From: Terriglobia bacterium
GTDB lineage: Bacteria > Acidobacteriota > Terriglobia > Terriglobales > Acidobacteriaceae
Assembly (NCBI GenBank): GCA_020072585.1
Contig: JAIQGL010000009.1
Span: forward strand, 1-64,000
Reading direction: 5' to 3'
Length of the DNA: 64,000 nt
The notes beneath the pieces are model-generated. The model was not told where the DNA came from, did not search any database, and saw only the letters and a list, made by a program, of their open reading frames with translations. The translations under genes were made by a program, and so were the position numbers. How positions within the stretch are numbered: the first letter of the stretch is position 1; each line of letters begins with the position of its first letter. Shown piece after piece: positions 1 to 64,000 of the stretch.

Positions 1-60
1 GGCCTCTGATTCCTTCAGAATGCCGATGATCTGTTCTTCGTTGAATCGACTCTTTCTCAC
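1..60 (-). CDS. IS3-family transposase OrfA, N-terminal 20 residues (partial)
   Basis: The minus-strand reading from a GTG at 60 gives VRKSRFNEEQIIGILKESEA, the typical opening of an IS3-family OrfA helix-turn-helix protein (RxxxFxEEQIxxIL). OrfA binds the terminal repeats and is normally joined to the DDE-type OrfB by programmed frameshifting. A strong GGAGGAGG ribosome-binding site lies 4-10 nt upstream of the GTG. An in-frame ATG at 87 is possible but has no such site. The rest of the gene is outside the window. Confidence 0.75.
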   Translation of the reverse strand, partial: MRKSRFNEEQIIGILKESEA

Positions 61-138
61 TTCTCCTCCTCCGCCCTGGCGGGCCATCTTAATGGAGAAG
101 TCTCATTCAGTCTGGACTATTTCTGGGGGAGCAGGTCA
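1..138 (-). mobile_element. IS3-family insertion sequence, left end only
   Basis: The terminal part of an IS3-family element enters the window and continues beyond position 1. On the minus strand the element appears to begin at about 138 with TGACCTGCTCCCCCAG, which resembles IS3-family terminal repeats from memory. About 78 nt further in, the first transposase reading frame starts. The outer boundary is supported by the neighbouring small gene, whose conserved-looking reading ends just where this repeat begins. The other end and the target duplication are outside the window, so neither can be confirmed. Confidence 0.6.
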
Positions 139-335
139 GAACAGCTCTTATTGCGTCTGAAGTGTTCGAAATGGGCGGCCTGACTCCCATCGTCCGATTC
201 TTTGTGGGGCTTCACCCGTTTGTTGCACTCCAGGCAGGCTAGATTACGACGCTCTCTCAAACTCAGCCTCTTTGCCTCCCGGACGCTGAGTCGCGTACTA
301 GTTCCGATCATCAAAGCGAATTGTGCTTTAGGCAT
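117..335 (-). CDS. Small Cys/His-rich (zinc-finger-like) protein, 3' end replaced by IS sequence
   Basis: A roughly 72-residue basic protein with a CLEC motif, then HKE and HFEHFRRNKSC. The pattern of two Cys plus His and a final Cys suggests a small zinc-binding fold, similar in style to short hypothetical proteins common in Acidobacteria; the function is not recognised. The last residues before the stop (DLLPQK) are encoded by the terminal repeat of the adjacent IS3 element, so the native C-terminus has probably been cut off. I prefer the ATG at 335 over a TTG at 344; neither has a clear ribosome-binding site. Confidence 0.5.
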   Translation of the reverse strand: MPKAQFALMIGTSTRLSVREAKRLSLRERRNLACLECNKRVKPHKESDDGSQAAHFEHFRRNKSCSDLLPQK

Positions 336-448
336 AGTGGACAATTAGTAGCATGAGAATAGCGCGTTACTCAAGCCTGGGTACTCGCGCCCGAGGGAGC
401 CACCCCACCGCTCCTGTGCGCCTACCCCCACTCGCGTAGAATATTGCA

Positions 449-667
449 ATGAGTGAAAACCTTATGAAGTTCGCTTGCACGAAATGTGGTGGGAGTACGT
501 TCAAACCCGCGAGAGAGGGCACTGCGTTGGAGGATTTCATCGATGCACCTTGTGCGAATTGTGGCACTATTTTGACCGAAGACGAGATCAAAGCTCAAGC
601 ACAAAAGATGGCAGCAGACGTGTTACGTAGAAAATTCGGTGACGGTGGAATGAAAATTGAGCTGTGA
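449..667 (+). CDS. Small zinc-ribbon protein
   Basis: A 72-residue protein with two knuckles, CTKCGG near residues 10-15 and CANCG near residues 34-38, separated by a short polar stretch and followed by a helical, charged tail (KAQAQKMAADVLRRKF). This is the layout of a zinc ribbon and resembles small putative zinc-binding proteins found in enterobacterial prophages and accessory DNA. A nucleic-acid or protein-binding role is likely but not shown. An internal ATG at residue 6 is an alternative start. The stop codon directly abuts the next reading frame, suggesting co-transcription. Confidence 0.6.
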   Translation: MSENLMKFACTKCGGSTFKPAREGTALEDFIDAPCANCGTILTEDEIKAQAQKMAADVLRRKFGDGGMKIEL

Positions 668-694
668 GTGTCAGCTAAAAAGGATTTTGCCACC

Positions 695-1417
695 ATGCGT
701 CTATCTATGAAGTGGTTGTTTTTGGTTGCCTTCACGATCTGCGTTTCAAGCGTCTTCGCGCAGCAGCCACCCGTGAAGACGACCCCTACACCCGCGAGTC
801 AACCCACTGTGGCCCCCGAATTGAGCAAGCCATCCGATTCTACGTTGGCTGGTAGCAAGAAAGTGACTCCTCAAGAGGACTCCTCGCTATGGGATACGAA
901 GACGATAGTCGCAACATGCGCAGTATTTGTGTCTTTCGTGTCTCTCATGTCTTCCATTTATTTCAGCCTGAAGGCCAGAGAGCACAATCGACGTTCGGTG
1001 TTGCCCATGCCCTACATACTGCAACCCGATTACGATGACCGAATAGCTGTTGTTGTTCAAAACAACGGAACTGGGCCAATGATCCTCCAAAAGGCGCAAG
1101 CGAGAACGGACAACCGTGTGGGGCACCTGATGGATCTTATTCCACCAATACCACGCCACATGCATTTCAAGAACTTCAACAGGATCGTGCAGGAAAGGCC
1201 AATCAGGCCGGGTGATCACGTTGACCTGATCAATCTCGAAATTAATCCAAATGAAGACGCAGCAGCGGATTATCGCGATAAGCTAAGAGAAGCCCTCGGC
1301 GATATGACCCTCGAATTGACATATACAGACGTGTACAGATCGCGTTTTAGGGTTTATTCCTACAAGCTCGATTGGTTTCACCGACACCGCCAACCGACGC
1401 CTGACCCGAAAAGTTAG
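695..1417 (+). CDS. Hypothetical membrane-anchored protein with signal sequence
   Basis: From the ATG at 695 the product is 240 residues. It starts with a clear signal sequence (MRLSMKWLFLVAFTICVSSVFAQ), then a Pro/Thr-rich linker, then one transmembrane segment (about residues 70-92, TIVATCAVFVSFVSLMSSIY), then a soluble C-terminal domain of about 145 residues. That domain has a beta-rich look (VVVQNNGTGPMILQKAQA), common in hypothetical proteins that follow a single membrane helix. The reading frame is open back to a GTG at 668 that abuts the zinc-ribbon stop, but the signal sequence favours 695. No family is recognised. Confidence 0.6.
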   Translation: MRLSMKWLFLVAFTICVSSVFAQQPPVKTTPTPASQPTVAPELSKPSDSTLAGSKKVTPQEDSSLWDTKTIVATCAVFVSFVSLMSSIYFSLKAREHNRRSVLPMPYILQPDYDDRIAVVVQNNGTGPMILQKAQARTDNRVGHLMDLIPPIPRHMHFKNFNRIVQERPIRPGDHVDLINLEINPNEDAAADYRDKLREALGDMTLELTYTDVYRSRFRVYSYKLDWFHRHRQPTPDPKS

Positions 1418-1435
1418 GCAATCGGACGACGTTAG

Positions 1436-2059
1436 CTATCCCAGCATGTGGTACTCTCGAACGGATTCCACATCCAACCCAAGATTCCACCAGCCTTCAA
1501 GAGCTTTGCTAATCTGTTCAGCGAACACAAACAGGTTGAAGCCAAATGTGGTGTGTTGGGATGCTTTTCCCTGAGTGTCGACGGGATAGCGAAAGCTATA
1601 GGAATTGGGGTCGGCGGCATCGAGCTCTCTAATGAACGCGGTCGAATCATCAAATTGGCCTCTTTCTGCTTCGTTCCATTTCAGGCCAAACGCTTTTACG
1701 ACGAATTCTGCATATGGGATCAATTTTGTGAGACTGTGAGACGAGGTGGCCGTCGCTTTGCCTCCAGACAAAGGCTTTTGCAAAAACGCCAGAATCTCAT
1801 CGCCATTCCAAATGACACTTTTTAAGTACAGTTCTGCAGCATGGCGGTAAAGAAATACGATTGGTGGCGCGGCATAATCGGGAAACCCGTGCCCTACTCG
1901 CATCCCAACAATGAGGTTATCAGCAGCATCGTGAAACCCTCTTGCGAAATAGTGAGCTGCTTCAATTGGATTCTCTGTCATGAATGGAAAACAATTGCTG
2001 GCATCCGTATTATGGACATACCGGAAGAGGCTAGGTTTAGGCGGTTTTGCGTCGGCCAT
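1436..2059 (-). CDS. Hypothetical protein, possibly HEPN-like
   Basis: A 207-residue protein that I cannot name. The central helix RHAAELYLKSVIW followed by SHSLTKL resembles HEPN-type helical domains, where an R/H-x-x-E-L-x-L-K helix precedes an H-x-L loop. A full RxxxxH RNase motif is not visible, so the resemblance is structural style only. It ends close to the stop of the convergent upstream protein (1417). It lies at the edge of a phage-like cassette and may belong to the accessory DNA. Confidence 0.55.
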   Translation of the reverse strand: MADAKPPKPSLFRYVHNTDASNCFPFMTENPIEAAHYFARGFHDAADNLIVGMRVGHGFPDYAAPPIVFLYRHAAELYLKSVIWNGDEILAFLQKPLSGGKATATSSHSLTKLIPYAEFVVKAFGLKWNEAERGQFDDSTAFIRELDAADPNSYSFRYPVDTQGKASQHTTFGFNLFVFAEQISKALEGWWNLGLDVESVREYHMLG

Positions 2060-2254
2060 TTTTAAAGTGTACCCTTACGCCTCTACTGCTCAAAATTTGC
2101 TTTCACTTCAGTAATTCAATCGGGATGATGTGGGAATCATTCGCGTGACGGAACACTGTGAGCCATCTAAGGGCTGCTGTTCCAAGCTCAATTCCACCGG
2201 GCGATGCGGCCAAATAACGAAAGCCGACGTCCATTCCACCATCCCGAAATTTAT

Positions 2255-3189
2255 TTAATCCAAATCCTCGTAGTCGTCTTCATTGAAGTTCTCCACAAAC
2301 ACTCCAGCCTCTTCGTCGTCTTCAATCTCGACGGCGGGGCGTCTCTCGCTTATGTCTTTGGCACGGGCATCGCCAGCCTTGCCCAGGTATTTCTGGAACT
2401 GCTCCCAAATTCTCGGGAAGGCTTTAGCGAAACCGGAGGTCGAGCCATTGAGACGGGACGGCCATAGTTGCTGATCGTTAGTGCCCAGAGAGCGGCAGCT
2501 CGGATATCGCTCTCATCGTGGCTGCGGAGCAGCCCTTCGAAGTTAACCGGATCATTATCGCTATCGAGATCGGGGTTGGAGTTGGTATGCCAAAACTCAC
2601 TCAACTTGCGAGCTGATTCCGTTGCTGCTTCCTGAGACTGATTCCGGGAATGTGAAGCCGTAACTGAACCGGACTGCGCTCCGCGCTGAACTGTCTCAGT
2701 CTCTGTCTTATTCTTACTCTGTCTCTGCTTCTCTGTCTCAGTCTCTGTCTGTTGACGAGCGTTGCGTTCGGTTGGACGTTCGTTCAACGGGCGTTCAACG
2801 TCTGTTGACTTGTGTTTCCGCCGAGACTCCGCTGACTTCCTTCCAGCGTCGCTCGCCTGTTTTACTTTCTCCAATATCACGGCCCAATCCGCAAGAACTC
2901 GCTTATGAGCCAGCATCGCCTTTCCGCACACGGTGACCTCTTGGAACTTCTTGAGGATCACGCCTCGGTTGGCCTTCCAATGCTCTACGCTATCGGCGTC
3001 CGCCAGGAGCGTTAGCTCTTCGTCATCGTTGGGCAAATATGGCCGGGTCGAGCAGAACATGGCCGCTTGGCACAAGGCCCGGTACATAAGCCTCTGATGG
3101 GGAGTCATGCGAACGACAAAGCGGTCGCTCATAAACTCCCGCTCGTACCACATGATGAACTCCGGTTCGTAATTCGAGTTTGTTGACAT
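2255..3189 (-). pseudogene. DUF1376/YdaU-like phage replication protein, frameshifted near the 3' end
   Basis: The N-terminus has the DUF1376 layout seen in phage replication-module proteins: WYEREFMSDRFV near residues 15-26, RLMYRALCQAAM, then a PNDDEELTLLA loop. The middle is a low-complexity Thr/Glu/Gln-rich linker (about residues 115-185). The direct reading stops at 2350 after a Pro/Ser-rich tail. If one base is restored near 2464-2467, the frame continues as NYWPSRLNGSTSGFAKAF and then an acidic tail (EIEDDEEAGVF, NEDDYEDLD) to a stop at 2255. The second frame looks more protein-like, so a 1-bp deletion has probably broken the gene. The ATG at 3189, behind a GGAG, is preferred over a TTG at 3204. 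Confidence 0.65.
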
Positions 3190-3213
3190 CGTTTGTTGCT
3201 CCAATAGCCTTTA

Positions 3214-3308
3214 GGCCTGAGACTCTTCTCCGGCTAAGGAAAGAAAGGGAATCTCAGGCCCACAGGTTTTTGCAACATCAAGATTCTTGTCGTTTGTCCT
3301 TAGCCGGA
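3214..3308 (-). repeat. Two interleaved perfect inverted repeats (pseudoknot topology)
   Basis: Between the dioxygenase gene and the DUF1376 gene are two perfect inverted repeats in the order a-b-a'-b'. The first is GGCCTGAGA (3214-3222) with TCTCAGGCC (3252-3260). The second is TCCGGCTAAGGA (3229-3240) with TCCTTAGCCGGA (3297-3308). Crossed pairing of 9 and 12 bp with connecting stretches of 6, 11 and 36 nt would fit an H-type pseudoknot in RNA from either strand. It could also be a DNA cruciform or replication-origin element next to a replication-type gene. I do not recognise a known RNA class. Confidence 0.6.
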
Positions 3309-3336
3309 CGCGTTCTCTACCCAATACTGAAAAGTC

Positions 3337-3354
3337 GATAAGTTCGAAATTATC
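3337..3354. repeat. 18-bp near-perfect palindrome after the dioxygenase stop
   Basis: GATAAGTTCGAAATTATC is palindromic except for one mismatched pair (positions 3342/3349). It sits 5 bp beyond the stop codon of the dioxygenase gene, within the spacer that holds the interleaved repeats. It may be an operator or part of a processing or termination structure; it has no T-run on the minus strand. Confidence 0.4.
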
Positions 3355-3358
3355 AAAC

Positions 3359-4258
3359 TCAAAGTGAGGGTTTGGCATCGGCCTCACCCTCAGATGTTTC
3401 TTCTTGAGTTATCCCCCTTCTGTGCCCGTTAACCACGATGACTTTGCGATTTTGGAGCCTCTTCAACTCTTTGTCTGGCGACAAGCACTGGGTCATCCCG
3501 GTTCGGTAGTACAAGACACACGAAATGCGCTCGAACATCCCCTCAGTACCGACAATTCGCGTGTTGCCGTGCCACTCGTGGACGTCGCAAAGCAAGACAT
3601 CCTGAGTGTCAAATTTCACGGCAACTCGGTACTTGGGAAACACCATCTCGCCACCAGTGAACTCTCCAGCTCGCAGGCAGGCAATGACGCCGAAGCCTTC
3701 CTTCAAATCGCCAGAATCTTTGTGTACTGCGGTCTGGAAATTCTTGTTTACGGTAACGGTCGTGAAGGCAGTGCCGTGAACGATGAAGGCCGGATCGGTA
3801 GCGCGCACCTTCGCCATCTGCGCCTTGTGGCGTTCGGGCATATGGTGTGCGAAGACTCTGTCCGCAGCACGAAAGAACGGAATTGCTTCAGCAAATCTCT
3901 TTGCATTGTTCATGCTCCACGAGGTCAGCCGGCAGTAGTGCAAACCATGGCGACCACTGCGATCTAAATATCCGACGGTTTCAGATACTCCGTTCTCGCC
4001 TTGCGTGGCCCCACCGGACGCGACAATCCGGTGGGAAGCATCGCTGGAGACAGTGCGAAGGGCGTTCCACGCTTTCTTACACGCGCTCATCGGGATCACG
4101 TTGCGAATGAGCTTGAAAAGCACTTCACCATTCGGTTTGTACGCGACCACGTCCTCGGCAATGGAGTCGCCGTCGAAGGCGCTGGAGTCCAAGAACGTCT
4201 TTTCCAGTGCGTCAACTTGTGCGTCAGGTAGCTCGGTCTTGAGGTGGATTGGGTTCAT
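3359..4258 (-). CDS. TET/JBP-like 2-oxoglutarate/Fe(II) dioxygenase (phage-type DNA base oxygenase)
   Basis: A 299-residue protein with the signature of the TET/JBP dioxygenase superfamily. It has VHKDSGDL (iron ligands His179 and Asp181), then GEFTGGEMVFP, then LLCDVHEWHGN (distal iron ligand His230, or possibly His227), then an arginine in FERISCVLYYR placed to bind 2-oxoglutarate. In the known family, TET oxidises 5-methylcytosine, JBP hydroxylates thymine in DNA, and phage members work in base hypermodification. The substrate here cannot be read from sequence. The start codon overlaps the upstream gene's stop (ATGA), so the two are translationally coupled. Family assignment is by motif pattern, not alignment. 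Confidence 0.7.
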   Translation of the reverse strand: MNPIHLKTELPDAQVDALEKTFLDSSAFDGDSIAEDVVAYKPNGEVLFKLIRNVIPMSACKKAWNALRTVSSDASHRIVASGGATQGENGVSETVGYLDRSGRHGLHYCRLTSWSMNNAKRFAEAIPFFRAADRVFAHHMPERHKAQMAKVRATDPAFIVHGTAFTTVTVNKNFQTAVHKDSGDLKEGFGVIACLRAGEFTGGEMVFPKYRVAVKFDTQDVLLCDVHEWHGNTRIVGTEGMFERISCVLYYRTGMTQCLSPDKELKRLQNRKVIVVNGHRRGITQEETSEGEADAKPSL

Positions 4259-4836
4259 TGTCCCACCGCCTGGCCTGACGTCGTGCCTTGGCTAGGCAAA
4301 GTGGCGTACCGTTCTGCGACCAAGGCGTAAATTGTTTCGGAAGCATTCGAGGTACCGTACACTAACCGGAGACGTGCTTCGGCCAACTGAACGAAATCAA
4401 ACTGTTCCTTTGAAAGAACCAAAGAGAATTTCGTGACGTTCTGACCTGTCACAATCTCAACACCATCTCCCTGCTCGATTGTCGGTTCATCAAAAGCGTT
4501 GCTCGTTTGAGGAAAGGTGCTCTGATCGTTCTGGTGATTGGTCGCAAGATCGAGTGTTGGAGTTTTGGCTGGCCTCTTACCAAGACGAATCTCGTGATTG
4601 TCGGCCCACCGATCTGCTGTAGCGCGTGGAATGCCGTGCTCCGCAAGCCACGCACCAAATCCCTGGCCTTTCTTTCCAGGTGCCTTCAGCTTCAGGCGCA
4701 ACTCGTAAAAAAGTGGGCCGAGTTCCTTTTCCGTCTGTCCCCAACGCAAAAGGATCGCTTCTTGGAGCCTTTTGATGGGGTCACTCTGCACTGCTGCCGG
4801 GGCTGCCAATGGGCTGTCTGTTGCTATTGTGTTCAC
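4255..4836 (-). CDS. Phage-type hypothetical protein, probable DNA-binding
   Basis: A 193-residue protein with a GTG start at 4836 behind a good TAGGAG ribosome-binding site. The middle, KKGQGFGAWLAEHGIPRATADRW, resembles the GFxxWLxxxGIPRxTAxR segment of phage and plasmid proteins predicted to carry a helix-turn-helix. The C-terminal third (SLVLSKEQFDFVQLAEARLRLVYG) looks like a short helical domain. It is the first gene of the minus-strand cassette and is coupled to the TET/JBP-like gene by a 4-bp stop/start overlap. That placement suggests a recognition or recruitment partner, which is inference only. Confidence 0.55.
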   Translation of the reverse strand: MNTIATDSPLAAPAAVQSDPIKRLQEAILLRWGQTEKELGPLFYELRLKLKAPGKKGQGFGAWLAEHGIPRATADRWADNHEIRLGKRPAKTPTLDLATNHQNDQSTFPQTSNAFDEPTIEQGDGVEIVTGQNVTKFSLVLSKEQFDFVQLAEARLRLVYGTSNASETIYALVAERYATLPSQGTTSGQAVGQ

Positions 4837-5049
4837 TGTTTTCTCCTACCGACGCTGCCTCGACTTTCCTGCTGCGTCGGCAGGAGGCATCTACAAGAAA
4901 CTTTCTGGTTTGGTCATTTTTCAGGAAACTCTATTATCAGTCCAATCAGCAGCTTACAGGGCATCTACGCTCCTTCCTGGAGCTGTATTCCATTTTGGCC
5001 TACAAAATATTCCAGTTTAGAATATGATTTTTCGAGGAGTGTGAGCGGA
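4837..5049. promoter_or_regulatory. Divergent control region of the phage-like cassette with repressor-type palindromes
   Basis: This 213-bp spacer separates the divergently transcribed cassette and XRE regulator. It contains ATATTC-CAGTTTA-GAATAT (5007-5025), a perfect 6-bp inverted repeat with a 7-bp spacer. A second TATTCCA half-site lies at 4985-4991. A further 7-bp inverted repeat, CCGACGC/GCGTCGG, lies at about 4850-4880. This arrangement is typical of operators for small XRE repressors that control both promoters. GAGGAG at 5034-5039 is the ribosome-binding site for the regulator. Confidence 0.45.
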
Positions 5050-5355
5050 ATGGGTCATTGGGACACAGATTCTGATGTTCGCCGAGAAGCGTTACGCCGG
5101 AAACTTGTCGCGACCAGAAAGCGGGAGGGCCTCACACAGCAGCAAGTGGCCAAAATGTTAGATTGCACGCAATCTCGCTTCTCCAAGCTGGAGCGCAGTG
5201 GACTAATTGATTTTGTGGAATTCGAAAGGCTGGCCGCCATTCAGAACAACGGCGCGCGCAACACCTTGCCCTACCCCATCCTTGAGGTACATGGCGTCTC
5301 CGGCGTCGTCAATCGTAGGATTCGTATTGTTGTGGTCCACGGCCTGGCCGGGTAG
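5050..5355 (+). pseudogene. XRE-family HTH repressor, C-terminus replaced at a recombination junction
   Basis: From the ATG at 5050 the first 60 or so residues form a canonical XRE helix-turn-helix (LRRKLVATRKREGLTQQQVA, then CTQSRFSKLERSG, then DFVEFERLAAI). After that the frame runs through DNA that reads sensibly on the other strand as a secreted protein, giving an unlikely tail (HGVSGVVNRRIRIVVVHGLAG). The join lies between about 5222 and 5245. The HTH itself is intact and could still bind DNA. It lies divergent to the phage-like cassette and is its likely regulator. Confidence 0.6.
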
Positions 5356-5580
5356 TGCAGAGGGAATAGTCGTACCAGCCCGCAGAATCTGGACTTGCCA
5401 AAAACCGCCAACTTGCTGGCTCCAGACAACGTCTCCTCGATTATTAATTGAAGGAGACTCATGGTTAAACGCACCGGTACTGATCTGCGTCCTGTTATAT
5501 GTTCGGGTCTGCCCCGCGGAGTCGATACAAGAAAAAACCGAGACGACGCACAGCAAGACAATGAGTTTCGTTAAGTACAT
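5203..5580 (-). pseudogene. Secreted Acidobacteria-type protein, 3'-truncated
   Basis: From the ATG at 5580, behind an AGAGG ribosome-binding site, the product begins with a signal peptide (MYLTKLIVLLCVVSVFS). It continues in a repetitive secreted style, SINNRGDVVWSQQVGGFWQV then PTIDDAGDAMYLKDGVGQG, where short propeller-like repeats describe NNxGDVVW units. It should continue, but the frame ends about 10 residues after VVLNGGQPF, where the sequence becomes the antisense of the XRE gene. It is therefore a host gene cut at the boundary of the phage-like cassette. The missing 3' part is not in the window. Confidence 0.55.
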
Positions 5581-5781
5581 ACGTTTACCTCTTGCGGCGG
5601 AAATAGCCTGCTCTCGTCTGTCCATTGAACAAGTGACAGTTAGGCCAGTGCCCATGACCGATTTTTCATATTGCTCCCCTTTTTCACGAACAGTGTCTAA
5701 TCAATATGGCCTGTGGATGTTTAATTGAGGTCGGCGCTTTCGGCCTCTTAGCTACCGCGTGAAGACTGATGGCTGACGAAC

Positions 5782-7110
5782 TCAGTCCTTGCGATACACG
5801 TCAAGTCTCACAGTGTCTACGTCGTCATCATCCCTGTCTGAGCGCTTATTTTCATGCTGAGCTACGTGAAAGTGCTCCTTTACGGTGCCCAGGAACGTGA
5901 AACCACTTGGGGCCGGCGATCCCTTTGCCAGAAAGAGGATCATGCCGCGCGGAAAGGTCGCGGGCGCTCCCGGGGAACCTTGCGGCCCCTGCGGACCTTG
6001 TGGCCCGACTGGTCCTTGTGGGCCAGGATCCCCCTTAGGTCCTGGAGGCCCTTGCGGCCCCGGAACGCCGCAATCGCAAGAACTGGCTAGTAACGCAAGC
6101 GAATTCTGGGTAGGAATAGGCGCGTATGCATGGCGATGGTCGGGAGTAAAAACAACACTCCCGGAGGCCGGCAAAGCAAATGTTTGCATTTTGACAAATG
6201 TCGTGGTGTCAACGATTTTCAAATCGCCCCCGCCGATAAACACGCGGGAGCTGTCCGGGAAAAATGAGGTTATGCCCGCACCTTCGCTCAAACTGAATCC
6301 GACGCTCCCGAGCTTTGTGCCGGATGTTCCAATGATGTTTGCCACTGTCTCTGGGACACCTGGAATGCTAGGACAACCAATATGGTCGTAAACTGGATTC
6401 GAGCATGCATCAGTTCCGGTTTCCCATACTTGGACGTTGTTCGGCGAAATTGCAATCGGACCGCCCACGTTGGAAAGTCCGGTGATGCTTCCGACGAATG
6501 CGTCCGTGACTACATCGAAAATTCCAATCGCGTCATGCCCGTTACTTCCACCAGGGCCGGCACACTGATAGCTGACGTAAAGCTTCGCGCCATCCGGCGT
6601 AACCGCCACTCCCTCAGGGCAAATTGCATTGGAGATGTTGCTCAGAGTTCCGGTCGCGATGACCAGGCGGCCCAAGCCAAAGAACTCCATCGCTACGTAA
6701 AGCTTGGTGCCGTCAGGGGTTAAGGCAAGGTCTCGAACAGGGCCTGGAGTGGCAACACTGCTGGTAACCGTCTTCGATGTTGTGTTTACGATGCTGACAC
6801 CGCCGGCACTGTGACCAACGTAGACACTCTGCCCGTCCGGTGAGATAGCAAGGGTATTGGGCTGGGCGGCAACCGGAATCGTAATTGTTACGACATTTGA
6901 CCCCGTACTAACGACACTTAGCGTGTTATCGCCGAAGTTTGAGACATATATCTCTGATCCGTTTGGAGTGATGACCGCGCGCTGAGGATTTGTTCCAACA
7001 GCAATCGTGCCTTGCAGCGTAAGATTTTGAGCTAACGCAAGCGATGACCATACGATCAATGGGAAAAAGACAATCCAGCTGAAGCGTTTCGCTTTACTAT
7101 TGTTCTCCAT
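5782..7110 (-). CDS. Secreted YVTN beta-propeller protein with collagen-like Gly-X-Y tail
   Basis: From the ATG at 7110, behind AAGGAAATGAT, the product is 442 residues. A signal sequence (about residues 1-28) is followed by a beta-propeller of YVTN-type repeats, for example [30 protein letters not shown] and [10 protein letters not shown]. After CDCG (about residue 343) comes a Gly-X-Y collagen-like stretch of about 12 triplets ([17 protein letters not shown]...), then a Phe/Gly-rich C-terminal domain with a charged DRDDDD segment. YVTN propellers are extracellular ligand-binding or surface-layer domains. Collagen-like stalks in bacteria act as rigid spacers. The C-terminal 60 residues are unassigned. 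Confidence 0.75.
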
Positions 7111-7797
7111 ATCATTTCCTTTCATTCTTGACTCCAAACAGATGCCCCTATGGACACCGCTGACCTCGGCTGCCCTCGGTTTTACAATCCAGTTCTAGTA
7201 AGACGCGGAACTGACGCAATGATAACTTCGAGGCTGCAATTCCTTCTTCGATACCATGAATCCGATTGCTTGTTTACATAGCAATCGTGCAGCCATCGGA
7301 CTCTGTTCCATACCCGCGTGTAACCTCTTATCACTCAATAGTTTTTAATTTTTTGGCAAAATCGCGAGTGAGATCCTAACTTTCACTGAGAGGCGCTCTG
7401 ACGCCCTAAGTTCTCACTGAGGCTCTTCGAGGGAAAATGTGGCTGCGGTTGTTATGGACCTGGAAACCACGACCATGTAGCTACAGAAAGGCAATGTTGC
7501 GCAGTGAGACGCGAGGCACTAAAGGCGCGGTCTCACTGAGAGCGATTCTCCCTCTATAATCGAGCTACACAAAAGATGAAAAAGAGATTAATGCTGGTGC
7601 CATGGTTGTCATGCGATTGATTCAGCAGGCCATACAGTGATCGGCCTATGTATGCCGGTCTGTCCGGACTGGATCTTCGGACTGGTTAGCTACATGCAAC
7701 CTGTAGTCTATTGGGCGGGCTCAAGGGGTAACTTGCGATAGTAAAACACGCGAGAGGCTCGCCCAAAGAGTCACGACTGCCAAACAGGAAGGATTTC
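7111..7797. promoter_or_regulatory. Long non-coding leader with a folded element ahead of the large surface protein
   Basis: There is no convincing gene in this 687-bp stretch. Near its 3' end, TTGGGCGGGCT (7711-7721) can pair with GGCTCGCCCAA (7756-7766, two G-U pairs allowed). That pairing encloses a small hairpin CAAG-GGGTAA-CTTG (7722-7735). The element ends 31 nt before the next start codon, suggesting a structured mRNA leader. A TATAAT at about 7553-7558 could be a -10 box but no good -35 is seen. AGGAAGG just before 7798 is the ribosome-binding site. No known riboswitch consensus was matched. Confidence 0.35.
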
Positions 7798-10700
7798 ATG
7801 AACCGTCTCTCCGTTGCCGTCAAACTCGCGCTCTGGGTCTTCATCGGCCAGATGAGCTTACTGGCACCAGTCTCAACTGCGTTTGCCCAGGCATCGGCTG
7901 ACAGCGTGGCATTTGCTGCCCAACGAACAAGGACTCCTGCGGTCACACCGCTGATAGGCGATACAACTGGCGATAATCCGAAGCGGGTCGGCTTGCTCCA
8001 GAGCGGCGCAGGCTCCTGCACTGGTATCAACGATTGCGCTTACCAGCTTCTAAATCAACGCACCTCCGCGAACCGCAACAATTTTTTTGTTTACCAAGAT
8101 GCAGATTCAGCCTTCAACCATGGTCTGCCAATTCTTTTTGGCAGCATAGATCTAACGAAAATCATGTTTGATGCTGGATGTATCGACGCTCCCGGCTCGC
8201 CCACCGGCTGCTCCGTTGACTTAAATGCTATGGATATGTCTCGTGGAACTATCCTTCGCCTTACTTTTCCGAAGTTCCCATTGCCTGAAGACTTTGCCGG
8301 GATGAACATCCAGGATCCGCAAAACTTTGACAATCGGTCCATCATCGGCAACGGCTACGATCTGACGCCTGCCACCTCCATCCAGTTTGACGTGCGTTCT
8401 CCTGATGGAGCAGTTGTTCAGTTTGGAGTTGGTGGTTGCGTGACGAACTTCTTTCCGGTTGGTCAAGCATGGACCACAATGAGCATCCGACTTGATTCTC
8501 TGTTCCCACCACCCGGAGATGCGACCGCCCAGTGTCCACCCGATATCGCTAACACCCACATTCTATTTGGTGTTGCCATGTCCGGCGCTCAGTCTTCCGG
8601 CGGTGGAACCGTTCTGCTCGACAATATCCAGTTCACGCCAGTTCCGGACCGCCAAAGCACGAGTCAACTGGCCCTTAGTCTGCCGCTCAGCACGCAAACG
8701 TTTGGTGTGAAAACGCAAGCGTCCACGGTGATCCCTACTGACCTGGCTAACAGGAATGTGGCCGCGATATACGAAGCAGCATTGACAGTGCTGTCGCTAT
8801 TGAAGCGCGGTCAGTCCGATGACCATAACAACGCTCTGGAAATCGCCGACGCGTTGGACTATGCACTGCACCACGATAATCAAGGAGGAGCAATTCCTGA
8901 AGCGCCTGACGGTTCAGGCGGACTGGGCCTTCACAGCGCATACGCCGCCGGAGACATCGCGCTACTGAATGATCAAACCCCTCCAGCACAGGGCAAGGCC
9001 GGCAACATTAGGCTCGCAGGATTCTTCGGAGGAACGGATTTGTGCCCTCCCACCGGCTTCTGCGAGGTGCTGGACGGTGCGACTGGCGGTAACAACGCGT
9101 GGGGCATTTTGGCGTTCGCTGCGGCGTATCTCGAATCCGGAAATCCCGCCTATTTAAATGATGCTAAAACCATCGGCAAATGGATTATCGGGGCGCTGCA
9201 GGATCGTACCAGTGCGATTCCATTCCCTCGGCCTTGTCTGCTTGACCAAGCTGCATTCAATCCCACGCTCAATCCGCCTGGATACGGCGGATATTTTCTT
9301 GGCTATGGCGATGGCTCTCATGACATTATTTGCGGCAAATCCACGGAGAACAACGCCGACATTTTCGCTGCATTTAATCTGCTGGCCCAGATTGAGGCTG
9401 CGCGCGGAAACGTCTCTGCAGCAGAACAGTGGACGGTTGCTGCCAACGTTGCCGGCGATTTCGTTATCCAGATGTTTGATTCAACGCACGGGCGCTTCTT
9501 CGCTGGCACGGTCACATCGGTGGATGCAGACCCAAACAAGCGACCCGGACGCGGGTCATGTCCGGATATTTCCACACAGAAAGGGAATGATGTCATTAAC
9601 CAGTGCGATTTTGTAGACGCGGATTCATTCATCATACTGGCAATGGCAGGCTCGCAGGTGTTTGGCTTGGGACTTGCGCAACCTCCGCTGGACTGGAACA
9701 CGCCGCTTCACTATGTCTTGGATCTTGGAAACACTATTCCAGATCCTCCGAATAACTTAAACCCACCTAACACTTCAGGCATTCCCGCCAGTTTTACCCA
9801 AAGCGTTACTGTTGGCCCAATCACCTTCCGGGGATTCGACCTTATTCCAGCGATCCCGGCAACGGGCATCGCTTGGGAATTCACGGGACAAATGGCCGAG
9901 ACGTGCAGTTTTGTCGATGGCCTGCAAAACTCCACCACATTTCAGAATTGTGTGGACACTTATCTTAGCCAGATCGCGAAGGCGCAGAACTCCGCTCCTT
10001 TCGGAGATGGTTTCGGCCTGGTTGCCAGTACTCTGCAAGATGGTGACACGTTGCCACCCATTGCCCAGTGCGTCGACACACCTTTTCAGTGCATTCCTGA
10101 GCGGGTAGGCTTGGCGGCAACGAATTGGGCCATTCTCGCCCAACAGCAATTCAATCCTATGGCATATGGCGCTGCCGGTTTTTCCCCTACAAATGTGAGA
10201 TTTCCTGGACAGGTGGTGGGGACGAGCAGTGCGTTAAGGACAGTGACTCTCACAAACTCAGGCACACTCCCGCTTGCGATCACTTCCCTTACGATAAGCG
10301 GCGCCAATGCAAGCGAGTTCAAAGAATCGGACAGCTGCGCTAACAGCGTATTGGGAATTGGAAAAGCCTGCGCAATCAGCGTCACGTTTACTCCCGGAGC
10401 CCAAGGGGAACGCAATGCCACGCTTTTCATTGGTGACAACGGTCTGGGCCCAAAGCAAGTTTCCTTGAGCGGGACAGGTGCGCCAGCGAACGATTTTTTG
10501 ATCTCAGCAATACCGAATTCGGTATCAACAGTGGCGGGTAACTCCGCTGTGTTTAACATCGACACGACGACGATTGCGGGCGCTCCCCAGGCAATCGCGT
10601 TTACAGCGGCGGGATTCCCGAGTGGCGTCACGTCGGCATTCAATCCACCATTGATAACTTCGGGCCAATCCACAACCCTTACAGTCACCACGAGCGTGAA

Positions 10701-13700
10701 TACACTACCAAATCTTTTTCACTTCACAATCACTGGCGCTGGCACCTCAGCCGTCAACACTGCATCTGCGACCCTGGAGGTCCGTCCGCTGCTCAGTGTC
10801 TTACCAGCGGGTCTGAGGTTTGCACCACAGAGACTCGGCACTACCAGCGAAGCGCAACAGGTGTTGGTAACGAATGGCGGGCCTTCGTTTGTGAATACGG
10901 GGGATATTGCAGGGGGCCAGTTCCCGGGAGATTTCAGCATCAGCGGTTGTGAAGGAGCCATCGCTCCAGGCATAAGTTGTACCGTGTCGGTGACATTTTC
11001 CCCCACGGGAACCGGGGAGCGCGCAGCTACGGTCCTCTTCTTCGATGGTACTGGCAACAATGCGCAGAGCGTATCTTTGACTGGTACGGGAGCAGCATCA
11101 TGCGCCAGCATAAGCGACTGTGCCTATCAGGAGATGAATCAGAGGGCTTCTGCAAATCAGGACGCCTTCTTTGTCTACAAGGATGCCGATTCGGCGTTCA
11201 ACCATGGCTTCACCGCTTTGTTCGGCAGCCTCGATCTCCTCGACAAGATAACGATTGATGCCGGTTGCCTCGATTCACCGGCGTCGAGTATCGGTTGTTC
11301 CTCTGACCTCAATGCCCTAGACGGCACACGCGGCACCGTCTTTCGAATCACCTTCCCCTCAATTCCGGCACGCGAGTTTGCAGGTTTGAGCTTTCAGGAG
11401 CCCCAGAACTTCGATGGGCAATCTGGCAACAGCTACAATCTTGTACCTGCCAGTACGGTGCAATTCGAGGCTCGGTCACCAGATAATGCTTCTGTCCAAT
11501 TTGGCGTCGGCGGATGCGTCACGCCGTTCATGGCCATTCCCGTGTCTTGGAGCACCGTCACTGTGTCCATAGCATCGCTTGTCCCTCCTCCTCTAATTGA
11601 CGTGATCTGTCCGCCTGATATCAGCAAGACCCATATTCTCTTCAGTATTGGCCTGGACGATGCACATGGTGCACACGGAGGAACGGTGCTGGTGGACAAT
11701 GTACGGTTCACTCCACTGCCGGCCCGCCAGAAATCTTCCGGCACGGTCAGTTTGCCCATCAGCACGCAAACGCTGGGAGTCATACCGAAACAGGTATTTC
11801 CCATCCCGGTGGATGAGGCGGTAAGGAATCTCAGTACCGTTGAGGAAGCAGCCGTGACAGCCGTATCCCTCCTGAGGCGTCACCGTACCGGCGACATAGA
11901 CAATGCCTTGAAGATTATCACTGCATTGGATTATGCGCTACGCCATGACAATCAGGGCGATTCGTTGCCGGTCGCTTCCGACGGATCGGTTGGATTGCAT
12001 AGCGCCTACGAAGGGGGTGACTTGGCATTGTTGAACGATCAACCGCCTCCGGAGAAAGGACAAACAGGGAATGTGCGGCTGGCCGGCTTTTTTGCGGGAA
12101 AAAGTCTGTGCGGACCAAGCGGATTCTGCGAGGTACTGGATGGAGCTTTTGGAGGCCCCAATGCTTGGGCGATGCTGGCCTTTGAAACAGCCTATTTGGA
12201 GTCCGGCAACCTCGCCTATCTCAATGATGCTGAGACGATAGGCAAATGGATCCTAGGCACTTTGGCTGATAACAGCTCCACAGGTTTTGGAGGGTATTTC
12301 GTCGGATTCTCGGATGGTGGATTGCCCAAGGTCCTGACCCTGGGCAAATCCACGGAATTCAACGCCGATATCTTTGCGGCCTTCAACCTGCTGGCTGAAA
12401 TCGAAAGGGCCCGTGGAAACAAGAGCATTGCTGACGGCTGGACAACAGCCGCCAACTCAGCCGGCAACTTTGTCGTCAATATGTTTGACAGCAGCAAGGG
12501 ACGATTCTTTGCCGGAACCGTTAGCAGGGCGTTCGCTAATAACCCTGTACCGGGCGTGTGCCCGGACACGTCTTTGACACGAGGCGCCGATGTCGTCAGC
12601 ACGTGTGACTCCCTGACTCAGAACTCCTTCGCGATCCTTGCTCTGGCTGGATCGAAATCATTTGGTGTGCGGGCCACAAACAACAAGATCGATTGGACTC
12701 TTCCCCTTCTGTACGTACAGGACAACTTCGCGCAGAGTGTTACCACAACTGATTCCAGCTTTAGAGGGTTCAATCTTATTCCGAACACTGGAGGCATCGC
12801 ATGGGAGGCGACCGCCCAGACGGTGGCCACGTGTGCCTTTGTCGACGCGCTACTGAACCGAACCGATTTTGAGGATTGCGGCGAGGTCTATCTTCCCCAG
12901 ATTCTTCAGGCGCAAAACCATGCTCCTTTTGGCGATGGCGCCGGGCTGGTGGCCGCCACGTTACAGAACGGAGACACTCTATCGGTTGTGGAGCAATGCA
13001 TCGTTACGCCATTCCAGTGCATCCCCGAGCGCGTCAGCCTGGGAGCAACCGCGTGGGCAGCGCTTGCAGATCAAGGTTTGAATCCCATGGCTTTCGCTGT
13101 AACCAAGCCGTCTGCAATCAATCTCAACTTCCCCAGCCAACTTGTATCAGGATCCACCTCTCAGACGTTGACCCTGACAAACGTTGGTACGTCGCCGCTA
13201 TTCTTGATCAGCCCTATCGCAATTCGCGGCGTCAACGCCAGTGATTTCGGTGAAGTGGACACTTGCGCAGGCGCGGTGATCGATCCCGAGGGAAGTTGCA
13301 ACATTACAGTCACCTTTACACCCGCTGTGTTCGGACTCCGAACGGCAACCTTAACCATTGCCGACAACTCCCTTAATGCAGGTCAGACGGTGAGCTTGAT
13401 AGGAACCGGGACAGACTTCCTCATCACAGCCGACCCGGCCTCTCAGCAGGTCAACGCGGGGGCCAAGGCGACCTATACTTTAACGATTAATCCTCTCGGT
13501 GGTCTCAACCAAACGGTGCTGCTCACATGCAAAAACGATGACACAATCATTGGATCGACATGCAACCTTTCGACTTCATCCGTGGCACTGAATGGATTGG
13601 ATCCCGCAACCGTTGTGGTTACTGTGACAACAACAGGACCCGCGACTTCCTCATCGGGCTTCTATGATGTTCGCACTCCAAGATTGCAATTGCGGCCGGG

Positions 13701-13980
13701 CCTCGAGCCGTTTTGGCTTGCTGCCACGCTCGCAGTAATTCTGTTGACGATTCTTTTCGTATGGAAACGGACTTCCAAGTTAAGATTCCTAGTTATCCTT
13801 GGTGTAATCGTCTTCTGCGCGTGCTATTGGGCTGGATGCGGCGGAAGCAGTACCCCAAATGTTCCACCTCCACAGCCCCCACAGGGGCCGCGCACCGCGC
13901 CAGGGCTTTATATGTTGACGATTCATGGAGCAACAGGAAACCGTTTCCAAGATGTTCCTCTCAAGCTTGATGTGAAATGA
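7798..13980 (+). CDS. Giant secreted protein: two copies of a carbohydrate-binding-like/toroid unit with ASPM-SPD-2-Hydin domains
   Basis: 2060 residues with a signal peptide (residues 1-31). Unit 1 has a jelly-roll-like domain (about 71-285; DCAYQLLNQRTSANRNNFFV, FGVGGCVT). This is followed by an (alpha/alpha)-toroid domain resembling glycoside hydrolases (about 320-790; ALDYALHHDNQGG, GFCEVLDGATGGNNAWG, SAYAAGDIALLNDQ). An ASPM/SPD-2/Hydin-type domain follows (about 798-895), then a second such region (about 1001-1099). Unit 2 repeats the pair (about 1101-1315 and 1335-1770), followed by another ASPM-type domain and an Ig-like region. Two hydrophobic segments (about 1971-1990 and 1997-2015) precede a short Pro-rich tail. 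This suggests a surface-anchored glycan-active or glycan-binding protein. Catalytic residues cannot be assigned. Confidence 0.65.
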   Translation: MNRLSVAVKLALWVFIGQMSLLAPVSTAFAQASADSVAFAAQRTRTPAVTPLIGDTTGDNPKRVGLLQSGAGSCTGINDCAYQLLNQRTSANRNNFFVYQDADSAFNHGLPILFGSIDLTKIMFDAGCIDAPGSPTGCSVDLNAMDMSRGTILRLTFPKFPLPEDFAGMNIQDPQNFDNRSIIGNGYDLTPATSIQFDVRSPDGAVVQFGVGGCVTNFFPVGQAWTTMSIRLDSLFPPPGDATAQCPPDIANTHILFGVAMSGAQSSGGGTVLLDNIQFTPVPDRQSTSQLALSLPLSTQTFGVKTQASTVIPTDLANRNVAAIYEAALTVLSLLKRGQSDDHNNALEIADALDYALHHDNQGGAIPEAPDGSGGLGLHSAYAAGDIALLNDQTPPAQGKAGNIRLAGFFGGTDLCPPTGFCEVLDGATGGNNAWGILAFAAAYLESGNPAYLNDAKTIGKWIIGALQDRTSAIPFPRPCLLDQAAFNPTLNPPGYGGYFLGYGDGSHDIICGKSTENNADIFAAFNLLAQIEAARGNVSAAEQWTVAANVAGDFVIQMFDSTHGRFFAGTVTSVDADPNKRPGRGSCPDISTQKGNDVINQCDFVDADSFIILAMAGSQVFGLGLAQPPLDWNTPLHYVLDLGNTIPDPPNNLNPPNTSGIPASFTQSVTVGPITFRGFDLIPAIPATGIAWEFTGQMAETCSFVDGLQNSTTFQNCVDTYLSQIAKAQNSAPFGDGFGLVASTLQDGDTLPPIAQCVDTPFQCIPERVGLAATNWAILAQQQFNPMAYGAAGFSPTNVRFPGQVVGTSSALRTVTLTNSGTLPLAITSLTISGANASEFKESDSCANSVLGIGKACAISVTFTPGAQGERNATLFIGDNGLGPKQVSLSGTGAPANDFLISAIPNSVSTVAGNSAVFNIDTTTIAGAPQAIAFTAAGFPSGVTSAFNPPLITSGQSTTLTVTTSVNTLPNLFHFTITGAGTSAVNTASATLEVRPLLSVLPAGLRFAPQRLGTTSEAQQVLVTNGGPSFVNTGDIAGGQFPGDFSISGCEGAIAPGISCTVSVTFSPTGTGERAATVLFFDGTGNNAQSVSLTGTGAASCASISDCAYQEMNQRASANQDAFFVYKDADSAFNHGFTALFGSLDLLDKITIDAGCLDSPASSIGCSSDLNALDGTRGTVFRITFPSIPAREFAGLSFQEPQNFDGQSGNSYNLVPASTVQFEARSPDNASVQFGVGGCVTPFMAIPVSWSTVTVSIASLVPPPLIDVICPPDISKTHILFSIGLDDAHGAHGGTVLVDNVRFTPLPARQKSSGTVSLPISTQTLGVIPKQVFPIPVDEAVRNLSTVEEAAVTAVSLLRRHRTGDIDNALKIITALDYALRHDNQGDSLPVASDGSVGLHSAYEGGDLALLNDQPPPEKGQTGNVRLAGFFAGKSLCGPSGFCEVLDGAFGGPNAWAMLAFETAYLESGNLAYLNDAETIGKWILGTLADNSSTGFGGYFVGFSDGGLPKVLTLGKSTEFNADIFAAFNLLAEIERARGNKSIADGWTTAANSAGNFVVNMFDSSKGRFFAGTVSRAFANNPVPGVCPDTSLTRGADVVSTCDSLTQNSFAILALAGSKSFGVRATNNKIDWTLPLLYVQDNFAQSVTTTDSSFRGFNLIPNTGGIAWEATAQTVATCAFVDALLNRTDFEDCGEVYLPQILQAQNHAPFGDGAGLVAATLQNGDTLSVVEQCIVTPFQCIPERVSLGATAWAALADQGLNPMAFAVTKPSAINLNFPSQLVSGSTSQTLTLTNVGTSPLFLISPIAIRGVNASDFGEVDTCAGAVIDPEGSCNITVTFTPAVFGLRTATLTIADNSLNAGQTVSLIGTGTDFLITADPASQQVNAGAKATYTLTINPLGGLNQTVLLTCKNDDTIIGSTCNLSTSSVALNGLDPATVVVTVTTTGPATSSSGFYDVRTPRLQLRPGLEPFWLAATLAVILLTILFVWKRTSKLRFLVILGVIVFCACYWAGCGGSSTPNVPPPQPPQGPRTAPGLYMLTIHGATGNRFQDVPLKLDVK

Positions 13981-14113
13981 GTTGAAACCGCCGCTCAAGG
14001 GGAGACACGCGGCGCGCATCAGGGTGTGATCCCTGAAGAAGCATTGCTCTTCCCACCAGGATCACTGCGGAGGTTCGCATGGTCTGGGGAGCGTTACTAT
14101 TGATCGCACAACT

Positions 14114-16417
14114 ATGGCGTTGACGCTTTTGTTTTCGCGGTTTCGACAACCACACAAACTTGCTGTTTGGGTTGGCATGATGTTGTCGACTGCTTGTTTC
14201 GGGCAGGCTTCGAACCAAACGCTAACCATTTGGGTAATTCCGTCAGAGCAATTTAGCCCGGCGGAATCGCTCAGAGGCAAAGACATTCGTCCTAAGATAG
14301 AAGAATTTAACCGGCGCTTGGAAGGAACGCGCGTGCGCGTTTTGAACACGGAGGAACCGCTTGCGCAAAAGCTTACCAGTTGGAACCCGGAATTCTCGGT
14401 CCCCAACGGTTCAATCGTCTTAGGGCAGCAGCGAACGGTGGAAGCCCTGCAGAGCTTTGCCAGGGATCATAAGGTAAATATTCAGGTTCGATTCGTAACC
14501 TGGGACGAGGCATTTGATCTTCTGAACTCGTCGCGGAACCCGGATCATCTGCCTGACGTAGCTCAGATTGGCTCGACCTGGGCTGCCTACTTTGCCCGGC
14601 AGCATCTAATCCAGCCCCATCCAGACTGGCAAAATCACCGGGGCCACTGGCGAGATGTCGGCAGCACTCCCGCGAGTGCCCTGCCATACACAAGCGATGT
14701 GCGGCTCCTGTTCTATTGGAAGCGTCTTCCTACCGAAGCCCCGGATGCACCAGAGTTTCACCTCAACGCTTCCAGTTGGGAGTCAATCGTCAACTCAATT
14801 CGTGCCTCCCCTTCCGCTGGTGACACGCTGGTGCTGCCTACCGGCCGCACTCTGAACCTGCTGCATGACTATATTCTGCTTTCGCGCGCGGGAGGAGGAG
14901 AGTTTCTTACACGCGGCTGGCTGGGGCCCCGTGTGGACCTGACCAGCCATAAAGCCTCGTTCGTCCCCGAGTTCTTGGCGCGAAATGCGCGTGCCGAACC
15001 TATTCCAGGAGAGCCACGCCGGTTTGTGACCTTTCCCGAGTCCGGCCATGAAGAAGTCGTCCAATTCTTTGTCAACGGTGGTTATAGGGCCACTCTTGAA
15101 CCGGCCAATTTTGTCGACCGCTGGCATCGGGACTTCGTCGAGAGATGGCCTCACGAACGACATTTTTGGGACTATGCTAGCGCAGTGGTACCTCCCGTTA
15201 CTTTCAAAGGAGGAAGCGAATTGGTGGTTCTGAAAACGCCTCGTGACCCAACGCTGGCATTTGCCCTGGCCGACTTCCTAGCGTCAGACCCTACAAACGT
15301 ATTGGCCCAGGCAGGCTTTTTACCCGCACAAATACCCGGCTACGGCATAGACGCCCTTGTTCAACCGATGTCAAAGTTTGAGACTACGCAGGAACCCCAA
15401 GAATTTGTCAAAGAAGTTCAAAAAGCCATGGACCAAGGGCAGAAATATCCTGATGAAGACTTCTGGCCGGTGGCCATCGAGAGCAAAGAGGCTCTTGAGT
15501 CCCTGCAGAGAGTATGGAGGAGGATGGGCGAGGGTGACGTACCAGCGATGCGGTCGGCCGCCAAGGATGCCGAATGGACAATCAATACGAGAATCAACTG
15601 GTTTTATGCAACGGTGGATCGCCTCGCCCGCGACTGGCAAATCATTACATGTGTTTTTCTCGTTGCTGTATTTGTCGCTGCATACCTGTACATCAAACGC
15701 ATGCGGGCAGATAGGAGGCTTATCCTGCTCTTGCAACTGGATCGCGCCCATCGTCATGATGCCGGCAAGTTTCTCGGCGATAACCTGACAAGACTTTCCG
15801 CACGTGCAAAAGACGAGACGTGGCCTGTGGCGCAGGTCGTGCGCGCGGTGTCTGAGATTGGCGAGCACTTTACAAAGAAATTGGTGCCCCATATTAGTGA
15901 TGTGGCCAGTCACCAGTTGCATGAACTGCAAGGCAAACCATCTCAAGTATCTCTGGCAGATGTAATCTTGAAGGCGTTCGACGGAGCATGCTTTGTGTTT
16001 GAGGCCCGCGAAATGGCTGCGGTCAAGGATATTAACTTCATGGTCGGAAATCTACCCGAGTATCGACTCAACAAGTTTCCCTTTGCCGCTGTCGTGGTGT
16101 TTGAAGAATGGCTCTTCAATTGTGTCAAAGACGTTTATGCATACCGTCGGCCGAATGCCATCATCTCAGCAGAGGTCGAAAATCGAAACATATGTGTGTA
16201 TTCTCCGGGGAGACTCGATGAGGACCAGCTCGCCATCCTCTTGGCTAAGCCCGCCGCAGAAAAGGCCGTGAATTCTCACCAAGGGCTCCCATTGATTCGA
16301 AACATTCTGCACTATGCATATGGGATCAAAGCTCAAGTGAACTGGGACGACGAAAAACAAGCGACAAGGTTTTCCGTGCGTCTCCCAATTAAGAAAATGG
16401 GGGACCAGGGTAAGTGA
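14114..16417 (+). CDS. Periplasmic solute-binding protein fused to a histidine-kinase-like cytoplasmic module
   Basis: 767 residues: a signal sequence (about 1-31), then a family-1 extracellular solute-binding domain (about 37-430; DVAQIGSTWAAYFARQHLIQP, LPYTSDVRLLFYWKR). One transmembrane helix follows (about 511-533, ITCVFLVAVFVAAYLYI), then a cytoplasmic module. That module has HRHDAGKFL near residue 546, which could be the phospho-accepting His of an H-D type box. It also has EEWLFNCVKDVY near 664, in the place of an ATPase N-box, and a final RLPI strand. The G-box glycines are poorly conserved. Its role is probably to sense a sugar-like ligand directly, without an ABC permease. It overlaps or abuts the receiver gene by 4 bp (GTG reading) or 2 bp (ATG reading). 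Confidence 0.65.
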   Translation: MALTLLFSRFRQPHKLAVWVGMMLSTACFGQASNQTLTIWVIPSEQFSPAESLRGKDIRPKIEEFNRRLEGTRVRVLNTEEPLAQKLTSWNPEFSVPNGSIVLGQQRTVEALQSFARDHKVNIQVRFVTWDEAFDLLNSSRNPDHLPDVAQIGSTWAAYFARQHLIQPHPDWQNHRGHWRDVGSTPASALPYTSDVRLLFYWKRLPTEAPDAPEFHLNASSWESIVNSIRASPSAGDTLVLPTGRTLNLLHDYILLSRAGGGEFLTRGWLGPRVDLTSHKASFVPEFLARNARAEPIPGEPRRFVTFPESGHEEVVQFFVNGGYRATLEPANFVDRWHRDFVERWPHERHFWDYASAVVPPVTFKGGSELVVLKTPRDPTLAFALADFLASDPTNVLAQAGFLPAQIPGYGIDALVQPMSKFETTQEPQEFVKEVQKAMDQGQKYPDEDFWPVAIESKEALESLQRVWRRMGEGDVPAMRSAAKDAEWTINTRINWFYATVDRLARDWQIITCVFLVAVFVAAYLYIKRMRADRRLILLLQLDRAHRHDAGKFLGDNLTRLSARAKDETWPVAQVVRAVSEIGEHFTKKLVPHISDVASHQLHELQGKPSQVSLADVILKAFDGACFVFEAREMAAVKDINFMVGNLPEYRLNKFPFAAVVVFEEWLFNCVKDVYAYRRPNAIISAEVENRNICVYSPGRLDEDQLAILLAKPAAEKAVNSHQGLPLIRNILHYAYGIKAQVNWDDEKQATRFSVRLPIKKMGDQGK

Positions 16418-16419
16418 CC

Positions 16420-16932
16420 ATGACAATCTGGATTATCGAAGATGATGTGGCTCATGCGAGTGACGCCTGGCGCCAAATTAAGAGCCTGGTAGCCGAGATG
16501 GAAGCACTTGCCAGGCGCCGCAAAGGCGTTGCCATGGAGCAGATCACCCCAGCCAAACTTTTCTGGGACCAAAGCATGACTTGGAAACCGAGGCTCAAGT
16601 CACTTGATTATGACGATGTAGTTCCCAGCGAAGCTAGCAGCCAGCTCCCTGACATAGTTGTGCTTGATCTCTTCAGAGGAGACGAATTCGTAGCACCCGC
16701 TCTGCTGAGAAGCTTGCGTGAATGGGAGCGGGAGGAAAAGCGCGACCCGGTCCGCTTCTCCCATGTTATTTTGTGGAGTGCCTATCCCGGGAGACCTGAT
16801 GCGCTCAACTTTGTCCGTGGCGAGCCTAAAAGGGACAAACATATCGTCCCGATGGAAACGAAGGATGAAATGCAACTGCGGACAAACGTGGCCCACTGTT
16901 GGCGTGCGCGCGAGGAGGAGCTCTATCCGTGA
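16420..16932 (+). CDS. Receiver-like response protein
   Basis: From the ATG at 16420 (a GTG at 16414 is possible) the product is 170 residues. WIIEDD supplies the acidic pair (Glu7/Asp8). DIVVLDLF supplies the putative phospho-acceptor Asp (about 82-83). VILWSAY matches the Thr/Ser strand of receiver domains, and RDKHIVPM could supply the Lys. About 40 extra residues sit between the first acidic pair and the acceptor strand (MEALARRRKGVAMEQ...), so the fold is atypical. There is no output domain. It lies between the sensor and the AAA+ protein with overlapping ends, which makes it the likely phosphotransfer link of the operon. Confidence 0.6.
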   Translation: MTIWIIEDDVAHASDAWRQIKSLVAEMEALARRRKGVAMEQITPAKLFWDQSMTWKPRLKSLDYDDVVPSEASSQLPDIVVLDLFRGDEFVAPALLRSLREWEREEKRDPVRFSHVILWSAYPGRPDALNFVRGEPKRDKHIVPMETKDEMQLRTNVAHCWRAREEELYP

Positions 16933-18545
16933 ATGTCCGCATATTCACGCTGGACGGCGCTCACCGCGAACACGTGGCAAGGTGGTCAGCCGGCCTGCGC
17001 GCACTCGATTCGGGAATCCACTTGGAAGTATCTGCCGATCTGGCGCTGGCCGCGCGCGCACTCTGGCTGGGAGAGCCCTTTGTGGTTGCTGGGTCCCCCA
17101 CCGCCCTCAATCACTACTTTGACTCATTTGAGAGCTCTGCGCTCACAATCTTGGAAGACTGTGCCTATTGCTGGGTACTCACCAATTTACCAAAATATCG
17201 ACATCCGCGAATCCCGAGAGACCGGGTCGTGGCACTGAATTGGAATGCGGACGAGCAGAACGTGGTCTATGAGCGCCTCCAGGTTTTAAAGATTTTTTCT
17301 CGGCTCGCAGGACTAAGTAGACACATGCATCACCTTCGACAGGAGATCATGCGGATCGCGGAAGGCCGCAAGGGGCCCTGGTCGCCGGTGCTCATTCTGG
17401 GTGCGACTGGTTCCGGCAAGGAAGAGGTTGCGCAAGCTCTCTTCAAGGTAAGCGAACGTGGAAACCGTCCAACGGATATGCAGTGCATCAGCGGATCATG
17501 GCTCAATGTTGATCCAGGCCTCGGCTTGAGCGAAATCCTCGGCATTGAGCCGGGAGTTGCCAGCCAAGTGCACGGTCGGCCTGGACTGGTGGAGCTCTTT
17601 TCTGAAGGAGCCTTGTTTGTCGACGATTTCGAAACAGCGCCCAAGAGTGTCCAGGAGACCCTGCTACGAATCATCTCCACACCCAAAAACCAGCCGGCTC
17701 CTTATCGGCGTATCGGAGGACGGGAAGACAGGACCACAAATGTGTGGCTTCTTTTTGCAACAAATGCAAATGTCGACCAACTCCTGCAAGACGATAGGCT
17801 CCGTGAAGACTTCATGTATCGATTTGAGGATCGTGTTCTGATCGTACCTCCTTTGCAAAAACGCCCTGCCGACTTTCCGGCAATTGCACGGTGGATCTGG
17901 CGCCAGCTTTGGGACGTTCCGGAAGAAAAAGCTCTGCCGGTCCCTTTGGGATCCGATGCTCTCAGGCAGCTATCTACCTGTAATCTCGCTTGGGAAGGCA
18001 ACGTCCGCACTCTGCGTGCATTTCTTGCTCTGGTAGTCTCCATGAAGAAGCTCCCGATCCACAACCAACATGCGCTTAGTACGCTATTCAACATCATCCT
18101 GCAGCGAGGCAAAACCTACAAGGAATGGGTGGGTATAGTTGCCTCGGATGTCTTTACAGGAGGACCCCATTCTGCAATTTCGCCCCTCGCGGAGGATATC
18201 TGTGCTGCTCCTTGCGAGTCCGAAGCGCGTCTCTTTTTGACTCAGCCAGGATGGGAACAGCTGGAAAAAGTTGTTGCTCGCCTTTCCGGAAGGAAGCCAT
18301 TCTCCAGGGATGGAATTCGCCGGCGTTTGGCACAAATAATTTGTTACGTTGAGCAAATGCCGTCGATCGAAATTGCCGACGCACAGGCACTCTCGCAGAT
18401 GTCGAACACGCAAGCAAGAAATGATCTCAGAGCGCTATGTGCAACAGGTCTGCTGCGAAAAGCGACAAAGGATTCATCGAGAAACAATGCACGCGCCATT
18501 TATGTGAAGAACGAGCACTTCTTCGTATCGACCAGGAACACGTAG
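16929..18545 (+). CDS. NtrC-like AAA+ protein without GAFTGA loop, with C-terminal winged-helix-like domain
   Basis: The GTG at 16929 overlaps the preceding stop (GTGA) behind AGGAGGAG, giving 538 residues. The N-terminal 150 residues are unassigned. The AAA+ core has Walker A GATGSGKEE (about 157), Walker B GALFVDDFE (about 227), sensor FATNAN (about 276) and the RLREDFMYRFEDRV arginine region. The sequence between Walker A and B reads GIEPGVASQVHGRPG where sigma-54 activators carry GAFTGA, so contact with sigma-54 is unlikely. The C-terminus (about 488-530; MSNTQARNDLRALCATGLLR) resembles a winged helix that could bind DNA. It is probably the output of the sensor/receiver operon, acting by a sigma-54-independent mechanism. 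Confidence 0.6.
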   Translation: MNVRIFTLDGAHREHVARWSAGLRALDSGIHLEVSADLALAARALWLGEPFVVAGSPTALNHYFDSFESSALTILEDCAYCWVLTNLPKYRHPRIPRDRVVALNWNADEQNVVYERLQVLKIFSRLAGLSRHMHHLRQEIMRIAEGRKGPWSPVLILGATGSGKEEVAQALFKVSERGNRPTDMQCISGSWLNVDPGLGLSEILGIEPGVASQVHGRPGLVELFSEGALFVDDFETAPKSVQETLLRIISTPKNQPAPYRRIGGREDRTTNVWLLFATNANVDQLLQDDRLREDFMYRFEDRVLIVPPLQKRPADFPAIARWIWRQLWDVPEEKALPVPLGSDALRQLSTCNLAWEGNVRTLRAFLALVVSMKKLPIHNQHALSTLFNIILQRGKTYKEWVGIVASDVFTGGPHSAISPLAEDICAAPCESEARLFLTQPGWEQLEKVVARLSGRKPFSRDGIRRRLAQIICYVEQMPSIEIADAQALSQMSNTQARNDLRALCATGLLRKATKDSSRNNARAIYVKNEHFFVSTRNT

Positions 18546-18547
18546 TC

Positions 18548-18591
18548 GCTGTGGACGCAGGCTGGCCGGCGTGACGCCAGAGTGCCACAGC
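18548..18591. terminator. Hairpin between convergent genes
   Basis: GCTGTGG (18548-18554) pairs with CCACAGC (18585-18591). An inner CTGGC/GCCAG pair (18562-18566 with 18576-18580) extends the fold. It lies directly after the AAA+ stop, in a 154-bp convergent spacer that has no gene. It has no T-run, so it may act as a weak or bidirectional terminator. Confidence 0.35.
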
Positions 18592-18699
18592 CCACCGCAG
18601 CGTCCTGCATTGCAACCGAATTTGAACCGCAACTTACCGTGCAAACCCGCGGTTCACAGTGTCTGTTGCATTACGCCAAAGGATGGCAGCTTAACCAAG

Positions 18700-21600
18700 C
18701 TAAAACAAAAACTTCAACGCAAGCTGAATCTGCCGTGGTGTATAGGCGGGATTCGTGCGAACGATTCGTCCAAATGCCGAGGACGCTGGCAATGTAGACG
18801 CGACTAAGTTCGTGGTAACGTCATGATTCTGGTCATTGGCGACAAAATAGCTTGGCGTATTTGTCGCATTGAAGAACTCAGCCCGGAACTGCATCCTATA
18901 TTGCTCCTTCACGGTAAATGCTTTGCAGAGAGAAAAATCAAAATGCCGGAAATGCGGCCCGTACAGACTGTTGCGCGGCGTGTTTCCAATGGTGCCTTGT
19001 GGCGAATCATTAATAAATGCGTTCCTGTTGAACCATTCGCTGACATTCGGGTCCGGCACTGACGCCGGTGCGACCTGCCGGGGCCGTGTTGGTCCAGGAC
19101 TGATAGAACTGGGGAAGACCGAATTGGAACGACTGGTGAAGTTATCCGTGATGCTAAAGGGATTGCCGGTGTTCCAGACCAGGATCTCGTTCGCTTGCCA
19201 GCCGGCTAAAAGCATCCTCTTGATTCCGGTGAGGTGACGGCCAAAAGGTAGTTCGTAACTGCCGCTCAAGACAAAACGGTGCCGCACATCAAGGTCACTA
19301 TTTCCTGATTCCGTACCCTTGATGTTATAGGGATTAGCGTTCGAGAATCCCTCCTGTCCTTCATTGCTCAATCCGGCGGCATCATCGATCGCATGTGACC
19401 AGGTGTAGTTTGCCGCGATTGTGAGACCGCGTTGGTAATGTCGTTGTAATGACGCTTGCAGCGCATGGTAAGTAGAAGAGCCCTCGCTGAGGTAGAAGCC
19501 AACCCCGCCGAGATTGGGCAACACAGTGGCAGTAGGGCGACCAATGTTTTGCGGTAAGGGGCCTGGAAATGAGTCTGGATTGGGGAGATTGATGTCATTA
19601 ATCACGATCGGCAGGTGGCGCCCCAGATGGCCTACATATCCGACGCTCGCTACATTCTGGCCGAAAGCTTTTTCTGCAACGAGGTTGATTTGATAGACGA
19701 CTCCCGACTTTAGATCCAACTGCACCGCTTCCAAGCTCAAATTCTTGGTGTTGATCGTTTGCGGAACTGGCGCAGGGATGCCTTGCGCCAAAGACGTAGT
19801 TTGTCCGTTGTTTGAATTGCATAGGGGCGATACTGGGCTGCCTGGTGTATGCAACTCAATTTGGACCGCCAAGGCAGATGCACAGGCTGGAGAGTAAACC
19901 GAGGTGAATGGCGCATTTTTCAGGGCTGCGTTCGAGGTGTAGTTTCCCGGGAAATAGCTGAGAGCGAAACCGCCGCGAACCACGATTCCTTGGCCGAAAA
20001 GACCGGCAAATCCAACGCGAGGCGCAAGATTGAAGTAATCGGTCTTGACGCCGGCTGTGCTGGAAACCCCATCTTGGCCTGCCACAAGCAATTGCTCAGT
20101 CTTCAAATCGAAGTTGGAGATGCGATTGTGAGCTTCAGTAAATGGGGTGAATATGTCGTATCGCGCGCCATAGTTCACCGTAATCCTTCGGGTGACTTTC
20201 CAATGATCTTGATAATAGATACTGGGCTCCCAGGTCCGGTAATCTGGCGGGATAAGGCTATTGGCGCGATTCTCGCTCACAAACGCACCGACCAGGAATG
20301 AAGCGAGGGGATTGAAGTCAATGGGCAGGCCAAACCGGATCTGTCCATTTGCATTCGCGCTTTGAAGCTCCCGGGTTTGGCGGCGTATCAAAGCAACCCC
20401 ACCCTTAATGGTGTGGGAACCCCGGTTGTATGTAAATGCTCCGTTATATTGAAAGGTGTTGTCAAGGTCCTGCAGCGGGACAAACTCGCTATCTCCAAGA
20501 GATGCAAGGCCAACAATGTCAATCAGCGGTAAGCCGGTACTGGCAGGGCCGAAGTTTACATTGCTGGGAAAGCCTACGGCTGTCGCGGCATTGGTGCCTG
20601 CGTTAGGCGAATTGGAAGCATTATTGATACGTGTATATGCCGCTTTCACCTCAAGCAAGAGCGCTGGGTTGAATATGTGCATGTAGTTGGATTGGAGGCT
20701 GTTCGCAATATTCCGCGCTGGCCCCGAAAAGCCAAAGTCACCGCTGCCGGGGCTGATCAATGTACCGCCAATGCTCACTGACGGCAAGTTGTTTGGGATA
20801 TTCGTTGCGACGCTGTTCAGAGTGTAGCGTACATAGAAGATATCTGAATCGCCGAAGCGATGGTCCACACGCGCATCCCCAGTGTGGCTGAACTGAGTCT
20901 GGCTTGGAACATAGACAAAGTTGTTCGAGATCGCTCCCGGTTCTCCGGTATTTGGGGCGGGAAACAGAGTGAATAGCTTGGCAGCAATCGGATCAACTGG
21001 TAGTCCGGCTGTTTGCGGGTCTGAATCGATGATCCCCTGTGGACCGAGCGCACGCTCAGTTAAAGTGGGCACCGAGCTGAAGATAGGGTTGGGGACTCCC
21101 GCCACTTGGCGAAAGCCTTCATAAGCTGCAAAGAAGAAGGTTCGGTCACGGTGGATTGGGCCCCCTATACTGCCGCCAAAATCATTCTGGATCAGCTTCG
21201 ACTGCGGGCTGATTGTGGTTGTGGCGTTCGGCACCGGATTAAATGGATTCCTGGCGTTGAATATAGTGTTTTTAATGAATTCGTAGAGCGAACCGTGGAA
21301 ATTGTTTGTCCCAGCCTTAGTGATAATGCTAATCACTCCTCCGGCCGCACGTCCGACCTCCGGCGCAAATTCGCTGGTTTGCACGAAAATCTCCTCGATG
21401 GCATCCAATGACGGCTTAACGCCAATGGTTCCAATCACCCGTTCGTTGTTATCGGTGCCGTCAATGATGTGGTTGTTGAGTACGTCATCCTGCCCATTGA
21501 CGGAAAACGATGTAGTTTGTCGCCTATCATCAGGGCGTTGGCCGCTCCCAAGTCCATTGATGCTAGCGGCTTCGGTTACACCCGGCGCAAGCACGACTAG

Positions 21601-22104
21601 GCTCGTCAGGTTACGGGTGGAGGACGGCAGATCCTCAACGGTTCGCTCGGTTACAGTAGAGTGAATTGTGGAATCGTCCATCTGGAGCAGCGGCGTCACA
21701 GTTCTTACGACCAGAATCTCATTGTTCTTGCCGACCCGCATACGGACGTTAATGCGGGCGCGTTCCCCGGCCACCAGAGTCACTTGACTGGTGCCCCCCC
21801 TGAATCCAGGATCTTCCACCTGCACTAAGTAGGTCCCGGGCGGTAGAAACGTGAAGACATAATCACCAGTCCTGTTGGTTTTAGTCTTCCGGATCTCATT
21901 TGTGCCCAGATTTGTAACGGTAACTTTGGCGCTCACCAGTACGGCGCCGGTATCATCCGTTACCGTACCCAGCAACTCAGCACTAGTTAGCTGGGCGCGG
22001 GCAGTAGCTCCTGACAGCAACATCGTCCCCAGTAATGACATCAATAAGAGAGAAGCCGTCTGGCAGCGAGTCCGCAGCATTGCTCGTTGACAGTTGATCT
22101 GCAT
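18700..22104 (-). CDS. Oar-like TonB-dependent receptor with N-terminal Cna-B/carboxypeptidase-regulatory domain
   Basis: 1134 residues with a signal sequence ending near ATARAQ (about residue 38). A beta-sandwich of carboxypeptidase-regulatory type follows (about 40-125; GTVTDDTGAVLVSAKVTVTN, GTYLVQVEDPGF). Then comes a plug domain (TVEDLPSSTRNLTSLVVLAPG, FSVNGQDDVLNNHIIDG, AGGVISIITKAGTNNFHGS) and a long outer-membrane beta-barrel ending in LALKFLF, with the terminal Phe needed for barrel assembly. This is the dominant receptor type of Acidobacteria and probably takes up glycans or other large substrates. No strong ribosome-binding site marks the start; ATG at 22080 is an alternative. Confidence 0.85.
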   Translation of the reverse strand: MQINCQRAMLRTRCQTASLLLMSLLGTMLLSGATARAQLTSAELLGTVTDDTGAVLVSAKVTVTNLGTNEIRKTKTNRTGDYVFTFLPPGTYLVQVEDPGFRGGTSQVTLVAGERARINVRMRVGKNNEILVVRTVTPLLQMDDSTIHSTVTERTVEDLPSSTRNLTSLVVLAPGVTEAASINGLGSGQRPDDRRQTTSFSVNGQDDVLNNHIIDGTDNNERVIGTIGVKPSLDAIEEIFVQTSEFAPEVGRAAGGVISIITKAGTNNFHGSLYEFIKNTIFNARNPFNPVPNATTTISPQSKLIQNDFGGSIGGPIHRDRTFFFAAYEGFRQVAGVPNPIFSSVPTLTERALGPQGIIDSDPQTAGLPVDPIAAKLFTLFPAPNTGEPGAISNNFVYVPSQTQFSHTGDARVDHRFGDSDIFYVRYTLNSVATNIPNNLPSVSIGGTLISPGSGDFGFSGPARNIANSLQSNYMHIFNPALLLEVKAAYTRINNASNSPNAGTNAATAVGFPSNVNFGPASTGLPLIDIVGLASLGDSEFVPLQDLDNTFQYNGAFTYNRGSHTIKGGVALIRRQTRELQSANANGQIRFGLPIDFNPLASFLVGAFVSENRANSLIPPDYRTWEPSIYYQDHWKVTRRITVNYGARYDIFTPFTEAHNRISNFDLKTEQLLVAGQDGVSSTAGVKTDYFNLAPRVGFAGLFGQGIVVRGGFALSYFPGNYTSNAALKNAPFTSVYSPACASALAVQIELHTPGSPVSPLCNSNNGQTTSLAQGIPAPVPQTINTKNLSLEAVQLDLKSGVVYQINLVAEKAFGQNVASVGYVGHLGRHLPIVINDINLPNPDSFPGPLPQNIGRPTATVLPNLGGVGFYLSEGSSTYHALQASLQRHYQRGLTIAANYTWSHAIDDAAGLSNEGQEGFSNANPYNIKGTESGNSDLDVRHRFVLSGSYELPFGRHLTGIKRMLLAGWQANEILVWNTGNPFSITDNFTSRSNSVFPSSISPGPTRPRQVAPASVPDPNVSEWFNRNAFINDSPQGTIGNTPRNSLYGPHFRHFDFSLCKAFTVKEQYRMQFRAEFFNATNTPSYFVANDQNHDVTTNLVASTLPASSAFGRIVRTNPAYTPRQIQLALKFLF

Positions 22105-22258
22105 TGAATTTCATTCGCGAGAGGCAAAAGCCTAGTCTAATCCGCACGAGTTTCCAAGGGTAAAATGACGGAGGTCAGTTTGAGTATTTTCCTGACACGT
22201 TGTATGGCGCTACGACGGATAATGTGAGTCGCTCTTTAGGAGGGCCGTCTCGCAGGTG

Positions 22259-22714
22259 CATATTACTCTCAGGTGGCCGAATCGGCTAGAAATGGTCGCT
22301 AGTAAGGTGTTATCTCCCGGTTTGTGAACGAATGCGGATTCCCATCGCCCCTCTTATCGAACGCATGCATGCCCGCTGCTGGCTCTTGACGGCCAGTGTT
22401 CTCCCTACTGGTCCAACTTTTGACTTTTTTCAGAATTTGACTTTGGCTCTGGCTCTGCTCCCAGATGCAGCATAGCGGTGATTGTCCGTCCTCAAAGAAT
22501 TTTGCGCAAAAGACTGCGCGGATGGGCACCAAATGCTGAAGTTTCATGGACACTAAGATTGGGTGGCGAGTATAGCATTCTTCACCATTACATCAAATTA
22601 AGTTGCTTGTTTGCAATGATTTAACACGTTTGCTTTCCAGACAGGCAGAGTTGGAATCACATTTAAATTATTGAAAATAAATTATTTAGATGTGCCGAAG
22701 AAGGGACTCGAACT
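22259..22714. repeat. Left copy of ~0.46 kb direct repeat, ending in a tRNA-Leu 3' fragment
   Basis: From CATATTACTCTCAGGTGGCC (22259) the sequence closely follows 39004 onward. Shared blocks include TCTCCCGGTTTGTGAACG, TTTGACTTTGGCTCTG and CATAGCGGTGATTGT, and both copies end in TGCCGAAGAAGGGACTCGAA, the 3' end of tRNA-Leu. At 22715 the match to the tRNA stops, whereas the right copy continues into the whole tRNA. The copies differ by substitutions and small indels. This is the pattern of an attachment site left by integration at a tRNA, or of tandem integrations. Confidence 0.65.
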
Positions 22715-22952
22715 GCCCTCATTTTTGCAAATCTCTGATTCTCAAGCCAGATAGCCTCAAATACGCATGAACACAGGGAATTCTTTGATTTCTGCCCTTT
22801 CCGCTGTTTCCGCCCTTTCCGCCCAGTAGAACCAATTTCTGCATTTTATGGACAGGATGGACAGGAAGCGTCAACCGGAAAAAGAATAAAGCAGCTGGTT
22901 CGGACCAAAGGGAGCGGAGGTTGAAATCCTCTCCCCCATGTCCGGCCCAGAC

Positions 22953-22990
22953 ACATGGGTGGCAGAAATGTACCGGCTACATGGGTGCCA
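22953..22990. repeat. Pair of ACATGGGTG 12-bp direct repeats, IS-end-like
   Basis: ACATGGGTGGCA (22953-22964) and ACATGGGTGCCA (22979-22990) recur with a 26-bp period. They resemble, from memory, tandem motifs at the ends of IS481/integrase-core elements in soil bacteria. No transposase is present, so this may be a solo end. Confidence 0.3.
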
Positions 22991-23053
22991 ACCTGGGGCC
23001 GAACGGGGTTGTCGAGTGGTTCTAACACACGGGTTCAACTAACATTTATCTGC

Positions 23054-26000
23054 CTAAGGCCGAGGAATTCGGGGGATTGGAACCACCTCGTAAGCATCGC
23101 CGTAGGAAATTTCCTGCAGGATATATGATCCGCTAATAATACCTCCCTGAATATAATTTTCATAAGCTGGCACCTGCTTTACTCTGCATGCGATTTGGCT
23201 CTCTTGTGATGATGCAAAAGGATACTCATCAAGGCTCGTGCCTGGCACTTGGCGAAACTCTGCTTTATGTTCAGCCAGACATGTTTGTCTATTAATCTTT
23301 GCCTGGGCAGGATCAACTCTATGGAGAATGAACGGCCCACCACTTATCACATTGTTATAAATGGCGGGAATGATTTCTTGAGGAATAGGCACTATCTTGA
23401 AATCCTGTTTCTTCTTTGTGCTACTCTGCGTTTCCTCCTTGCTGATTGCTCTCGCTTTTGCAATCAAATCGGCCACAGACAAAGAATTGGTTGTAGTGGC
23501 TGTCTCAGCGACTGCAAATGCGTCAGCGCTGGCTAATGTATCTCCCCCGAATATGTCAGCCGCAGCGCCACCTATTGATTGATCTAACTGGTCAGTGATT
23601 TGGGGTAAAAGCTTAGTAATCGCAATAGTGGCGATCAGTGCCAATCCGGCATATCCCACCATGCTCGTATTGAGTTCTGCGACCGTTTCATGTCCGGAAT
23701 AATCAACATTATTAACCGGATCAGCTGCCGCATATAGATACTTATGGAGCGAAACAGGGTTTTGAGAGCTGCCCTCATATGTGTCAAGGGTCCAGAACCG
23801 GCCCTGCCTCTGGTCGTAATATCTCGCGCGGTTGTAGTAGATGCCCAGAGCTGGATCGAACTGCTCGCCGGCAAACAGGTAATTGTTCGGCGTGGTTCCG
23901 GTTTGCGAGATCAGGTTGCCGAAAGCGTCGTAGTCGTAGGTGTCAGTGATGGCTCCGGTAGAACTAATGAGGAACCGGACGGAGCCGTGCCCGTCATAAC
24001 CGTAGAAAGACAGCCCTTGGCCATTAGCCGTTAGCCTTTGGCTGATGAGTGAGAGACCGATGCTGTAGGTCCGAGAAACCGCGCCATTCTGAATTTCGTC
24101 CATCACCTGGGCGTAGCCAGTGAGGTTCTGGTCGGCCACGAGGTAGCTCGTCGACACTCCAGCAACCGTCTCCTGGACGCGATTGCCGTCGCCGTCATAC
24201 ACCAGCGAAACACCTCCGGCCTGCACCAGGCGGTTTTCAAAGTCGTAAACGTTTGTCCCGACGCCGGCGTTCAGGAGGTTACCATTGGCGTCATACGGAT
24301 CGGTTGCAGTGCGATCATTGGCGTCATAGTTCAACAGGCCGGTGGCAGGAACGGCGGGAACAGTCGAGTTGCGTTGCAGGCGGTTGCCCACGGAGTCGTA
24401 CTGATAGCTGACGGCGCCATTCTGCGTGGCTGCGCCGGCGATGGTCTCTGAGGTCAGGCGATAGAGATCGTCGTACGTGTAGTTCACCGCGCGACCGCTC
24501 AACTCGGCCGCGGCAAGACGGTTGCCCGCCGGTCCCAGAGTATAGGTGTAACTGGAGATCTGAGTTCCGGGAGCACAGGCAAGAGCGCCTGTGCCACACG
24601 AACTTTGCATGTTGGTGAGCCGATTCAGAGTGTTATAGGTGTAGCTGCTCTGGACTCCGTTGGGATAGGTGAAGCCGCCGAGATTGCCGGCGGCGTCGTA
24701 ACTGTAGGTAGTGGTCCCGGATGCGTCCGTGACTGACGCGAGGCGATTCAGAACATCGTAGGTGTACGTCATGGACGCGCCGCCGGTGTTCGATGACTTG
24801 AGGGTCAAAACATTCCCCGCCGCGTCATAGGTGTAGGTCAACGTTCCCGCGGGCGTGGCCTTGGTCAGGAGGCGGTCGCGGCTGTCATAGGTATAGTTGG
24901 TAGTGCCGGAGGGGTCCACCATGGAGCTGCGGCGACCCATATTGTTGTAGTTGTACGTGACCTGCGTAGCGCCGCATAGCCCGCCCGCGCAGGACCCGGT
25001 TGAGAAGAAGGCATCGGCCGTCTGCGTCTTCAGCCGGTTCATGGTGTCGTAAGTGTATGTGGTGTTATGGCCGTTGAAGTCGCCCCTGGAAGCCAAGTTG
25101 CCCACGGCGTCATAGCCGTAGGTCTCCTTCATGCCCAAAGGCAGAGTGCGCGAGATGCGGCGGCCAAGCTGGTCATAAGCGAAGCGCGTGGCGTGGCTGT
25201 TGGCGTCAGTCTGGCTGATGCGGTTGCCCACCTCGTCATAACCATAGGTGGTGACCAGCGGGGAGCCGTTCAGGAACTGCGTGACCGTGCTCAGGCGGCC
25301 AATTGCGTCGTAACCGAACTGCATAACTTTGCCTGCCTGGTCGGTCTTCGCAACCTGGCGGCCCAGAGCATCGTACGTGACGGAATCCGAGGTCTGGTCG
25401 GGATAGGTGGTCTGGGTGCGGCGGTTCGAATTGTCATAGACGAACCGCGTGGTGTGGTTCAGCGCGTCGGTCATCGCGGTCTGGTTGCCCGCATTGTCGT
25501 AGCTGAAGCTGGTGACGTTATTCAGCGCATCTGTGACTGAAGTGCGGCGCCCGGCGTCGTCATAGGCATAGAAGGTTGAGTGGTTCAGCGCGTCGATGGT
25601 CTGGATGGTCTGCCCGATTGGGTCATAGACCGTTTGCGTAAACTTAAGGTCCGGATAGGTGGTCTTCGTGAGGCGTCCGAGCGCGTCATAGGTATATGCC
25701 GTAATGCGATTCAACCGGTCAACCGAGGTGAGCCGGTGATCGTCGGCATCGTAGGTGAAAGACTCCGTGGTCAGGTCGGGATACGTTGTCTTGGACAGGC
25801 GGCCGTTGTTGTCGTAATCGTAGTGCGTCTTGCGATTGAGAGCATCGAAGACGTCGCTCGGCTTGGCGATGGTGTTATATACCGTCTGCGTGGACGTGTT
25901 ATCGGGATTGATCGTCTTTACCAGCCGGTTATCGGCGTCGTACTGGTACTGCGTGGTCAGGGTTTCCGTGGTCCCGTCTGACTTGGTGCGGGTCACGGCC

Positions 26001-29000
26001 TGGGTCAGCCTATTGCCGTTCGCGTCATAGGTAAATGAGCTGACGTTGTTCGCTGCGTCCGTCTGCGAGGTGACGCGGCCATTCCCGTCATAGACAAAGC
26101 TGGCCGTCTTGCCCAGTGCGTCTTTCACCGTGAGCGGCATTCCCTGGGCGTTGTAAGTGTACGTGGTGACGTTGCCTAACGCGTCCTTGCTGGTGAGCAG
26201 GTTGCCATTGGCATCATAGCTGTTGCTAGTCGTATTGCCGAGGGCATCCGTGATGCTCAAAATCTGGTTGCGCCCCGTATAGGAAAAACGGGTGACATGC
26301 CCGAGCGGGTCGGTCTCGCTCAACCTATTTCCTGAAGTATCGTAGGTAAAGTTTGTGGTCTTACCGAGCGCGTTGGTCTCGGTCAGCTTATTGTCATTCT
26401 CGTCGTAGGTGCGGGTTATCACCTTGCCTAATGCATCGGTTGTCCTGGTGACATTTCCGTCAGTGTCATATTCGAGAATGGTTTTATTGCCCAATCTGTC
26501 AATGATGGTTTCCCGCTGGCCCGGGACATCGTGCTGGTACTGCGTCGCTGCGCCAGTGGCATCGTTCGTCTGGACCAAACGTCCGCCGCCAAACTCATAA
26601 GTGCTCTTCAACACCTGCACGCCTCTCGCGTCAGTGATACCAGTCAGAAGATGGGTATTCTGGTCATACGAGAAGGTGACAGTCGTATTGGCAGCGTCTG
26701 TAAAGGAGATCAGGTGCCCAAACGAGTCATACACATATTTCAGGAGATTGCCTCGGGCATCCGTAATCTGGGTAATATGGTTTTTGGCATCACGGACGAA
26801 CACCGCCGACACGCCTGTGGATGAGCGGACACCAGTGTTACTAATAGCCAGAGTATTTCCGTTCGGATCAGTCACACTGGTCGCGCCAAAACTCTGGTCA
26901 ATTACGTAGGCAAAGCCTTCAGCGGTTGTAAGTTTGAATATTGTTGGATTGAAGACTTGAGTGTTCAGGTCAACCAGGTTTTGCGGGCCCGGTATCGGAC
27001 CGTCCAGCAGAAGATCGGCCTGATTCACTATTTCGAGCGTGGCTCCCTGCGTTGCTGGTCCGCTTGGCAATTGCTGGAATGTAATCCGTGGGAAGGAGAT
27101 CGGTGTAAATTGCTGGCATTCGGGCGCGGCAATTGCCCGGAACTCGTAAAGTTTTCCATCTGGGAAAGTGATCGTGACAATGTGATCGCCAACGGTTTTC
27201 AGACAGTAGACCGGGAAGAACCCTGCCTGGGTTACCTCTTCATCCCAGCCCTTTCCGAGGTTACGGTTCTTCTGCAGACGGACATTTTCCAGGCCAAGAC
27301 TCCATCCAAAACCGAAATCTCCCTGGCGCCGGTCACGGTTGTCATAGCTGCGAACCACCTGGATCGGCAATCCTGCTGCAGGTATGGTCAGGTCATTGAA
27401 TGAAAGAGTCAGCTGGCCGACTTTCAAATTCTTGTTGATGGTTACCGTGATCGCGAAACTAGCCGACTGGCCTTCGTTATCGGTAGTGCGCAACCGGATC
27501 TTGTAAGTGCCATTCAGCAATAGGCTGGGATCAAGAGAGCCGAGCCTTGCATTCACGTACGGCCCGAACAGCCCAGCATTCTCAGCCGCAAGCCCGTTCC
27601 AGACCAGAGCATTGTCATCATCCGAGGTGACCAGCGCATACTCCAGGAACCAGAAAGTGTCGCTGGTGGCGCTGCCGATGATGTTCGTAAGGTGCGTGAT
27701 CTCATCCCCATCATTCGGACTGATAATCGAGACAGTTGGGGCAGGCGGAAGCGGCGGCAATACGGTGATCTGCACAGCACGAATTGAGGTCAATTGGCCA
27801 TCACTGACCATCAGGTGGAAGATGTACGCACCGGGATCAGTGAAGACCGCCTGCGTAGTAGCAGATGTTGGTGCGCTCAAAGCGGCGGGAGCCGGGCCAG
27901 TTACTTGAGCCCATTTATAGGTCAAAGGCCCGCCAGGGACCCCATCGTCCGTGGCCTGGCCGATCATGGTCACGGTGTTTTGCGGCAGGCGGATGGTCAG
28001 AGCGGAAGCTTGAATTCCAACCGACGGCGGATTGTTCGCTCCCACGTCCAGGAATGCCGTGGCACTCGTCTTGTATTGCCCGTCAGACGCGGTTAGGAGG
28101 AATGTGTACCTGCCCGGTGAAGGCGGCACGGTGATCTGCGTTACAGGATTCTTGGGCGCACTGAAAACAGCAAGCCCTGGGCCGTCAGCTTGGATCCATT
28201 GAATATCCAAAGTTCCGCTCGGCAATCCATCGTCACTCACAATTCCGTTGATGGTGATGCTGGTGTTCGGCAAGGAGATACTGAAGAACCCATTTCCCAA
28301 TCCACCAACAAATGGAGGCGCATTGGGTTGGGGATTCACGACTATAGCCACGTCAGAACTGCTCGAAAGCTGTGTGTCACTCGCGGTGATCCGCAGCACG
28401 TACGTTCCAGCGGCTGAGAACGTGACCTTGGTGAAAGCTGAGTTCGGGTTGGCAAACACGACCGGGGCAGGACCGCTGACTTGTGACCAGAGCGAGGTGA
28501 CGGCTGCGCCCACAGGCTTGCCATCATCTTTGACAGAGGCGGCAAGAGTGACGGAGTTGGTTGGAAGTGTGATGCTCTGCGGCAAACCGGCGAAAACCGT
28601 TGGCGGCAGATTTTGACCTGGATCGAAAATGGTCACGGTTACGTCAGAGCTGACGGTGAACTGTGTGTCCGTTGCCGTAAGCCTTAACAGGTATGTACCT
28701 GCAACCGTGAAGGTGGCAGATGTAACCGGCTGAGTTGGAGTGCCGAAAGAAACGGGGCCAGGGCCGCTTACCACGCTCCATTGCTGTGTCAGCGGCGCAC
28801 CCGCGGGCAAGCGGTCATCCGTGTCTGTGCCGGAAAGCGTGATCGCGGCATTTGGCAGGACCGCTGTCTGATTCGGTCCCGCGTTTACTACTGGCGGTTG
28901 ATTCGCCGGATTCACAATAATAAAGGCGTTGGCGACGTTCTGATATTGAGAGTCGTCTACTGTAAGCTGCAAGCGATAGACTCCCGGAAGCTGTGGCACC

Positions 29001-32000
29001 TGCACCTGCGTAACGTTATTTCCAGGACTCGAAATGGTCACAGGGCCTGGGCCGGCGAATTGGGTCCAGGTAATCTTCAGCGGCACACCTGCCGGCAAAC
29101 CATCATCTGTAATGGTGACGGCAAAGGTCACAGTGTCTGTGGGCAGCGTGATGGTCTGATTGGGGATGAAGCTGATGATGGGAGCTGCGTTGGCCGGTTT
29201 GACGATTACTTGCGTCGTTTTGAATCCGAGCAGTTCGCCGTCATTCGCGGTTAATTTCAGAGTGTACGTTCCCGACGCGGAAAAGCTGGCAGTGGTAACA
29301 GCACTATCCTGATTCGATAGAATTGCCGGGCCTGGTCCGCCTTCAAGCTGCCAATGCACAGTGAGCGTGCCGCCCAGGGGCTTTCCATCGTCTGTGACTA
29401 TGCCGTTCAGCGTAACGTTGGCGTTGGGCAATGACGTGGTCAAAGTCGGACCAGCATCCACAACCGGAGGCTGATTTGCTGGCACCGTGGTTACAGTGAC
29501 ATTCAGAACACTGGTAAGTCTGGAATCATCCACCACGAGCCGCAAAGTAAACGTCTGCGGCGCGCCCGTGCCCGTGACTTTGATCTGGGCATTCTGGCTT
29601 GTAGGATTCAGGATTGAGAGTTTTGTCGCATCTCCGCCGACCAGAATCCAGTTGAATGAGAGTTTCGAGCCCAGCGGCAGACCGTCATCTGTAACCGTGG
29701 GAGCAATGGTGATGATTCCCGAAGGATCCGGTGTAAAGTCCACAGTCTGAACAGGCATTGGGGTAATGACCGGGGCCGCGTTCAGAAAATCGTTATTGAC
29801 ATGAACAATGACATCGGCTGAATTCGATAGATCAGAATCTGAAGCGGTAAGTCTCAGAAGGTAGTCACCGGCAGCACTGAAACTGGCTGTGGTTATGGCA
29901 GAAGCAGGATTGGCAAAAGCAGCAGTTCCCGAGCCGCTGATCTGAGACCACTGGGATGTAAGAGTCGCATTGGCCGGCAACCCGTCATCCACAATCGTCC
30001 CAATCAGTCTTGCACCACTGGAAAGATTCACGAATAGTGCCGGGACCACGGATACGTCTGGCGGCTGGTTCGCCTGACTTGCTTGCCAGTTGACCGAGGT
30101 AGATGCGCTGGCGCTCTGGATTGATATCGTGATGGAATCCAGACCTGCTGCATTTCCGGAATAGCAGAATTGAGCCTGGCCATTGGCATCAGTCTCGATG
30201 TGCCCAGTCTGCGAATTCGTCCCCGAAACTGAAAAAGTTACGTTGATTGCCCCCAGGGGATTGTTGTTCGCATCAGCAATACTGGCAACAACGCAAGCCT
30301 TCGCTCCGAAGGTACGGATTTCAGTTGCCGGTGTCACTGTGAGGTTTGCGCCCGGTGCTCCACCCAAAGCGATTCCCGCGGGATATCCATAGGCATCGGC
30401 AGGCGCCAGGCCATAGACAAGAGCCCCAAACGGCGAGTTTGCAGCCAGCTGATGCACCCCGGGAGTAAGGGCAATTTGTGCGCCTGAGAAGCCTGTGCCA
30501 GGAACCGGCCGGAAAATCGCAGGATTTACAGGAGCGCCATCAAGTTGCAGGGAAGGGATGGCGGCCGCAGGAACAATAACATTGGCAAAATTCAATTGGA
30601 ACCAGTTGGGCTCGACCTGAACGGTGCTGATGGTATAACTCGCGCGGAACTGATCGAGCGGTGGAATTACGATCATCGTCGGATCGCCCTGGATCCCGTC
30701 AAAGTCTGTGCCGAATTCGTATTGCACAACCATAACCGGCTGGTCGGACGTGATGTACGAGGGAGTGGCCAATGTCACTTCGTAGAATTGGCCCCGCGCG
30801 AGATTGGTAGCAGGATTGCCATTGATGGAAATGTTGGTATTGTCCTTGGCTGCCAGAATCCGGAATGGATCACCTTTGGTTCGGAAAGCCAACTGCATGG
30901 TGGCAAACCGAGTTCCCCAGGTATTCGTTGGGGTAAGCTGCTCAACGATGAGATTACAAGCGGCGGTGTTGCCGGGTATGTTCGGGCATAAATGTGCTCC
31001 AAAGACAGCAACAGGCTTATCGGAAGTAATGATCGTTCCTGTCAGGTCGCCGATATGATTGGTAAATCTGTCTCCATCGGTGTTGCGCAGCTGGTAGGTT
31101 CTTCCCTGATGCAGCACAACCGTAAACGGCTGGCCTGCTAATCTGCCGACCGTCTTCACGGATGGCGTAATTGTGACCGTTGTATTGTCGTAAGCAGCCA
31201 CGATTCCCAGTTCTGAGCCCTGTACCAACCCGGCATTTGAATAGGAGGCATTGATGTACTCTGTGCCGAGGACAGCTACCGGCAGGGCCAGGAAGGCGTC
31301 GCTTTCCTGATGCTCGTAGTTGACCCCGTAGACTGTAATCGGGTGATCGGCGGAAATGTGAATGCCGGTCTTCGAAATGATTTCGGAGCCCAATGTGAAG
31401 GTATCTGGAAATGGCAGAGGTACCGTAATCACTTGATGAGCGGCAACAGTGAAATTCTGACTGAAATTTATGCCTGGTACAGCCACCGTGCCGGTCGCGC
31501 CAGTCTCGCTGTTAATGTAAAGAAACGGGCGCGGCGGGAATTCAGCGCCAAAAAACCCGGTCCCAGGATTGAAAGCTTCGGGGAACATCAGCCAGAACTC
31601 AGTTCCCTTGCTGCTGCGGGTGCCATCCAATTGGGAAGCGATGATTTTCACATCGGAGCTGCTGAACAACTGGGAATCACCGGCATTGAGCCGTAGGACA
31701 TATTCGCCTGGCAATGAGAATGTCGCGCTGGTTCTTGGATTCGTGCTGTCTACAAATGTTACGTTTCCAGGCCCGCTAACCTTGCTCCAGAAGATTTGCA
31801 ATGTCCCTGAGGGCAAACCATCGTCTATGACACTTCCATCCAGAACGGCAGGGCCAGGGAAGGTAATGGCCTGATCCGGCCCTGCATTGACAACAGGGGC
31901 CTGGTTCCCCTGTCCATTGGAAGGCACAACAACAAAGGTCACATCACTGCTTACGGTGAATTCTCCATCATTGGCGGTGAGCCGCAGTATGTACGTGCCG

Positions 32001-35000
32001 AGTTTGTCAAACAGCACACTGGTTGCGGGCTGGGCTGCATTCGTGAACACCAGAGTGGAAGGCCCGCTCAGTTGCGACCATTGCGTGGCCAAATTTCCAT
32101 TTGGCAGCCCGTCATCGGCAACAGTGCCCTGTAGAGTAAATGTTGTCCCGAGAAGAACTGTCAGGTTTGTTCCTGCATTCACCTGGGGCGGTTGGTTTTT
32201 GGGAGCCGGATTTACCACCACCGAAACATCAGCAAAGCTGGAGAGCTCCGTGTCCGATGCGCTCAGCCGTAGCACATATGTTCCAGTTACGGTGAAGGTA
32301 GCCAGCGTGGCAGGCGCAGAGGGAGAAGCGAAAGTCACCGGAGCGGGACCGGAAATCTGGCCCCATTGGATATTCAGGGTTCCTGCCGGCAACCCGTCAT
32401 CGGTAACGCTGCCATTGAGCGTGGCGACGTTTGTGGGCAGGGTAATGATCTGGTTGGGTCCGGCATTGACGATAGGCGGCTGGTTCGGATTTATCGCCAC
32501 GATCATCACCGTTGCCGGAGCGCTGTCTATTTTGCCGTCATTCACAATCAGTTGCGCCACATAGGTGCCTGCAACATCCGCCACAAAGGTCGGTCGAGTG
32601 ACTGCGGGATCAGACAACACTGCGGAACTGCCGGAGGGCCGGACCAGAATGGACCAGCGGAACGTCAGCGGATCGAAATCGGCATCACTGGAGTTGCTTC
32701 CGTCAAGCTGAACTGTCGTGCCTGTTGATGCGCTTTGGCTCGGGCCAGCGTTGGCGACGGGGACAGAATTGAGCGTAGAGATCACGACCGTGCTCGGCGC
32801 GCTGTCAAGAAAACCGTCATTTACGATTAACTGCACCACATACGAGCCGGCTAGGTCGGCGGTAAATGCCGGCTGCGCCGAATTGGGATCGGACAAAGCC
32901 GCACCGCTTCCCTGCGGCACGGACAAGAGAGACCAGCGGAAGACAAGCGGCTGGCCGTCGGCGTCGGAGGAGGCGCTGCCATCCAGGGCAACGAGCGCTC
33001 CCAACGGGACCGTTTGTGCCGGTCCGGCATTTGCCGCGGGCGCCGAATCGCTGGTGTCAATCGTCACGGTCGTTGGTGCGCTGTCCAGATTTCCGTCATT
33101 CACAATCAACTGCACTACATATGTTCCCAACTGATCGGCGGTGAACGTGGGCGTCACTGAGGCTGGATCAGACAGGACGGCGTTGCTGCCCGACGGCTTG
33201 CTGGTGATGGACCAGCGGAAGGTCAATGGGTCTCCATCAACATCTGTCGACCCGCTTCCATTCAGTTGCACAGTTGCGCCGGCCAGCACAGTTTGCGCGG
33301 GACCGGCATTGGCCACTGGAGCGGAATTCAGCGTGGAGATGGTCACCGTGGCGGGCGCGCTGTCGACAAAACCGTCATTGACCACGAGCTGCGCAATGTA
33401 CGTCCCCTTCGTATCCGCAATAAACGTGGGATTCACCAGGGTGGCATCCGAAAGTTGTGCTGCGCTGTTGGGCGGCACGCTGAGCAGCGACCACCGGTAC
33501 GTCAGCGGATTGCCATCTACGTCTGAGGAACGGCTTCCGTCCAATTGGACTACCGTGCCTACAAATACGCTCTGGTTTGGCCCGGCGTTCGCCACCGGTG
33601 CCGTGTTCTGCGTGGTGATGGTGACTGTTGCCGGCTCGCTATCCAGCGCGCCGTCATTCACGATCAATTGAATGACGAAGCTGCCGACCCGGTCTGCCAC
33701 GAATCTCGGCGAAGCTGCGGAAGGATCGGACAACGTGGCAGTGCTTCCATCAGGCTTGCTCAAAATGGACCAGCGAAAAGTCAGGGGATCACCATCTACG
33801 TCGCTGGATTTGCTGCCGTCCAAAGTCACAGTTTGCCCCGCTTGGACCGTCTGGCTTGGGCCGGGGTTTGCAATCGGGCGGGTATTCTGTGTGCTGATCG
33901 ACACCGAGTCTGGTGTGCTGTCCAGGTGGCCGTCATTGACAATCAGCTGCGCCACATAGGTTCCCTTCGCGTCAGCTATAAAGTGGGGATCAACCGTGGT
34001 CGTGCTGGAAAGCTGAGCGGCACTACCCGGCGGAACACTGGTCAGGCTCCATCGATAGGTGAGCGGGTCTCCATCCACGTCTGTCGATCCACTGCCGTTC
34101 AGGTGGACGCTGGCACCTACCGAGACCGACTGGTCTGGTCCGGCGTTTGCCACTGGACGCGAGTTCACCGTGTTGATTGTGACGCTCGCCGGAGCACTGT
34201 CCACCTTGCCGTCATTCACAATCAGCTGCACTACATAGGTTCCCGGCCGGTCCACGCTAAAGCTTGGCCGGGGAGAATGCGCTTCATGCAAGATTGCCAC
34301 GCTGCCGGCAGGGACCGAGTTGAACGACCAGCGGTATGTCAATGGATCTCCGTCCTGGTCCGTGGAGGCTGTGCCATCCAGTTGCACAATGTCGCCGACG
34401 TGAACGGTTTGATCTGGCCCGGCATTGGCCACCGGAGCACGGTTCGGCACTTGCACAACCGGCACAACATAGGCTGTCGCCGAGTAGCTGCCTGTGTAGT
34501 TTGATCCGCCTCCACCGCGGGCCCCACCCGTCACAAAGCTCTTATAGCTTTCCGGAGTTCCGGCGTGGTCCGAATTCTGGTAAACACTCGCGGTGCTGCT
34601 GTCGACCGGTTTAACTCCAATGTGCTGATATTCGGTGCTGAAGGCGGTGTACACTGCCGCCGCCCATTGCCAGTTCAGCGAAACGCCCGCCGTGTCGGTA
34701 TAGAACGTGCCAGCGAAAGTGACAGGATTGATTCCGCCGGGCAGCCCGCCGTCTGAAACCGGCAAGGCCAGGCCGGATAGAAAGGTGTTTCCTTCCAAAT
34801 GAAATGATGGAGCGCTGGTAATCCATTCTTTTTTGTTGGTATCGAATGTTGTCGTTGCAGAGGTGCTGTTGGGAGAAAATGTGATGGTTGCATCCGGTAT
34901 CGGCAGCGTGTGGGTTACGCCGTTGACGGTAAGCTGCACTGATGCAGAACGAAGAAAGATTCTCACTGGAGTGCTTCCCAGTCCGCTGGCCTTGAGAACG

Positions 35001-35425
35001 CTGCTGAACCAGATGAAATCCCCGGAAGGGATCGCTGTGCCGTTGAAATTCGAGGCAATGGAGCTGAAGCCCGGAACCCCCGAATCGAAGACCGCCCGCA
35101 TGCTGCTTCCATGGACGGGTGCTCCCAGACTTGCCAGTTGAATCACTCCAGGAGTCACAACGCTTCTTTTTTTCAGACTGCTGGAACTCGGTCCGAGCTT
35201 TTCGTGTTCCTTTGCAATCCCATGCAGCGGGACTTCGCCCGCCGGGTCTGCGGGGCCTGTTGTAATACTGCTGTGGCGCACCTCACCGGCAGCATCCGTT
35301 CCTCCGCCATAAGCCGGCATGGAACCCATTACAAGAGCCCATGTCAGAATGATGCTGACAAATTTGCGGAACAGGGAGTCAGAGCCATTAGAGAATGAAG
35401 AGAATGAAATAGGGCGTTTTGTCAT
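23054..35425 (-). CDS. Giant PKD/IgGFc-binding-like/RHS-repeat protein with NucA/NucB-like nuclease C-terminus
   Basis: From the ATG at 35425 about 4123 residues with a signal sequence. Seven PKD-like modules (VANAGPDQTV...) span about 329-980, then three more. An IgGFc-binding-like domain follows (about 1275-1685; GTEFWLMFPEAFNPG), then a Big-1-type domain. About eight further PKD-like modules lead to an RHS wall entry (about 2667; LPIQVVRSYDNR) and dozens of YD repeats (about 2840-3860). The RHS core is YYNRARYYDQRQGRFWTLD (about 3862-3885). After DYSGH the last 200 residues are a separate domain. Its DEYPFAS, VPAYENYIQGG and GDAYEV motifs match NucA/NucB DNase toxins. RHS proteins cage a C-terminal toxin used in contact competition. 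A TTG at 35485 is an alternative start. Confidence 0.8.
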   Translation of the reverse strand: MTKRPISFSSFSNGSDSLFRKFVSIILTWALVMGSMPAYGGGTDAAGEVRHSSITTGPADPAGEVPLHGIAKEHEKLGPSSSSLKKRSVVTPGVIQLASLGAPVHGSSMRAVFDSGVPGFSSIASNFNGTAIPSGDFIWFSSVLKASGLGSTPVRIFLRSASVQLTVNGVTHTLPIPDATITFSPNSTSATTTFDTNKKEWITSAPSFHLEGNTFLSGLALPVSDGGLPGGINPVTFAGTFYTDTAGVSLNWQWAAAVYTAFSTEYQHIGVKPVDSSTASVYQNSDHAGTPESYKSFVTGGARGGGGSNYTGSYSATAYVVPVVQVPNRAPVANAGPDQTVHVGDIVQLDGTASTDQDGDPLTYRWSFNSVPAGSVAILHEAHSPRPSFSVDRPGTYVVQLIVNDGKVDSAPASVTINTVNSRPVANAGPDQSVSVGASVHLNGSGSTDVDGDPLTYRWSLTSVPPGSAAQLSSTTTVDPHFIADAKGTYVAQLIVNDGHLDSTPDSVSISTQNTRPIANPGPSQTVQAGQTVTLDGSKSSDVDGDPLTFRWSILSKPDGSTATLSDPSAASPRFVADRVGSFVIQLIVNDGALDSEPATVTITTQNTAPVANAGPNQSVFVGTVVQLDGSRSSDVDGNPLTYRWSLLSVPPNSAAQLSDATLVNPTFIADTKGTYIAQLVVNDGFVDSAPATVTISTLNSAPVANAGPAQTVLAGATVQLNGSGSTDVDGDPLTFRWSITSKPSGSNAVLSDPASVTPTFTADQLGTYVVQLIVNDGNLDSAPTTVTIDTSDSAPAANAGPAQTVPLGALVALDGSASSDADGQPLVFRWSLLSVPQGSGAALSDPNSAQPAFTADLAGSYVVQLIVNDGFLDSAPSTVVISTLNSVPVANAGPSQSASTGTTVQLDGSNSSDADFDPLTFRWSILVRPSGSSAVLSDPAVTRPTFVADVAGTYVAQLIVNDGKIDSAPATVMIVAINPNQPPIVNAGPNQIITLPTNVATLNGSVTDDGLPAGTLNIQWGQISGPAPVTFASPSAPATLATFTVTGTYVLRLSASDTELSSFADVSVVVNPAPKNQPPQVNAGTNLTVLLGTTFTLQGTVADDGLPNGNLATQWSQLSGPSTLVFTNAAQPATSVLFDKLGTYILRLTANDGEFTVSSDVTFVVVPSNGQGNQAPVVNAGPDQAITFPGPAVLDGSVIDDGLPSGTLQIFWSKVSGPGNVTFVDSTNPRTSATFSLPGEYVLRLNAGDSQLFSSSDVKIIASQLDGTRSSKGTEFWLMFPEAFNPGTGFFGAEFPPRPFLYINSETGATGTVAVPGINFSQNFTVAAHQVITVPLPFPDTFTLGSEIISKTGIHISADHPITVYGVNYEHQESDAFLALPVAVLGTEYINASYSNAGLVQGSELGIVAAYDNTTVTITPSVKTVGRLAGQPFTVVLHQGRTYQLRNTDGDRFTNHIGDLTGTIITSDKPVAVFGAHLCPNIPGNTAACNLIVEQLTPTNTWGTRFATMQLAFRTKGDPFRILAAKDNTNISINGNPATNLARGQFYEVTLATPSYITSDQPVMVVQYEFGTDFDGIQGDPTMIVIPPLDQFRASYTISTVQVEPNWFQLNFANVIVPAAAIPSLQLDGAPVNPAIFRPVPGTGFSGAQIALTPGVHQLAANSPFGALVYGLAPADAYGYPAGIALGGAPGANLTVTPATEIRTFGAKACVVASIADANNNPLGAINVTFSVSGTNSQTGHIETDANGQAQFCYSGNAAGLDSITISIQSASASTSVNWQASQANQPPDVSVVPALFVNLSSGARLIGTIVDDGLPANATLTSQWSQISGSGTAAFANPASAITTASFSAAGDYLLRLTASDSDLSNSADVIVHVNNDFLNAAPVITPMPVQTVDFTPDPSGIITIAPTVTDDGLPLGSKLSFNWILVGGDATKLSILNPTSQNAQIKVTGTGAPQTFTLRLVVDDSRLTSVLNVTVTTVPANQPPVVDAGPTLTTSLPNANVTLNGIVTDDGKPLGGTLTVHWQLEGGPGPAILSNQDSAVTTASFSASGTYTLKLTANDGELLGFKTTQVIVKPANAAPIISFIPNQTITLPTDTVTFAVTITDDGLPAGVPLKITWTQFAGPGPVTISSPGNNVTQVQVPQLPGVYRLQLTVDDSQYQNVANAFIIVNPANQPPVVNAGPNQTAVLPNAAITLSGTDTDDRLPAGAPLTQQWSVVSGPGPVSFGTPTQPVTSATFTVAGTYLLRLTATDTQFTVSSDVTVTIFDPGQNLPPTVFAGLPQSITLPTNSVTLAASVKDDGKPVGAAVTSLWSQVSGPAPVVFANPNSAFTKVTFSAAGTYVLRITASDTQLSSSSDVAIVVNPQPNAPPFVGGLGNGFFSISLPNTSITINGIVSDDGLPSGTLDIQWIQADGPGLAVFSAPKNPVTQITVPPSPGRYTFLLTASDGQYKTSATAFLDVGANNPPSVGIQASALTIRLPQNTVTMIGQATDDGVPGGPLTYKWAQVTGPAPAALSAPTSATTQAVFTDPGAYIFHLMVSDGQLTSIRAVQITVLPPLPPAPTVSIISPNDGDEITHLTNIIGSATSDTFWFLEYALVTSDDDNALVWNGLAAENAGLFGPYVNARLGSLDPSLLLNGTYKIRLRTTDNEGQSASFAITVTINKNLKVGQLTLSFNDLTIPAAGLPIQVVRSYDNRDRRQGDFGFGWSLGLENVRLQKNRNLGKGWDEEVTQAGFFPVYCLKTVGDHIVTITFPDGKLYEFRAIAAPECQQFTPISFPRITFQQLPSGPATQGATLEIVNQADLLLDGPIPGPQNLVDLNTQVFNPTIFKLTTAEGFAYVIDQSFGATSVTDPNGNTLAISNTGVRSSTGVSAVFVRDAKNHITQITDARGNLLKYVYDSFGHLISFTDAANTTVTFSYDQNTHLLTGITDARGVQVLKSTYEFGGGRLVQTNDATGAATQYQHDVPGQRETIIDRLGNKTILEYDTDGNVTRTTDALGKVITRTYDENDNKLTETNALGKTTNFTYDTSGNRLSETDPLGHVTRFSYTGRNQILSITDALGNTTSNSYDANGNLLTSKDALGNVTTYTYNAQGMPLTVKDALGKTASFVYDGNGRVTSQTDAANNVSSFTYDANGNRLTQAVTRTKSDGTTETLTTQYQYDADNRLVKTINPDNTSTQTVYNTIAKPSDVFDALNRKTHYDYDNNGRLSKTTYPDLTTESFTYDADDHRLTSVDRLNRITAYTYDALGRLTKTTYPDLKFTQTVYDPIGQTIQTIDALNHSTFYAYDDAGRRTSVTDALNNVTSFSYDNAGNQTAMTDALNHTTRFVYDNSNRRTQTTYPDQTSDSVTYDALGRQVAKTDQAGKVMQFGYDAIGRLSTVTQFLNGSPLVTTYGYDEVGNRISQTDANSHATRFAYDQLGRRISRTLPLGMKETYGYDAVGNLASRGDFNGHNTTYTYDTMNRLKTQTADAFFSTGSCAGGLCGATQVTYNYNNMGRRSSMVDPSGTTNYTYDSRDRLLTKATPAGTLTYTYDAAGNVLTLKSSNTGGASMTYTYDVLNRLASVTDASGTTTYSYDAAGNLGGFTYPNGVQSSYTYNTLNRLTNMQSSCGTGALACAPGTQISSYTYTLGPAGNRLAAAELSGRAVNYTYDDLYRLTSETIAGAATQNGAVSYQYDSVGNRLQRNSTVPAVPATGLLNYDANDRTATDPYDANGNLLNAGVGTNVYDFENRLVQAGGVSLVYDGDGNRVQETVAGVSTSYLVADQNLTGYAQVMDEIQNGAVSRTYSIGLSLISQRLTANGQGLSFYGYDGHGSVRFLISSTGAITDTYDYDAFGNLISQTGTTPNNYLFAGEQFDPALGIYYNRARYYDQRQGRFWTLDTYEGSSQNPVSLHKYLYAAADPVNNVDYSGHETVAELNTSMVGYAGLALIATIAITKLLPQITDQLDQSIGGAAADIFGGDTLASADAFAVAETATTTNSLSVADLIAKARAISKEETQSSTKKKQDFKIVPIPQEIIPAIYNNVISGGPFILHRVDPAQAKINRQTCLAEHKAEFRQVPGTSLDEYPFASSQESQIACRVKQVPAYENYIQGGIISGSYILQEISYGDAYEVVPIPRIPRP
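24573..24594. repeat. REP-like palindrome inserted in frame in the RHS gene
   Basis: GCACAGGC-AAGAGC-GCCTGTGC is a perfect 8-bp inverted repeat with a 6-nt loop. It resembles short palindromic repeats scattered through Acidobacteria genomes. In the protein it encodes GTGALACAPG, interrupting an RHS repeat between LNRLTNMQSS and QISSYTYTLGP. The neighbouring repeats have no counterpart to it. Confidence 0.55.
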
Positions 35426-35741
35426 GGAATCAAACCGTCGCACGTAGAAAGTCCTTTCCACTTCAGCAAAAGCAGCACTGCTCAATCTGGGGGAAATTGG
35501 CCATCTCGTAAGGGGACAACCCTGCCGAAGACATCAAAAGCAAAGGCAGGTGGGCAAGGTAACGACCCCTGATGTGCCAAGCAGCATGAATGGCAGAGCC
35601 TGTGGCTCCTGATTCAAGTGTTTTTGCAAGGACACACTAAGGGAAGCTAGACCACCGAGTTCGTCACTTTGCCTATTTACAAACGCAGGAGGCTAGTGCA
35701 AAATCCCTCACTCGGTAAACTTTTTTATACGGTTGGCTGTC
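35426..35741. promoter_or_regulatory. Divergent promoter region between RHS protein and sigma factor
   Basis: A 316-bp spacer with no gene. It must carry the promoters for the divergent RHS protein and the sigma factor. An A/T-rich stretch, TTTTTTATAC (35721-35730), lies 12 nt before the sigma-factor start. No clear -35/-10 pair or palindrome was found, in keeping with control by an ECF-type factor whose target motif is unknown to me. Confidence 0.35.
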
Positions 35742-36314
35742 ATGACGACTTGTGCCCGACCAACTTCCAACTTGCTTCACTTGACGGGTGAGCGAACACA
35801 AAACAAAAGAGCGGCGTTGGACGACCTGATACCTCTCGTATATCCCCAACTGCGGCGGATGTGCGCTATCTTCTTACAACGGGAGAGACAGGGCCACACT
35901 CTGCAACCTACGGCTTTGGCCAATGAGGTCTATCTGCGCTTTGCGGCCCAGCGGAATGTGGACTGGCAGGAGCCTGCCCAATTTTTTGGTTTGGCCACAC
36001 AGATGATGCGCCGTATCCTCGTCAATTATGCTGAAGCCCATAAGGCGGCCAAACGCGGTCCTGTTCCCAAAATGTCATTGGACGAGGCAATTCATTCGCC
36101 GAACGAACCAGATCTCGACATAATTGCGCTGAACGACGCGCTCACCAGTCTGGCAACTATTGATCCGGACAAAGTACGGCTTGTTGAGTTGCGATTTTTT
36201 GGTGGCCTGACTATGCAGGAGATTTCCAGAGTCCTGGGTAAATCACTCGCAACCGTGGAGCGAGAATGGAGTCTCGCCCGGGCCTGGTTGTATCGTGAAG
36301 TTCATCATAAGTAA
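35742..36314 (+). CDS. ECF-type RNA polymerase sigma factor (TIGR02999-like)
   Basis: 190 residues from the ATG at 35742 (a TTG at 35733 is also in frame). Region 2 is visible as LIPLVYPQLRRMCAIFLQRE followed by HTLQPTALANEVYLRF, with the ALxxEVYLRL motif typical of the sigma factors that sit beside Ser/Thr kinases in Acidobacteria and Planctomycetes. Region 4 reads VRLVELRFFGGLTMQEIS then SLATVEREWSLARAWLYREV, a helix-turn-helix. It directs polymerase to a small set of promoters. It is followed at 36349 by a membrane kinase, and is divergent to the giant RHS protein. Control by the kinase and regulation of the RHS gene are inferences from position. Confidence 0.85.
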   Translation: MTTCARPTSNLLHLTGERTQNKRAALDDLIPLVYPQLRRMCAIFLQRERQGHTLQPTALANEVYLRFAAQRNVDWQEPAQFFGLATQMMRRILVNYAEAHKAAKRGPVPKMSLDEAIHSPNEPDLDIIALNDALTSLATIDPDKVRLVELRFFGGLTMQEISRVLGKSLATVEREWSLARAWLYREVHHK

Positions 36315-36348
36315 TTCTTAGCGGTCGTCGTAATCCGAAAGAACGCGC

Positions 36349-38649
36349 ATGCCTGTTGACAGCGATCATTGGCTCAAAATCAACCAGGTATTCTTTGCCG
36401 CCATGGATGTTGCCCCCGAAAAACGGGACGTCCTACTGAACCATCTCTGCGCAGACGACCCATTACTGCTACAGGAAGTGGCGTCATTGATCTCAGCAGA
36501 TGGGCACGCGAGAGGGACCTTTCTTGAACAACCAATCCGTGAGGTTTATCCGCCGCGTGTCATACGGCAACTGCTGGAAGGACAGGAACTCGGGCCCTAC
36601 CGCGTATTGCGCAAAACCGGGCATGGCGGAATGGCAGAAGTCTATCTCGCCGAACGATGTGACAACGAATACCGGAAGCAGGTAGCTGTCAAGATCATAA
36701 GAAAAGGACTGGATAACAAATGCAACCTTAGACAGTTTTGTACTGAACGGCAAATCCTCGCGGATCTTGATCATCCCTACATATCACGATTGCTTGATGG
36801 AGGTACGACTGGAGATGGCGTCCCGTACTTGATCATGGAGTATGTTGACGGCGATCGAATTGACAACTATTGTGATGCCCATCGGCTCTCTATTAAGGAG
36901 CGTTTGCAACTTTTTCTCAAGATCTGCGCAGCCGTCCACCATGCTCACCAGCACAATGTCATTCATCGTGATCTCAAACCGAGTAATATCCTGATTACTT
37001 CAAACGGCAATCCTAAATTGCTGGATTTTGGTGTTGCAAAGCTGCTGGACATGGACTTATCTGGCCGATGGTCTGGTCATACCACCGCAGGGCTGGCGTT
37101 AATGACGTTGGAGTATGCCAGTCCTGAGCAAGTGCAGGGACATGCTACTTCGGTGAGTAGCGATATCTATTCCTTAGGAATCCTGCTTTACGAACTCCTG
37201 AGCGGTCATCATCCTTATCGAATCAGAGACCTCCTTCCGCACGAAGTTCTCCGCGCAATTTGTGAGATAGAACCAGCAAAACCCAGCATCGCAGTGGGGC
37301 GAGTAGAGGAAATAGCAGGTCCCGAAGGAGATGTCAGAACATTAAATCCACTAAAAATCGGTGAGCTTCGACGTGAGCGGCCGGAACGGCTGCGCCGTCA
37401 GCTTTCGCGCGATTTGGACGACATCATTCTAATGGCGATCCGAAAGGAGCCACGGCTTCGCTACTCCTCAGTCGAGCTGTTTGCGCAGGATATTCGCCGG
37501 CATCTGGAAAATCTTCCTGTTGCCGCAAGCAAACATACTCTCTTGTACCAGGTCAGCAGATGCTTACGAAGGAACAGACTCCGGGTCATCGCAGTGATCC
37601 TGGCATTCGCCTGTCTGTTTGCCGGCGGCTTCGCAAGCAGGTGGCAGGCAGAGCGCGAAAAGCAACGGCTTCGTGCAGATCTGCTGCATCGTCTGAACAG
37701 TATTCTGGAAGCGCATGATGAGGACTCGAGCCTTGTGGTAAATGCATCCAGCGTGATCTTCGACCCCGGACGCGTCAGTTTGAATACGGATGCACGCGAA
37801 CGGCTTGCCAGGATAGCAGGCATTATTCTGGCGTATCCAAATCTGAAAGTGAGGATTGAAGGGTACACCGATAATCATGGAGACGACACTTACAACCTTG
37901 CCATTTCGCAAGAGCGTGCTCAGGCAGTGGAGGCGTATTTGGTATCACAGGGATTATCGCCCAAGATGATTACGGCGAAAGGTCTGGGAGGAACGCAGCC
38001 TATTGCTTCAAATGAGAGCGAGGCTGGACGGCAGCGGAACCGGCGAGTGAAAATCATCATATCGGGTCATGTAATCGGTGAGGGCATCTCGGCGTACTCT
38101 AATTCGAAGCCATTGCCCCCCACGCTTCCGTCGCCGAATCGCGATGTGCAAATCCCTGAGCCAATCCAGAGTTCAGCCGTTGGTCCTAATTTTGCGTTGA
38201 AGAAGGTGTCCACCGGCAGCATTTCCTGCAATGTGAATGAAGGCCCGGAGAAGGCCTTTAATGGCAGCGTTTCCGCCGGCACCTGGGATAAGTGGTGCTC
38301 GCCTGTGACACCTGCTTTTCTGCAAGTAGATCTTGGCAGGGCTTTCGTGCTCAATGAGTTCATTGTCAGGCATGCCGGCGCCGGAGGAGAACCCCTGGTC
38401 CTCAACACGCGCGACTATAGCATCCAGCTCAGCACCAATGGTCGAGATTTTAGTACAGCCGTTAAGGTGACGGCCAACGTGAAGAACGTTTCTGTGAATG
38501 TAATCCCCGCTACTCCAGCGCGCTTTGTCCGGCTGAATGTCACGCGTCCTGCACAACATGGCGACAGTGCGTCCCGCATTTATGAATTGGAAATCTATTG
38601 TGATCCGACTAAAGCATTACCCCGCCTGCCCTGTAGTTCACCAAAATGA
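36349..38649 (+). CDS. Membrane Ser/Thr protein kinase with extracytoplasmic OmpA and discoidin (F5/8 C) domains
   Basis: 766 residues. The kinase domain (about 84-390) has a glycine loop GHGGMAEVYLAER, Lys114 in VAVKIIRK, HRDLKPSN (about 205), DFGVAKLL and an ASPEQV activation segment. One transmembrane helix (about 414-433) is followed by an OmpA-like peptidoglycan-binding domain (about 468-575; IEGYTDNHGDDTYNLAISQ, RAQAVEAYL, RQRNRRVKI). The last 150 residues (about 614-757) form an F5/8 type C (discoidin) domain (NEGPEKAFNGS, FLQVDLGRA, ARFVRLNVT). The combination suggests a sensor tied to the cell wall and able to bind surface glycans, signalling by phosphorylation inside. It lies 34 bp after the sigma factor and probably in the same operon. 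Confidence 0.85.
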   Translation: MPVDSDHWLKINQVFFAAMDVAPEKRDVLLNHLCADDPLLLQEVASLISADGHARGTFLEQPIREVYPPRVIRQLLEGQELGPYRVLRKTGHGGMAEVYLAERCDNEYRKQVAVKIIRKGLDNKCNLRQFCTERQILADLDHPYISRLLDGGTTGDGVPYLIMEYVDGDRIDNYCDAHRLSIKERLQLFLKICAAVHHAHQHNVIHRDLKPSNILITSNGNPKLLDFGVAKLLDMDLSGRWSGHTTAGLALMTLEYASPEQVQGHATSVSSDIYSLGILLYELLSGHHPYRIRDLLPHEVLRAICEIEPAKPSIAVGRVEEIAGPEGDVRTLNPLKIGELRRERPERLRRQLSRDLDDIILMAIRKEPRLRYSSVELFAQDIRRHLENLPVAASKHTLLYQVSRCLRRNRLRVIAVILAFACLFAGGFASRWQAEREKQRLRADLLHRLNSILEAHDEDSSLVVNASSVIFDPGRVSLNTDARERLARIAGIILAYPNLKVRIEGYTDNHGDDTYNLAISQERAQAVEAYLVSQGLSPKMITAKGLGGTQPIASNESEAGRQRNRRVKIIISGHVIGEGISAYSNSKPLPPTLPSPNRDVQIPEPIQSSAVGPNFALKKVSTGSISCNVNEGPEKAFNGSVSAGTWDKWCSPVTPAFLQVDLGRAFVLNEFIVRHAGAGGEPLVLNTRDYSIQLSTNGRDFSTAVKVTANVKNVSVNVIPATPARFVRLNVTRPAQHGDSASRIYELEIYCDPTKALPRLPCSSPK

Positions 38650-38741
38650 TGACTCCCGTTGGTCAATCAATCGTGTGGTGTTGCTTAAGGAAAAAAATCA
38701 CGCATGACGACATAGCGGACGCAAATGCTGCGGTTTACGCC

Positions 38742-38817
38742 GGCTTGAATTGGTTCCTGCACAAATTCCGCCATACATTCGCGACCCGGAACTTGCAGGA
38801 CCATGTCTGCGATACGG
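38742..38817 (+). pseudogene. Tyrosine recombinase (integrase) fragment
   Basis: The reading GLNWFLHKFRHTFATRNLQD contains the box II H-x-x-R motif of tyrosine recombinases (HKFRHTFAT), followed by HVCDTG. No box I arginine, later His/Trp or catalytic Tyr is present, so only about 25 codons survive. It lies 0.64 kb from the tRNA-Leu, where an island integrase is expected. Confidence 0.6.
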
Positions 38818-39003
38818 GCGGCGCCTCAATCTCATATACGCAGGAGGTCGGCACATCGTCGTCGATCTCTCTCAACCAAACAAAGACATTTAAGACTACT
38901 GTGTCTGGACCCGAAAGTGACGCCGCCGGAGTCAATCACGATTACGATGTGGCATGCCTTTGGCTTAATCCACTGCTCAACTTCACAGTCTATTCAGGGT
39001 TTC
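38818..39003 (+). pseudogene. Fragment of an unrelated hypothetical gene joined to the integrase scrap
   Basis: Directly after the integrase motif the same frame changes character to SSISLNQTKTFKTTVSG and DVACLWLNPLLNFTVYS. This resembles the ending of secreted Acidobacteria hypotheticals and has no place in a recombinase. The open frame then runs into the direct repeat at 39004. It is read as fused debris, not a working gene. Confidence 0.4.
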
Positions 39004-39475
39004 CATATTACTCTCAGGTGGCCGAGTCGGCTAGAAATGGTCGCTGGTAAGATGTTATCTCCCGGTTTGTGAACGCACGTGGATTCCCATCGCCCCGTTT
39101 AGGTTAGAGAACGCATGCTCCACTGCACTGGTTTTTGACGGCCAGGGGTCTCCCTACTGGTCACCAACTTTTGACCCTTTTCAGAATGTTGACTTTGGCT
39201 CTGGTAGCTCCCAGATGTGGCATAGCGGTGATTGTTCGTCCTCAAGAATTTTGCGCGAAAGACTCCGCGGATGGGTACTCGAGGGACACCAAATGCTGCG
39301 TTTCGTGGACACTAAGACTTGGGGTGGCGAGTATTTTATTCTTAGCCATAGCCCGGGACTAAAACGTTTGTTTTTAACAATTTGCTCTGTGCCACCCAGA
39401 ACAACAGACGTCAAAAAATGGATTTAAGCTGTTGAAATAAAGCGCTTATAAAGTGCCGAAGAAGGGACTCGAACC
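39004..39475. repeat. Right copy of ~0.46 kb direct repeat, adjoining the intact tRNA-Leu
   Basis: It matches 22259-22714 in order and orientation. Shared runs include CTCAGGTGGCCGA, TCGGCTAGAAATGGTCGCT and ATCTCCCGGTTTGTGAACG. It ends in the 3' part of tRNA-Leu, here within a complete gene. Several small open frames cross it on both strands, but they are not conserved between the two copies, so it is taken as non-coding. Confidence 0.65.
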
Positions 39476-39537
39476 CCCACACCCTTGCGAGTACATGGAC
39501 CTGAACCATGCGCGTCTGCCAATTCCGCCACTTCGGC
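39454..39537 (-). tRNA. tRNA-Leu (anticodon CAG)
   Basis: The minus strand gives an 84-nt tRNA. The acceptor stem is GCCGAAG/CTTCGGC with discriminator A. The D-arm is GGCGGAATTGGCAGAC. The anticodon stem is CATGG/CCATG around TTCAGGT (anticodon CAG). A long class II variable arm (TACTCGCAAGGGTG) and a T-arm GGGGGTTCGAGTCCC follow. CCA is not encoded. The 3' end of the gene is duplicated at about 22692-22714, a hallmark of use as an integration site. Confidence 0.93.
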
Positions 39538-39540
39538 ATT

Positions 39541-39881
39541 GAATGAGGCGCCAGTGCAACAACCGGCGCTTGCGACGGGAAGTACTCATCTATTTTAAAG
39601 GGTTTGTGGAATGTGTCAAACCGGGGCTGGGTTCAATAGAAAAACTTACCACGGATAAACCATGCATGGGGCGATGGCCCCGCCCCGAGTGATGAAAAGG
39701 AACTTAAGCAGGAGGAAAATAGTAACTGCTGGACGAAGTGAATCGATCTGCGTAATGGCGGGATAGACCCTGTCGATAAACCTGATTCGGCTGACGGTGC
39801 AAGAACCCTGAAATGGCGCTTGAGTGCCCGTGGAACAACTTATAGGAGGTATACGTCGGCCCGTTCCAGCAGGAGGCCAAG
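39541..39881 (+). ncRNA. IS110 5' non-coding region, candidate bridge-RNA locus
   Basis: No gene is supported in the 341 bp between the tRNA and the transposase start. The first ~120 bp look like host sequence. IS110-group elements are known to encode a structured bridge RNA in the non-coding end upstream of the recombinase. The ~200 bp before 39882 are the right place and size. Visible folding includes GGGGC-GATG-GCCCC (39666-39678). The loops that would pair with donor and target were not worked out. Confidence 0.3.
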
Positions 39882-41169
39882 ATGATATCTGCGGTGCTAG
39901 AACGTTGTGCCGGCATCGATGTACACAAAAAGTTCGTGATGGTGTGTGCGTTGCTGGGACCTGCTCAGGCCAACCCCGAACCCAAGATTCGCCGGTTCGG
40001 CACCTGCAATGCCGAACTGGAACAACTACGCGACTGGTTGCAAGAGCTGAACTGCATGCACGTGGTGATGGAAAGCACAGGACCATACTGGAAGCCAGTG
40101 TTCAATGTGCTGGAAGAAGCGGGCGTGCAAACCACACTGGCCAATCCCCAGCAGGTAAAGAACCTGCGTGGACACAAGACCGATATGAAGGACTGTCAGT
40201 GGCTGGCGCAACCTGCTGCGGCACGGCATGATACGTCCCAGCTATATCCCGCCGCGACCGATTCGCGAACTGCGCGACCTGACCCGCCGGCGCAAGCAAC
40301 TGGTACGCAATGGGGCCATGGAGCGCAATCGGGTGCAGAAGCTGTTGGAAGAAGCCAATGTAAAGCTAGGCAATGTACTGAGCGATGTGTTTGGCGCTTC
40401 CGGACAGCAGATGCTGTTCGCGCTGGTGCAAGGTGAAGCGACCACAGAACAGATTGCCCAGTTAGCCAAGCAGAGAGCCAGGAAAAAGATCCCTCAGATT
40501 CAGGCTGCGCTGGAAGGTCATCGCATGAACCAAACCCAGCGCGAGCTGATTAGTCAGTGCATGGCCCATATGGCATTCCTGGAGCAGCAGATCGAAGAAG
40601 TGGACCGGCAGATTCAGGACAAGATCCGCAGCTTCGCTTTGAGCGAGTCGTATGCCCTGCTGCAAACTGTTCCCGGCATGAAGAAAGAAGCTGCCGCTAC
40701 AGTCCTGGCTGAGGTGGGAGCCAATGTAGATGCTTTCTCCACACCCGCCAAGCTGAGTTCATGGGCGGGGGTATGTCCTGGCAACAATGAAAGTGCAGGC
40801 AAACGCAAAAGCACACGGACCACCAAAGGAAATCCTTACCTGCGCGACATGCTGCTGGAGTGTGCCTGGGCCAGTTCGCACCGCAAGAACTCGCAAATGC
40901 AGCACCGCTATCAAAGGCTGCAACCGCGCAAAGGACACAAAAGGGCCATCGTGGCGGTGGCGCATGCTCTGATTCAAGCCGTCTATTACGTGCTCAGCAC
41001 CCGTCAACCGTTTGTGGACACGGCGGAGCCGCCTCGCAGTCCTGCTACCGTGCACCGACTGATCCGCCATCACACCCGGAGGTTGCGGAAACTCAGCTGC
41101 TGGCTGGAACGACGGACCCAAACGACACAAACCAACACCTTACAAAAACCACAGGTCACTTCTGGATGA
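39882..41169 (+). pseudogene. IS110-family transposase, frameshifted
   Basis: The N-terminal part (from the ATG at 39882) is a RuvC-like DEDD domain: CAGIDVHKKFVMV supplies the first Asp, VVMESTGPYWKP the Glu, and GHKTDMKDCQWLA the last two Asp. At about 40208-40213 an extra base shifts the frame. Continuing in the next frame gives LLRHGMIRPSYIPPRPIREL and the C-terminal Transposase_20 domain (about 40630-41000; LLQTVPGMKKEAAATVLAEVG, SWAGVCPGNNESAGKRKSTR) to a stop at 41169. All key motifs survive, so the break is recent or a sequencing error. IS110 enzymes excise and insert without terminal repeats, so the element's ends are not marked. Confidence 0.8.
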
Positions 41170-41502
41170 ATACATTTTCGGAACAACGCGGCTGAACCGG
41201 ATCGGCACAACAGGCAACATTATATTCGCGCCGCCTCTGGGGCAAGCTGAAGAACGGCAGCTAAAACCCACAAAGGAAGTCTTCCCTTTTTCCCTCCCGG
41301 CATTCAACGTATTTGAATCGCCCTGTCGCCTTTGCACATCGAGGCAACGGGGCGTGTTTTAGAGCAGCAGACCAGAGTCGCTGGATTTTTACACATTCAA
41401 GCGGCTGCATCCCATAGAATTTATGAACTGGCGTTGGCCAGCTATTTGTTCGTCTTCGATCGTTCATCATTTATCGTCCATCTTTCCCCCGGGAGATTCA
41501 TC
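41170..41502. other. Spacer between IS110 and alcohol dehydrogenase
   Basis: 333 bp with no supported gene. The dehydrogenase frame is open upstream to 41332, but that extension has no family-like features. The left part may include the distal end of the IS110 element. No clear promoter was found. Confidence 0.4.
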
Positions 41503-42579
41503 ATGTCGACAATTGCTTTGCAAGCTATTCCAGCCAAAACCAAGACCGCCGCCTATGCGGCAAGTTCAGCGCAGTCCGCCATGGCGCCATTTTCTTTTGC
41601 CCGCCGCGAACCTCTGCCACAGGACGTGCAGCTTGAAATTCTTTACTGCGGGGTATGCCACTCTGATCTGCATACAGTCCGCAATGAATGGAAGAACACA
41701 ACGTATCCGGCGGTGCCCGGACATGAGATTGTTGGCCGCGTGACCGCAGTGGGCAGCGAGGTAAAACGCTTTAAGGTGGGCGATCTGGCCGCCGTGGGCT
41801 GCCTGGTGGACTCATGCCGCACCTGTCCCAATTGCCAGGCAGGATTGGAGCAGTACTGCGACGTGGCCTTTATCGGCACATACAACTCGCCGGACAAGCA
41901 TCTGGGCGGCATGACCTACGGCGGATATTCGAAGAGCATCGTCGTGGACGAATATTTTGTCCTCCATGTTCCCGACAAAGGCAATCTTGCCGGAATTGCG
42001 CCTCTGCTCTGCGCCGGTATTACCACGTATTCTCCTTTGCGCCACTGGAAGGTGGGCAAGGGACAGAAAGTGGGCATTGTTGGCCTGGGCGGACTGGGCC
42101 ACATGGGCGTAAAGCTGGCCAATGCCATGGGCGCGCATGTGGTCCTGTTTACTACGTCGCCCAACAAGAAAGAAGATGCACAGCGGCTGGGAGCGCATGA
42201 AGTAGTGGTATCAAAAAACCAGAATGAGATGGACCGCCACGCGAACAGCTTTGATTTTATTCTGGATACGGTCTCAGCTCAGCATGACCTCAATGCTTAC
42301 CTGGCGCTGGTCAAGCGCGATGGCACTTTGACGCTGGTAGGCGGGCCGGAGCATCCGCCGGCGGTTGAGCCCTTCAGCCTGATCTTCAAGCGTCGCCGCT
42401 ATGCCGGGTCGCTGATTGGCGGCATTCCGGAGACGCAGGAGATGCTTGATTTCTGCGCCGAGCGCGGTATTACCGCCGATGTGGAAATGATTCCGATCCA
42501 GAAAATCAATGCAGCATATGAACGCATGTTGCGCAGCGACGTGAAATATAGGTTTGTGATTGATATGGCTTCGTTGTAA
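41503..42579 (+). CDS. Zinc-dependent NAD(P) alcohol dehydrogenase (YahK/cinnamyl-alcohol type)
   Basis: 358 residues from the ATG at 41503. It reversibly oxidises alcohols to aldehydes in the cytosol. The catalytic zinc ligands are in YCGVCHSD and GHEIVG. The structural zinc is held by the four cysteines of SCRTCPNCQAGLEQYC, and the coenzyme-binding turn is GIVGLGGLGHMG. Motifs such as YGGYSKSIVV and LLCAGITTYSPL fit the YahK/AdhC aldehyde reductase group, which usually prefers NADPH. Its length matches the family, which favours this start over upstream in-frame codons. No operon partner is apparent. Confidence 0.88.
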   Translation: MSTIALQAIPAKTKTAAYAASSAQSAMAPFSFARREPLPQDVQLEILYCGVCHSDLHTVRNEWKNTTYPAVPGHEIVGRVTAVGSEVKRFKVGDLAAVGCLVDSCRTCPNCQAGLEQYCDVAFIGTYNSPDKHLGGMTYGGYSKSIVVDEYFVLHVPDKGNLAGIAPLLCAGITTYSPLRHWKVGKGQKVGIVGLGGLGHMGVKLANAMGAHVVLFTTSPNKKEDAQRLGAHEVVVSKNQNEMDRHANSFDFILDTVSAQHDLNAYLALVKRDGTLTLVGGPEHPPAVEPFSLIFKRRRYAGSLIGGIPETQEMLDFCAERGITADVEMIPIQKINAAYERMLRSDVKYRFVIDMASL

Positions 42580-42680
42580 GCAATGCATTGAACTTGGCCC
42601 ATTCGTGATTCCGGCTTTTATGGCGCTTCGCTTCGCGACGGCCTATTTGCTATAGATGCTTTCTGTGAGTTGTAAAATAA

Positions 42681-43238
42681 CTAACTCTGCGGCGCGTGCA
42701 GCAGCGCAACCACTTCCTGCTCGATCACGGAGAAATCGGTTGCGCCGCTGTGCTTGCCGTGAATAAGACTGTCGCGGCCGATCACGAAGGTGGTGGGCAG
42801 GCCCAGGACGCCGCCGAATGCGTCTGAGATTTTGAGATCGCCGGGCACAACCGGATAGTTCATCCGGTATTTGCGATAGAAATCGCGCAGCTCGCCGGCA
42901 TCGTCTTCCACCGAGATGCCGATCACCTGAAAACCCTGGTCCTGGTATTTTTTCTGTAGCGCAATGAACTGCGGCACTTCTTCCGCACAGGGCACACACC
43001 ATGCGGCCCAGAAATTTACCAGCACGACCCTGCCTTTGTAGCTCGACGTTTGCAGAGCGCCGCCATTCAGGTCAGTCATGGAAAGGTCCGGGGCTGTGGC
43101 CAGACCAGAAGTGGATGTAGCTGGGCTCGCTGTAGCAGTGTTGGAGATAGCTGGATGCTGTCTGCGGTGCTGGCAAATCCCCAGATAAACGCCCAGGGCC
43201 ATCACGGCGAACGCAAACAAAATCATTACTCGGCGCAT
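42681..43238 (-). CDS. TlpA/ResA-like membrane-anchored thioredoxin
   Basis: 185 residues with an N-terminal hydrophobic anchor (about residues 4-21), a Ser/Thr/Ala-rich linker, then a thioredoxin fold. The redox motif is FWAAWCVPC (CVPC), with a cis-Pro in GLPTTFVIG. Proteins of this kind work on the outer face of the membrane to reduce disulfides, for example in cytochrome c maturation. The gene follows a secreted rhodanese-like gene with a 10-bp gap on the same strand, so both are probably one operon for periplasmic sulfur or thiol chemistry. Confidence 0.85.
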   Translation of the reverse strand: MRRVMILFAFAVMALGVYLGICQHRRQHPAISNTATASPATSTSGLATAPDLSMTDLNGGALQTSSYKGRVVLVNFWAAWCVPCAEEVPQFIALQKKYQDQGFQVIGISVEDDAGELRDFYRKYRMNYPVVPGDLKISDAFGGVLGLPTTFVIGRDSLIHGKHSGATDFSVIEQEVVALLHAPQS

Positions 43239-43248
43239 TTTTGACTGC

Positions 43249-43755
43249 CTATTCGCCCTTGGCTACGGGAAGGCCTTTGTCAGCCCAATCAGCGCCAAAG
43301 CTGGTGGCCAGATAAAGGACGCGCACTTTGGCAAAGCCTGCTTTCTTGAGCTCCGCAAATGCCGGGCGGATGTTAGGACAATGGTCCCAGGGGCAACAGC
43401 CGCAGTAGATCACCACCGAGCCGTCTTTCGGCAACGATGCAGCGCGAGCGCGCAGCTTTTCCATGCCTTCCGGCTTGGCCACTGGCCCAATGTTCTCCGC
43501 GCCGGGAATGTGCGCCTGTAAAAAAAACGCCTTGGGCCCTACATAAAGGACCACGGGCTTCTGCGCTCCAGTGGCCTTCATCGCCTGGACCAGATCGCCG
43601 GGCTGGATCTGGCTGGCGGACGGCACATCGTCAGCCGGTTTGGCAGTGGCTTGCGCAGATGCAAAAGCCACAGCCGCAATCACAGCAGAGAGCAGCAACA
43701 ATCGCAGGATAAGGGTGCGGGGCGTGATAGATCCAGGCTTCATAGGGGCCGCCAT
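43249..43755 (-). CDS. Secreted rhodanese-like protein
   Basis: 168 residues with a signal sequence (hydrophobic stretch about 14-34), then one rhodanese-like domain (VVLYVGPKAFFLQAHIPGAENI). The active-site loop is VIYCGCCPWDHCPN: Cys at the expected place after the strand, with extra Cys and His residues not found in standard CRxGxR loops. Rhodaneses carry persulfides on this Cys; the changed loop suggests a different substrate or metal binding. It is first in a two-gene unit with the TlpA-like protein. An internal ATG at residue 5 is an alternative start. Confidence 0.8.
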   Translation of the reverse strand: MAAPMKPGSITPRTLILRLLLLSAVIAAVAFASAQATAKPADDVPSASQIQPGDLVQAMKATGAQKPVVLYVGPKAFFLQAHIPGAENIGPVAKPEGMEKLRARAASLPKDGSVVIYCGCCPWDHCPNIRPAFAELKKAGFAKVRVLYLATSFGADWADKGLPVAKGE

Positions 43756-44025
43756 TCTTGTTCCAGGAGTGCGAAAAAATCTTAATTGCCGATGCCGGGC
43801 GCGTCAATCGCGCCTGCGTTATGCAGACCGCAAAGAAGACATTGCTGGAGTCACGGCTCAATGTCGATAAAGTAATTCAACTTGCCATCCTTCCAAACTC
43901 ATGCGCTCAAGTAACTCGATGATTCCAAAGCAAATATAAACTTCATTTTGCTAGATATCTTAATGATATCATTCTGATAACAGACAGGGAACAAGCTGGC
44001 TGTAGATCAAGGAAGCTTGCAAAAA

Positions 44026-45033
44026 ATGAATACCAACAAAGTCATTGCCGCGCATGAGCGAGTGGTTCGCGTACGGAATGGATGGGTCATGCTCATTCTG
44101 CTGATCGGCGCAATCCTGGCCGATGTGGCGCTCATGGTTTTCTCCATTAAGGATGGCGTTGAAACTACCGGTCAGCCGCATGTTGGGCTCCTTCTGCTGG
44201 CGGCACTTGCGCTGCCGCTGCTGATCATCCTGATGACCGGTCTCTTCACGCTGCAACCGAACCAGGCACGCGTACTGGTGTTGTTTGGCGCGTACAAAGG
44301 TACGGTCCGGACGCCCGGGTTTCACTGGGGCAATCCGTTTTATAGCCGGGGCCCACAGAGCGCCAGCACTTTCCAGGCGCGGATCGCCGCGGCCAAAGGC
44401 ATTGCCGCTTCTCCCGCTATGGAACAAAAGACGCTGGGGATGAACAAGATCTCCCTGCGTGCGCGCACGCTGAACGGCGACAAGCTCAAGGTAAACGACA
44501 AACGCGGCAACCCGATTGAGATTGCCGCCGTGGTGGTATGGCGCGTGGAAGACACCGCGCAAGCCATGTTTGACGTGGACAACTACCAGAACTATGTGCC
44601 CATACAGAGTGAGTCGGCGCTGCGGCATCTGGCCAGCTTGTACGCCTATGACCATGCCGAAGAGGACACCGAGATCACGCTCCGCAGCAACGTTGACAAT
44701 GTTTCCAAATCCCTGCGCGACGAACTACAGGAGCGGCTCTCCAAGGCCGGCGTAATAGTGGACGAAGCGCGGCTCACGCATCTGGCCTACGCGCCGGAGA
44801 TCGCGCAAGCCATGCTGCGCCGGCAACAGGCGGAAGCCGTAATCGCCGCGCGGACAAAGATCGTGCAAGGCGCGGTGAGCATGGTGGACATGGCGCTGAA
44901 AGAGCTGGCGGCAAAGTCCGTGGTGCATCTTGATGACGAGCGCCGCGCAGCCATGGTCAGCAATCTGATGGTGGTATTGTGCGGCGAATCGGAAGTGCAT
45001 CCGGTGGTGAATACAGGCACGCTGTATAGCTAG
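44026..45033 (+). CDS. SPFH/band-7 (slipin/prohibitin-like) membrane protein
   Basis: 335 residues from the ATG at 44026 (a TTG at 44017 is also in frame, closer to an AAGGA site). Two hydrophobic helices occupy about residues 18-37 and 48-75. Then comes an SPFH domain ([46 protein letters not shown]), then a charged helical stretch ([41 protein letters not shown]). SPFH proteins oligomerise into membrane microdomains or scaffold proteases. A ribbon-helix-helix gene follows 153 bp downstream, a pairing I recall from Acidobacteria. Confidence 0.87.
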
Positions 45034-45186
45034 CCATTGTATGCCTGGCTATGATGAGCGGCCTCAGAGGCTGAAGCCGTCATTCTGGTAAACCTGAACC
45101 GCAGGCATGAATGCTGCTCCATCTCGCGCGGGGATACAACAACTTTTGGAGCTAACAGGTAACACAGCCAAGGGAAGAAAACAGGA

Positions 45187-45375
45187 ATGGCGGAACGCAA
45201 ATCATTTCTCCTGCGCATTGATCCGGTCCTCTGGGCTGACCTGGAGGGCTGGGCGCAGGCAGAGTTGCGCAGCGTGAATGGCCAGATTGAATACATCCTT
45301 CGGCAGGCCGTGAACAAGCGCAAAGGAGAACCGCACGCTCCGCCGCCGCCTTCATCCAAACCGGAAGAAAAGTAG
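45187..45375 (+). CDS. Arc-type ribbon-helix-helix protein
   Basis: 62 residues. [20 protein letters not shown], then [18 protein letters not shown], is a ribbon-helix-helix fold: a short beta-strand that inserts in the DNA major groove and two helices for dimerisation, with the Arc-like [10 protein letters not shown] second helix. The tail is Pro-rich. It probably represses its own operon or the neighbouring SPFH gene. No partner toxin is seen. Confidence 0.72.
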
Positions 45376-45406
45376 ATCTGCGCTGATTTTAAATTTCAAA
45401 TTTAAA

Positions 45407-45422
45407 ATTTCAAATTTGAAAT
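45407..45422. repeat. 16-bp perfect A/T-rich palindrome
   Basis: ATTTCAAATTTGAAAT is fully palindromic, preceded by a further AAATTTCAAATTT (45391-45403). It lies in the 53-bp convergent spacer between the ribbon-helix-helix stop and the next minus-strand stop. A bidirectional terminator or protein-binding site is plausible. Confidence 0.4.
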
Positions 45423-45428
45423 CTTGCT

Positions 45429-45956
45429 TCAGATCACCACGCCATCCATGCGAAAAACACGTTTCTTCGGCTTGAATTCGGGGATCGGTTTAGGTTCCAG
45501 CAGCGGAGCGCCTTCACGCCAGAAGTTTTTGAACTCGCCTTTGTCGCCCGTACGGTAGAAGTGCAGCAGGTAGGCCTGGTCGGCGGCGGTGTAGTTGGCG
45601 AACCACTGGTCTGCGTCCGTGATGCCGATCTTGTGCAGCAAGCTTAGTCCGTAGCGCGCGGCCTCGCCTTCATAAGCCAGGACCTCGGGAAAAAGTTTCT
45701 CGTCCACCGGAGGCTTGTACTGGCGTCCCAGATCAAACGCGCTCTCATTCACGTTCCACTGCACGGTGTGTCCAAACAGATGGCCCAGCAGAAAGAGGCG
45801 CTGCTCCGGCGTGATGGCATAGTCCACATCAATCTCCGCGCCGTCCAGGTCACCGGTGAGCGGGTCGGGGATGTCCCGCGTGATGACGGGGATTCCCCAG
45901 TCGCGCTCCAGATGCTCCTGCACGCGGGCGGCGTATTCAGCAAAGGGGATGGTCAT
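45429..45956 (-). CDS. Hypothetical protein with metallopeptidase-like HxxxH motif
   Basis: 175 residues from the ATG at 45956 (the frame is open to a TTG at 46022). LFLLGHLFGHTVQW contains HxxxH in the place of HExxH, and EIDVDYAITPEQR precedes it. This resembles an ImmA/IrrE-type zinc peptidase with the catalytic Glu lost, so binding rather than cleavage is the safer guess. The C-terminus is Pro/Lys-rich. It is not linked to any obvious partner gene. Confidence 0.55.
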   Translation of the reverse strand: MTIPFAEYAARVQEHLERDWGIPVITRDIPDPLTGDLDGAEIDVDYAITPEQRLFLLGHLFGHTVQWNVNESAFDLGRQYKPPVDEKLFPEVLAYEGEAARYGLSLLHKIGITDADQWFANYTAADQAYLLHFYRTGDKGEFKNFWREGAPLLEPKPIPEFKPKKRVFRMDGVVI

Positions 45957-46518
45957 GGAGGATATTGTAACCCTCTCCTGGCGGGGTTTTTGCTCCCGTC
46001 CGTTGCCTTTCCGATCACTCAATTCTCGCGACTTGATCGGGTGCCTGCCGTGAATGCCGGATGTTATCCATAAGTAAGGTTACGGTTTCCAATTTTGGCA
46101 ATTACCAGATTTTGGCATTTCCGGCGATCTCTTCTGTGGCCCTCTGCCTGCGTTCCCCCAGCCCGACCCCCACCCGGGTATAGTCGTTCTGTTGCAAACA
46201 AACGTCAAACCCCAATTCGACAAGACAGTCAAAAGGCTGTCGAAGCTCTTTTTTCTGCTTGATTCGCCCTCGAATCTGGCTCAATTGCAGCCCTCTGCCT
46301 GTCATTTTCAGCTTATCGTCGGCAGCGGGTTGCAAACTCAGTCCGAGCAATACATTTGGCTAGCTGCCAATTGCTAATTGCTGAATGCTAATTTTCAAAG
46401 ATCTTGTTTCCCCGTGCCTGAGCGCTGCCAAATATAGCGCGCTTCACGCAGCGAATCAATAGCGAATAATAAATTTTCTCCGTCATAAACTGACGCAAGC
46501 CCTCCCGCAAAACGCAAA
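45957..46518. other. Gene-free spacer
   Basis: About 560 bp with no supported gene on either strand. It contains simple near-repeats such as CCAATTGCTAATTGCTGAATGCTAATT (46369-46395). Short open frames across it have no family-like features. Confidence 0.45.
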
Positions 46519-46550
46519 TAAAAAGCCCGCCTTGCGGGCGGGCCTGATTT
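46519..46550 (-). terminator. Rho-independent terminator of the minus-strand gene at 46559
   Basis: On the minus strand GCCCGCC-CGCAA-GGCGGGC is followed by TTTTTATTT: a 7-bp G/C stem (46538-46544 with 46526-46532), a 5-nt loop and a T-run. It begins 9 bp after the stop of the 132-residue gene. Confidence 0.8.
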
Positions 46551-46558
46551 TGCAGATT

Positions 46559-46957
46559 TTATTTTTTTCGTCGTGGTGTTGGTAGTGGTGCTTTGAGCCG
46601 TTTTTCCAGCGCAGTTCGGACCTTGCCGAATTGCACCCAGTCTTTGTGTTCAATCGTGTCAAGCGAACTGAGGACGGCGGTGTTGAGTGTCAGTTGAATT
46701 TCCTGGGTGATTCCGCGTATGTCTTTGAGGTCTTGCGCAGTGAGCAGATGTTCGACCATGTTGAGTCGGGTAACAATACGGTGGAACCCGCGATTGAGCA
46801 GGAACATGGAGCGGTAAACGTCCGCACGTTCCGCGCTGTTAAAATGGGGAGCAGCCAAGTTTGCCTCCAAGTAGGTAGATTTGGTTAGGGCTGCGTTCGT
46901 GCTACTAACACGGCGCAGCCCGCTCTGTTTATAAGCCGACTTCACGAGAGAGAGCAA
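46559..46957 (-). CDS. Hypothetical helical protein
   Basis: Up to 132 residues, predicted all-helical (AERADVYRSMFLLNRGFHRIV, AQDLKDIRGITQEIQLTLN), with a basic PTPRRKK tail. No family is recognised. The outermost start is a TTG at 46957; a GTG at 46945 is an alternative, and the true start is unsure. It has its own terminator directly downstream. It lies next to the CBASS-like operon on the same strand but 80 bp after it, and membership is not supported. Confidence 0.5.
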   Translation of the reverse strand: MLSLVKSAYKQSGLRRVSSTNAALTKSTYLEANLAAPHFNSAERADVYRSMFLLNRGFHRIVTRLNMVEHLLTAQDLKDIRGITQEIQLTLNTAVLSSLDTIEHKDWVQFGKVRTALEKRLKAPLPTPRRKK

Positions 46958-47038
46958 TAGAAAAGTGAAGAAGCAAGAGAATATCGTAGATTGTTAAGTG
47001 AGAGGCGGGGGTCGAGGCGGGTCGGGTGGGATTGTGGC

Positions 47039-47719
47039 TTAACAATTGAAGGTGGGCCGGACTCCCGACTGCGGAACAGCTTTACCCCACGGCACCCGGC
47101 CTTGTTCGGCCGACCGCCACAGGACGAGATCCACGAGATTGAGAGGGTCCGAAGTGTTTTCGGATATAACCTGGCAGAGCCTGTGAGCATCGGCGAAACC
47201 AAAGAAGGCTGCGAGCCTTGTCAGATGGCGATCCGGTTTCGCATATAAGAATCCAAGATTTTTGGCTAAATGGTACGCGGTAATTGGCCCTATGTAAGGC
47301 AATTGTTGGAGGGTTCCAACTGGATCGACCAGGATGCACTCAGTAATATCCTCGAATCCTAATTCATTAACGATCCTGGCAATTTCGACAATCGCACCGA
47401 TCTTCGCTCTATTATTAAAAGCTTCAAGAGCCGTTGATTGACATTGAGTGGCATTTTCAACGATCAGACGTGCCGATTCCCAGTCGCAAAAACAGAGAGA
47501 TATATAACTAAATGCCTTTCTAAGAATAGATTCCTTAAAGCCCGCAGATAAAACCACCCATGCCGCCTCACGAAGCAATTCCTGCTCCGTAAATGACGCC
47601 GAACTCAGTCCGACCTGCCACTGGAGTTCGCTGCCGAATTGACTTTCCTGAATTGCTTTTTTTTCTGCAACGTAGAATTCCAAAACCCTATTGGCTGTCA
47701 ACTCATCTGGGTTTGTCAT
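47039..47719 (-). CDS. cap11: OGG-like HhH DNA-glycosylase-fold protein (Cap11) of type IV CBASS
   Basis: 226 residues from the ATG at 47719, behind GAGGAGAA and 4 bp after the CD-NTase stop. The C-terminal half has a helix-hairpin-helix of the HhH-GPD glycosylase type, LQQLPYIGPITAYHLAKNL, followed by KPDRHLTRLA, whose Asp matches the conserved catalytic Asp. At the position of the OGG1 catalytic Lys (GxK in the hairpin) there is Ile, so Schiff-base lyase chemistry is unlikely. Type IV CBASS loci are defined by QueC-, TGT- and OGG-like ancillary genes. This is the OGG-like one, last in the operon. Its substrate is not known to me. Confidence 0.8.
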   Translation of the reverse strand: MTNPDELTANRVLEFYVAEKKAIQESQFGSELQWQVGLSSASFTEQELLREAAWVVLSAGFKESILRKAFSYISLCFCDWESARLIVENATQCQSTALEAFNNRAKIGAIVEIARIVNELGFEDITECILVDPVGTLQQLPYIGPITAYHLAKNLGFLYAKPDRHLTRLAAFFGFADAHRLCQVISENTSDPLNLVDLVLWRSAEQGRVPWGKAVPQSGVRPTFNC

Positions 47720-47723
47720 TTGG

Positions 47724-48656
47724 CTAGTTCTCCTCATCAAAAATCGCTGCCCATTGCTCCTTTGATGCAGCCGTGCTGGCACTCCGCATGCGTTTTGCGA
47801 TTCCACCTAAGAGATGGCTAGCGTTTTGACGGGCTGGACTATCCGCCTCTCCTAGATATCCATCAACATGCACAGACTGTCCAGTCTTGTCACGGATTGG
47901 AGTGAGAACAAGCTCTTTGGCACGTTCAAAAAACACTGGGAGCATAGCTGCAGTTGTCTTTTTACCCTCGTAGCCCCTAAAGATACCAATTCCTAAATTT
48001 TCAACGTGGTAGCCAGAGAGCTGTTGGCTTTCTGGGAGGTTAGCAATTATCGCTTTTGCCAGTTTTATCGTTGGTACGAGTTTGCCGCCGCACTGGGCGT
48101 TCGTTTGAGTCAGATCAGATCTGAACACATCGGGATTGACTTTCGACCAAGCGTCTCTGCGCGATGATGGAATCCTCAGACCGGTTTCGGAGTGAATTGC
48201 CGGCAGCAATTGGATTTGCATGCCATCCGCATACTCTAAAGTCACCGCCATTCGCCCATGGGTTGCAGTGACGTCATTTCCTAATTTCTCTGAGAGAATC
48301 TTCTCTATCTTCCTTAATGCCTGCCTTGGCGAACCTTCAGCGAGATCAGAACCGTTTATGATGAGCAAAGAATCTATATCACTCAGCCCATCGACATAGG
48401 TATGTTTGGCAACTGAGCCACCGAACAGTTGATCAAATGAACCTTCCAGCCTATCCTCAAGAGCTGCCTTCGCCGTTTCCAAGCGCTCGTTGATTAAATC
48501 CGTATCCCTGGAGTTAAATTCCGCTAGCAGTCCAGCCAAATAGCCAGCAAGTTCCCCCTCAAATTCGACCGCAGACTGTTCAGATTTTTCTCTGAGAATG
48601 TCTTTCAGTCTTTCGGGCTGCCATCCTGTATACGAACTGCCACCGCCACCGCCCAT
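47724..48656 (-). CDS. CD-NTase (cGAS/DncV-like nucleotidyltransferase) with poly-Gly N-terminus
   Basis: 310 residues. Nucleotidyltransferase motif GGSVAKHTYVDGLSDIDSLL (about 79-97) gives the GS turn and the D93-x-D95 metal ligands. The later strand reads GMQIQLLPAI, with Gln where many relatives have the third Asp. It is expected to make a cyclic oligonucleotide alarm on infection. The protein starts MGGGGGSSYTGW: after Met removal the N-terminus would be Gly. I recall a recent report that type IV CBASS QueC-like enzymes attach a deazaguanine to an N-terminal Gly of the CD-NTase. A TTTAGGAGTG site and a 3-bp gap couple it to the TGT-like gene. Confidence 0.82.
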   Translation of the reverse strand: MGGGGGSSYTGWQPERLKDILREKSEQSAVEFEGELAGYLAGLLAEFNSRDTDLINERLETAKAALEDRLEGSFDQLFGGSVAKHTYVDGLSDIDSLLIINGSDLAEGSPRQALRKIEKILSEKLGNDVTATHGRMAVTLEYADGMQIQLLPAIHSETGLRIPSSRRDAWSKVNPDVFRSDLTQTNAQCGGKLVPTIKLAKAIIANLPESQQLSGYHVENLGIGIFRGYEGKKTTAAMLPVFFERAKELVLTPIRDKTGQSVHVDGYLGEADSPARQNASHLLGGIAKRMRSASTAASKEQWAAIFDEEN

Positions 48657-48659
48657 AAA

Positions 48660-49634
48660 CTACACTCCTAAAGATTCTGAGATACTGCGGAACGCCGCCT
48701 GCAACTCCGTGCGATGGTGCTCGAAAACGCTAAAATCGGCGGCCTTCAAGAACCGCCTCATCTCGAGTTGTAAATCTTTTAGGTACGAGTGGTTTGCTGC
48801 CCAACACAGTGCTTCAACGGCTGCAGTCTTCATACTAAAGCCGTATTCTAAAACGCCAAAATTCTGTCGGTATAGCGTTAGTCCATCACTATAGGCATAA
48901 CGCAACCACGTTAGACCATCGAATATGTCCGCTCCAGCAATGAAGTAAAAGAGCGTGGTGACCGTGTCAAGACTGCCAAAGATATGAATCGGTGTTTCAA
49001 GCCCAGCTTTAGTCAGTGCCACTCTCAATCTAGCAATGTTTTCCATTCGCATGAGGATTGAATTTCCGATTTCCTTCTCAGTTAGCCCGATCGCATCGAA
49101 TATATCAAAGTCGCGAACCGCCTTGAGCACAGATTCAAACTGAATATACTTCTGATTCGGCGTCTCGGGTTTGATGAGCAACTCGCGGAGGATATCGGTC
49201 CTCCCCTCAGCAAGCCGTGAAGCTCGTTTAATCTGTTCTGTTAAGGGATGTCTTTCATTCGGATGGTCGTAACTTACAACCACTGTTGGGAGCCTAGATT
49301 TCCAAGTCGTCAATATTTCACTATGAAACTCTTCTGACCACCCTCGCCGACCCGCGTCGGTCTGGTCCTCAACCTCAGACAAGTCGAGTTGCCTAGAAAC
49401 CTCATAGCCACCGCTATCGAGAAAAATCACAATTGAACCGAAATCGAACGGAGGCGTTATCTTTTGGTGGTAAATGTCGTATGCGCTTACAAGAAGGGGC
49501 CCATCTAAAAATTCTTCGCTAGCCTTCAAGATTTTATCAATTTCAGGGACGCGGCTGGAAAAAGAGGGTACCAGCAACGGTGTTCGCTCTATTTCCTGAC
49601 CACCGTAACGCAAGACCCTCCGTTGAGCTAACAT
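48660..49634 (-). CDS. cap10: tRNA-guanine-transglycosylase-like protein (Cap10) of type IV CBASS
   Basis: 324 residues from the ATG at 49634, which has GGAGA upstream and overlaps the QueC-like stop by 7 bp. ATGs at 49667 and 49658 extend it by 11 or 8 residues. FLDSGGYEV matches the DSGGFQ active site of TGT. GADIFDGLTWLRYA matches the second catalytic GxDxFDCVxPTR region, with Trp replacing the usual Pro-Thr context. The C-terminal CxCxxC zinc site of bacterial TGT is not apparent. In type IV CBASS such a protein works with the QueC-like enzyme on deazaguanine chemistry rather than on tRNA queuosine; that is known of the family, not shown here. Confidence 0.8.
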   Translation of the reverse strand: MLAQRRVLRYGGQEIERTPLLVPSFSSRVPEIDKILKASEEFLDGPLLVSAYDIYHQKITPPFDFGSIVIFLDSGGYEVSRQLDLSEVEDQTDAGRRGWSEEFHSEILTTWKSRLPTVVVSYDHPNERHPLTEQIKRASRLAEGRTDILRELLIKPETPNQKYIQFESVLKAVRDFDIFDAIGLTEKEIGNSILMRMENIARLRVALTKAGLETPIHIFGSLDTVTTLFYFIAGADIFDGLTWLRYAYSDGLTLYRQNFGVLEYGFSMKTAAVEALCWAANHSYLKDLQLEMRRFLKAADFSVFEHHRTELQAAFRSISESLGV

Positions 49635-50236
49635 TCCAGAATTCTCCGATCTCGGCATGAAGGGCACCTGCCGCAGGGGTTAGGGTGTCCCATTTCGCAA
49701 CTGTAGGTCAACTCCATAGGTAGACCTGCATCTCGGTAGTAATCAACCACATTTTTTTTGGTCCAATACAAAAAGGGCATATGCAATCTGATGCTCCCAT
49801 CGGAATACTCTTCGAGAACTCTGTCCATTATCTTTGCGAATGCGGGAGAACAATCATAGTAGGGGGGGCCACTGTGGACCCCAAGGGCAATCACACTGAT
49901 TGAAGGACTGGAGAACAAGAATGCGGCCATAATCAGGAAAGCATTGCGTCCACGAATCTCTCCTTTTTTGAAAGTTGGTGCTGGTGTGACTTTGTGACTT
50001 GACAGCGTGAATCCTAAACGCTCGGCCAGCGCTTTCGACGCTCTGCTCTCTGCCTCGGCGGCAGCCTGACCATAGTCCAAAAATATGCAGGAAACCTCAT
50101 ATCCGTCACGACCCAAAAAATGAGCACAGGCTGCAGAGTCAATGCCACCGCTTAACAAGACCATTGCTCGTCGTGCGGGATTTGTCGGGAAAGGCCTTTC
50201 TTTCGACATTGTGGAAGAGATTACTATAATGCACAC
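49628..50236 (-). CDS. cap9: QueC-like 7-cyano-7-deazaguanine-synthase-family protein (Cap9) of type IV CBASS
   Basis: 202 residues from a GTG at 50236; an ATG at 50209 gives 193. The ATP-pyrophosphatase P-loop is VLLSGGIDSAACA. The zinc site is complete at the C-terminus: SCEMGHPNPCGRCPSCRDR. Normal QueC turns carboxydeazaguanine into preQ0 for queuosine. None of the usual partners (queD, queE, folE) is nearby, and the next genes are TGT-like, CD-NTase and OGG-like, so this is the CBASS paralogue. It is the first gene of the minus-strand operon and shares a 76-bp promoter spacer with the divergent effector. Confidence 0.82.
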   Translation of the reverse strand: MCIIVISSTMSKERPFPTNPARRAMVLLSGGIDSAACAHFLGRDGYEVSCIFLDYGQAAAEAESRASKALAERLGFTLSSHKVTPAPTFKKGEIRGRNAFLIMAAFLFSSPSISVIALGVHSGPPYYDCSPAFAKIMDRVLEEYSDGSIRLHMPFLYWTKKNVVDYYRDAGLPMELTYSCEMGHPNPCGRCPSCRDRRILEC

Positions 50237-50312
50237 ATGGTACTAGAGCCGCAACTAATCTGTAGAGTGCGGCTCGATTTTATTGAGCTTTTCGCCAGTT
50301 TTGGAACGGTTT
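50237..50312. promoter_or_regulatory. Divergent promoter spacer of the CBASS-like locus
   Basis: Short spacer between the QueC-like gene (minus) and the probable effector (plus). A TATAAT lies just inside the QueC-like 5' end (50226-50231) with TTCGAC about 18 bp upstream, a plausible plus-strand promoter for the effector. GGAACG at 50303-50308 would be its ribosome-binding site. Confidence 0.35.
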
Positions 50313-51476
50313 ATGAATCTTAGAGGCAGACGAGTACACATTGCCGGCAGTGCGGATGTTAGAACTACTGCTGGGCTTCTAAATTATGCTCATTCTCTAA
50401 CTAAGGAGCTAACGATCCTCTTGGCGCGACTCGGCTCGACTTTTCTGATTGACTTTGGACGCGAGCCCCGAAGCGGCGAAGAGGGAAGAGGCCCCGCAAT
50501 TGTTTTCTATTGGACCATCCTTGAAGCCGTGAGCAGCCTGATGGAGAGCGGTGCGTTAGCTTCTTCTGGCCAAGGTTCTCTTTTGCTCAGCCTCGCCACT
50601 TCAAAGACTGATACACAGATTCCCCAAGAGCGACGAGGGCTTTATTCAATGCTGCGTCAGTCAGGAGCAGTTTCTATGGAGTTTGTAGCTCCCGGCTGGA
50701 ATTCTGGTGCGGTTCGGCGAGAACGACAGGCGCAGCTAGGCGATATCCTAATTGCGGTGAGCGGCGGCGAAGGCATTGAACATCTAGCGCGTGAGTATTC
50801 TCGAAGAGGAAAGCCAGTCATTCCGCTTGATTTGAATCTGGGGGCCAGCACTAGGGACGGAACCGGGGGAGCGGCCAGAATGTTTGGCGAAGCGCTCGTC
50901 GACTCCGTTCCCTACTTCGCCATTAAGGTGGGGCAGTCAGGCTCAGAATTGTTAGACCGAACGAGAACGCGCCAAGGCCAGACTCCTGTCCACGAGGTGG
51001 CCGCAAGCATTCTCCGACTGCTCGACGCCGTCACACCTCCCCGTGCATTTTATGTACGAATGCTAAATAAGTCCTTACCTCAATTTGATGAGGTGGAGGC
51101 GTTTTTTCGAAGCGTGGTCGATCCTATCGCAATGGAATTTGGATTTGAACCTCTGGAAATAGGAATTGGCGAGAATGACTACGCTTGGATGAATCAGGCG
51201 ATCTTTGAAGGTCTTTACCGTAGCCAGGTGGCAATCGTTGATCTAACGGGAGTGAGAGCAAATTGCTTGATCGAGCTTGGATATGCATTGGGAAACGCCC
51301 AGCGCGTGATCGTCACAGCGCAAATCGGAACGCTCCTGCCTTTTGATTCAAGTTGCTTAGAGACGTACATGTGGGATATGAAATCGGAAAGCGCCACACT
51401 ACAACGAGAATTGAAAACTTATTGGACAAGAAACTTTAATAGGCCTCCTCTTGTGACTCCCCGAGGATCACGGTAA
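50313..51476 (+). CDS. Probable CBASS effector: SLOG-like plus nucleoside-deoxyribosyltransferase/TIR-like protein
   Basis: 387 residues from the ATG at 50313 (a TTG at 50283 is also in frame). The N-terminal domain (about 1-185; RRVHIAGSADVRTTAGLLNY, LARLGSTFLIDFGREP, GDILIAVSGGEGIEHLAREY) has the Rossmann-like GGxG features of SLOG/STALD domains that bind nucleotide signals. The C-terminal domain (about 250-375; IGENDYAWMNQAIFEGLYRS, VAIVDLTGVRANCLIELGYA, AQRVIVTAQIG) has the layout of nucleoside 2-deoxyribosyltransferase/TIR-like enzymes, including a Glu in a conserved place. A natural reading is signal binding by the first domain and NAD or nucleotide breakdown by the second. It is divergent from the Cap9-Cap10-CD-NTase-Cap11 operon. 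No other effector is present. Confidence 0.65.
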   Translation: MNLRGRRVHIAGSADVRTTAGLLNYAHSLTKELTILLARLGSTFLIDFGREPRSGEEGRGPAIVFYWTILEAVSSLMESGALASSGQGSLLLSLATSKTDTQIPQERRGLYSMLRQSGAVSMEFVAPGWNSGAVRRERQAQLGDILIAVSGGEGIEHLAREYSRRGKPVIPLDLNLGASTRDGTGGAARMFGEALVDSVPYFAIKVGQSGSELLDRTRTRQGQTPVHEVAASILRLLDAVTPPRAFYVRMLNKSLPQFDEVEAFFRSVVDPIAMEFGFEPLEIGIGENDYAWMNQAIFEGLYRSQVAIVDLTGVRANCLIELGYALGNAQRVIVTAQIGTLLPFDSSCLETYMWDMKSESATLQRELKTYWTRNFNRPPLVTPRGSR

Positions 51477-51631
51477 TTGCTGACACATGCCGAATTAGGG
51501 CAGCACAGGATTAAACATCTCCCCTTAACCCCAAAGACCCAGCCCCATAAATATTCCGCATCTACTCTGGATCTCTATAGACTGCACGGAACGCCACCGT
51601 CAATCACGCCACTCGGAGAGAGTTCCCCAAA

Positions 51632-52429
51632 ATGAAAAAACTGACGGACCTGTTACGTCCGAGTCTTGTCGTCCTTACTCTTACGGTTGCTATTGCTGCG
51701 CTTGCCGGATGCGGCGGGCAGTCGACGCCACAGTCCAGCGCCGTGGCAACGCCGACGCCGGGAGCGTCCCCGAGCCCCGGCAACCCCAATTCCACCACCA
51801 TCCCGGACATACAGAAGCTTGCCGGCTGGGAGATCTGTTCCGCTTCCTGCGCCGGAACGGCGCCGGCGGTCTTTTCCATGACGCAAGGGATAGCCTCGCC
51901 TTCGCTGAGCGGCTCTTCCGCCAGGTTCCAGCTGCTGGCCGGGACGCAGCCCTTTGGCGGCGTGTTGTGGTTCAAGTTTCTGGGAGCGCACAACAGTGCC
52001 ACCCACTTTATTTATGACCTGAACTTTTACGTGGACAATCCGGCAGCGGCGCAGGCCCTGGAGTTCAATGTGACGCAGAGCGCCGGAGGCAACCGTTATA
52101 ACTTTTCCACGCAGTGCGACCTTGCGGGCGCGCACACCTGGCGCGTCTGGGATCCTGTGGGGTTGAAGTGGGTGGCCTCTGCCGTTACCTGCGCGCAGCC
52201 TGCGGCGAACTCATGGAACCACTTGGTCTGGGAATTTGAGCGCCAGCCCGGCGGCAGTGTGATCTTTACCGCCGTAACGGTGAACGGCACGCGCGGCGTG
52301 GTGAACCTGAGCATGCCGCATACCGCTGATTCCAACAACGGCCTGGACATCGCCTATCAATCCGATGCCAACAGCGCAGGAACGCCCTACACGGTGTGGC
52401 TGGACAAGGTGAGCCTGACATTCTGGTGA
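51632..52429 (+). CDS. Lipoprotein of unknown function
   Basis: 265 residues with a lipoprotein signal (hydrophobic about 10-25, lipobox LAGC at about 25-28), a Pro/Ser/Thr-rich linker (about 30-55), then a beta-rich domain of about 200 residues (WFKFLGAHNSATHFIYDLNF, WNHLVWEFERQPGGSVIFTA, YTVWLDKVSLTFW). The fold resembles concanavalin-like/lectin domains seen in Acidobacteria lipoproteins. Cysteines at CSASC and C..C could form disulfides. It is probably anchored in the outer membrane and binds glycans. It stands alone, with 290 bp to the next gene. Confidence 0.7.
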   Translation: MKKLTDLLRPSLVVLTLTVAIAALAGCGGQSTPQSSAVATPTPGASPSPGNPNSTTIPDIQKLAGWEICSASCAGTAPAVFSMTQGIASPSLSGSSARFQLLAGTQPFGGVLWFKFLGAHNSATHFIYDLNFYVDNPAAAQALEFNVTQSAGGNRYNFSTQCDLAGAHTWRVWDPVGLKWVASAVTCAQPAANSWNHLVWEFERQPGGSVIFTAVTVNGTRGVVNLSMPHTADSNNGLDIAYQSDANSAGTPYTVWLDKVSLTFW

Positions 52430-52721
52430 GGTTTGTACCTTTTAGATTCACTCCGTGCCTCCTTGTCTCCGCGGTGAAGATTCCGGTTTTCGGAGTGCGT
52501 GAGAAAAACTGACCGTCGGAATTCAGCGGGCATGCATCCTAAGCAGGAACATGGCTAGGCACCCCATCGTCCGAAAGGACCATGTTTTTCCCGCCAACTT
52601 CGCGTGGGAATTCATCTATAATAAGCAGGCTCTGGTGTACTCTGGACTTTTGGCTTGATCGAGGAAGCTCCGCTGTTTTTGCGGGCGGAAACGCTGCTCA
52701 ACGGCCGAAGGACAGACCCCA

Positions 52722-55169
<2,448 letters not shown>

Positions 55170-55361
55170 TCTTTTCTTCCAATCCCGAATTCTGTGAAAG
55201 CTGGACCGGAGTAACATCGCATTCCGATGTAAATTATCCTGTGCTCCGCCGTACATGGCCCCTTTGTACGTTGCCCGCCCTGCCCAAAGTAATGCTCTGC
55301 CTTGCCTGAATGGTGGAACAATATATGGCACCAGGGGTCTGGGTAAACAAGGAGTTGTTGT

Positions 55362-55721
55362 ATGGCAGTTGAATATAAAGAAAAGCGCAGGTTTCCCCGG
55401 TTTGTATGCGATACGGGTGTGCGCATTCATCCGGAAATAGGCAATGCCGGCTACTGGGGGACCGTTGGCGACATCTCGGCTGGGGGCTGTTACGTGTTTA
55501 CTTTTTCACCGCTTCCCGTCGGGCAGATCGTAACGCTGGCCATCAAGGCCGATGACAAAGAAATTAACGTTTCAGGCCAGACGGTCAGTTCGCATCCCGG
55601 CGTGGGTATGGGAATCGCCTTTAAGGGATTCACGCAGGAAGACGCGGAAGCACGACTGAAAGGTTTCCTCCAGCATCTGGCCAGCCAGCCGAAGAAGGAA
55701 ACGATGGCGGTGTTTCACTAG
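55362..55721 (+). CDS. PilZ-domain protein
   Basis: 119 residues. The c-di-GMP-binding motifs of PilZ are present: KRRFPRFVC (RxxxR) near residue 8 and GDISAGGCYV (DxSxxG) about 28 residues later, then a beta-barrel with VGMGIAFKGF. Single-domain PilZ proteins pass c-di-GMP levels to partners by contact. It follows ftsK by 192 bp, with no other gene between. An ACATCG-CATTC-CGATGT hairpin lies upstream at 55214-55230. Confidence 0.85.
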   Translation: MAVEYKEKRRFPRFVCDTGVRIHPEIGNAGYWGTVGDISAGGCYVFTFSPLPVGQIVTLAIKADDKEINVSGQTVSSHPGVGMGIAFKGFTQEDAEARLKGFLQHLASQPKKETMAVFH

Positions 55722-55826
55722 AAGTCCGCCGGTTGCGGCGCTGCGTTGACCTTAATACAAGCGGCCACTTTCATCGGCCGTGCAATCCCGGGGGCAGTTC
55801 TGTCTACCCGTTCTTAAATTACCCTG

Positions 55827-56810
55827 CTAGTTCCACTTCAAGCCTTTGAGCTGGTCCAGGTTCACGTTCCCTCCGCTGAGCACCGCCACCACTTTTGACC
55901 CTGAGGGAGCTTTGATCAGTCCGTGCAGCAATGCCGCCACCGGCGCGGCGGCCGCGCCCTCCACCACCAGCTTGCAGTGCGACATGACCCAGATCATCGC
56001 CTCAAAAATTTCTTTGTCCGGCAGTGTCACAATGTCATCCACAAAGCGCTGCACGATGGAAAAATTGTTCTCGCCCACTCGCTTCACCCGCAGCCCGTCG
56101 ATAATGCAATCAATCTTGTCCAGCGTGACTACGTGACCAGCTTCAATGCTCCGCTTCATCCCCGGCCCATCCGACGACTCTACGCCGATAATCTTGATCT
56201 TCGGGTTCAACGCCTTCAGCGCCATGGAGACGCCTGAAATCAGCCCGCCGCCGCCAATCGGCACCACGGCGATGTCTATCTGCGGAAAGTCCTCGTACAC
56301 CTCCAGCCCCAGCGTGCCCTGCCCGGCGATGAGTTGCAGATCGTCAAACGGATGGATATAGGTCAGCCCGCGCTCCTGCACAAGCTGCTTGGCTTTTTCG
56401 TTGGCTTCGTCCCAGATCAGCCCATGCTGGACCACTTCCGCTCCATAAGCCCGCGTGGCATCCACCTTGGATTGCGTCGCGTTGCTGGCCATCACGACGA
56501 CTGCCTTGATTCCATAAACTCCCGCAGCTAAAGCTACGCCCTGGGCGTGATTGCCCGCTGACGAGCAGATCACGCCGCGCCTGCGCTGCTCTTCCGTAAG
56601 ATGGCTGAACTTATTCAGCGGCCCGCGGACCTTGTACGATCCGCCCTTCTGGAAAATTTCCGCCTTCAGCCGTATGTCAAAGCCGGTGCGCTCGCTCAGA
56701 ATTCGCGATGTCAGCAGCGGCGTATGATAAGCAAATGACGAAACAACTTTCCTGGCGGCCTGAAACTCAGCAAGCGAAACTTCCGGGGCGGCAGCAACTT
56801 GTGGGGGCAT
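55827..56810 (-). CDS. PLP-dependent threonine/serine dehydratase
   Basis: 327 residues from the ATG at 56810, behind AGAGGA (an ATG at 56834 is also in frame). It deaminates threonine to 2-oxobutyrate. The PLP lysine lies in GGSYKVRG (about 60). The phosphate-binding loop SSAGNHAQGVA and VPIGGGGLISGVS are present, and the C-terminal VLSGGNVNLDQ is that of the catabolic (single-domain, TdcB-like) type. There is no ACT regulatory domain, so feedback by isoleucine is not expected. A threonine aldolase gene lies two genes away on the same strand, suggesting a small threonine-use cluster. Confidence 0.9.
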   Translation of the reverse strand: MPPQVAAAPEVSLAEFQAARKVVSSFAYHTPLLTSRILSERTGFDIRLKAEIFQKGGSYKVRGPLNKFSHLTEEQRRRGVICSSAGNHAQGVALAAGVYGIKAVVVMASNATQSKVDATRAYGAEVVQHGLIWDEANEKAKQLVQERGLTYIHPFDDLQLIAGQGTLGLEVYEDFPQIDIAVVPIGGGGLISGVSMALKALNPKIKIIGVESSDGPGMKRSIEAGHVVTLDKIDCIIDGLRVKRVGENNFSIVQRFVDDIVTLPDKEIFEAMIWVMSHCKLVVEGAAAAPVAALLHGLIKAPSGSKVVAVLSGGNVNLDQLKGLKWN

Positions 56811-56973
56811 GGCGATCCTCTTGAATTGATCCATTTGGAGAACTTGAAGAGTCTATCAAAGTGGCGTTGGGAGGGTCATCCTTTGGCTGGCTGCGGGAGT
56901 CGGCTACTTGGCACGTAGAAAAATTCAGAAGTAATCATTACCTCCAGTTGAGTCATCGAACTGTTTCTAAGAT

Positions 56974-57405
56974 TCATCTCCGCTGTGGAGATTGAATCTC
57001 ATTCAGAAACTGCTCAGCCAGCTTGGGTTCGCCAACGACGTGAGGACCGCGCAGAGAGCAGTAGTACAAAAGCCGCTCGCACTCGGTGGCTTGCTCCCCA
57101 TACTCAGACCTAATCTTGATGATTTCTCGCGCAATTTCCTTCAGCCGCTCGGCCTCATCCCAATGCCACCAATTCCCCAAATGTTCATTGTGCCCGAACA
57201 ATCCATACCTTCCCCTGGCACATACTTCCAGGCAGGAGATTAAGAGCGGGCGAAACTCTGCCTCCAACTGTTTCAGTCGCTGGCTTTTGATCTTTTCCCG
57301 CTTCTTCACGACGCTGCCTCTCGTTCTTTCTGTTCCAAGGTGGTCGAAGCTTTTGCCCACTATGCCGGTTAGTTGCTTCACTCCTCTTAGGTAGAGCACC
57401 TTCAC
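56974..57405 (-). CDS. Conserved hypothetical helical protein
   Basis: Up to 143 residues, starting with a GTG at 57405, 1 bp after the aldolase stop. The conserved-looking core runs from EFRPLLISCLEVCARGRYGL through WDEAERLKEIAREI to LLYYCSLRGPHVVGEPKLAE. I recall similar proteins in Acidobacteria with no known role. Three cysteines are spread through the core, too far apart for a simple metal site. Close coupling to ltaE suggests co-transcription; the exact start is unsure. Confidence 0.6.
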   Translation of the reverse strand: MKVLYLRGVKQLTGIVGKSFDHLGTERTRGSVVKKREKIKSQRLKQLEAEFRPLLISCLEVCARGRYGLFGHNEHLGNWWHWDEAERLKEIAREIIKIRSEYGEQATECERLLYYCSLRGPHVVGEPKLAEQFLNEIQSPQRR

Positions 57406-57406
57406 T

Positions 57407-58495
57407 TTAACGGCTACAAATCCCTCTCACCGCTTCCAGTGTCTTAAGGCAATCTTCCCGGCCCACGTCATTGTGCGTAACAAACCGCATCTGCTCCTGA
57501 TCAATACCCGCCGCCAGGACGTTTTTCTCCGCCAGGCTGCGGCTGAACTCTGCCGTATCCATGCCCGTACCCACGATGCTGAAGACCAGAATGTTGGTAC
57601 GGACTTTCCTGGCATCGATCTTGATTCCCTTGATCTCCGCCAGGCCTTCGGCCAGCAGACGCGCATTGTCATGGTCTTCCTGGAGCCGCGCCGGCATCTT
57701 CTCTATAGCAATCAACCCGGCCGCCGCCAGCACACCGGACTGCCGCATGCCGCCGCCCATGGCTTTGCGAACCCTCCGAGCTTTGTCGATGAACGCCCGG
57801 CTTCCCACCAGCATCGAGCCCACCGGCGCGCACAGCCCTTTGGACAGGCAGAACATTACCGAATCAAACTTGCGTGCAATCTCAGCCACTGTTTTGCCCA
57901 TTGCCGTCGCGGCGTTGAAGATGCGCGCCCCATCCAGATGCACCGGCAGTCCGGCCTCATGCGCGCCATCACAAATCTCGTCGGCGATTTCCTGCGGAAA
58001 GATTGTTCCACCAGCCAGGCTGCCCGTATTCTCCAGTGAGATCAGCCCCGTCTGCGCGCGATAGTACGCCGGCGGCGCAATCTTCTTTTTGATCTGCTCC
58101 CAGGTAATCACCCCGTCTGCGCCGTAGATCGTCCGCGGCTGGCACCCGGAAAACGCCGCCACCGTTGCTGACTCCAGATTAATGAAGTGCGCGCGCTCCT
58201 CGCAGATGATTTCCTGTCCGTGCTGCGTGTGCACCCTGATCGCCACCTGGTTGCCCATGGTGCCGGTGGGGACAAAGATCGCAGCCTCTTTTTGAAAGAT
58301 CCGCGCCGCCCGCTCCTGTAGGTGGTTCATTGTGGGGTCTTCGCCGTAAACATCGTCCGCGACCTCAGCCTCCGCCATGGCGCGACGCATCTCCTGCGTG
58401 GGCTGCGTAACGGTGTCACTGCGCAGGTCAATGGCGCGTTGTGTCTTGCGATTTTCGGATGGAACAACTTCAGACTGGGCAACGTTGGATGGCAT
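57407..58495 (-). CDS. ltaE: Low-specificity L-threonine aldolase
   Basis: 362 residues. It cleaves threonine to glycine and acetaldehyde, using PLP. Landmarks are [12 protein letters not shown] at the N-terminus, [43 protein letters not shown] and the PLP lysine in [13 protein letters not shown] (about 218). This is the usual family length; the first 20 residues are an extra lead-in. It lies upstream of the helical hypothetical gene on the minus strand. Confidence 0.92.
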
Positions 58496-58619
58496 GTGTG
58501 TCCTAGTATTGCAGACTTATTATCGATTAACTCTCATGTTAATTCAGTCGTCATCCCGACGGCCGTCTAGCTCACGCGCGCTGTCACAAGCGCGTGAGCA
58601 GGCCGGAGGGACCTTGCGC

Positions 58620-59831
58620 TTATCCGGCTTCAGGAATGGTTGGCTTGGCGTACCGATCAACCACAATGAATCTCTCAAACACATCATTCGATAGCAAACG
58701 CCCGCGCGCCGTCAACCTGATATTGTTGCCGTTCTGGCGCAACAGCCCGTCTGCCTCCAACTCGGCAATCGTCGTATCGTACTTATGGATCTCCGACCCG
58801 AACTCTTCGCGTAAACGTGCAAGGTCCACGCCGCGGTTCAGCCGCAGTCCCAGAAAAAAACTCTCCTCCAGCGCCTGCTCTTTACTCACCATCGAAGCTT
58901 TCCAATCCGCCGCCACAAAAAACCCATCATAGCTGTCCGTCGTCGCCAGCCGAACGCTCTCCACGTCCGCGCTCTGTTGCGCGGCCCTCAGCATTGAATG
59001 CGCGTCCACGCCAAAGCCGAGATATGGCTGGCGCGTCCAGTATTTCAAATTGTGCTTTGACTCAAACCCTGCGCGCGCGAAGTTTGAAATTTCATACTGC
59101 TCAATTCCGGCGGCATTCAGCCGGTCACACGCTGTCTCATAGAACTCAGCGGTCAGATCGTCGTCGGGAACAAAGTGCGCGTGATACCTGGTTCCGCCGG
59201 CGATCAGCTCTCTTCCCAGCCGCGAGTCCTCGTCCACCTCCAGCATGTACACGCTCACATGCGGGACGCCCGTTGCAATCGCCTGATCCAGCGAATATTC
59301 CCAGCTCGCGCGCGTCTGGTGCGGCAGCCCCGCAATCAGGTCAACATTGATATTGCTGATACCCGCTTTGCGCAGCCGCGCGATGTCATCCAGCGTCTTC
59401 TCCTGCGTGTGCAGCCGCGCCACAGAGGCCGCTTCCTTATCGACGAACGACTGCACGCCCAGGCTCACGCGGTTCACGCCCCGCGTCACCAGCGCCTGAA
59501 TGACCGGGTCCGTAACCGTACCTGGCGCGCACTCTACCGTGACCTCCGCCTTCGGCAGGACCTTGAATTCCTGCCGCACGGTGAAGAACAGCTTCTTCAG
59601 CTCTTCCGCCGGCAGCAGGCTCGGTGTTCCGCCACCCAGATAAATGGTGTCAACGATCTGGGGAATCCCGGCTCCTTGTTCAGCGGCATACCCGCGCAGT
59701 GATCGTACGTCCTCGGCGATCCGCTCCACGTACCGCCCCATCTGCTCGGCTGAAAACACGCCCGAGGCAAAGTTACAGTAAGTGCACTTTGACCGGCAGA
59801 ACGGCACCGAGACATAAAGACCCAACGACAT
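58620..59831 (-). CDS. hemW: HemW-like radical SAM protein
   Basis: 403 residues from the ATG at 59831 (MSLGLYVSVPFCRSKCTYCN), the usual HemW start; an upstream extension to 59891 looks like read-through. The radical SAM cluster motif is CRSKCTYC, followed by YLGGGTPSLL, VNRVSLGVQS, VDLIAGLPHQT and a C-terminal winged-helix-like HemW domain. HemW is a heme chaperone formerly called oxygen-independent coproporphyrinogen oxidase; the CxxxCxxC spacing with no extra Cys fits HemW rather than HemN. Confidence 0.9.
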   Translation of the reverse strand: MSLGLYVSVPFCRSKCTYCNFASGVFSAEQMGRYVERIAEDVRSLRGYAAEQGAGIPQIVDTIYLGGGTPSLLPAEELKKLFFTVRQEFKVLPKAEVTVECAPGTVTDPVIQALVTRGVNRVSLGVQSFVDKEAASVARLHTQEKTLDDIARLRKAGISNINVDLIAGLPHQTRASWEYSLDQAIATGVPHVSVYMLEVDEDSRLGRELIAGGTRYHAHFVPDDDLTAEFYETACDRLNAAGIEQYEISNFARAGFESKHNLKYWTRQPYLGFGVDAHSMLRAAQQSADVESVRLATTDSYDGFFVAADWKASMVSKEQALEESFFLGLRLNRGVDLARLREEFGSEIHKYDTTIAELEADGLLRQNGNNIRLTARGRLLSNDVFERFIVVDRYAKPTIPEAG

Positions 59832-59972
59832 GGGAAGTCCACACCCTCCAGTCCAATCTTCGCAGGAAAGGCAATTCCATGACAACAACATCCGTCTCTT
59901 CTCTGTTGTATGTGAGAGATCAGGAAAATGGGGTCGGAAACAGAGTGAATCAGCTTAGGATCGATGAACCGA

Positions 59973-62252
59973 TTAGTTGCTCCGCTTTGCCATGCTCGCC
60001 TTCACCGACAATGTCAGTTCAACGACGCGGTCCATGGCCGATGCAAGCATCTTGGCGCTTATCGGCTTGGCGACATAGTCATCCATTCCGGCTGCGATGC
60101 AGCGCTCGCGGTCTCCTGACATGGCATGCGCCGTCATGGCGATAATTGGAATGTGCGTTCCCGATTTTTCTTCGTGTGCCCTGATCCTGCGCGTGGCTTC
60201 CAGGCCGTCCATTTCCGGCATCTGCACGTCCATGAAAATCAGCTCGACGGCATGCCGCTCCTGCATGTCCAAAGCTTCTTTCCCGGAACCTGCAATCATC
60301 ACGGTGTGGCCCATTTTCTGAAGCATGCTCACTGCCAGCCGCTGGTTGATCGGGTTGTCCTCTGCCACCAGGATGTTCATTCTGTTGCCGGCGGGCGCCG
60401 TCTCTACCGCGCCCGTACGCGGCGTGGTCTTCTTTTCGCCTCCCAGGGCCTTGCGCACGGCCTCCTGTAGCTCGGATTCGCGTACCGGCTTGACCAGATA
60501 CTGCTCCACTCCGAGCTCACGGCAGCGCTTTGCGCTGCTTGATTGGTCCGCCGAGCTCAACATCATGATGGTTACTTCCGCTGTTTCCGGCTGCGAGCGC
60601 GCACGCTCGATCACATTGAAACCATCCATTCCCGGCATCTGTTCATCCAGAAGGATGAGCTGGAACGGCCGCGCTTCGCCGGCCTGCCGCAGCATCTCGA
60701 GCGCCGCCACACCCGAACCTGCCGTGCACGTCTCCATCTTCCAGCGCTTCGCTATCGCCTCAAGAATGCGAAGGTTGGTTGTGTTGTCGTCCACGATCAG
60801 CACGCGCAGCCCGCGCAACTGCTCCGCCGGCATGGGCAGAGACGGCGCCGCGCCCAGGTAAACGGTAAAATGGAAAGTGCTTCCCTGGCCGGGCGTGCTC
60901 TCCACGGACAGCTTTCCACCCATGAGATGCACAAGGCGCGTTGAAATGGCCAGACCCAGTCCGGTCCCGCCGTATTGCCGTGTGGTGGAGCTGTCCGCCT
61001 GCTCGAACACCTGAAATATTTTTTCCTGCTTCTGGGGCGGGATCCCAATGCCGGTATCGCGCACGGCAAAATGCACATAGGCCCCGCGATCATCCTGGTC
61101 TTGCAGCGTTGCCGAAAGCACCACTTCACCGGTTTCCGTGAACTTGATGGCGTTGCCGACAAGGTTCAGAATCACCTGCCGCAGCCGCGCGGCATCGCCT
61201 ACCATCTGCGCCGGAAGGGCCGGGTCCAGATCAAGCGCGAATTCCAGCTTCTTGCTGTGCGCGGCCTGGGCCAACGTCTTCACCGAATCTCCAATCACGT
61301 CCGCAACATTGAAGGGCAGCGCGTCAAGATCTACTTTCCCCGCTTCGATCTTCGAGTAATCCAGAATGTCGTTGATAATGACCAGCAGCGCATCGGCGGA
61401 TTTCTTCGCCAACCCAAGCAATTCGCGCTGCTCCTCGTTCAGTTCGGTCGCCAGCGCCAGCTCGGTCAGGCCCAGTATCCCGTTCATCGGGGTGCGAATC
61501 TCGTGGCTCATGTTGGCCAGGAACTCGCCTTTGGCTTGCGTGGCTGCTTCAGCTTTGATCTTTTCTTCTTCCAGCTGGACAGACTTTTCCCTGAGTTGCC
61601 GGATCAAATCCTTGGACATCTGCATGGCCGCTTGAGTTCGTGCCCGCAGACGTTCGGCGGTCCGGGAAGTGCTGGCGATGTAAAGGCTGCTGAAATAGAT
61701 CAAGGCAGCCTTGGACAACTCGGCCGGCCAAAAAATGGGCCGGCGCTCAATCCAGCTCAAATAAACGAGCATGAGAATGTAAAGCCCGGCCGAAAGATGA
61801 GTGAAAAAGAGCACCCTTTTGAAAGTGGTGTTCGCTTGATCGGCGATGCGTGCCAGATATACAAAGAACAACCAGCTCTTTTCCCCGCCGGAGTAATAGA
61901 TAACCAGCGTGTAAAACAACAAGTCGAGGACCAGGAATACCAGGCCCAGGCTGATGATTGTTACTTTGCGATAGAAGAGAAAGAGGGCCAGCCAGGAAAA
62001 GGCGACATAGCCGAAAATGATTGCCTGAAAGAAAAGGAATTCCTTCCACAAGAAGGGCCCGGTGATGAACACTTTATGCAGCAGCGTCAAGCCGGCCAAC
62101 AGCACGAATCCCAGCAGCCGCAAAATGGGGACCTGAACTTCATTGAGGAAGGCGCTACGGCGCGCTTTGTCCCTCTCGAATTCTTCCAGGTCCATATCGA
62201 GAGTGGCGGTCAAGGGCCAGTCTGCGGTTTGTGACGTCCAGAGTTTTGTCAT
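59973..62252 (-). CDS. Hybrid sensor histidine kinase with two receiver domains
   Basis: 759 residues. Six or so membrane helices (about 40-200) form a MASE-like sensor. A coiled coil (about 205-240) leads to HisKA with the phospho-acceptor His in [12 protein letters not shown] (about 250). The ATPase domain has [22 protein letters not shown] and [10 protein letters not shown]. Two receivers follow: VLIVDDN with [13 protein letters not shown] (about 490-610) and [11 protein letters not shown] with [13 protein letters not shown] (about 622-740). It phosphorelays to an unknown partner; no response regulator or Hpt gene is adjacent, so it may work with proteins elsewhere. Confidence 0.93.
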
Positions 62253-62465
62253 CGCAACAGCATGCTACAAGCAGTCCAGAACCGCCGTGCGTACGGTCAC
62301 CAGACGAGCTTTTTGACGCACGGTAAGTACTTATCGGGCACAGATTTAGGAAACCAGAAAGATTCCGGGCCGGGCACAATTTAAGCAAACAATAGCACGT
62401 ATTTATGTATGGGTAATATTAAACGCGATCATGGCGGGGGACGCAATCAATTATAGAATCCTTAT

Positions 62466-63716
62466 ATGCTCAAACGCGCTGTAATAACCGGAATGGGCGT
62501 GGTCAGCCCTAACGGCATTGGAAAAACAGCATTCTGCCGCGCCATCCTGGATGGCAAGAGCGGCGTAAAACTTATCACCCGCTTTGATACTTCTGACCTT
62601 CCGGTAAAAATCGCCGGTGAAATCCAGGACTTCAACGAACTTGACTGGATTGAGACCCGCGAACGCAAGCATGTCTCACGCTGCGTACCTCTGGCCGTTG
62701 CCGCGTCCACTGAGGCGCTGAAAGACTCCGGCCTTGACCCCGAAAAGATGTCGCTCGAAGAAAAACGCCAGATCGGCGTTGTTCTGGGCACCGGCGGCGG
62801 GGCGCACGACTTTTCTGACGCGCAGTACCACATGTATTACGCCGGCAAGGTCAAGCAGATCAGTATCTTCAGTATTCCCAGCGGGACCATGGGCACCATG
62901 TCCAGCGAGATCAGCATGCGTTTCGGCTTCCGCGGACTGAGCCACGTGGTCACCAGCGGCTGCACCTCATCCACTGACGCCATTGCCTACGCCACTCGCC
63001 AGATCCAGGTCGGCACGCTGCCCATGATGCTCGTTGGCGGCGTTGACTCGCCGCTTGCCTGGGGCATTCTGAAAGGCTTCATGTTCATGCGCATCATGAC
63101 TGAATCCTGGAACCAGGCGCCGGAGCGCGGCTCGCGTCCGTTCAACCTTGACCGTGACGGCTTTGTTCTGGCGGAAGGCTCATGGATGTTCATCCTGGAA
63201 GAATACGAGCATGCCCGCGCCCGGGGCGCCCATATCTATGGTGAGATCGCCGGCTACGGCTCAACCTGTGAGGCCTTTCACCGTGTGCGGCTGGTGGAAG
63301 GCGGTGAAGAACCGGCGCGCGCCATCGGCCTGGCCATGAAGGAAGCCGGCATTTCCGCCAACAACGTTCAATACGTGAATCTGCATGGCACATCAACCCA
63401 GCTGAACGACCGCATTGAAACCGCCGCTCTCAAACTCGCGCTGGGTGACCAGGCGTACAAGGTGCCGATGTCAGCGCTTAAATCCCAGATTGGGCACCCG
63501 CAAGGGGCCTGCGGCGCCGCGGGGATGGCGGCTACGCTCATCGCCATGAAACACAATCAGATCCCGCCCACCATCAACCTGGAGAAGCCTGACCCTGAGT
63601 GCGATCTTGATTACGTGCCGCAACCCGGACGCACCGCGCAGATCGAGCATGCCGTGTGCAACTGCATCGCGTTTGGATCAAAGAATTCTGCGCTGGTGCT
63701 GCGCAAAATAAGCTAG
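62466..63716 (+). CDS. Beta-ketoacyl-ACP synthase family protein (FabF-like)
   Basis: 416 residues. It condenses acyl-ACP with malonyl-ACP. The nucleophile Cys is in VVTSGCTSSTDAIA (about 166), and the two catalytic His are in NLHGTSTQLND (about 307) and SQIGHPQGACGAAG (about 345). IxGMGVVSPNG at the start and AFGSKNSALVL at the end are standard. The loop between is somewhat long (YHMYYAGKVKQISIF), so it may belong to a FabF-like subgroup or to a specialised pathway rather than core fatty-acid synthesis. No acyl carrier protein gene is adjacent in the window. Confidence 0.9.
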   Translation: MLKRAVITGMGVVSPNGIGKTAFCRAILDGKSGVKLITRFDTSDLPVKIAGEIQDFNELDWIETRERKHVSRCVPLAVAASTEALKDSGLDPEKMSLEEKRQIGVVLGTGGGAHDFSDAQYHMYYAGKVKQISIFSIPSGTMGTMSSEISMRFGFRGLSHVVTSGCTSSTDAIAYATRQIQVGTLPMMLVGGVDSPLAWGILKGFMFMRIMTESWNQAPERGSRPFNLDRDGFVLAEGSWMFILEEYEHARARGAHIYGEIAGYGSTCEAFHRVRLVEGGEEPARAIGLAMKEAGISANNVQYVNLHGTSTQLNDRIETAALKLALGDQAYKVPMSALKSQIGHPQGACGAAGMAATLIAMKHNQIPPTINLEKPDPECDLDYVPQPGRTAQIEHAVCNCIAFGSKNSALVLRKIS

Positions 63717-63768
63717 AAGCAGGTGGCGCAACTTTGCTCTTCGCACAGCGTCTCTACCTTAGGCAACC

Positions 63769-64000
63769 ATGAACTGGAACCCGACCATCATCCGCGTTGC
63801 GGCCAACGGCATCAACTTTGAGGTCGCTACCATGGGCTCGGGCGACCGGCTTGCTCTCTGTCTGCACGGCTTTCCCGAACACGCATATTCCTGGCGATAC
63901 CAGATGCCGATGCTGGCACGGCTTGGCTATCGCGTCTGGGCGCCGAACCTGCGCGGCTACGGCAACACCGACTCTCCGCCGGAAGTTTCCGCTTACAAAC
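63769..64000 (+). CDS. Alpha/beta hydrolase (epoxide-hydrolase-like), 5' part
   Basis: The first 77 codons from the ATG at 63769 read MNWNPTIIRVAANGINFEVA, then LCLHGFPEHAYSWRYQMPML and APNLRGYGNTDSP. HGFPE supplies the oxyanion-hole region and RGYGNTDSP the turn before the second strand, as in epoxide hydrolases and haloalkane dehalogenases. The nucleophile, acid and His lie beyond the end of the window, so the exact subfamily is open. Confidence 0.8.
   Translation, partial: MNWNPTIIRVAANGINFEVATMGSGDRLALCLHGFPEHAYSWRYQMPMLARLGYRVWAPNLRGYGNTDSPPEVSAYK

Follow-up and report, generated by a model that had tools for sequence, protein, structure and literature searches.

A type IV CBASS locus in a Terriglobia genome with a probably exchanged, divergently oriented SLOG-TIR effector

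The locus lies in a 64,000-nucleotide stretch of DNA from a Terriglobia bacterium (the window) and consists of four minus-strand genes at 47039-50209, all of them open, and a fifth gene on the plus strand at 50313-51476. The sequence-only reading had placed a QueC-like, a TGT-like, a CD-NTase and an OGG-like gene, overlapping or tightly spaced, at 47039-51476. The four genes stand at their positions and with their identities, each being matched almost end to end by its PADLOC model, and the start coordinate also stands; however, the four-gene set ends at about 50209, and 51476 is the end of the fifth gene, which lay inside those coordinates and had been overlooked. The spacing is as tight as described: Cap9 and Cap10 share 7 nt and the Cap10-CdnD and CdnD-Cap11 gaps are 3 and 4 nt, based on ATG starts at 50209, 49634, 48656 and 47719 that were chosen from alignments with solved proteins and ribosome-site-like sequence judged by eye. 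Downstream of cap11 and of an unrelated 132-aa ORF (46559-46957) is a terminator-like hairpin and T run on the minus strand (46523-46545; 9 pairs, 7 of them G-C), one of 9 terminator-like sites found versus 5.9 expected. The 132-aa ORF was rejected as a fifth core gene, as it belongs to a dispersed family of the genus, and the PADLOC matches of an FtsK-like neighbor were set aside as shared ATPase domains.

The cyclase gene, cdnD (47724-48656, minus strand; 310 aa), matches the PADLOC Cyclase model (E 4.4e-116), Pfam SMODS and NCBIfam NF041117 (CBASS oligonucleotide cyclase; 274 bits, cut-off 200). Its active site is intact (GSVAKHTYVDGLSDID) and, at an E of 0.001, the one PDB protein that it matches is CdnD of type IV CBASS (9NTN/9NTO, E 1.3e-94). 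A grouping of the cyclase outside CBASS was looked for and, with CdnD as its PDB match and the NCBIfam call, was not seen. Upstream, cap9 (49628-50209, minus strand; 193 aa) encodes a QueC-like ATP-dependent ligase (PADLOC QueC, E 1.9e-68; PDB 9nto Cap9, E 1.3e-53) and cap10 (48660-49634, minus strand; 324 aa) a TGT-family protein (PADLOC TGT, E 3.3e-117; PDB 9ntn Cap10, E 1.8e-89), while cap11 (47039-47719, minus strand; 226 aa) encodes an OGG-like HhH-GPD protein (PADLOC OGG, E 6.1e-82). Cap9, Cap10 and CdnD match their counterparts in the type IV CBASS of 9NTN/9NTO (Wassarman et al. 2025, PMC11996544) at E 1e-53 to 1e-94 and over nearly their full length. The strong PADLOC profile matches, the PDB match of the cyclase and the NCBIfam call identify the core at 47039-50209, from its sequence, as type IV CBASS, in agreement with the earlier proposal. 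HORMA and TRIP13 were absent from the 15 window proteins scanned with PADLOC.

In the type IV system that has been studied, Cap9 deazaguanylates the glycine start of CdnD, and a solved Cap10 relative has a remodeled TGT fold that binds the NDG-modified N-terminus of the CD-NTase (PMC11996544, PMC13279940, PMC13329287). Cap9 of the window retains all six Cap9 motifs given in PMC13329287 (CDG and ATP site motifs) and by analogy is predicted to join 7-carboxy-7-deazaguanine (CDG) onto the N-terminus of CdnD. A glycine N-terminus of the CD-NTase is common to both systems: the CdnD of 9NTN starts GGSGGS, which aligns with MGGGGGSS here (residues 2-6, the glycine run, encoded at 48639-48653 on the minus strand), and Gly2 is the predicted NDG attachment site. 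A Met-Gly start is possible in 15 of 17 type IV CdnD proteins, in four of these provided that a Met located after the mechanical start is used, and is impossible in those of loci L017 (MAGG) and L022 (MTGG). For Cap11, a profile of 15 relatives matches the 8-oxoguanine glycosylase 9O00 (E 6.9e-13); in the alignment the conserved Asp is retained, Ile stands where the solved glycosylase has Lys, and two distant Cap11 proteins retain the Lys.

QueC and TGT folds are typical of queuosine enzymes, and Pfam calls Cap9 a QueC above its cut-off, as would be expected were the four genes a cluster for queuosine or other 7-deazaguanine metabolism. We find that reading barely credible. Cap9 scores 88 bits against NCBIfam QueC, far under the cut-off of 150, and Cap10 is likewise below that of NCBIfam tRNA-guanine transglycosylase (12.6 versus 47.6 bits); a CD-NTase and an OGG-like gene do not belong in such a cluster. 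Moreover, contig C64 of the host carries a full-length QueC and, by eye, a QueD-like ORF, and contig C1 a QueE-like gene, which upholds the argument against a metabolic role made from the sequence alone. As QueC and QueE-like genes are present elsewhere in the genome, we conclude that the locus is not the queuosine pathway and expect a supply of CDG; judging from these genes the substrate should be available in the host. The metabolic reading of the QueC/TGT pair was therefore rejected.

Type IV CBASS loci are noted to be few in number (PMC10002423), and the suggestion that they are rare in Acidobacteriota was borne out: of 396 genomes sampled from the phylum, that of the host was the only one with Cap10, and one more genome named Acidobacteria carries a locus (L007, Acidobacteria bacterium palsa_347). 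A census of the class around genome G432 gave 1 of 369, the center itself. At the same site in two genomes of the same genus both core and effector are absent (best tblastn E 0.30), and the GC content of core and effector is 0.48-0.52 compared to 0.54-0.58 in the flanks. No convincing repeats that could represent mobile element ends flank the locus, and the window has a single tRNA, at a distance of 7 kb. L007 has the closest core found (blastp identities of 60% for Cap10, 55% for CdnD, 49% for Cap9 and 58% for Cap11) and is the sister of the window locus in the tree (support 100), but it differs in that the usual 2TM effector stands after CdnD and before Cap11, and its genome has no match to PDLC00733, the PADLOC TIR effector model.

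That model is matched by the product of the fifth gene (50313-51476, plus strand; 387 aa; E 1.7e-85), which diverges from cap9 with 103 bp between the chosen starts; the match spans residues 12-392 of the TTG-started ORF. Residues 3-237 form a SLOG domain (Cap17-like_N, PF18178; E 1.6e-46) and the C-terminal domain, from about residue 246 to 387, is TIR-like, an assignment drawn from the one PADLOC model and weak matches. Pfam Nuc_deoxyrib_tr was detected in six of nine aligned effector proteins (best E 0.0015), the window protein not being among them, and PDB matches of the C-terminus were weak (E 0.36-1.4). Eight relatives are 31-36% identical, and the Glu of an N-x-x-x-E-x-G-x-A motif is invariant among the nine aligned proteins, leading us to suspect from the sequence that it is catalytic. 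A purine nucleoside phosphorylase domain was not matched in Pfam, with E values up to 1 admitted. Structure prediction gave a poor model (mean pLDDT 47), so its Foldseek search, which placed DprA and Moco carrier proteins first, is a hint for the N-terminal half at most. A promoter-like site lies upstream of the gene (50203-50230, plus strand; TCGACA-16-TATAAT, 11/12); five such sites occur across the region versus 5.0 in shuffles, so it is weak evidence. Searches of viral contigs revealed no effector relatives (two queries, protein and alignment) and no Cap10 (one query).

Of the 18 other distinct type IV loci, 17 have a 2TM (SLATT-like) effector gene after CdnD, identified by tblastn in the case of L019 and L021. 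The lone exception is L022 (Candidatus Poribacteria), in which a PF18178 SLOG plus TIR protein, the kind of effector found here, directly follows Cap9-Cap10-CdnD; it differs in that the effector is co-directional and downstream, the TIR domain belongs to the CAP12/Pycsar family (PF10137), no Cap11 was found and the core is only 31-37% identical. By Fitch count, effector type changed twice on 18 tips, with an ambiguous root because L022 also has a SLOG-TIR. Searching the window by tblastn with five type IV 2TM proteins produced a single 16-residue match (E 0.34), elsewhere in the window, and the whole genome had no profile match to a 2TM effector, although the same search detected all three genomes known to carry one; a hidden or broken 2TM gene was rejected on these grounds. 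It could be argued from the missing effector after CdnD that what is left here is a decayed type IV CBASS, or one stripped of its effector, beside an unrelated gene. This is quite improbable, however, as none of the four core genes is truncated, their motifs and junctions are preserved and the neighbor matches a CBASS effector profile. Rather, a neighboring gene that points the other way, from a family known otherwise from another CBASS type, has apparently taken the place of the usual 2TM output gene.

That other type is type III. Outside type IV, effector relatives were in type III CBASS, with a HORMA and TRIP13 core by PADLOC rather than Cap9-11, in all seven neighborhoods opened; these systems (G179/L057; Bradyrhizobium, other plasmids) have full-length effector relatives of 32-36% identity. 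A full-length effector match was found in two of the 396 genomes of the phylum (G000 and G179), in both beside a CBASS core. The E. coli upec-117 type III CBASS, an experimentally tested system, offers a further parallel, as its effector, the ATP nucleosidase Cap17, shares the N-terminal SLOG family PF18178 and is reported to be transcribed from a promoter that opposes the core promoter (PMC9122588), reminiscent of the divergent effector here. Cap17 differs in its PNP catalytic domain, the C-terminus here being TIR-like. PF18178 has been named the "TIR- and PNP-associating SLOG family," and the tabulation in the same source assigns Cap17 to CBASS types I and III but not IV (PMC10952713).

The host itself has a separate type III CBASS on contig C43 (L091: HORMA, TRIP13 and a cyclase). 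PADLOC places its cyclase in clade PDLC00808, together with the one type III cyclase tested beside a plasmid effector relative, and because of this shared clade the SLOG-TIR effector could answer the signal of the resident type III system. Taken together with the seven type III neighborhoods, this is what could be expected if the type IV core were complete but the SLOG-TIR served another pathway, for instance by giving the type III system a second output, leaving the core effector-less or with an unlinked effector. We regard this as unlikely: a TIR-SAVED effector already adjoins the type III locus on C43, the SLOG-TIR gene is 103 bp from cap9 and on a different contig from that locus, in the type IV locus L022 a SLOG-TIR gene comes immediately after CdnD, and the genome lacks a match to the type IV 2TM effector.

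We therefore consider it likely, on gene identity, motifs, synteny, the missing 2TM effector and the kinship of the effector, that the locus encodes an anti-phage type IV CBASS in which the effector has been exchanged. An observation against this reading is that effector and core lie on opposite strands, which puts the effector outside the core transcript; additionally, no second type IV locus with the same effector in the same order was found among the loci compared. Likeness to the 9NTN/9NTO system was judged on Cap9, Cap10 and CdnD; the window locus has a divergent SLOG-TIR effector. Following the published relatives for the conjugation and the binding by Cap10, Cap9 would use ATP and host-made CDG to place 7-amido-7-deazaguanine on Gly2 of CdnD, and the modified N-terminus would be held by Cap10. 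Cap11 would contribute a glycosylase fold. Upon phage infection CdnD would make a cyclic oligonucleotide. We infer that the divergent effector serves this core, in which case the cyclic oligonucleotide may bind its SLOG domain and the TIR-like domain may then cleave NAD+ or a related nucleotide, stopping the infected cell.

More tentatively, and as a possibility to which we give little weight, a type IV core that licenses its cyclase through nucleobase conjugation may have been wired, via a divergent promoter, to a soluble SLOG-TIR from the type III pool; with the resident type III cyclase belonging to the clade seen next to a relative of this effector, two CBASS systems in the one genome may share or cross-read one signal and effector. 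A type IV locus with a different, soluble, nucleotide-sensing effector would offer a direct handle on the type IV second messenger, and an effector exchange would demonstrate that effectors pass from one CBASS type to another, and that this extends to cores under the control of protein deazaguanylation.

The core of the locus consists of four minus-strand genes, cap9 (49628-50209), cap10 (48660-49634), cdnD (47724-48656) and cap11 (47039-47719), which match the PADLOC QueC, TGT, Cyclase and OGG models, respectively (E 2e-68 to 3e-117). The sequence-only reading had called a type IV CBASS from four such genes and named missing Cap9-Cap11 profiles as a check; QueC, TGT and OGG all matched at 2e-68 or better, and the call is upheld by these matches and by those of three of the proteins, Cap10, Cap9 and CdnD, to their solved counterparts (PDB 9NTN/9NTO) in a sequence search. 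Cap11 alone found nothing better than E 0.36 among solved sequences, and a Cap11 profile with 15 relatives found 8-oxoguanine glycosylases (best E 6.9e-13). The E-values obtained for the core genes exclude chance, and we regard its assignment to type IV CBASS as practically certain. The earlier description of 47039-51476 as a four-gene locus held for the core, but overlooked an effector gene on the plus strand (50313-51476) within that range.

All six Cap9 elements given in the excerpted text of PMC13329287 occur in the window Cap9. According to PMC13279940 (in excerpt), Cap9 attaches CDG to the glycine at the N-terminus of the CD-NTase (MGGS start), with Y115 and D117 holding the base; the window CdnD starts MGGGGGSS and the window Cap9 has a Y-x-D-C motif. 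A Met-Gly start is possible in 15 of 17 aligned type IV CdnD proteins, although in L014, L018, L020 and L024 it requires a Met that lies downstream of the mechanical start; it is impossible as read in L017 (MAGG) and L022 (MTGG). The Asp of the HhH-GPD motif is kept in the window Cap11 (D163) and invariant among 15 aligned. In place of the Lys of the 9O00 glycosylase, which we take to be its lyase residue, 13 of the 15 have Ile, Val or Thr (Ile in the window), while L019 and L020, the two that are most distant, have Lys. Two type IV loci, L022 from Candidatus Poribacteria (7400-11166) and the plasmid locus L062 (4436-7509), have Cap9, Cap10 and CdnD, and tblastn with the window and L020 Cap11 found no Cap11 in either; judging from these loci, Cap11 may be dispensable.

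The host probably makes CDG itself, since in its genome (6.9 Mb in 74 contigs, 97% completeness) contig C64 carries a QueC of full length (223 bits) and near it a QueD-like ORF, recognized by eye, and contig C1 a QueE-like gene that scores 89 bits against the B. subtilis-type model, whose cut-off is 206 bits. The Solirubrobacterales type IV operons include their own QueE (TIGR04508) and QueD (L019 10653-11632, L020 4765-5762) and apparently self-supply CDG for Cap9. In both of these genomes, one a small MAG, the operon copy was the only match to the Solirubrobacterales QueE query, which fits a need of type IV CBASS for CDG; the query is limited in reach, as it gave a weak QueE match in just two of four other type IV genomes.

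With the start codons chosen here, 103 bp separate the effector gene from cap9. The gene matches the PADLOC TIR effector model PDLC00733 over nearly its whole length as well as PF18178, the SLOG family of Cap17. Since PADLOC has a model for it, the protein belongs to a known family. The excerpted table of PMC10952713 lists PF18178 as the "TIR- and PNP-associating SLOG family" and assigns Cap17 to types I and III of CBASS but not to type IV; no SLOG-TIR effector in a type IV CBASS was seen in the literature searched, which was consulted in excerpt and lacked the principal papers on type IV and on CBASS classification. An N-x-x-x-E-x-G-x-A motif runs through the alignment of the C-terminal half with relatives. 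Pfam found weak Nuc_deoxyrib_tr matches in six of nine aligned proteins, the window protein not among them, and a CAP12-type TIR in one, that of L022. Against the PDB, the effector profile weakly matched three TIR proteins, interleukin-1 receptor accessory protein, PycTIR and Cap12 (E 0.36-1.4), and a Moco carrier (E 1.3); AlphaFold, run on two effector sequences, did not yield a confident model. We consider TIR-type nucleotide cleavage the likely activity of the effector.

Protection by the E. coli upec-117 type III CBASS needs Cap17, whose gene is likely transcribed, together with capW, from a reverse promoter (PMC9122588, in excerpt), so that an effector opposed to its core is not odd. The host also has a separate type III CBASS on contig C43 (locus L091, 3331-7122), with cyclase, HORMA, TRIP13 and a TIR-SAVED effector, whose signal the window SLOG-TIR gene might read instead: the C43 cyclase falls in the PADLOC clade PDLC00808, as does that of L059, the single type III cyclase next to a relative of the effector to be profile-tested. 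However, this alternative is weakened because the C43 locus has an effector of its own, and it is probable that the SLOG-TIR effector serves the type IV core.

Effector relatives were found by tblastn in 28 plasmid records, 25 with at least 80% coverage. In all seven neighborhoods opened (six of the 28 plasmids and L057 in genome G179), PADLOC confirmed a HORMA and a TRIP13 gene immediately upstream of the relative, although the L060 HORMA as annotated spans just part of its model. Five of the six plasmids have a 3'-5' exonuclease annotated downstream, and profiles confirmed the exonuclease in L058 and also in L057; a nucleotidyltransferase or CBASS cyclase is annotated in four of six, of which the one profile-tested was the PDLC00808 cyclase of L059. 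Of the 396 genomes sampled from the phylum, 60 had a PDLC00733 match. Just two of the matches listed, one in the host and one in G179, span the full length, and the remainder mostly cover the TIR-like part; the host has two more partial matches, on C40 and C43.

Cap10 occurred in one of these 396 genomes, the host itself, and in one of 369 genomes of the class around G432, again the center itself, in agreement with the earlier expectation of few described Acidobacteriota examples. The window is not the sole case, as L007 (labeled Acidobacteria bacterium palsa_347, from another collection) has a type IV locus. The phylum given for the host follows the sequence-only reading and this label of L007.

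The core and effector look to have been acquired, perhaps as one unit. The flanks are colinear in two same-genus genomes, but the stretch between them is shorter there: L077 has 2.1 kb opposite window 45351-51524 (6.2 kb), and L078 has 1.2 kb opposite 45604-51526 (5.9 kb). When the effector and the four core proteins were searched against these two loci with tblastn, the best E was 0.30. GC content is 0.48-0.50 in the core genes, 0.52 in the effector, and 0.54 and 0.58 in the flanks; ends of the block were not found. A 132-residue ORF at 46559-46957 (minus strand) belongs to a dispersed family that in our sample occurs in this genus alone (seven of nine same-genus genomes, 0 of 52 others), with 13 places in the host and 14 in G399, several copies having stops, and no confident family match. 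A lipoprotein-like ORF (by eye) at 51632-52429 (plus strand), with no Pfam or PADLOC match, has paralogs within the genus, where the family occupies up to 10 sites per genome.

We compared 18 type IV loci from a scan of genome contigs, 17 of them distinct (L019 and L021 being identical), and one, L062, from a plasmid search. In 17 of these 18 distinct loci a two-transmembrane (2TM) gene follows CdnD: all 15 scanned genes matched PDLC00681, those of L019/L021 and L023 were recognized by tblastn, and the L007 protein is SLATT-like by NCBIfam, below cut-off. The eighteenth, L022, has a SLOG-TIR gene in that place. Neither follows CdnD in the window, and no 2TM match was found anywhere in the host genome. 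A type IV core may be accompanied by a second effector, since L012 has a TIR-like ORF (994-2184) upstream of cap9 besides its 2TM gene; it matches the window effector weakly and locally (28%, E 3e-5). A tree of Cap9, Cap10 and CdnD, built on 819 columns with 18 tips, pairs the window with the 2TM-bearing L007 as its sister (split support 100), so the effector change is most simply placed on the window's branch, although the root state is ambiguous. The type IV CBASS is authentic, with an ordinary core and an unusual effector.
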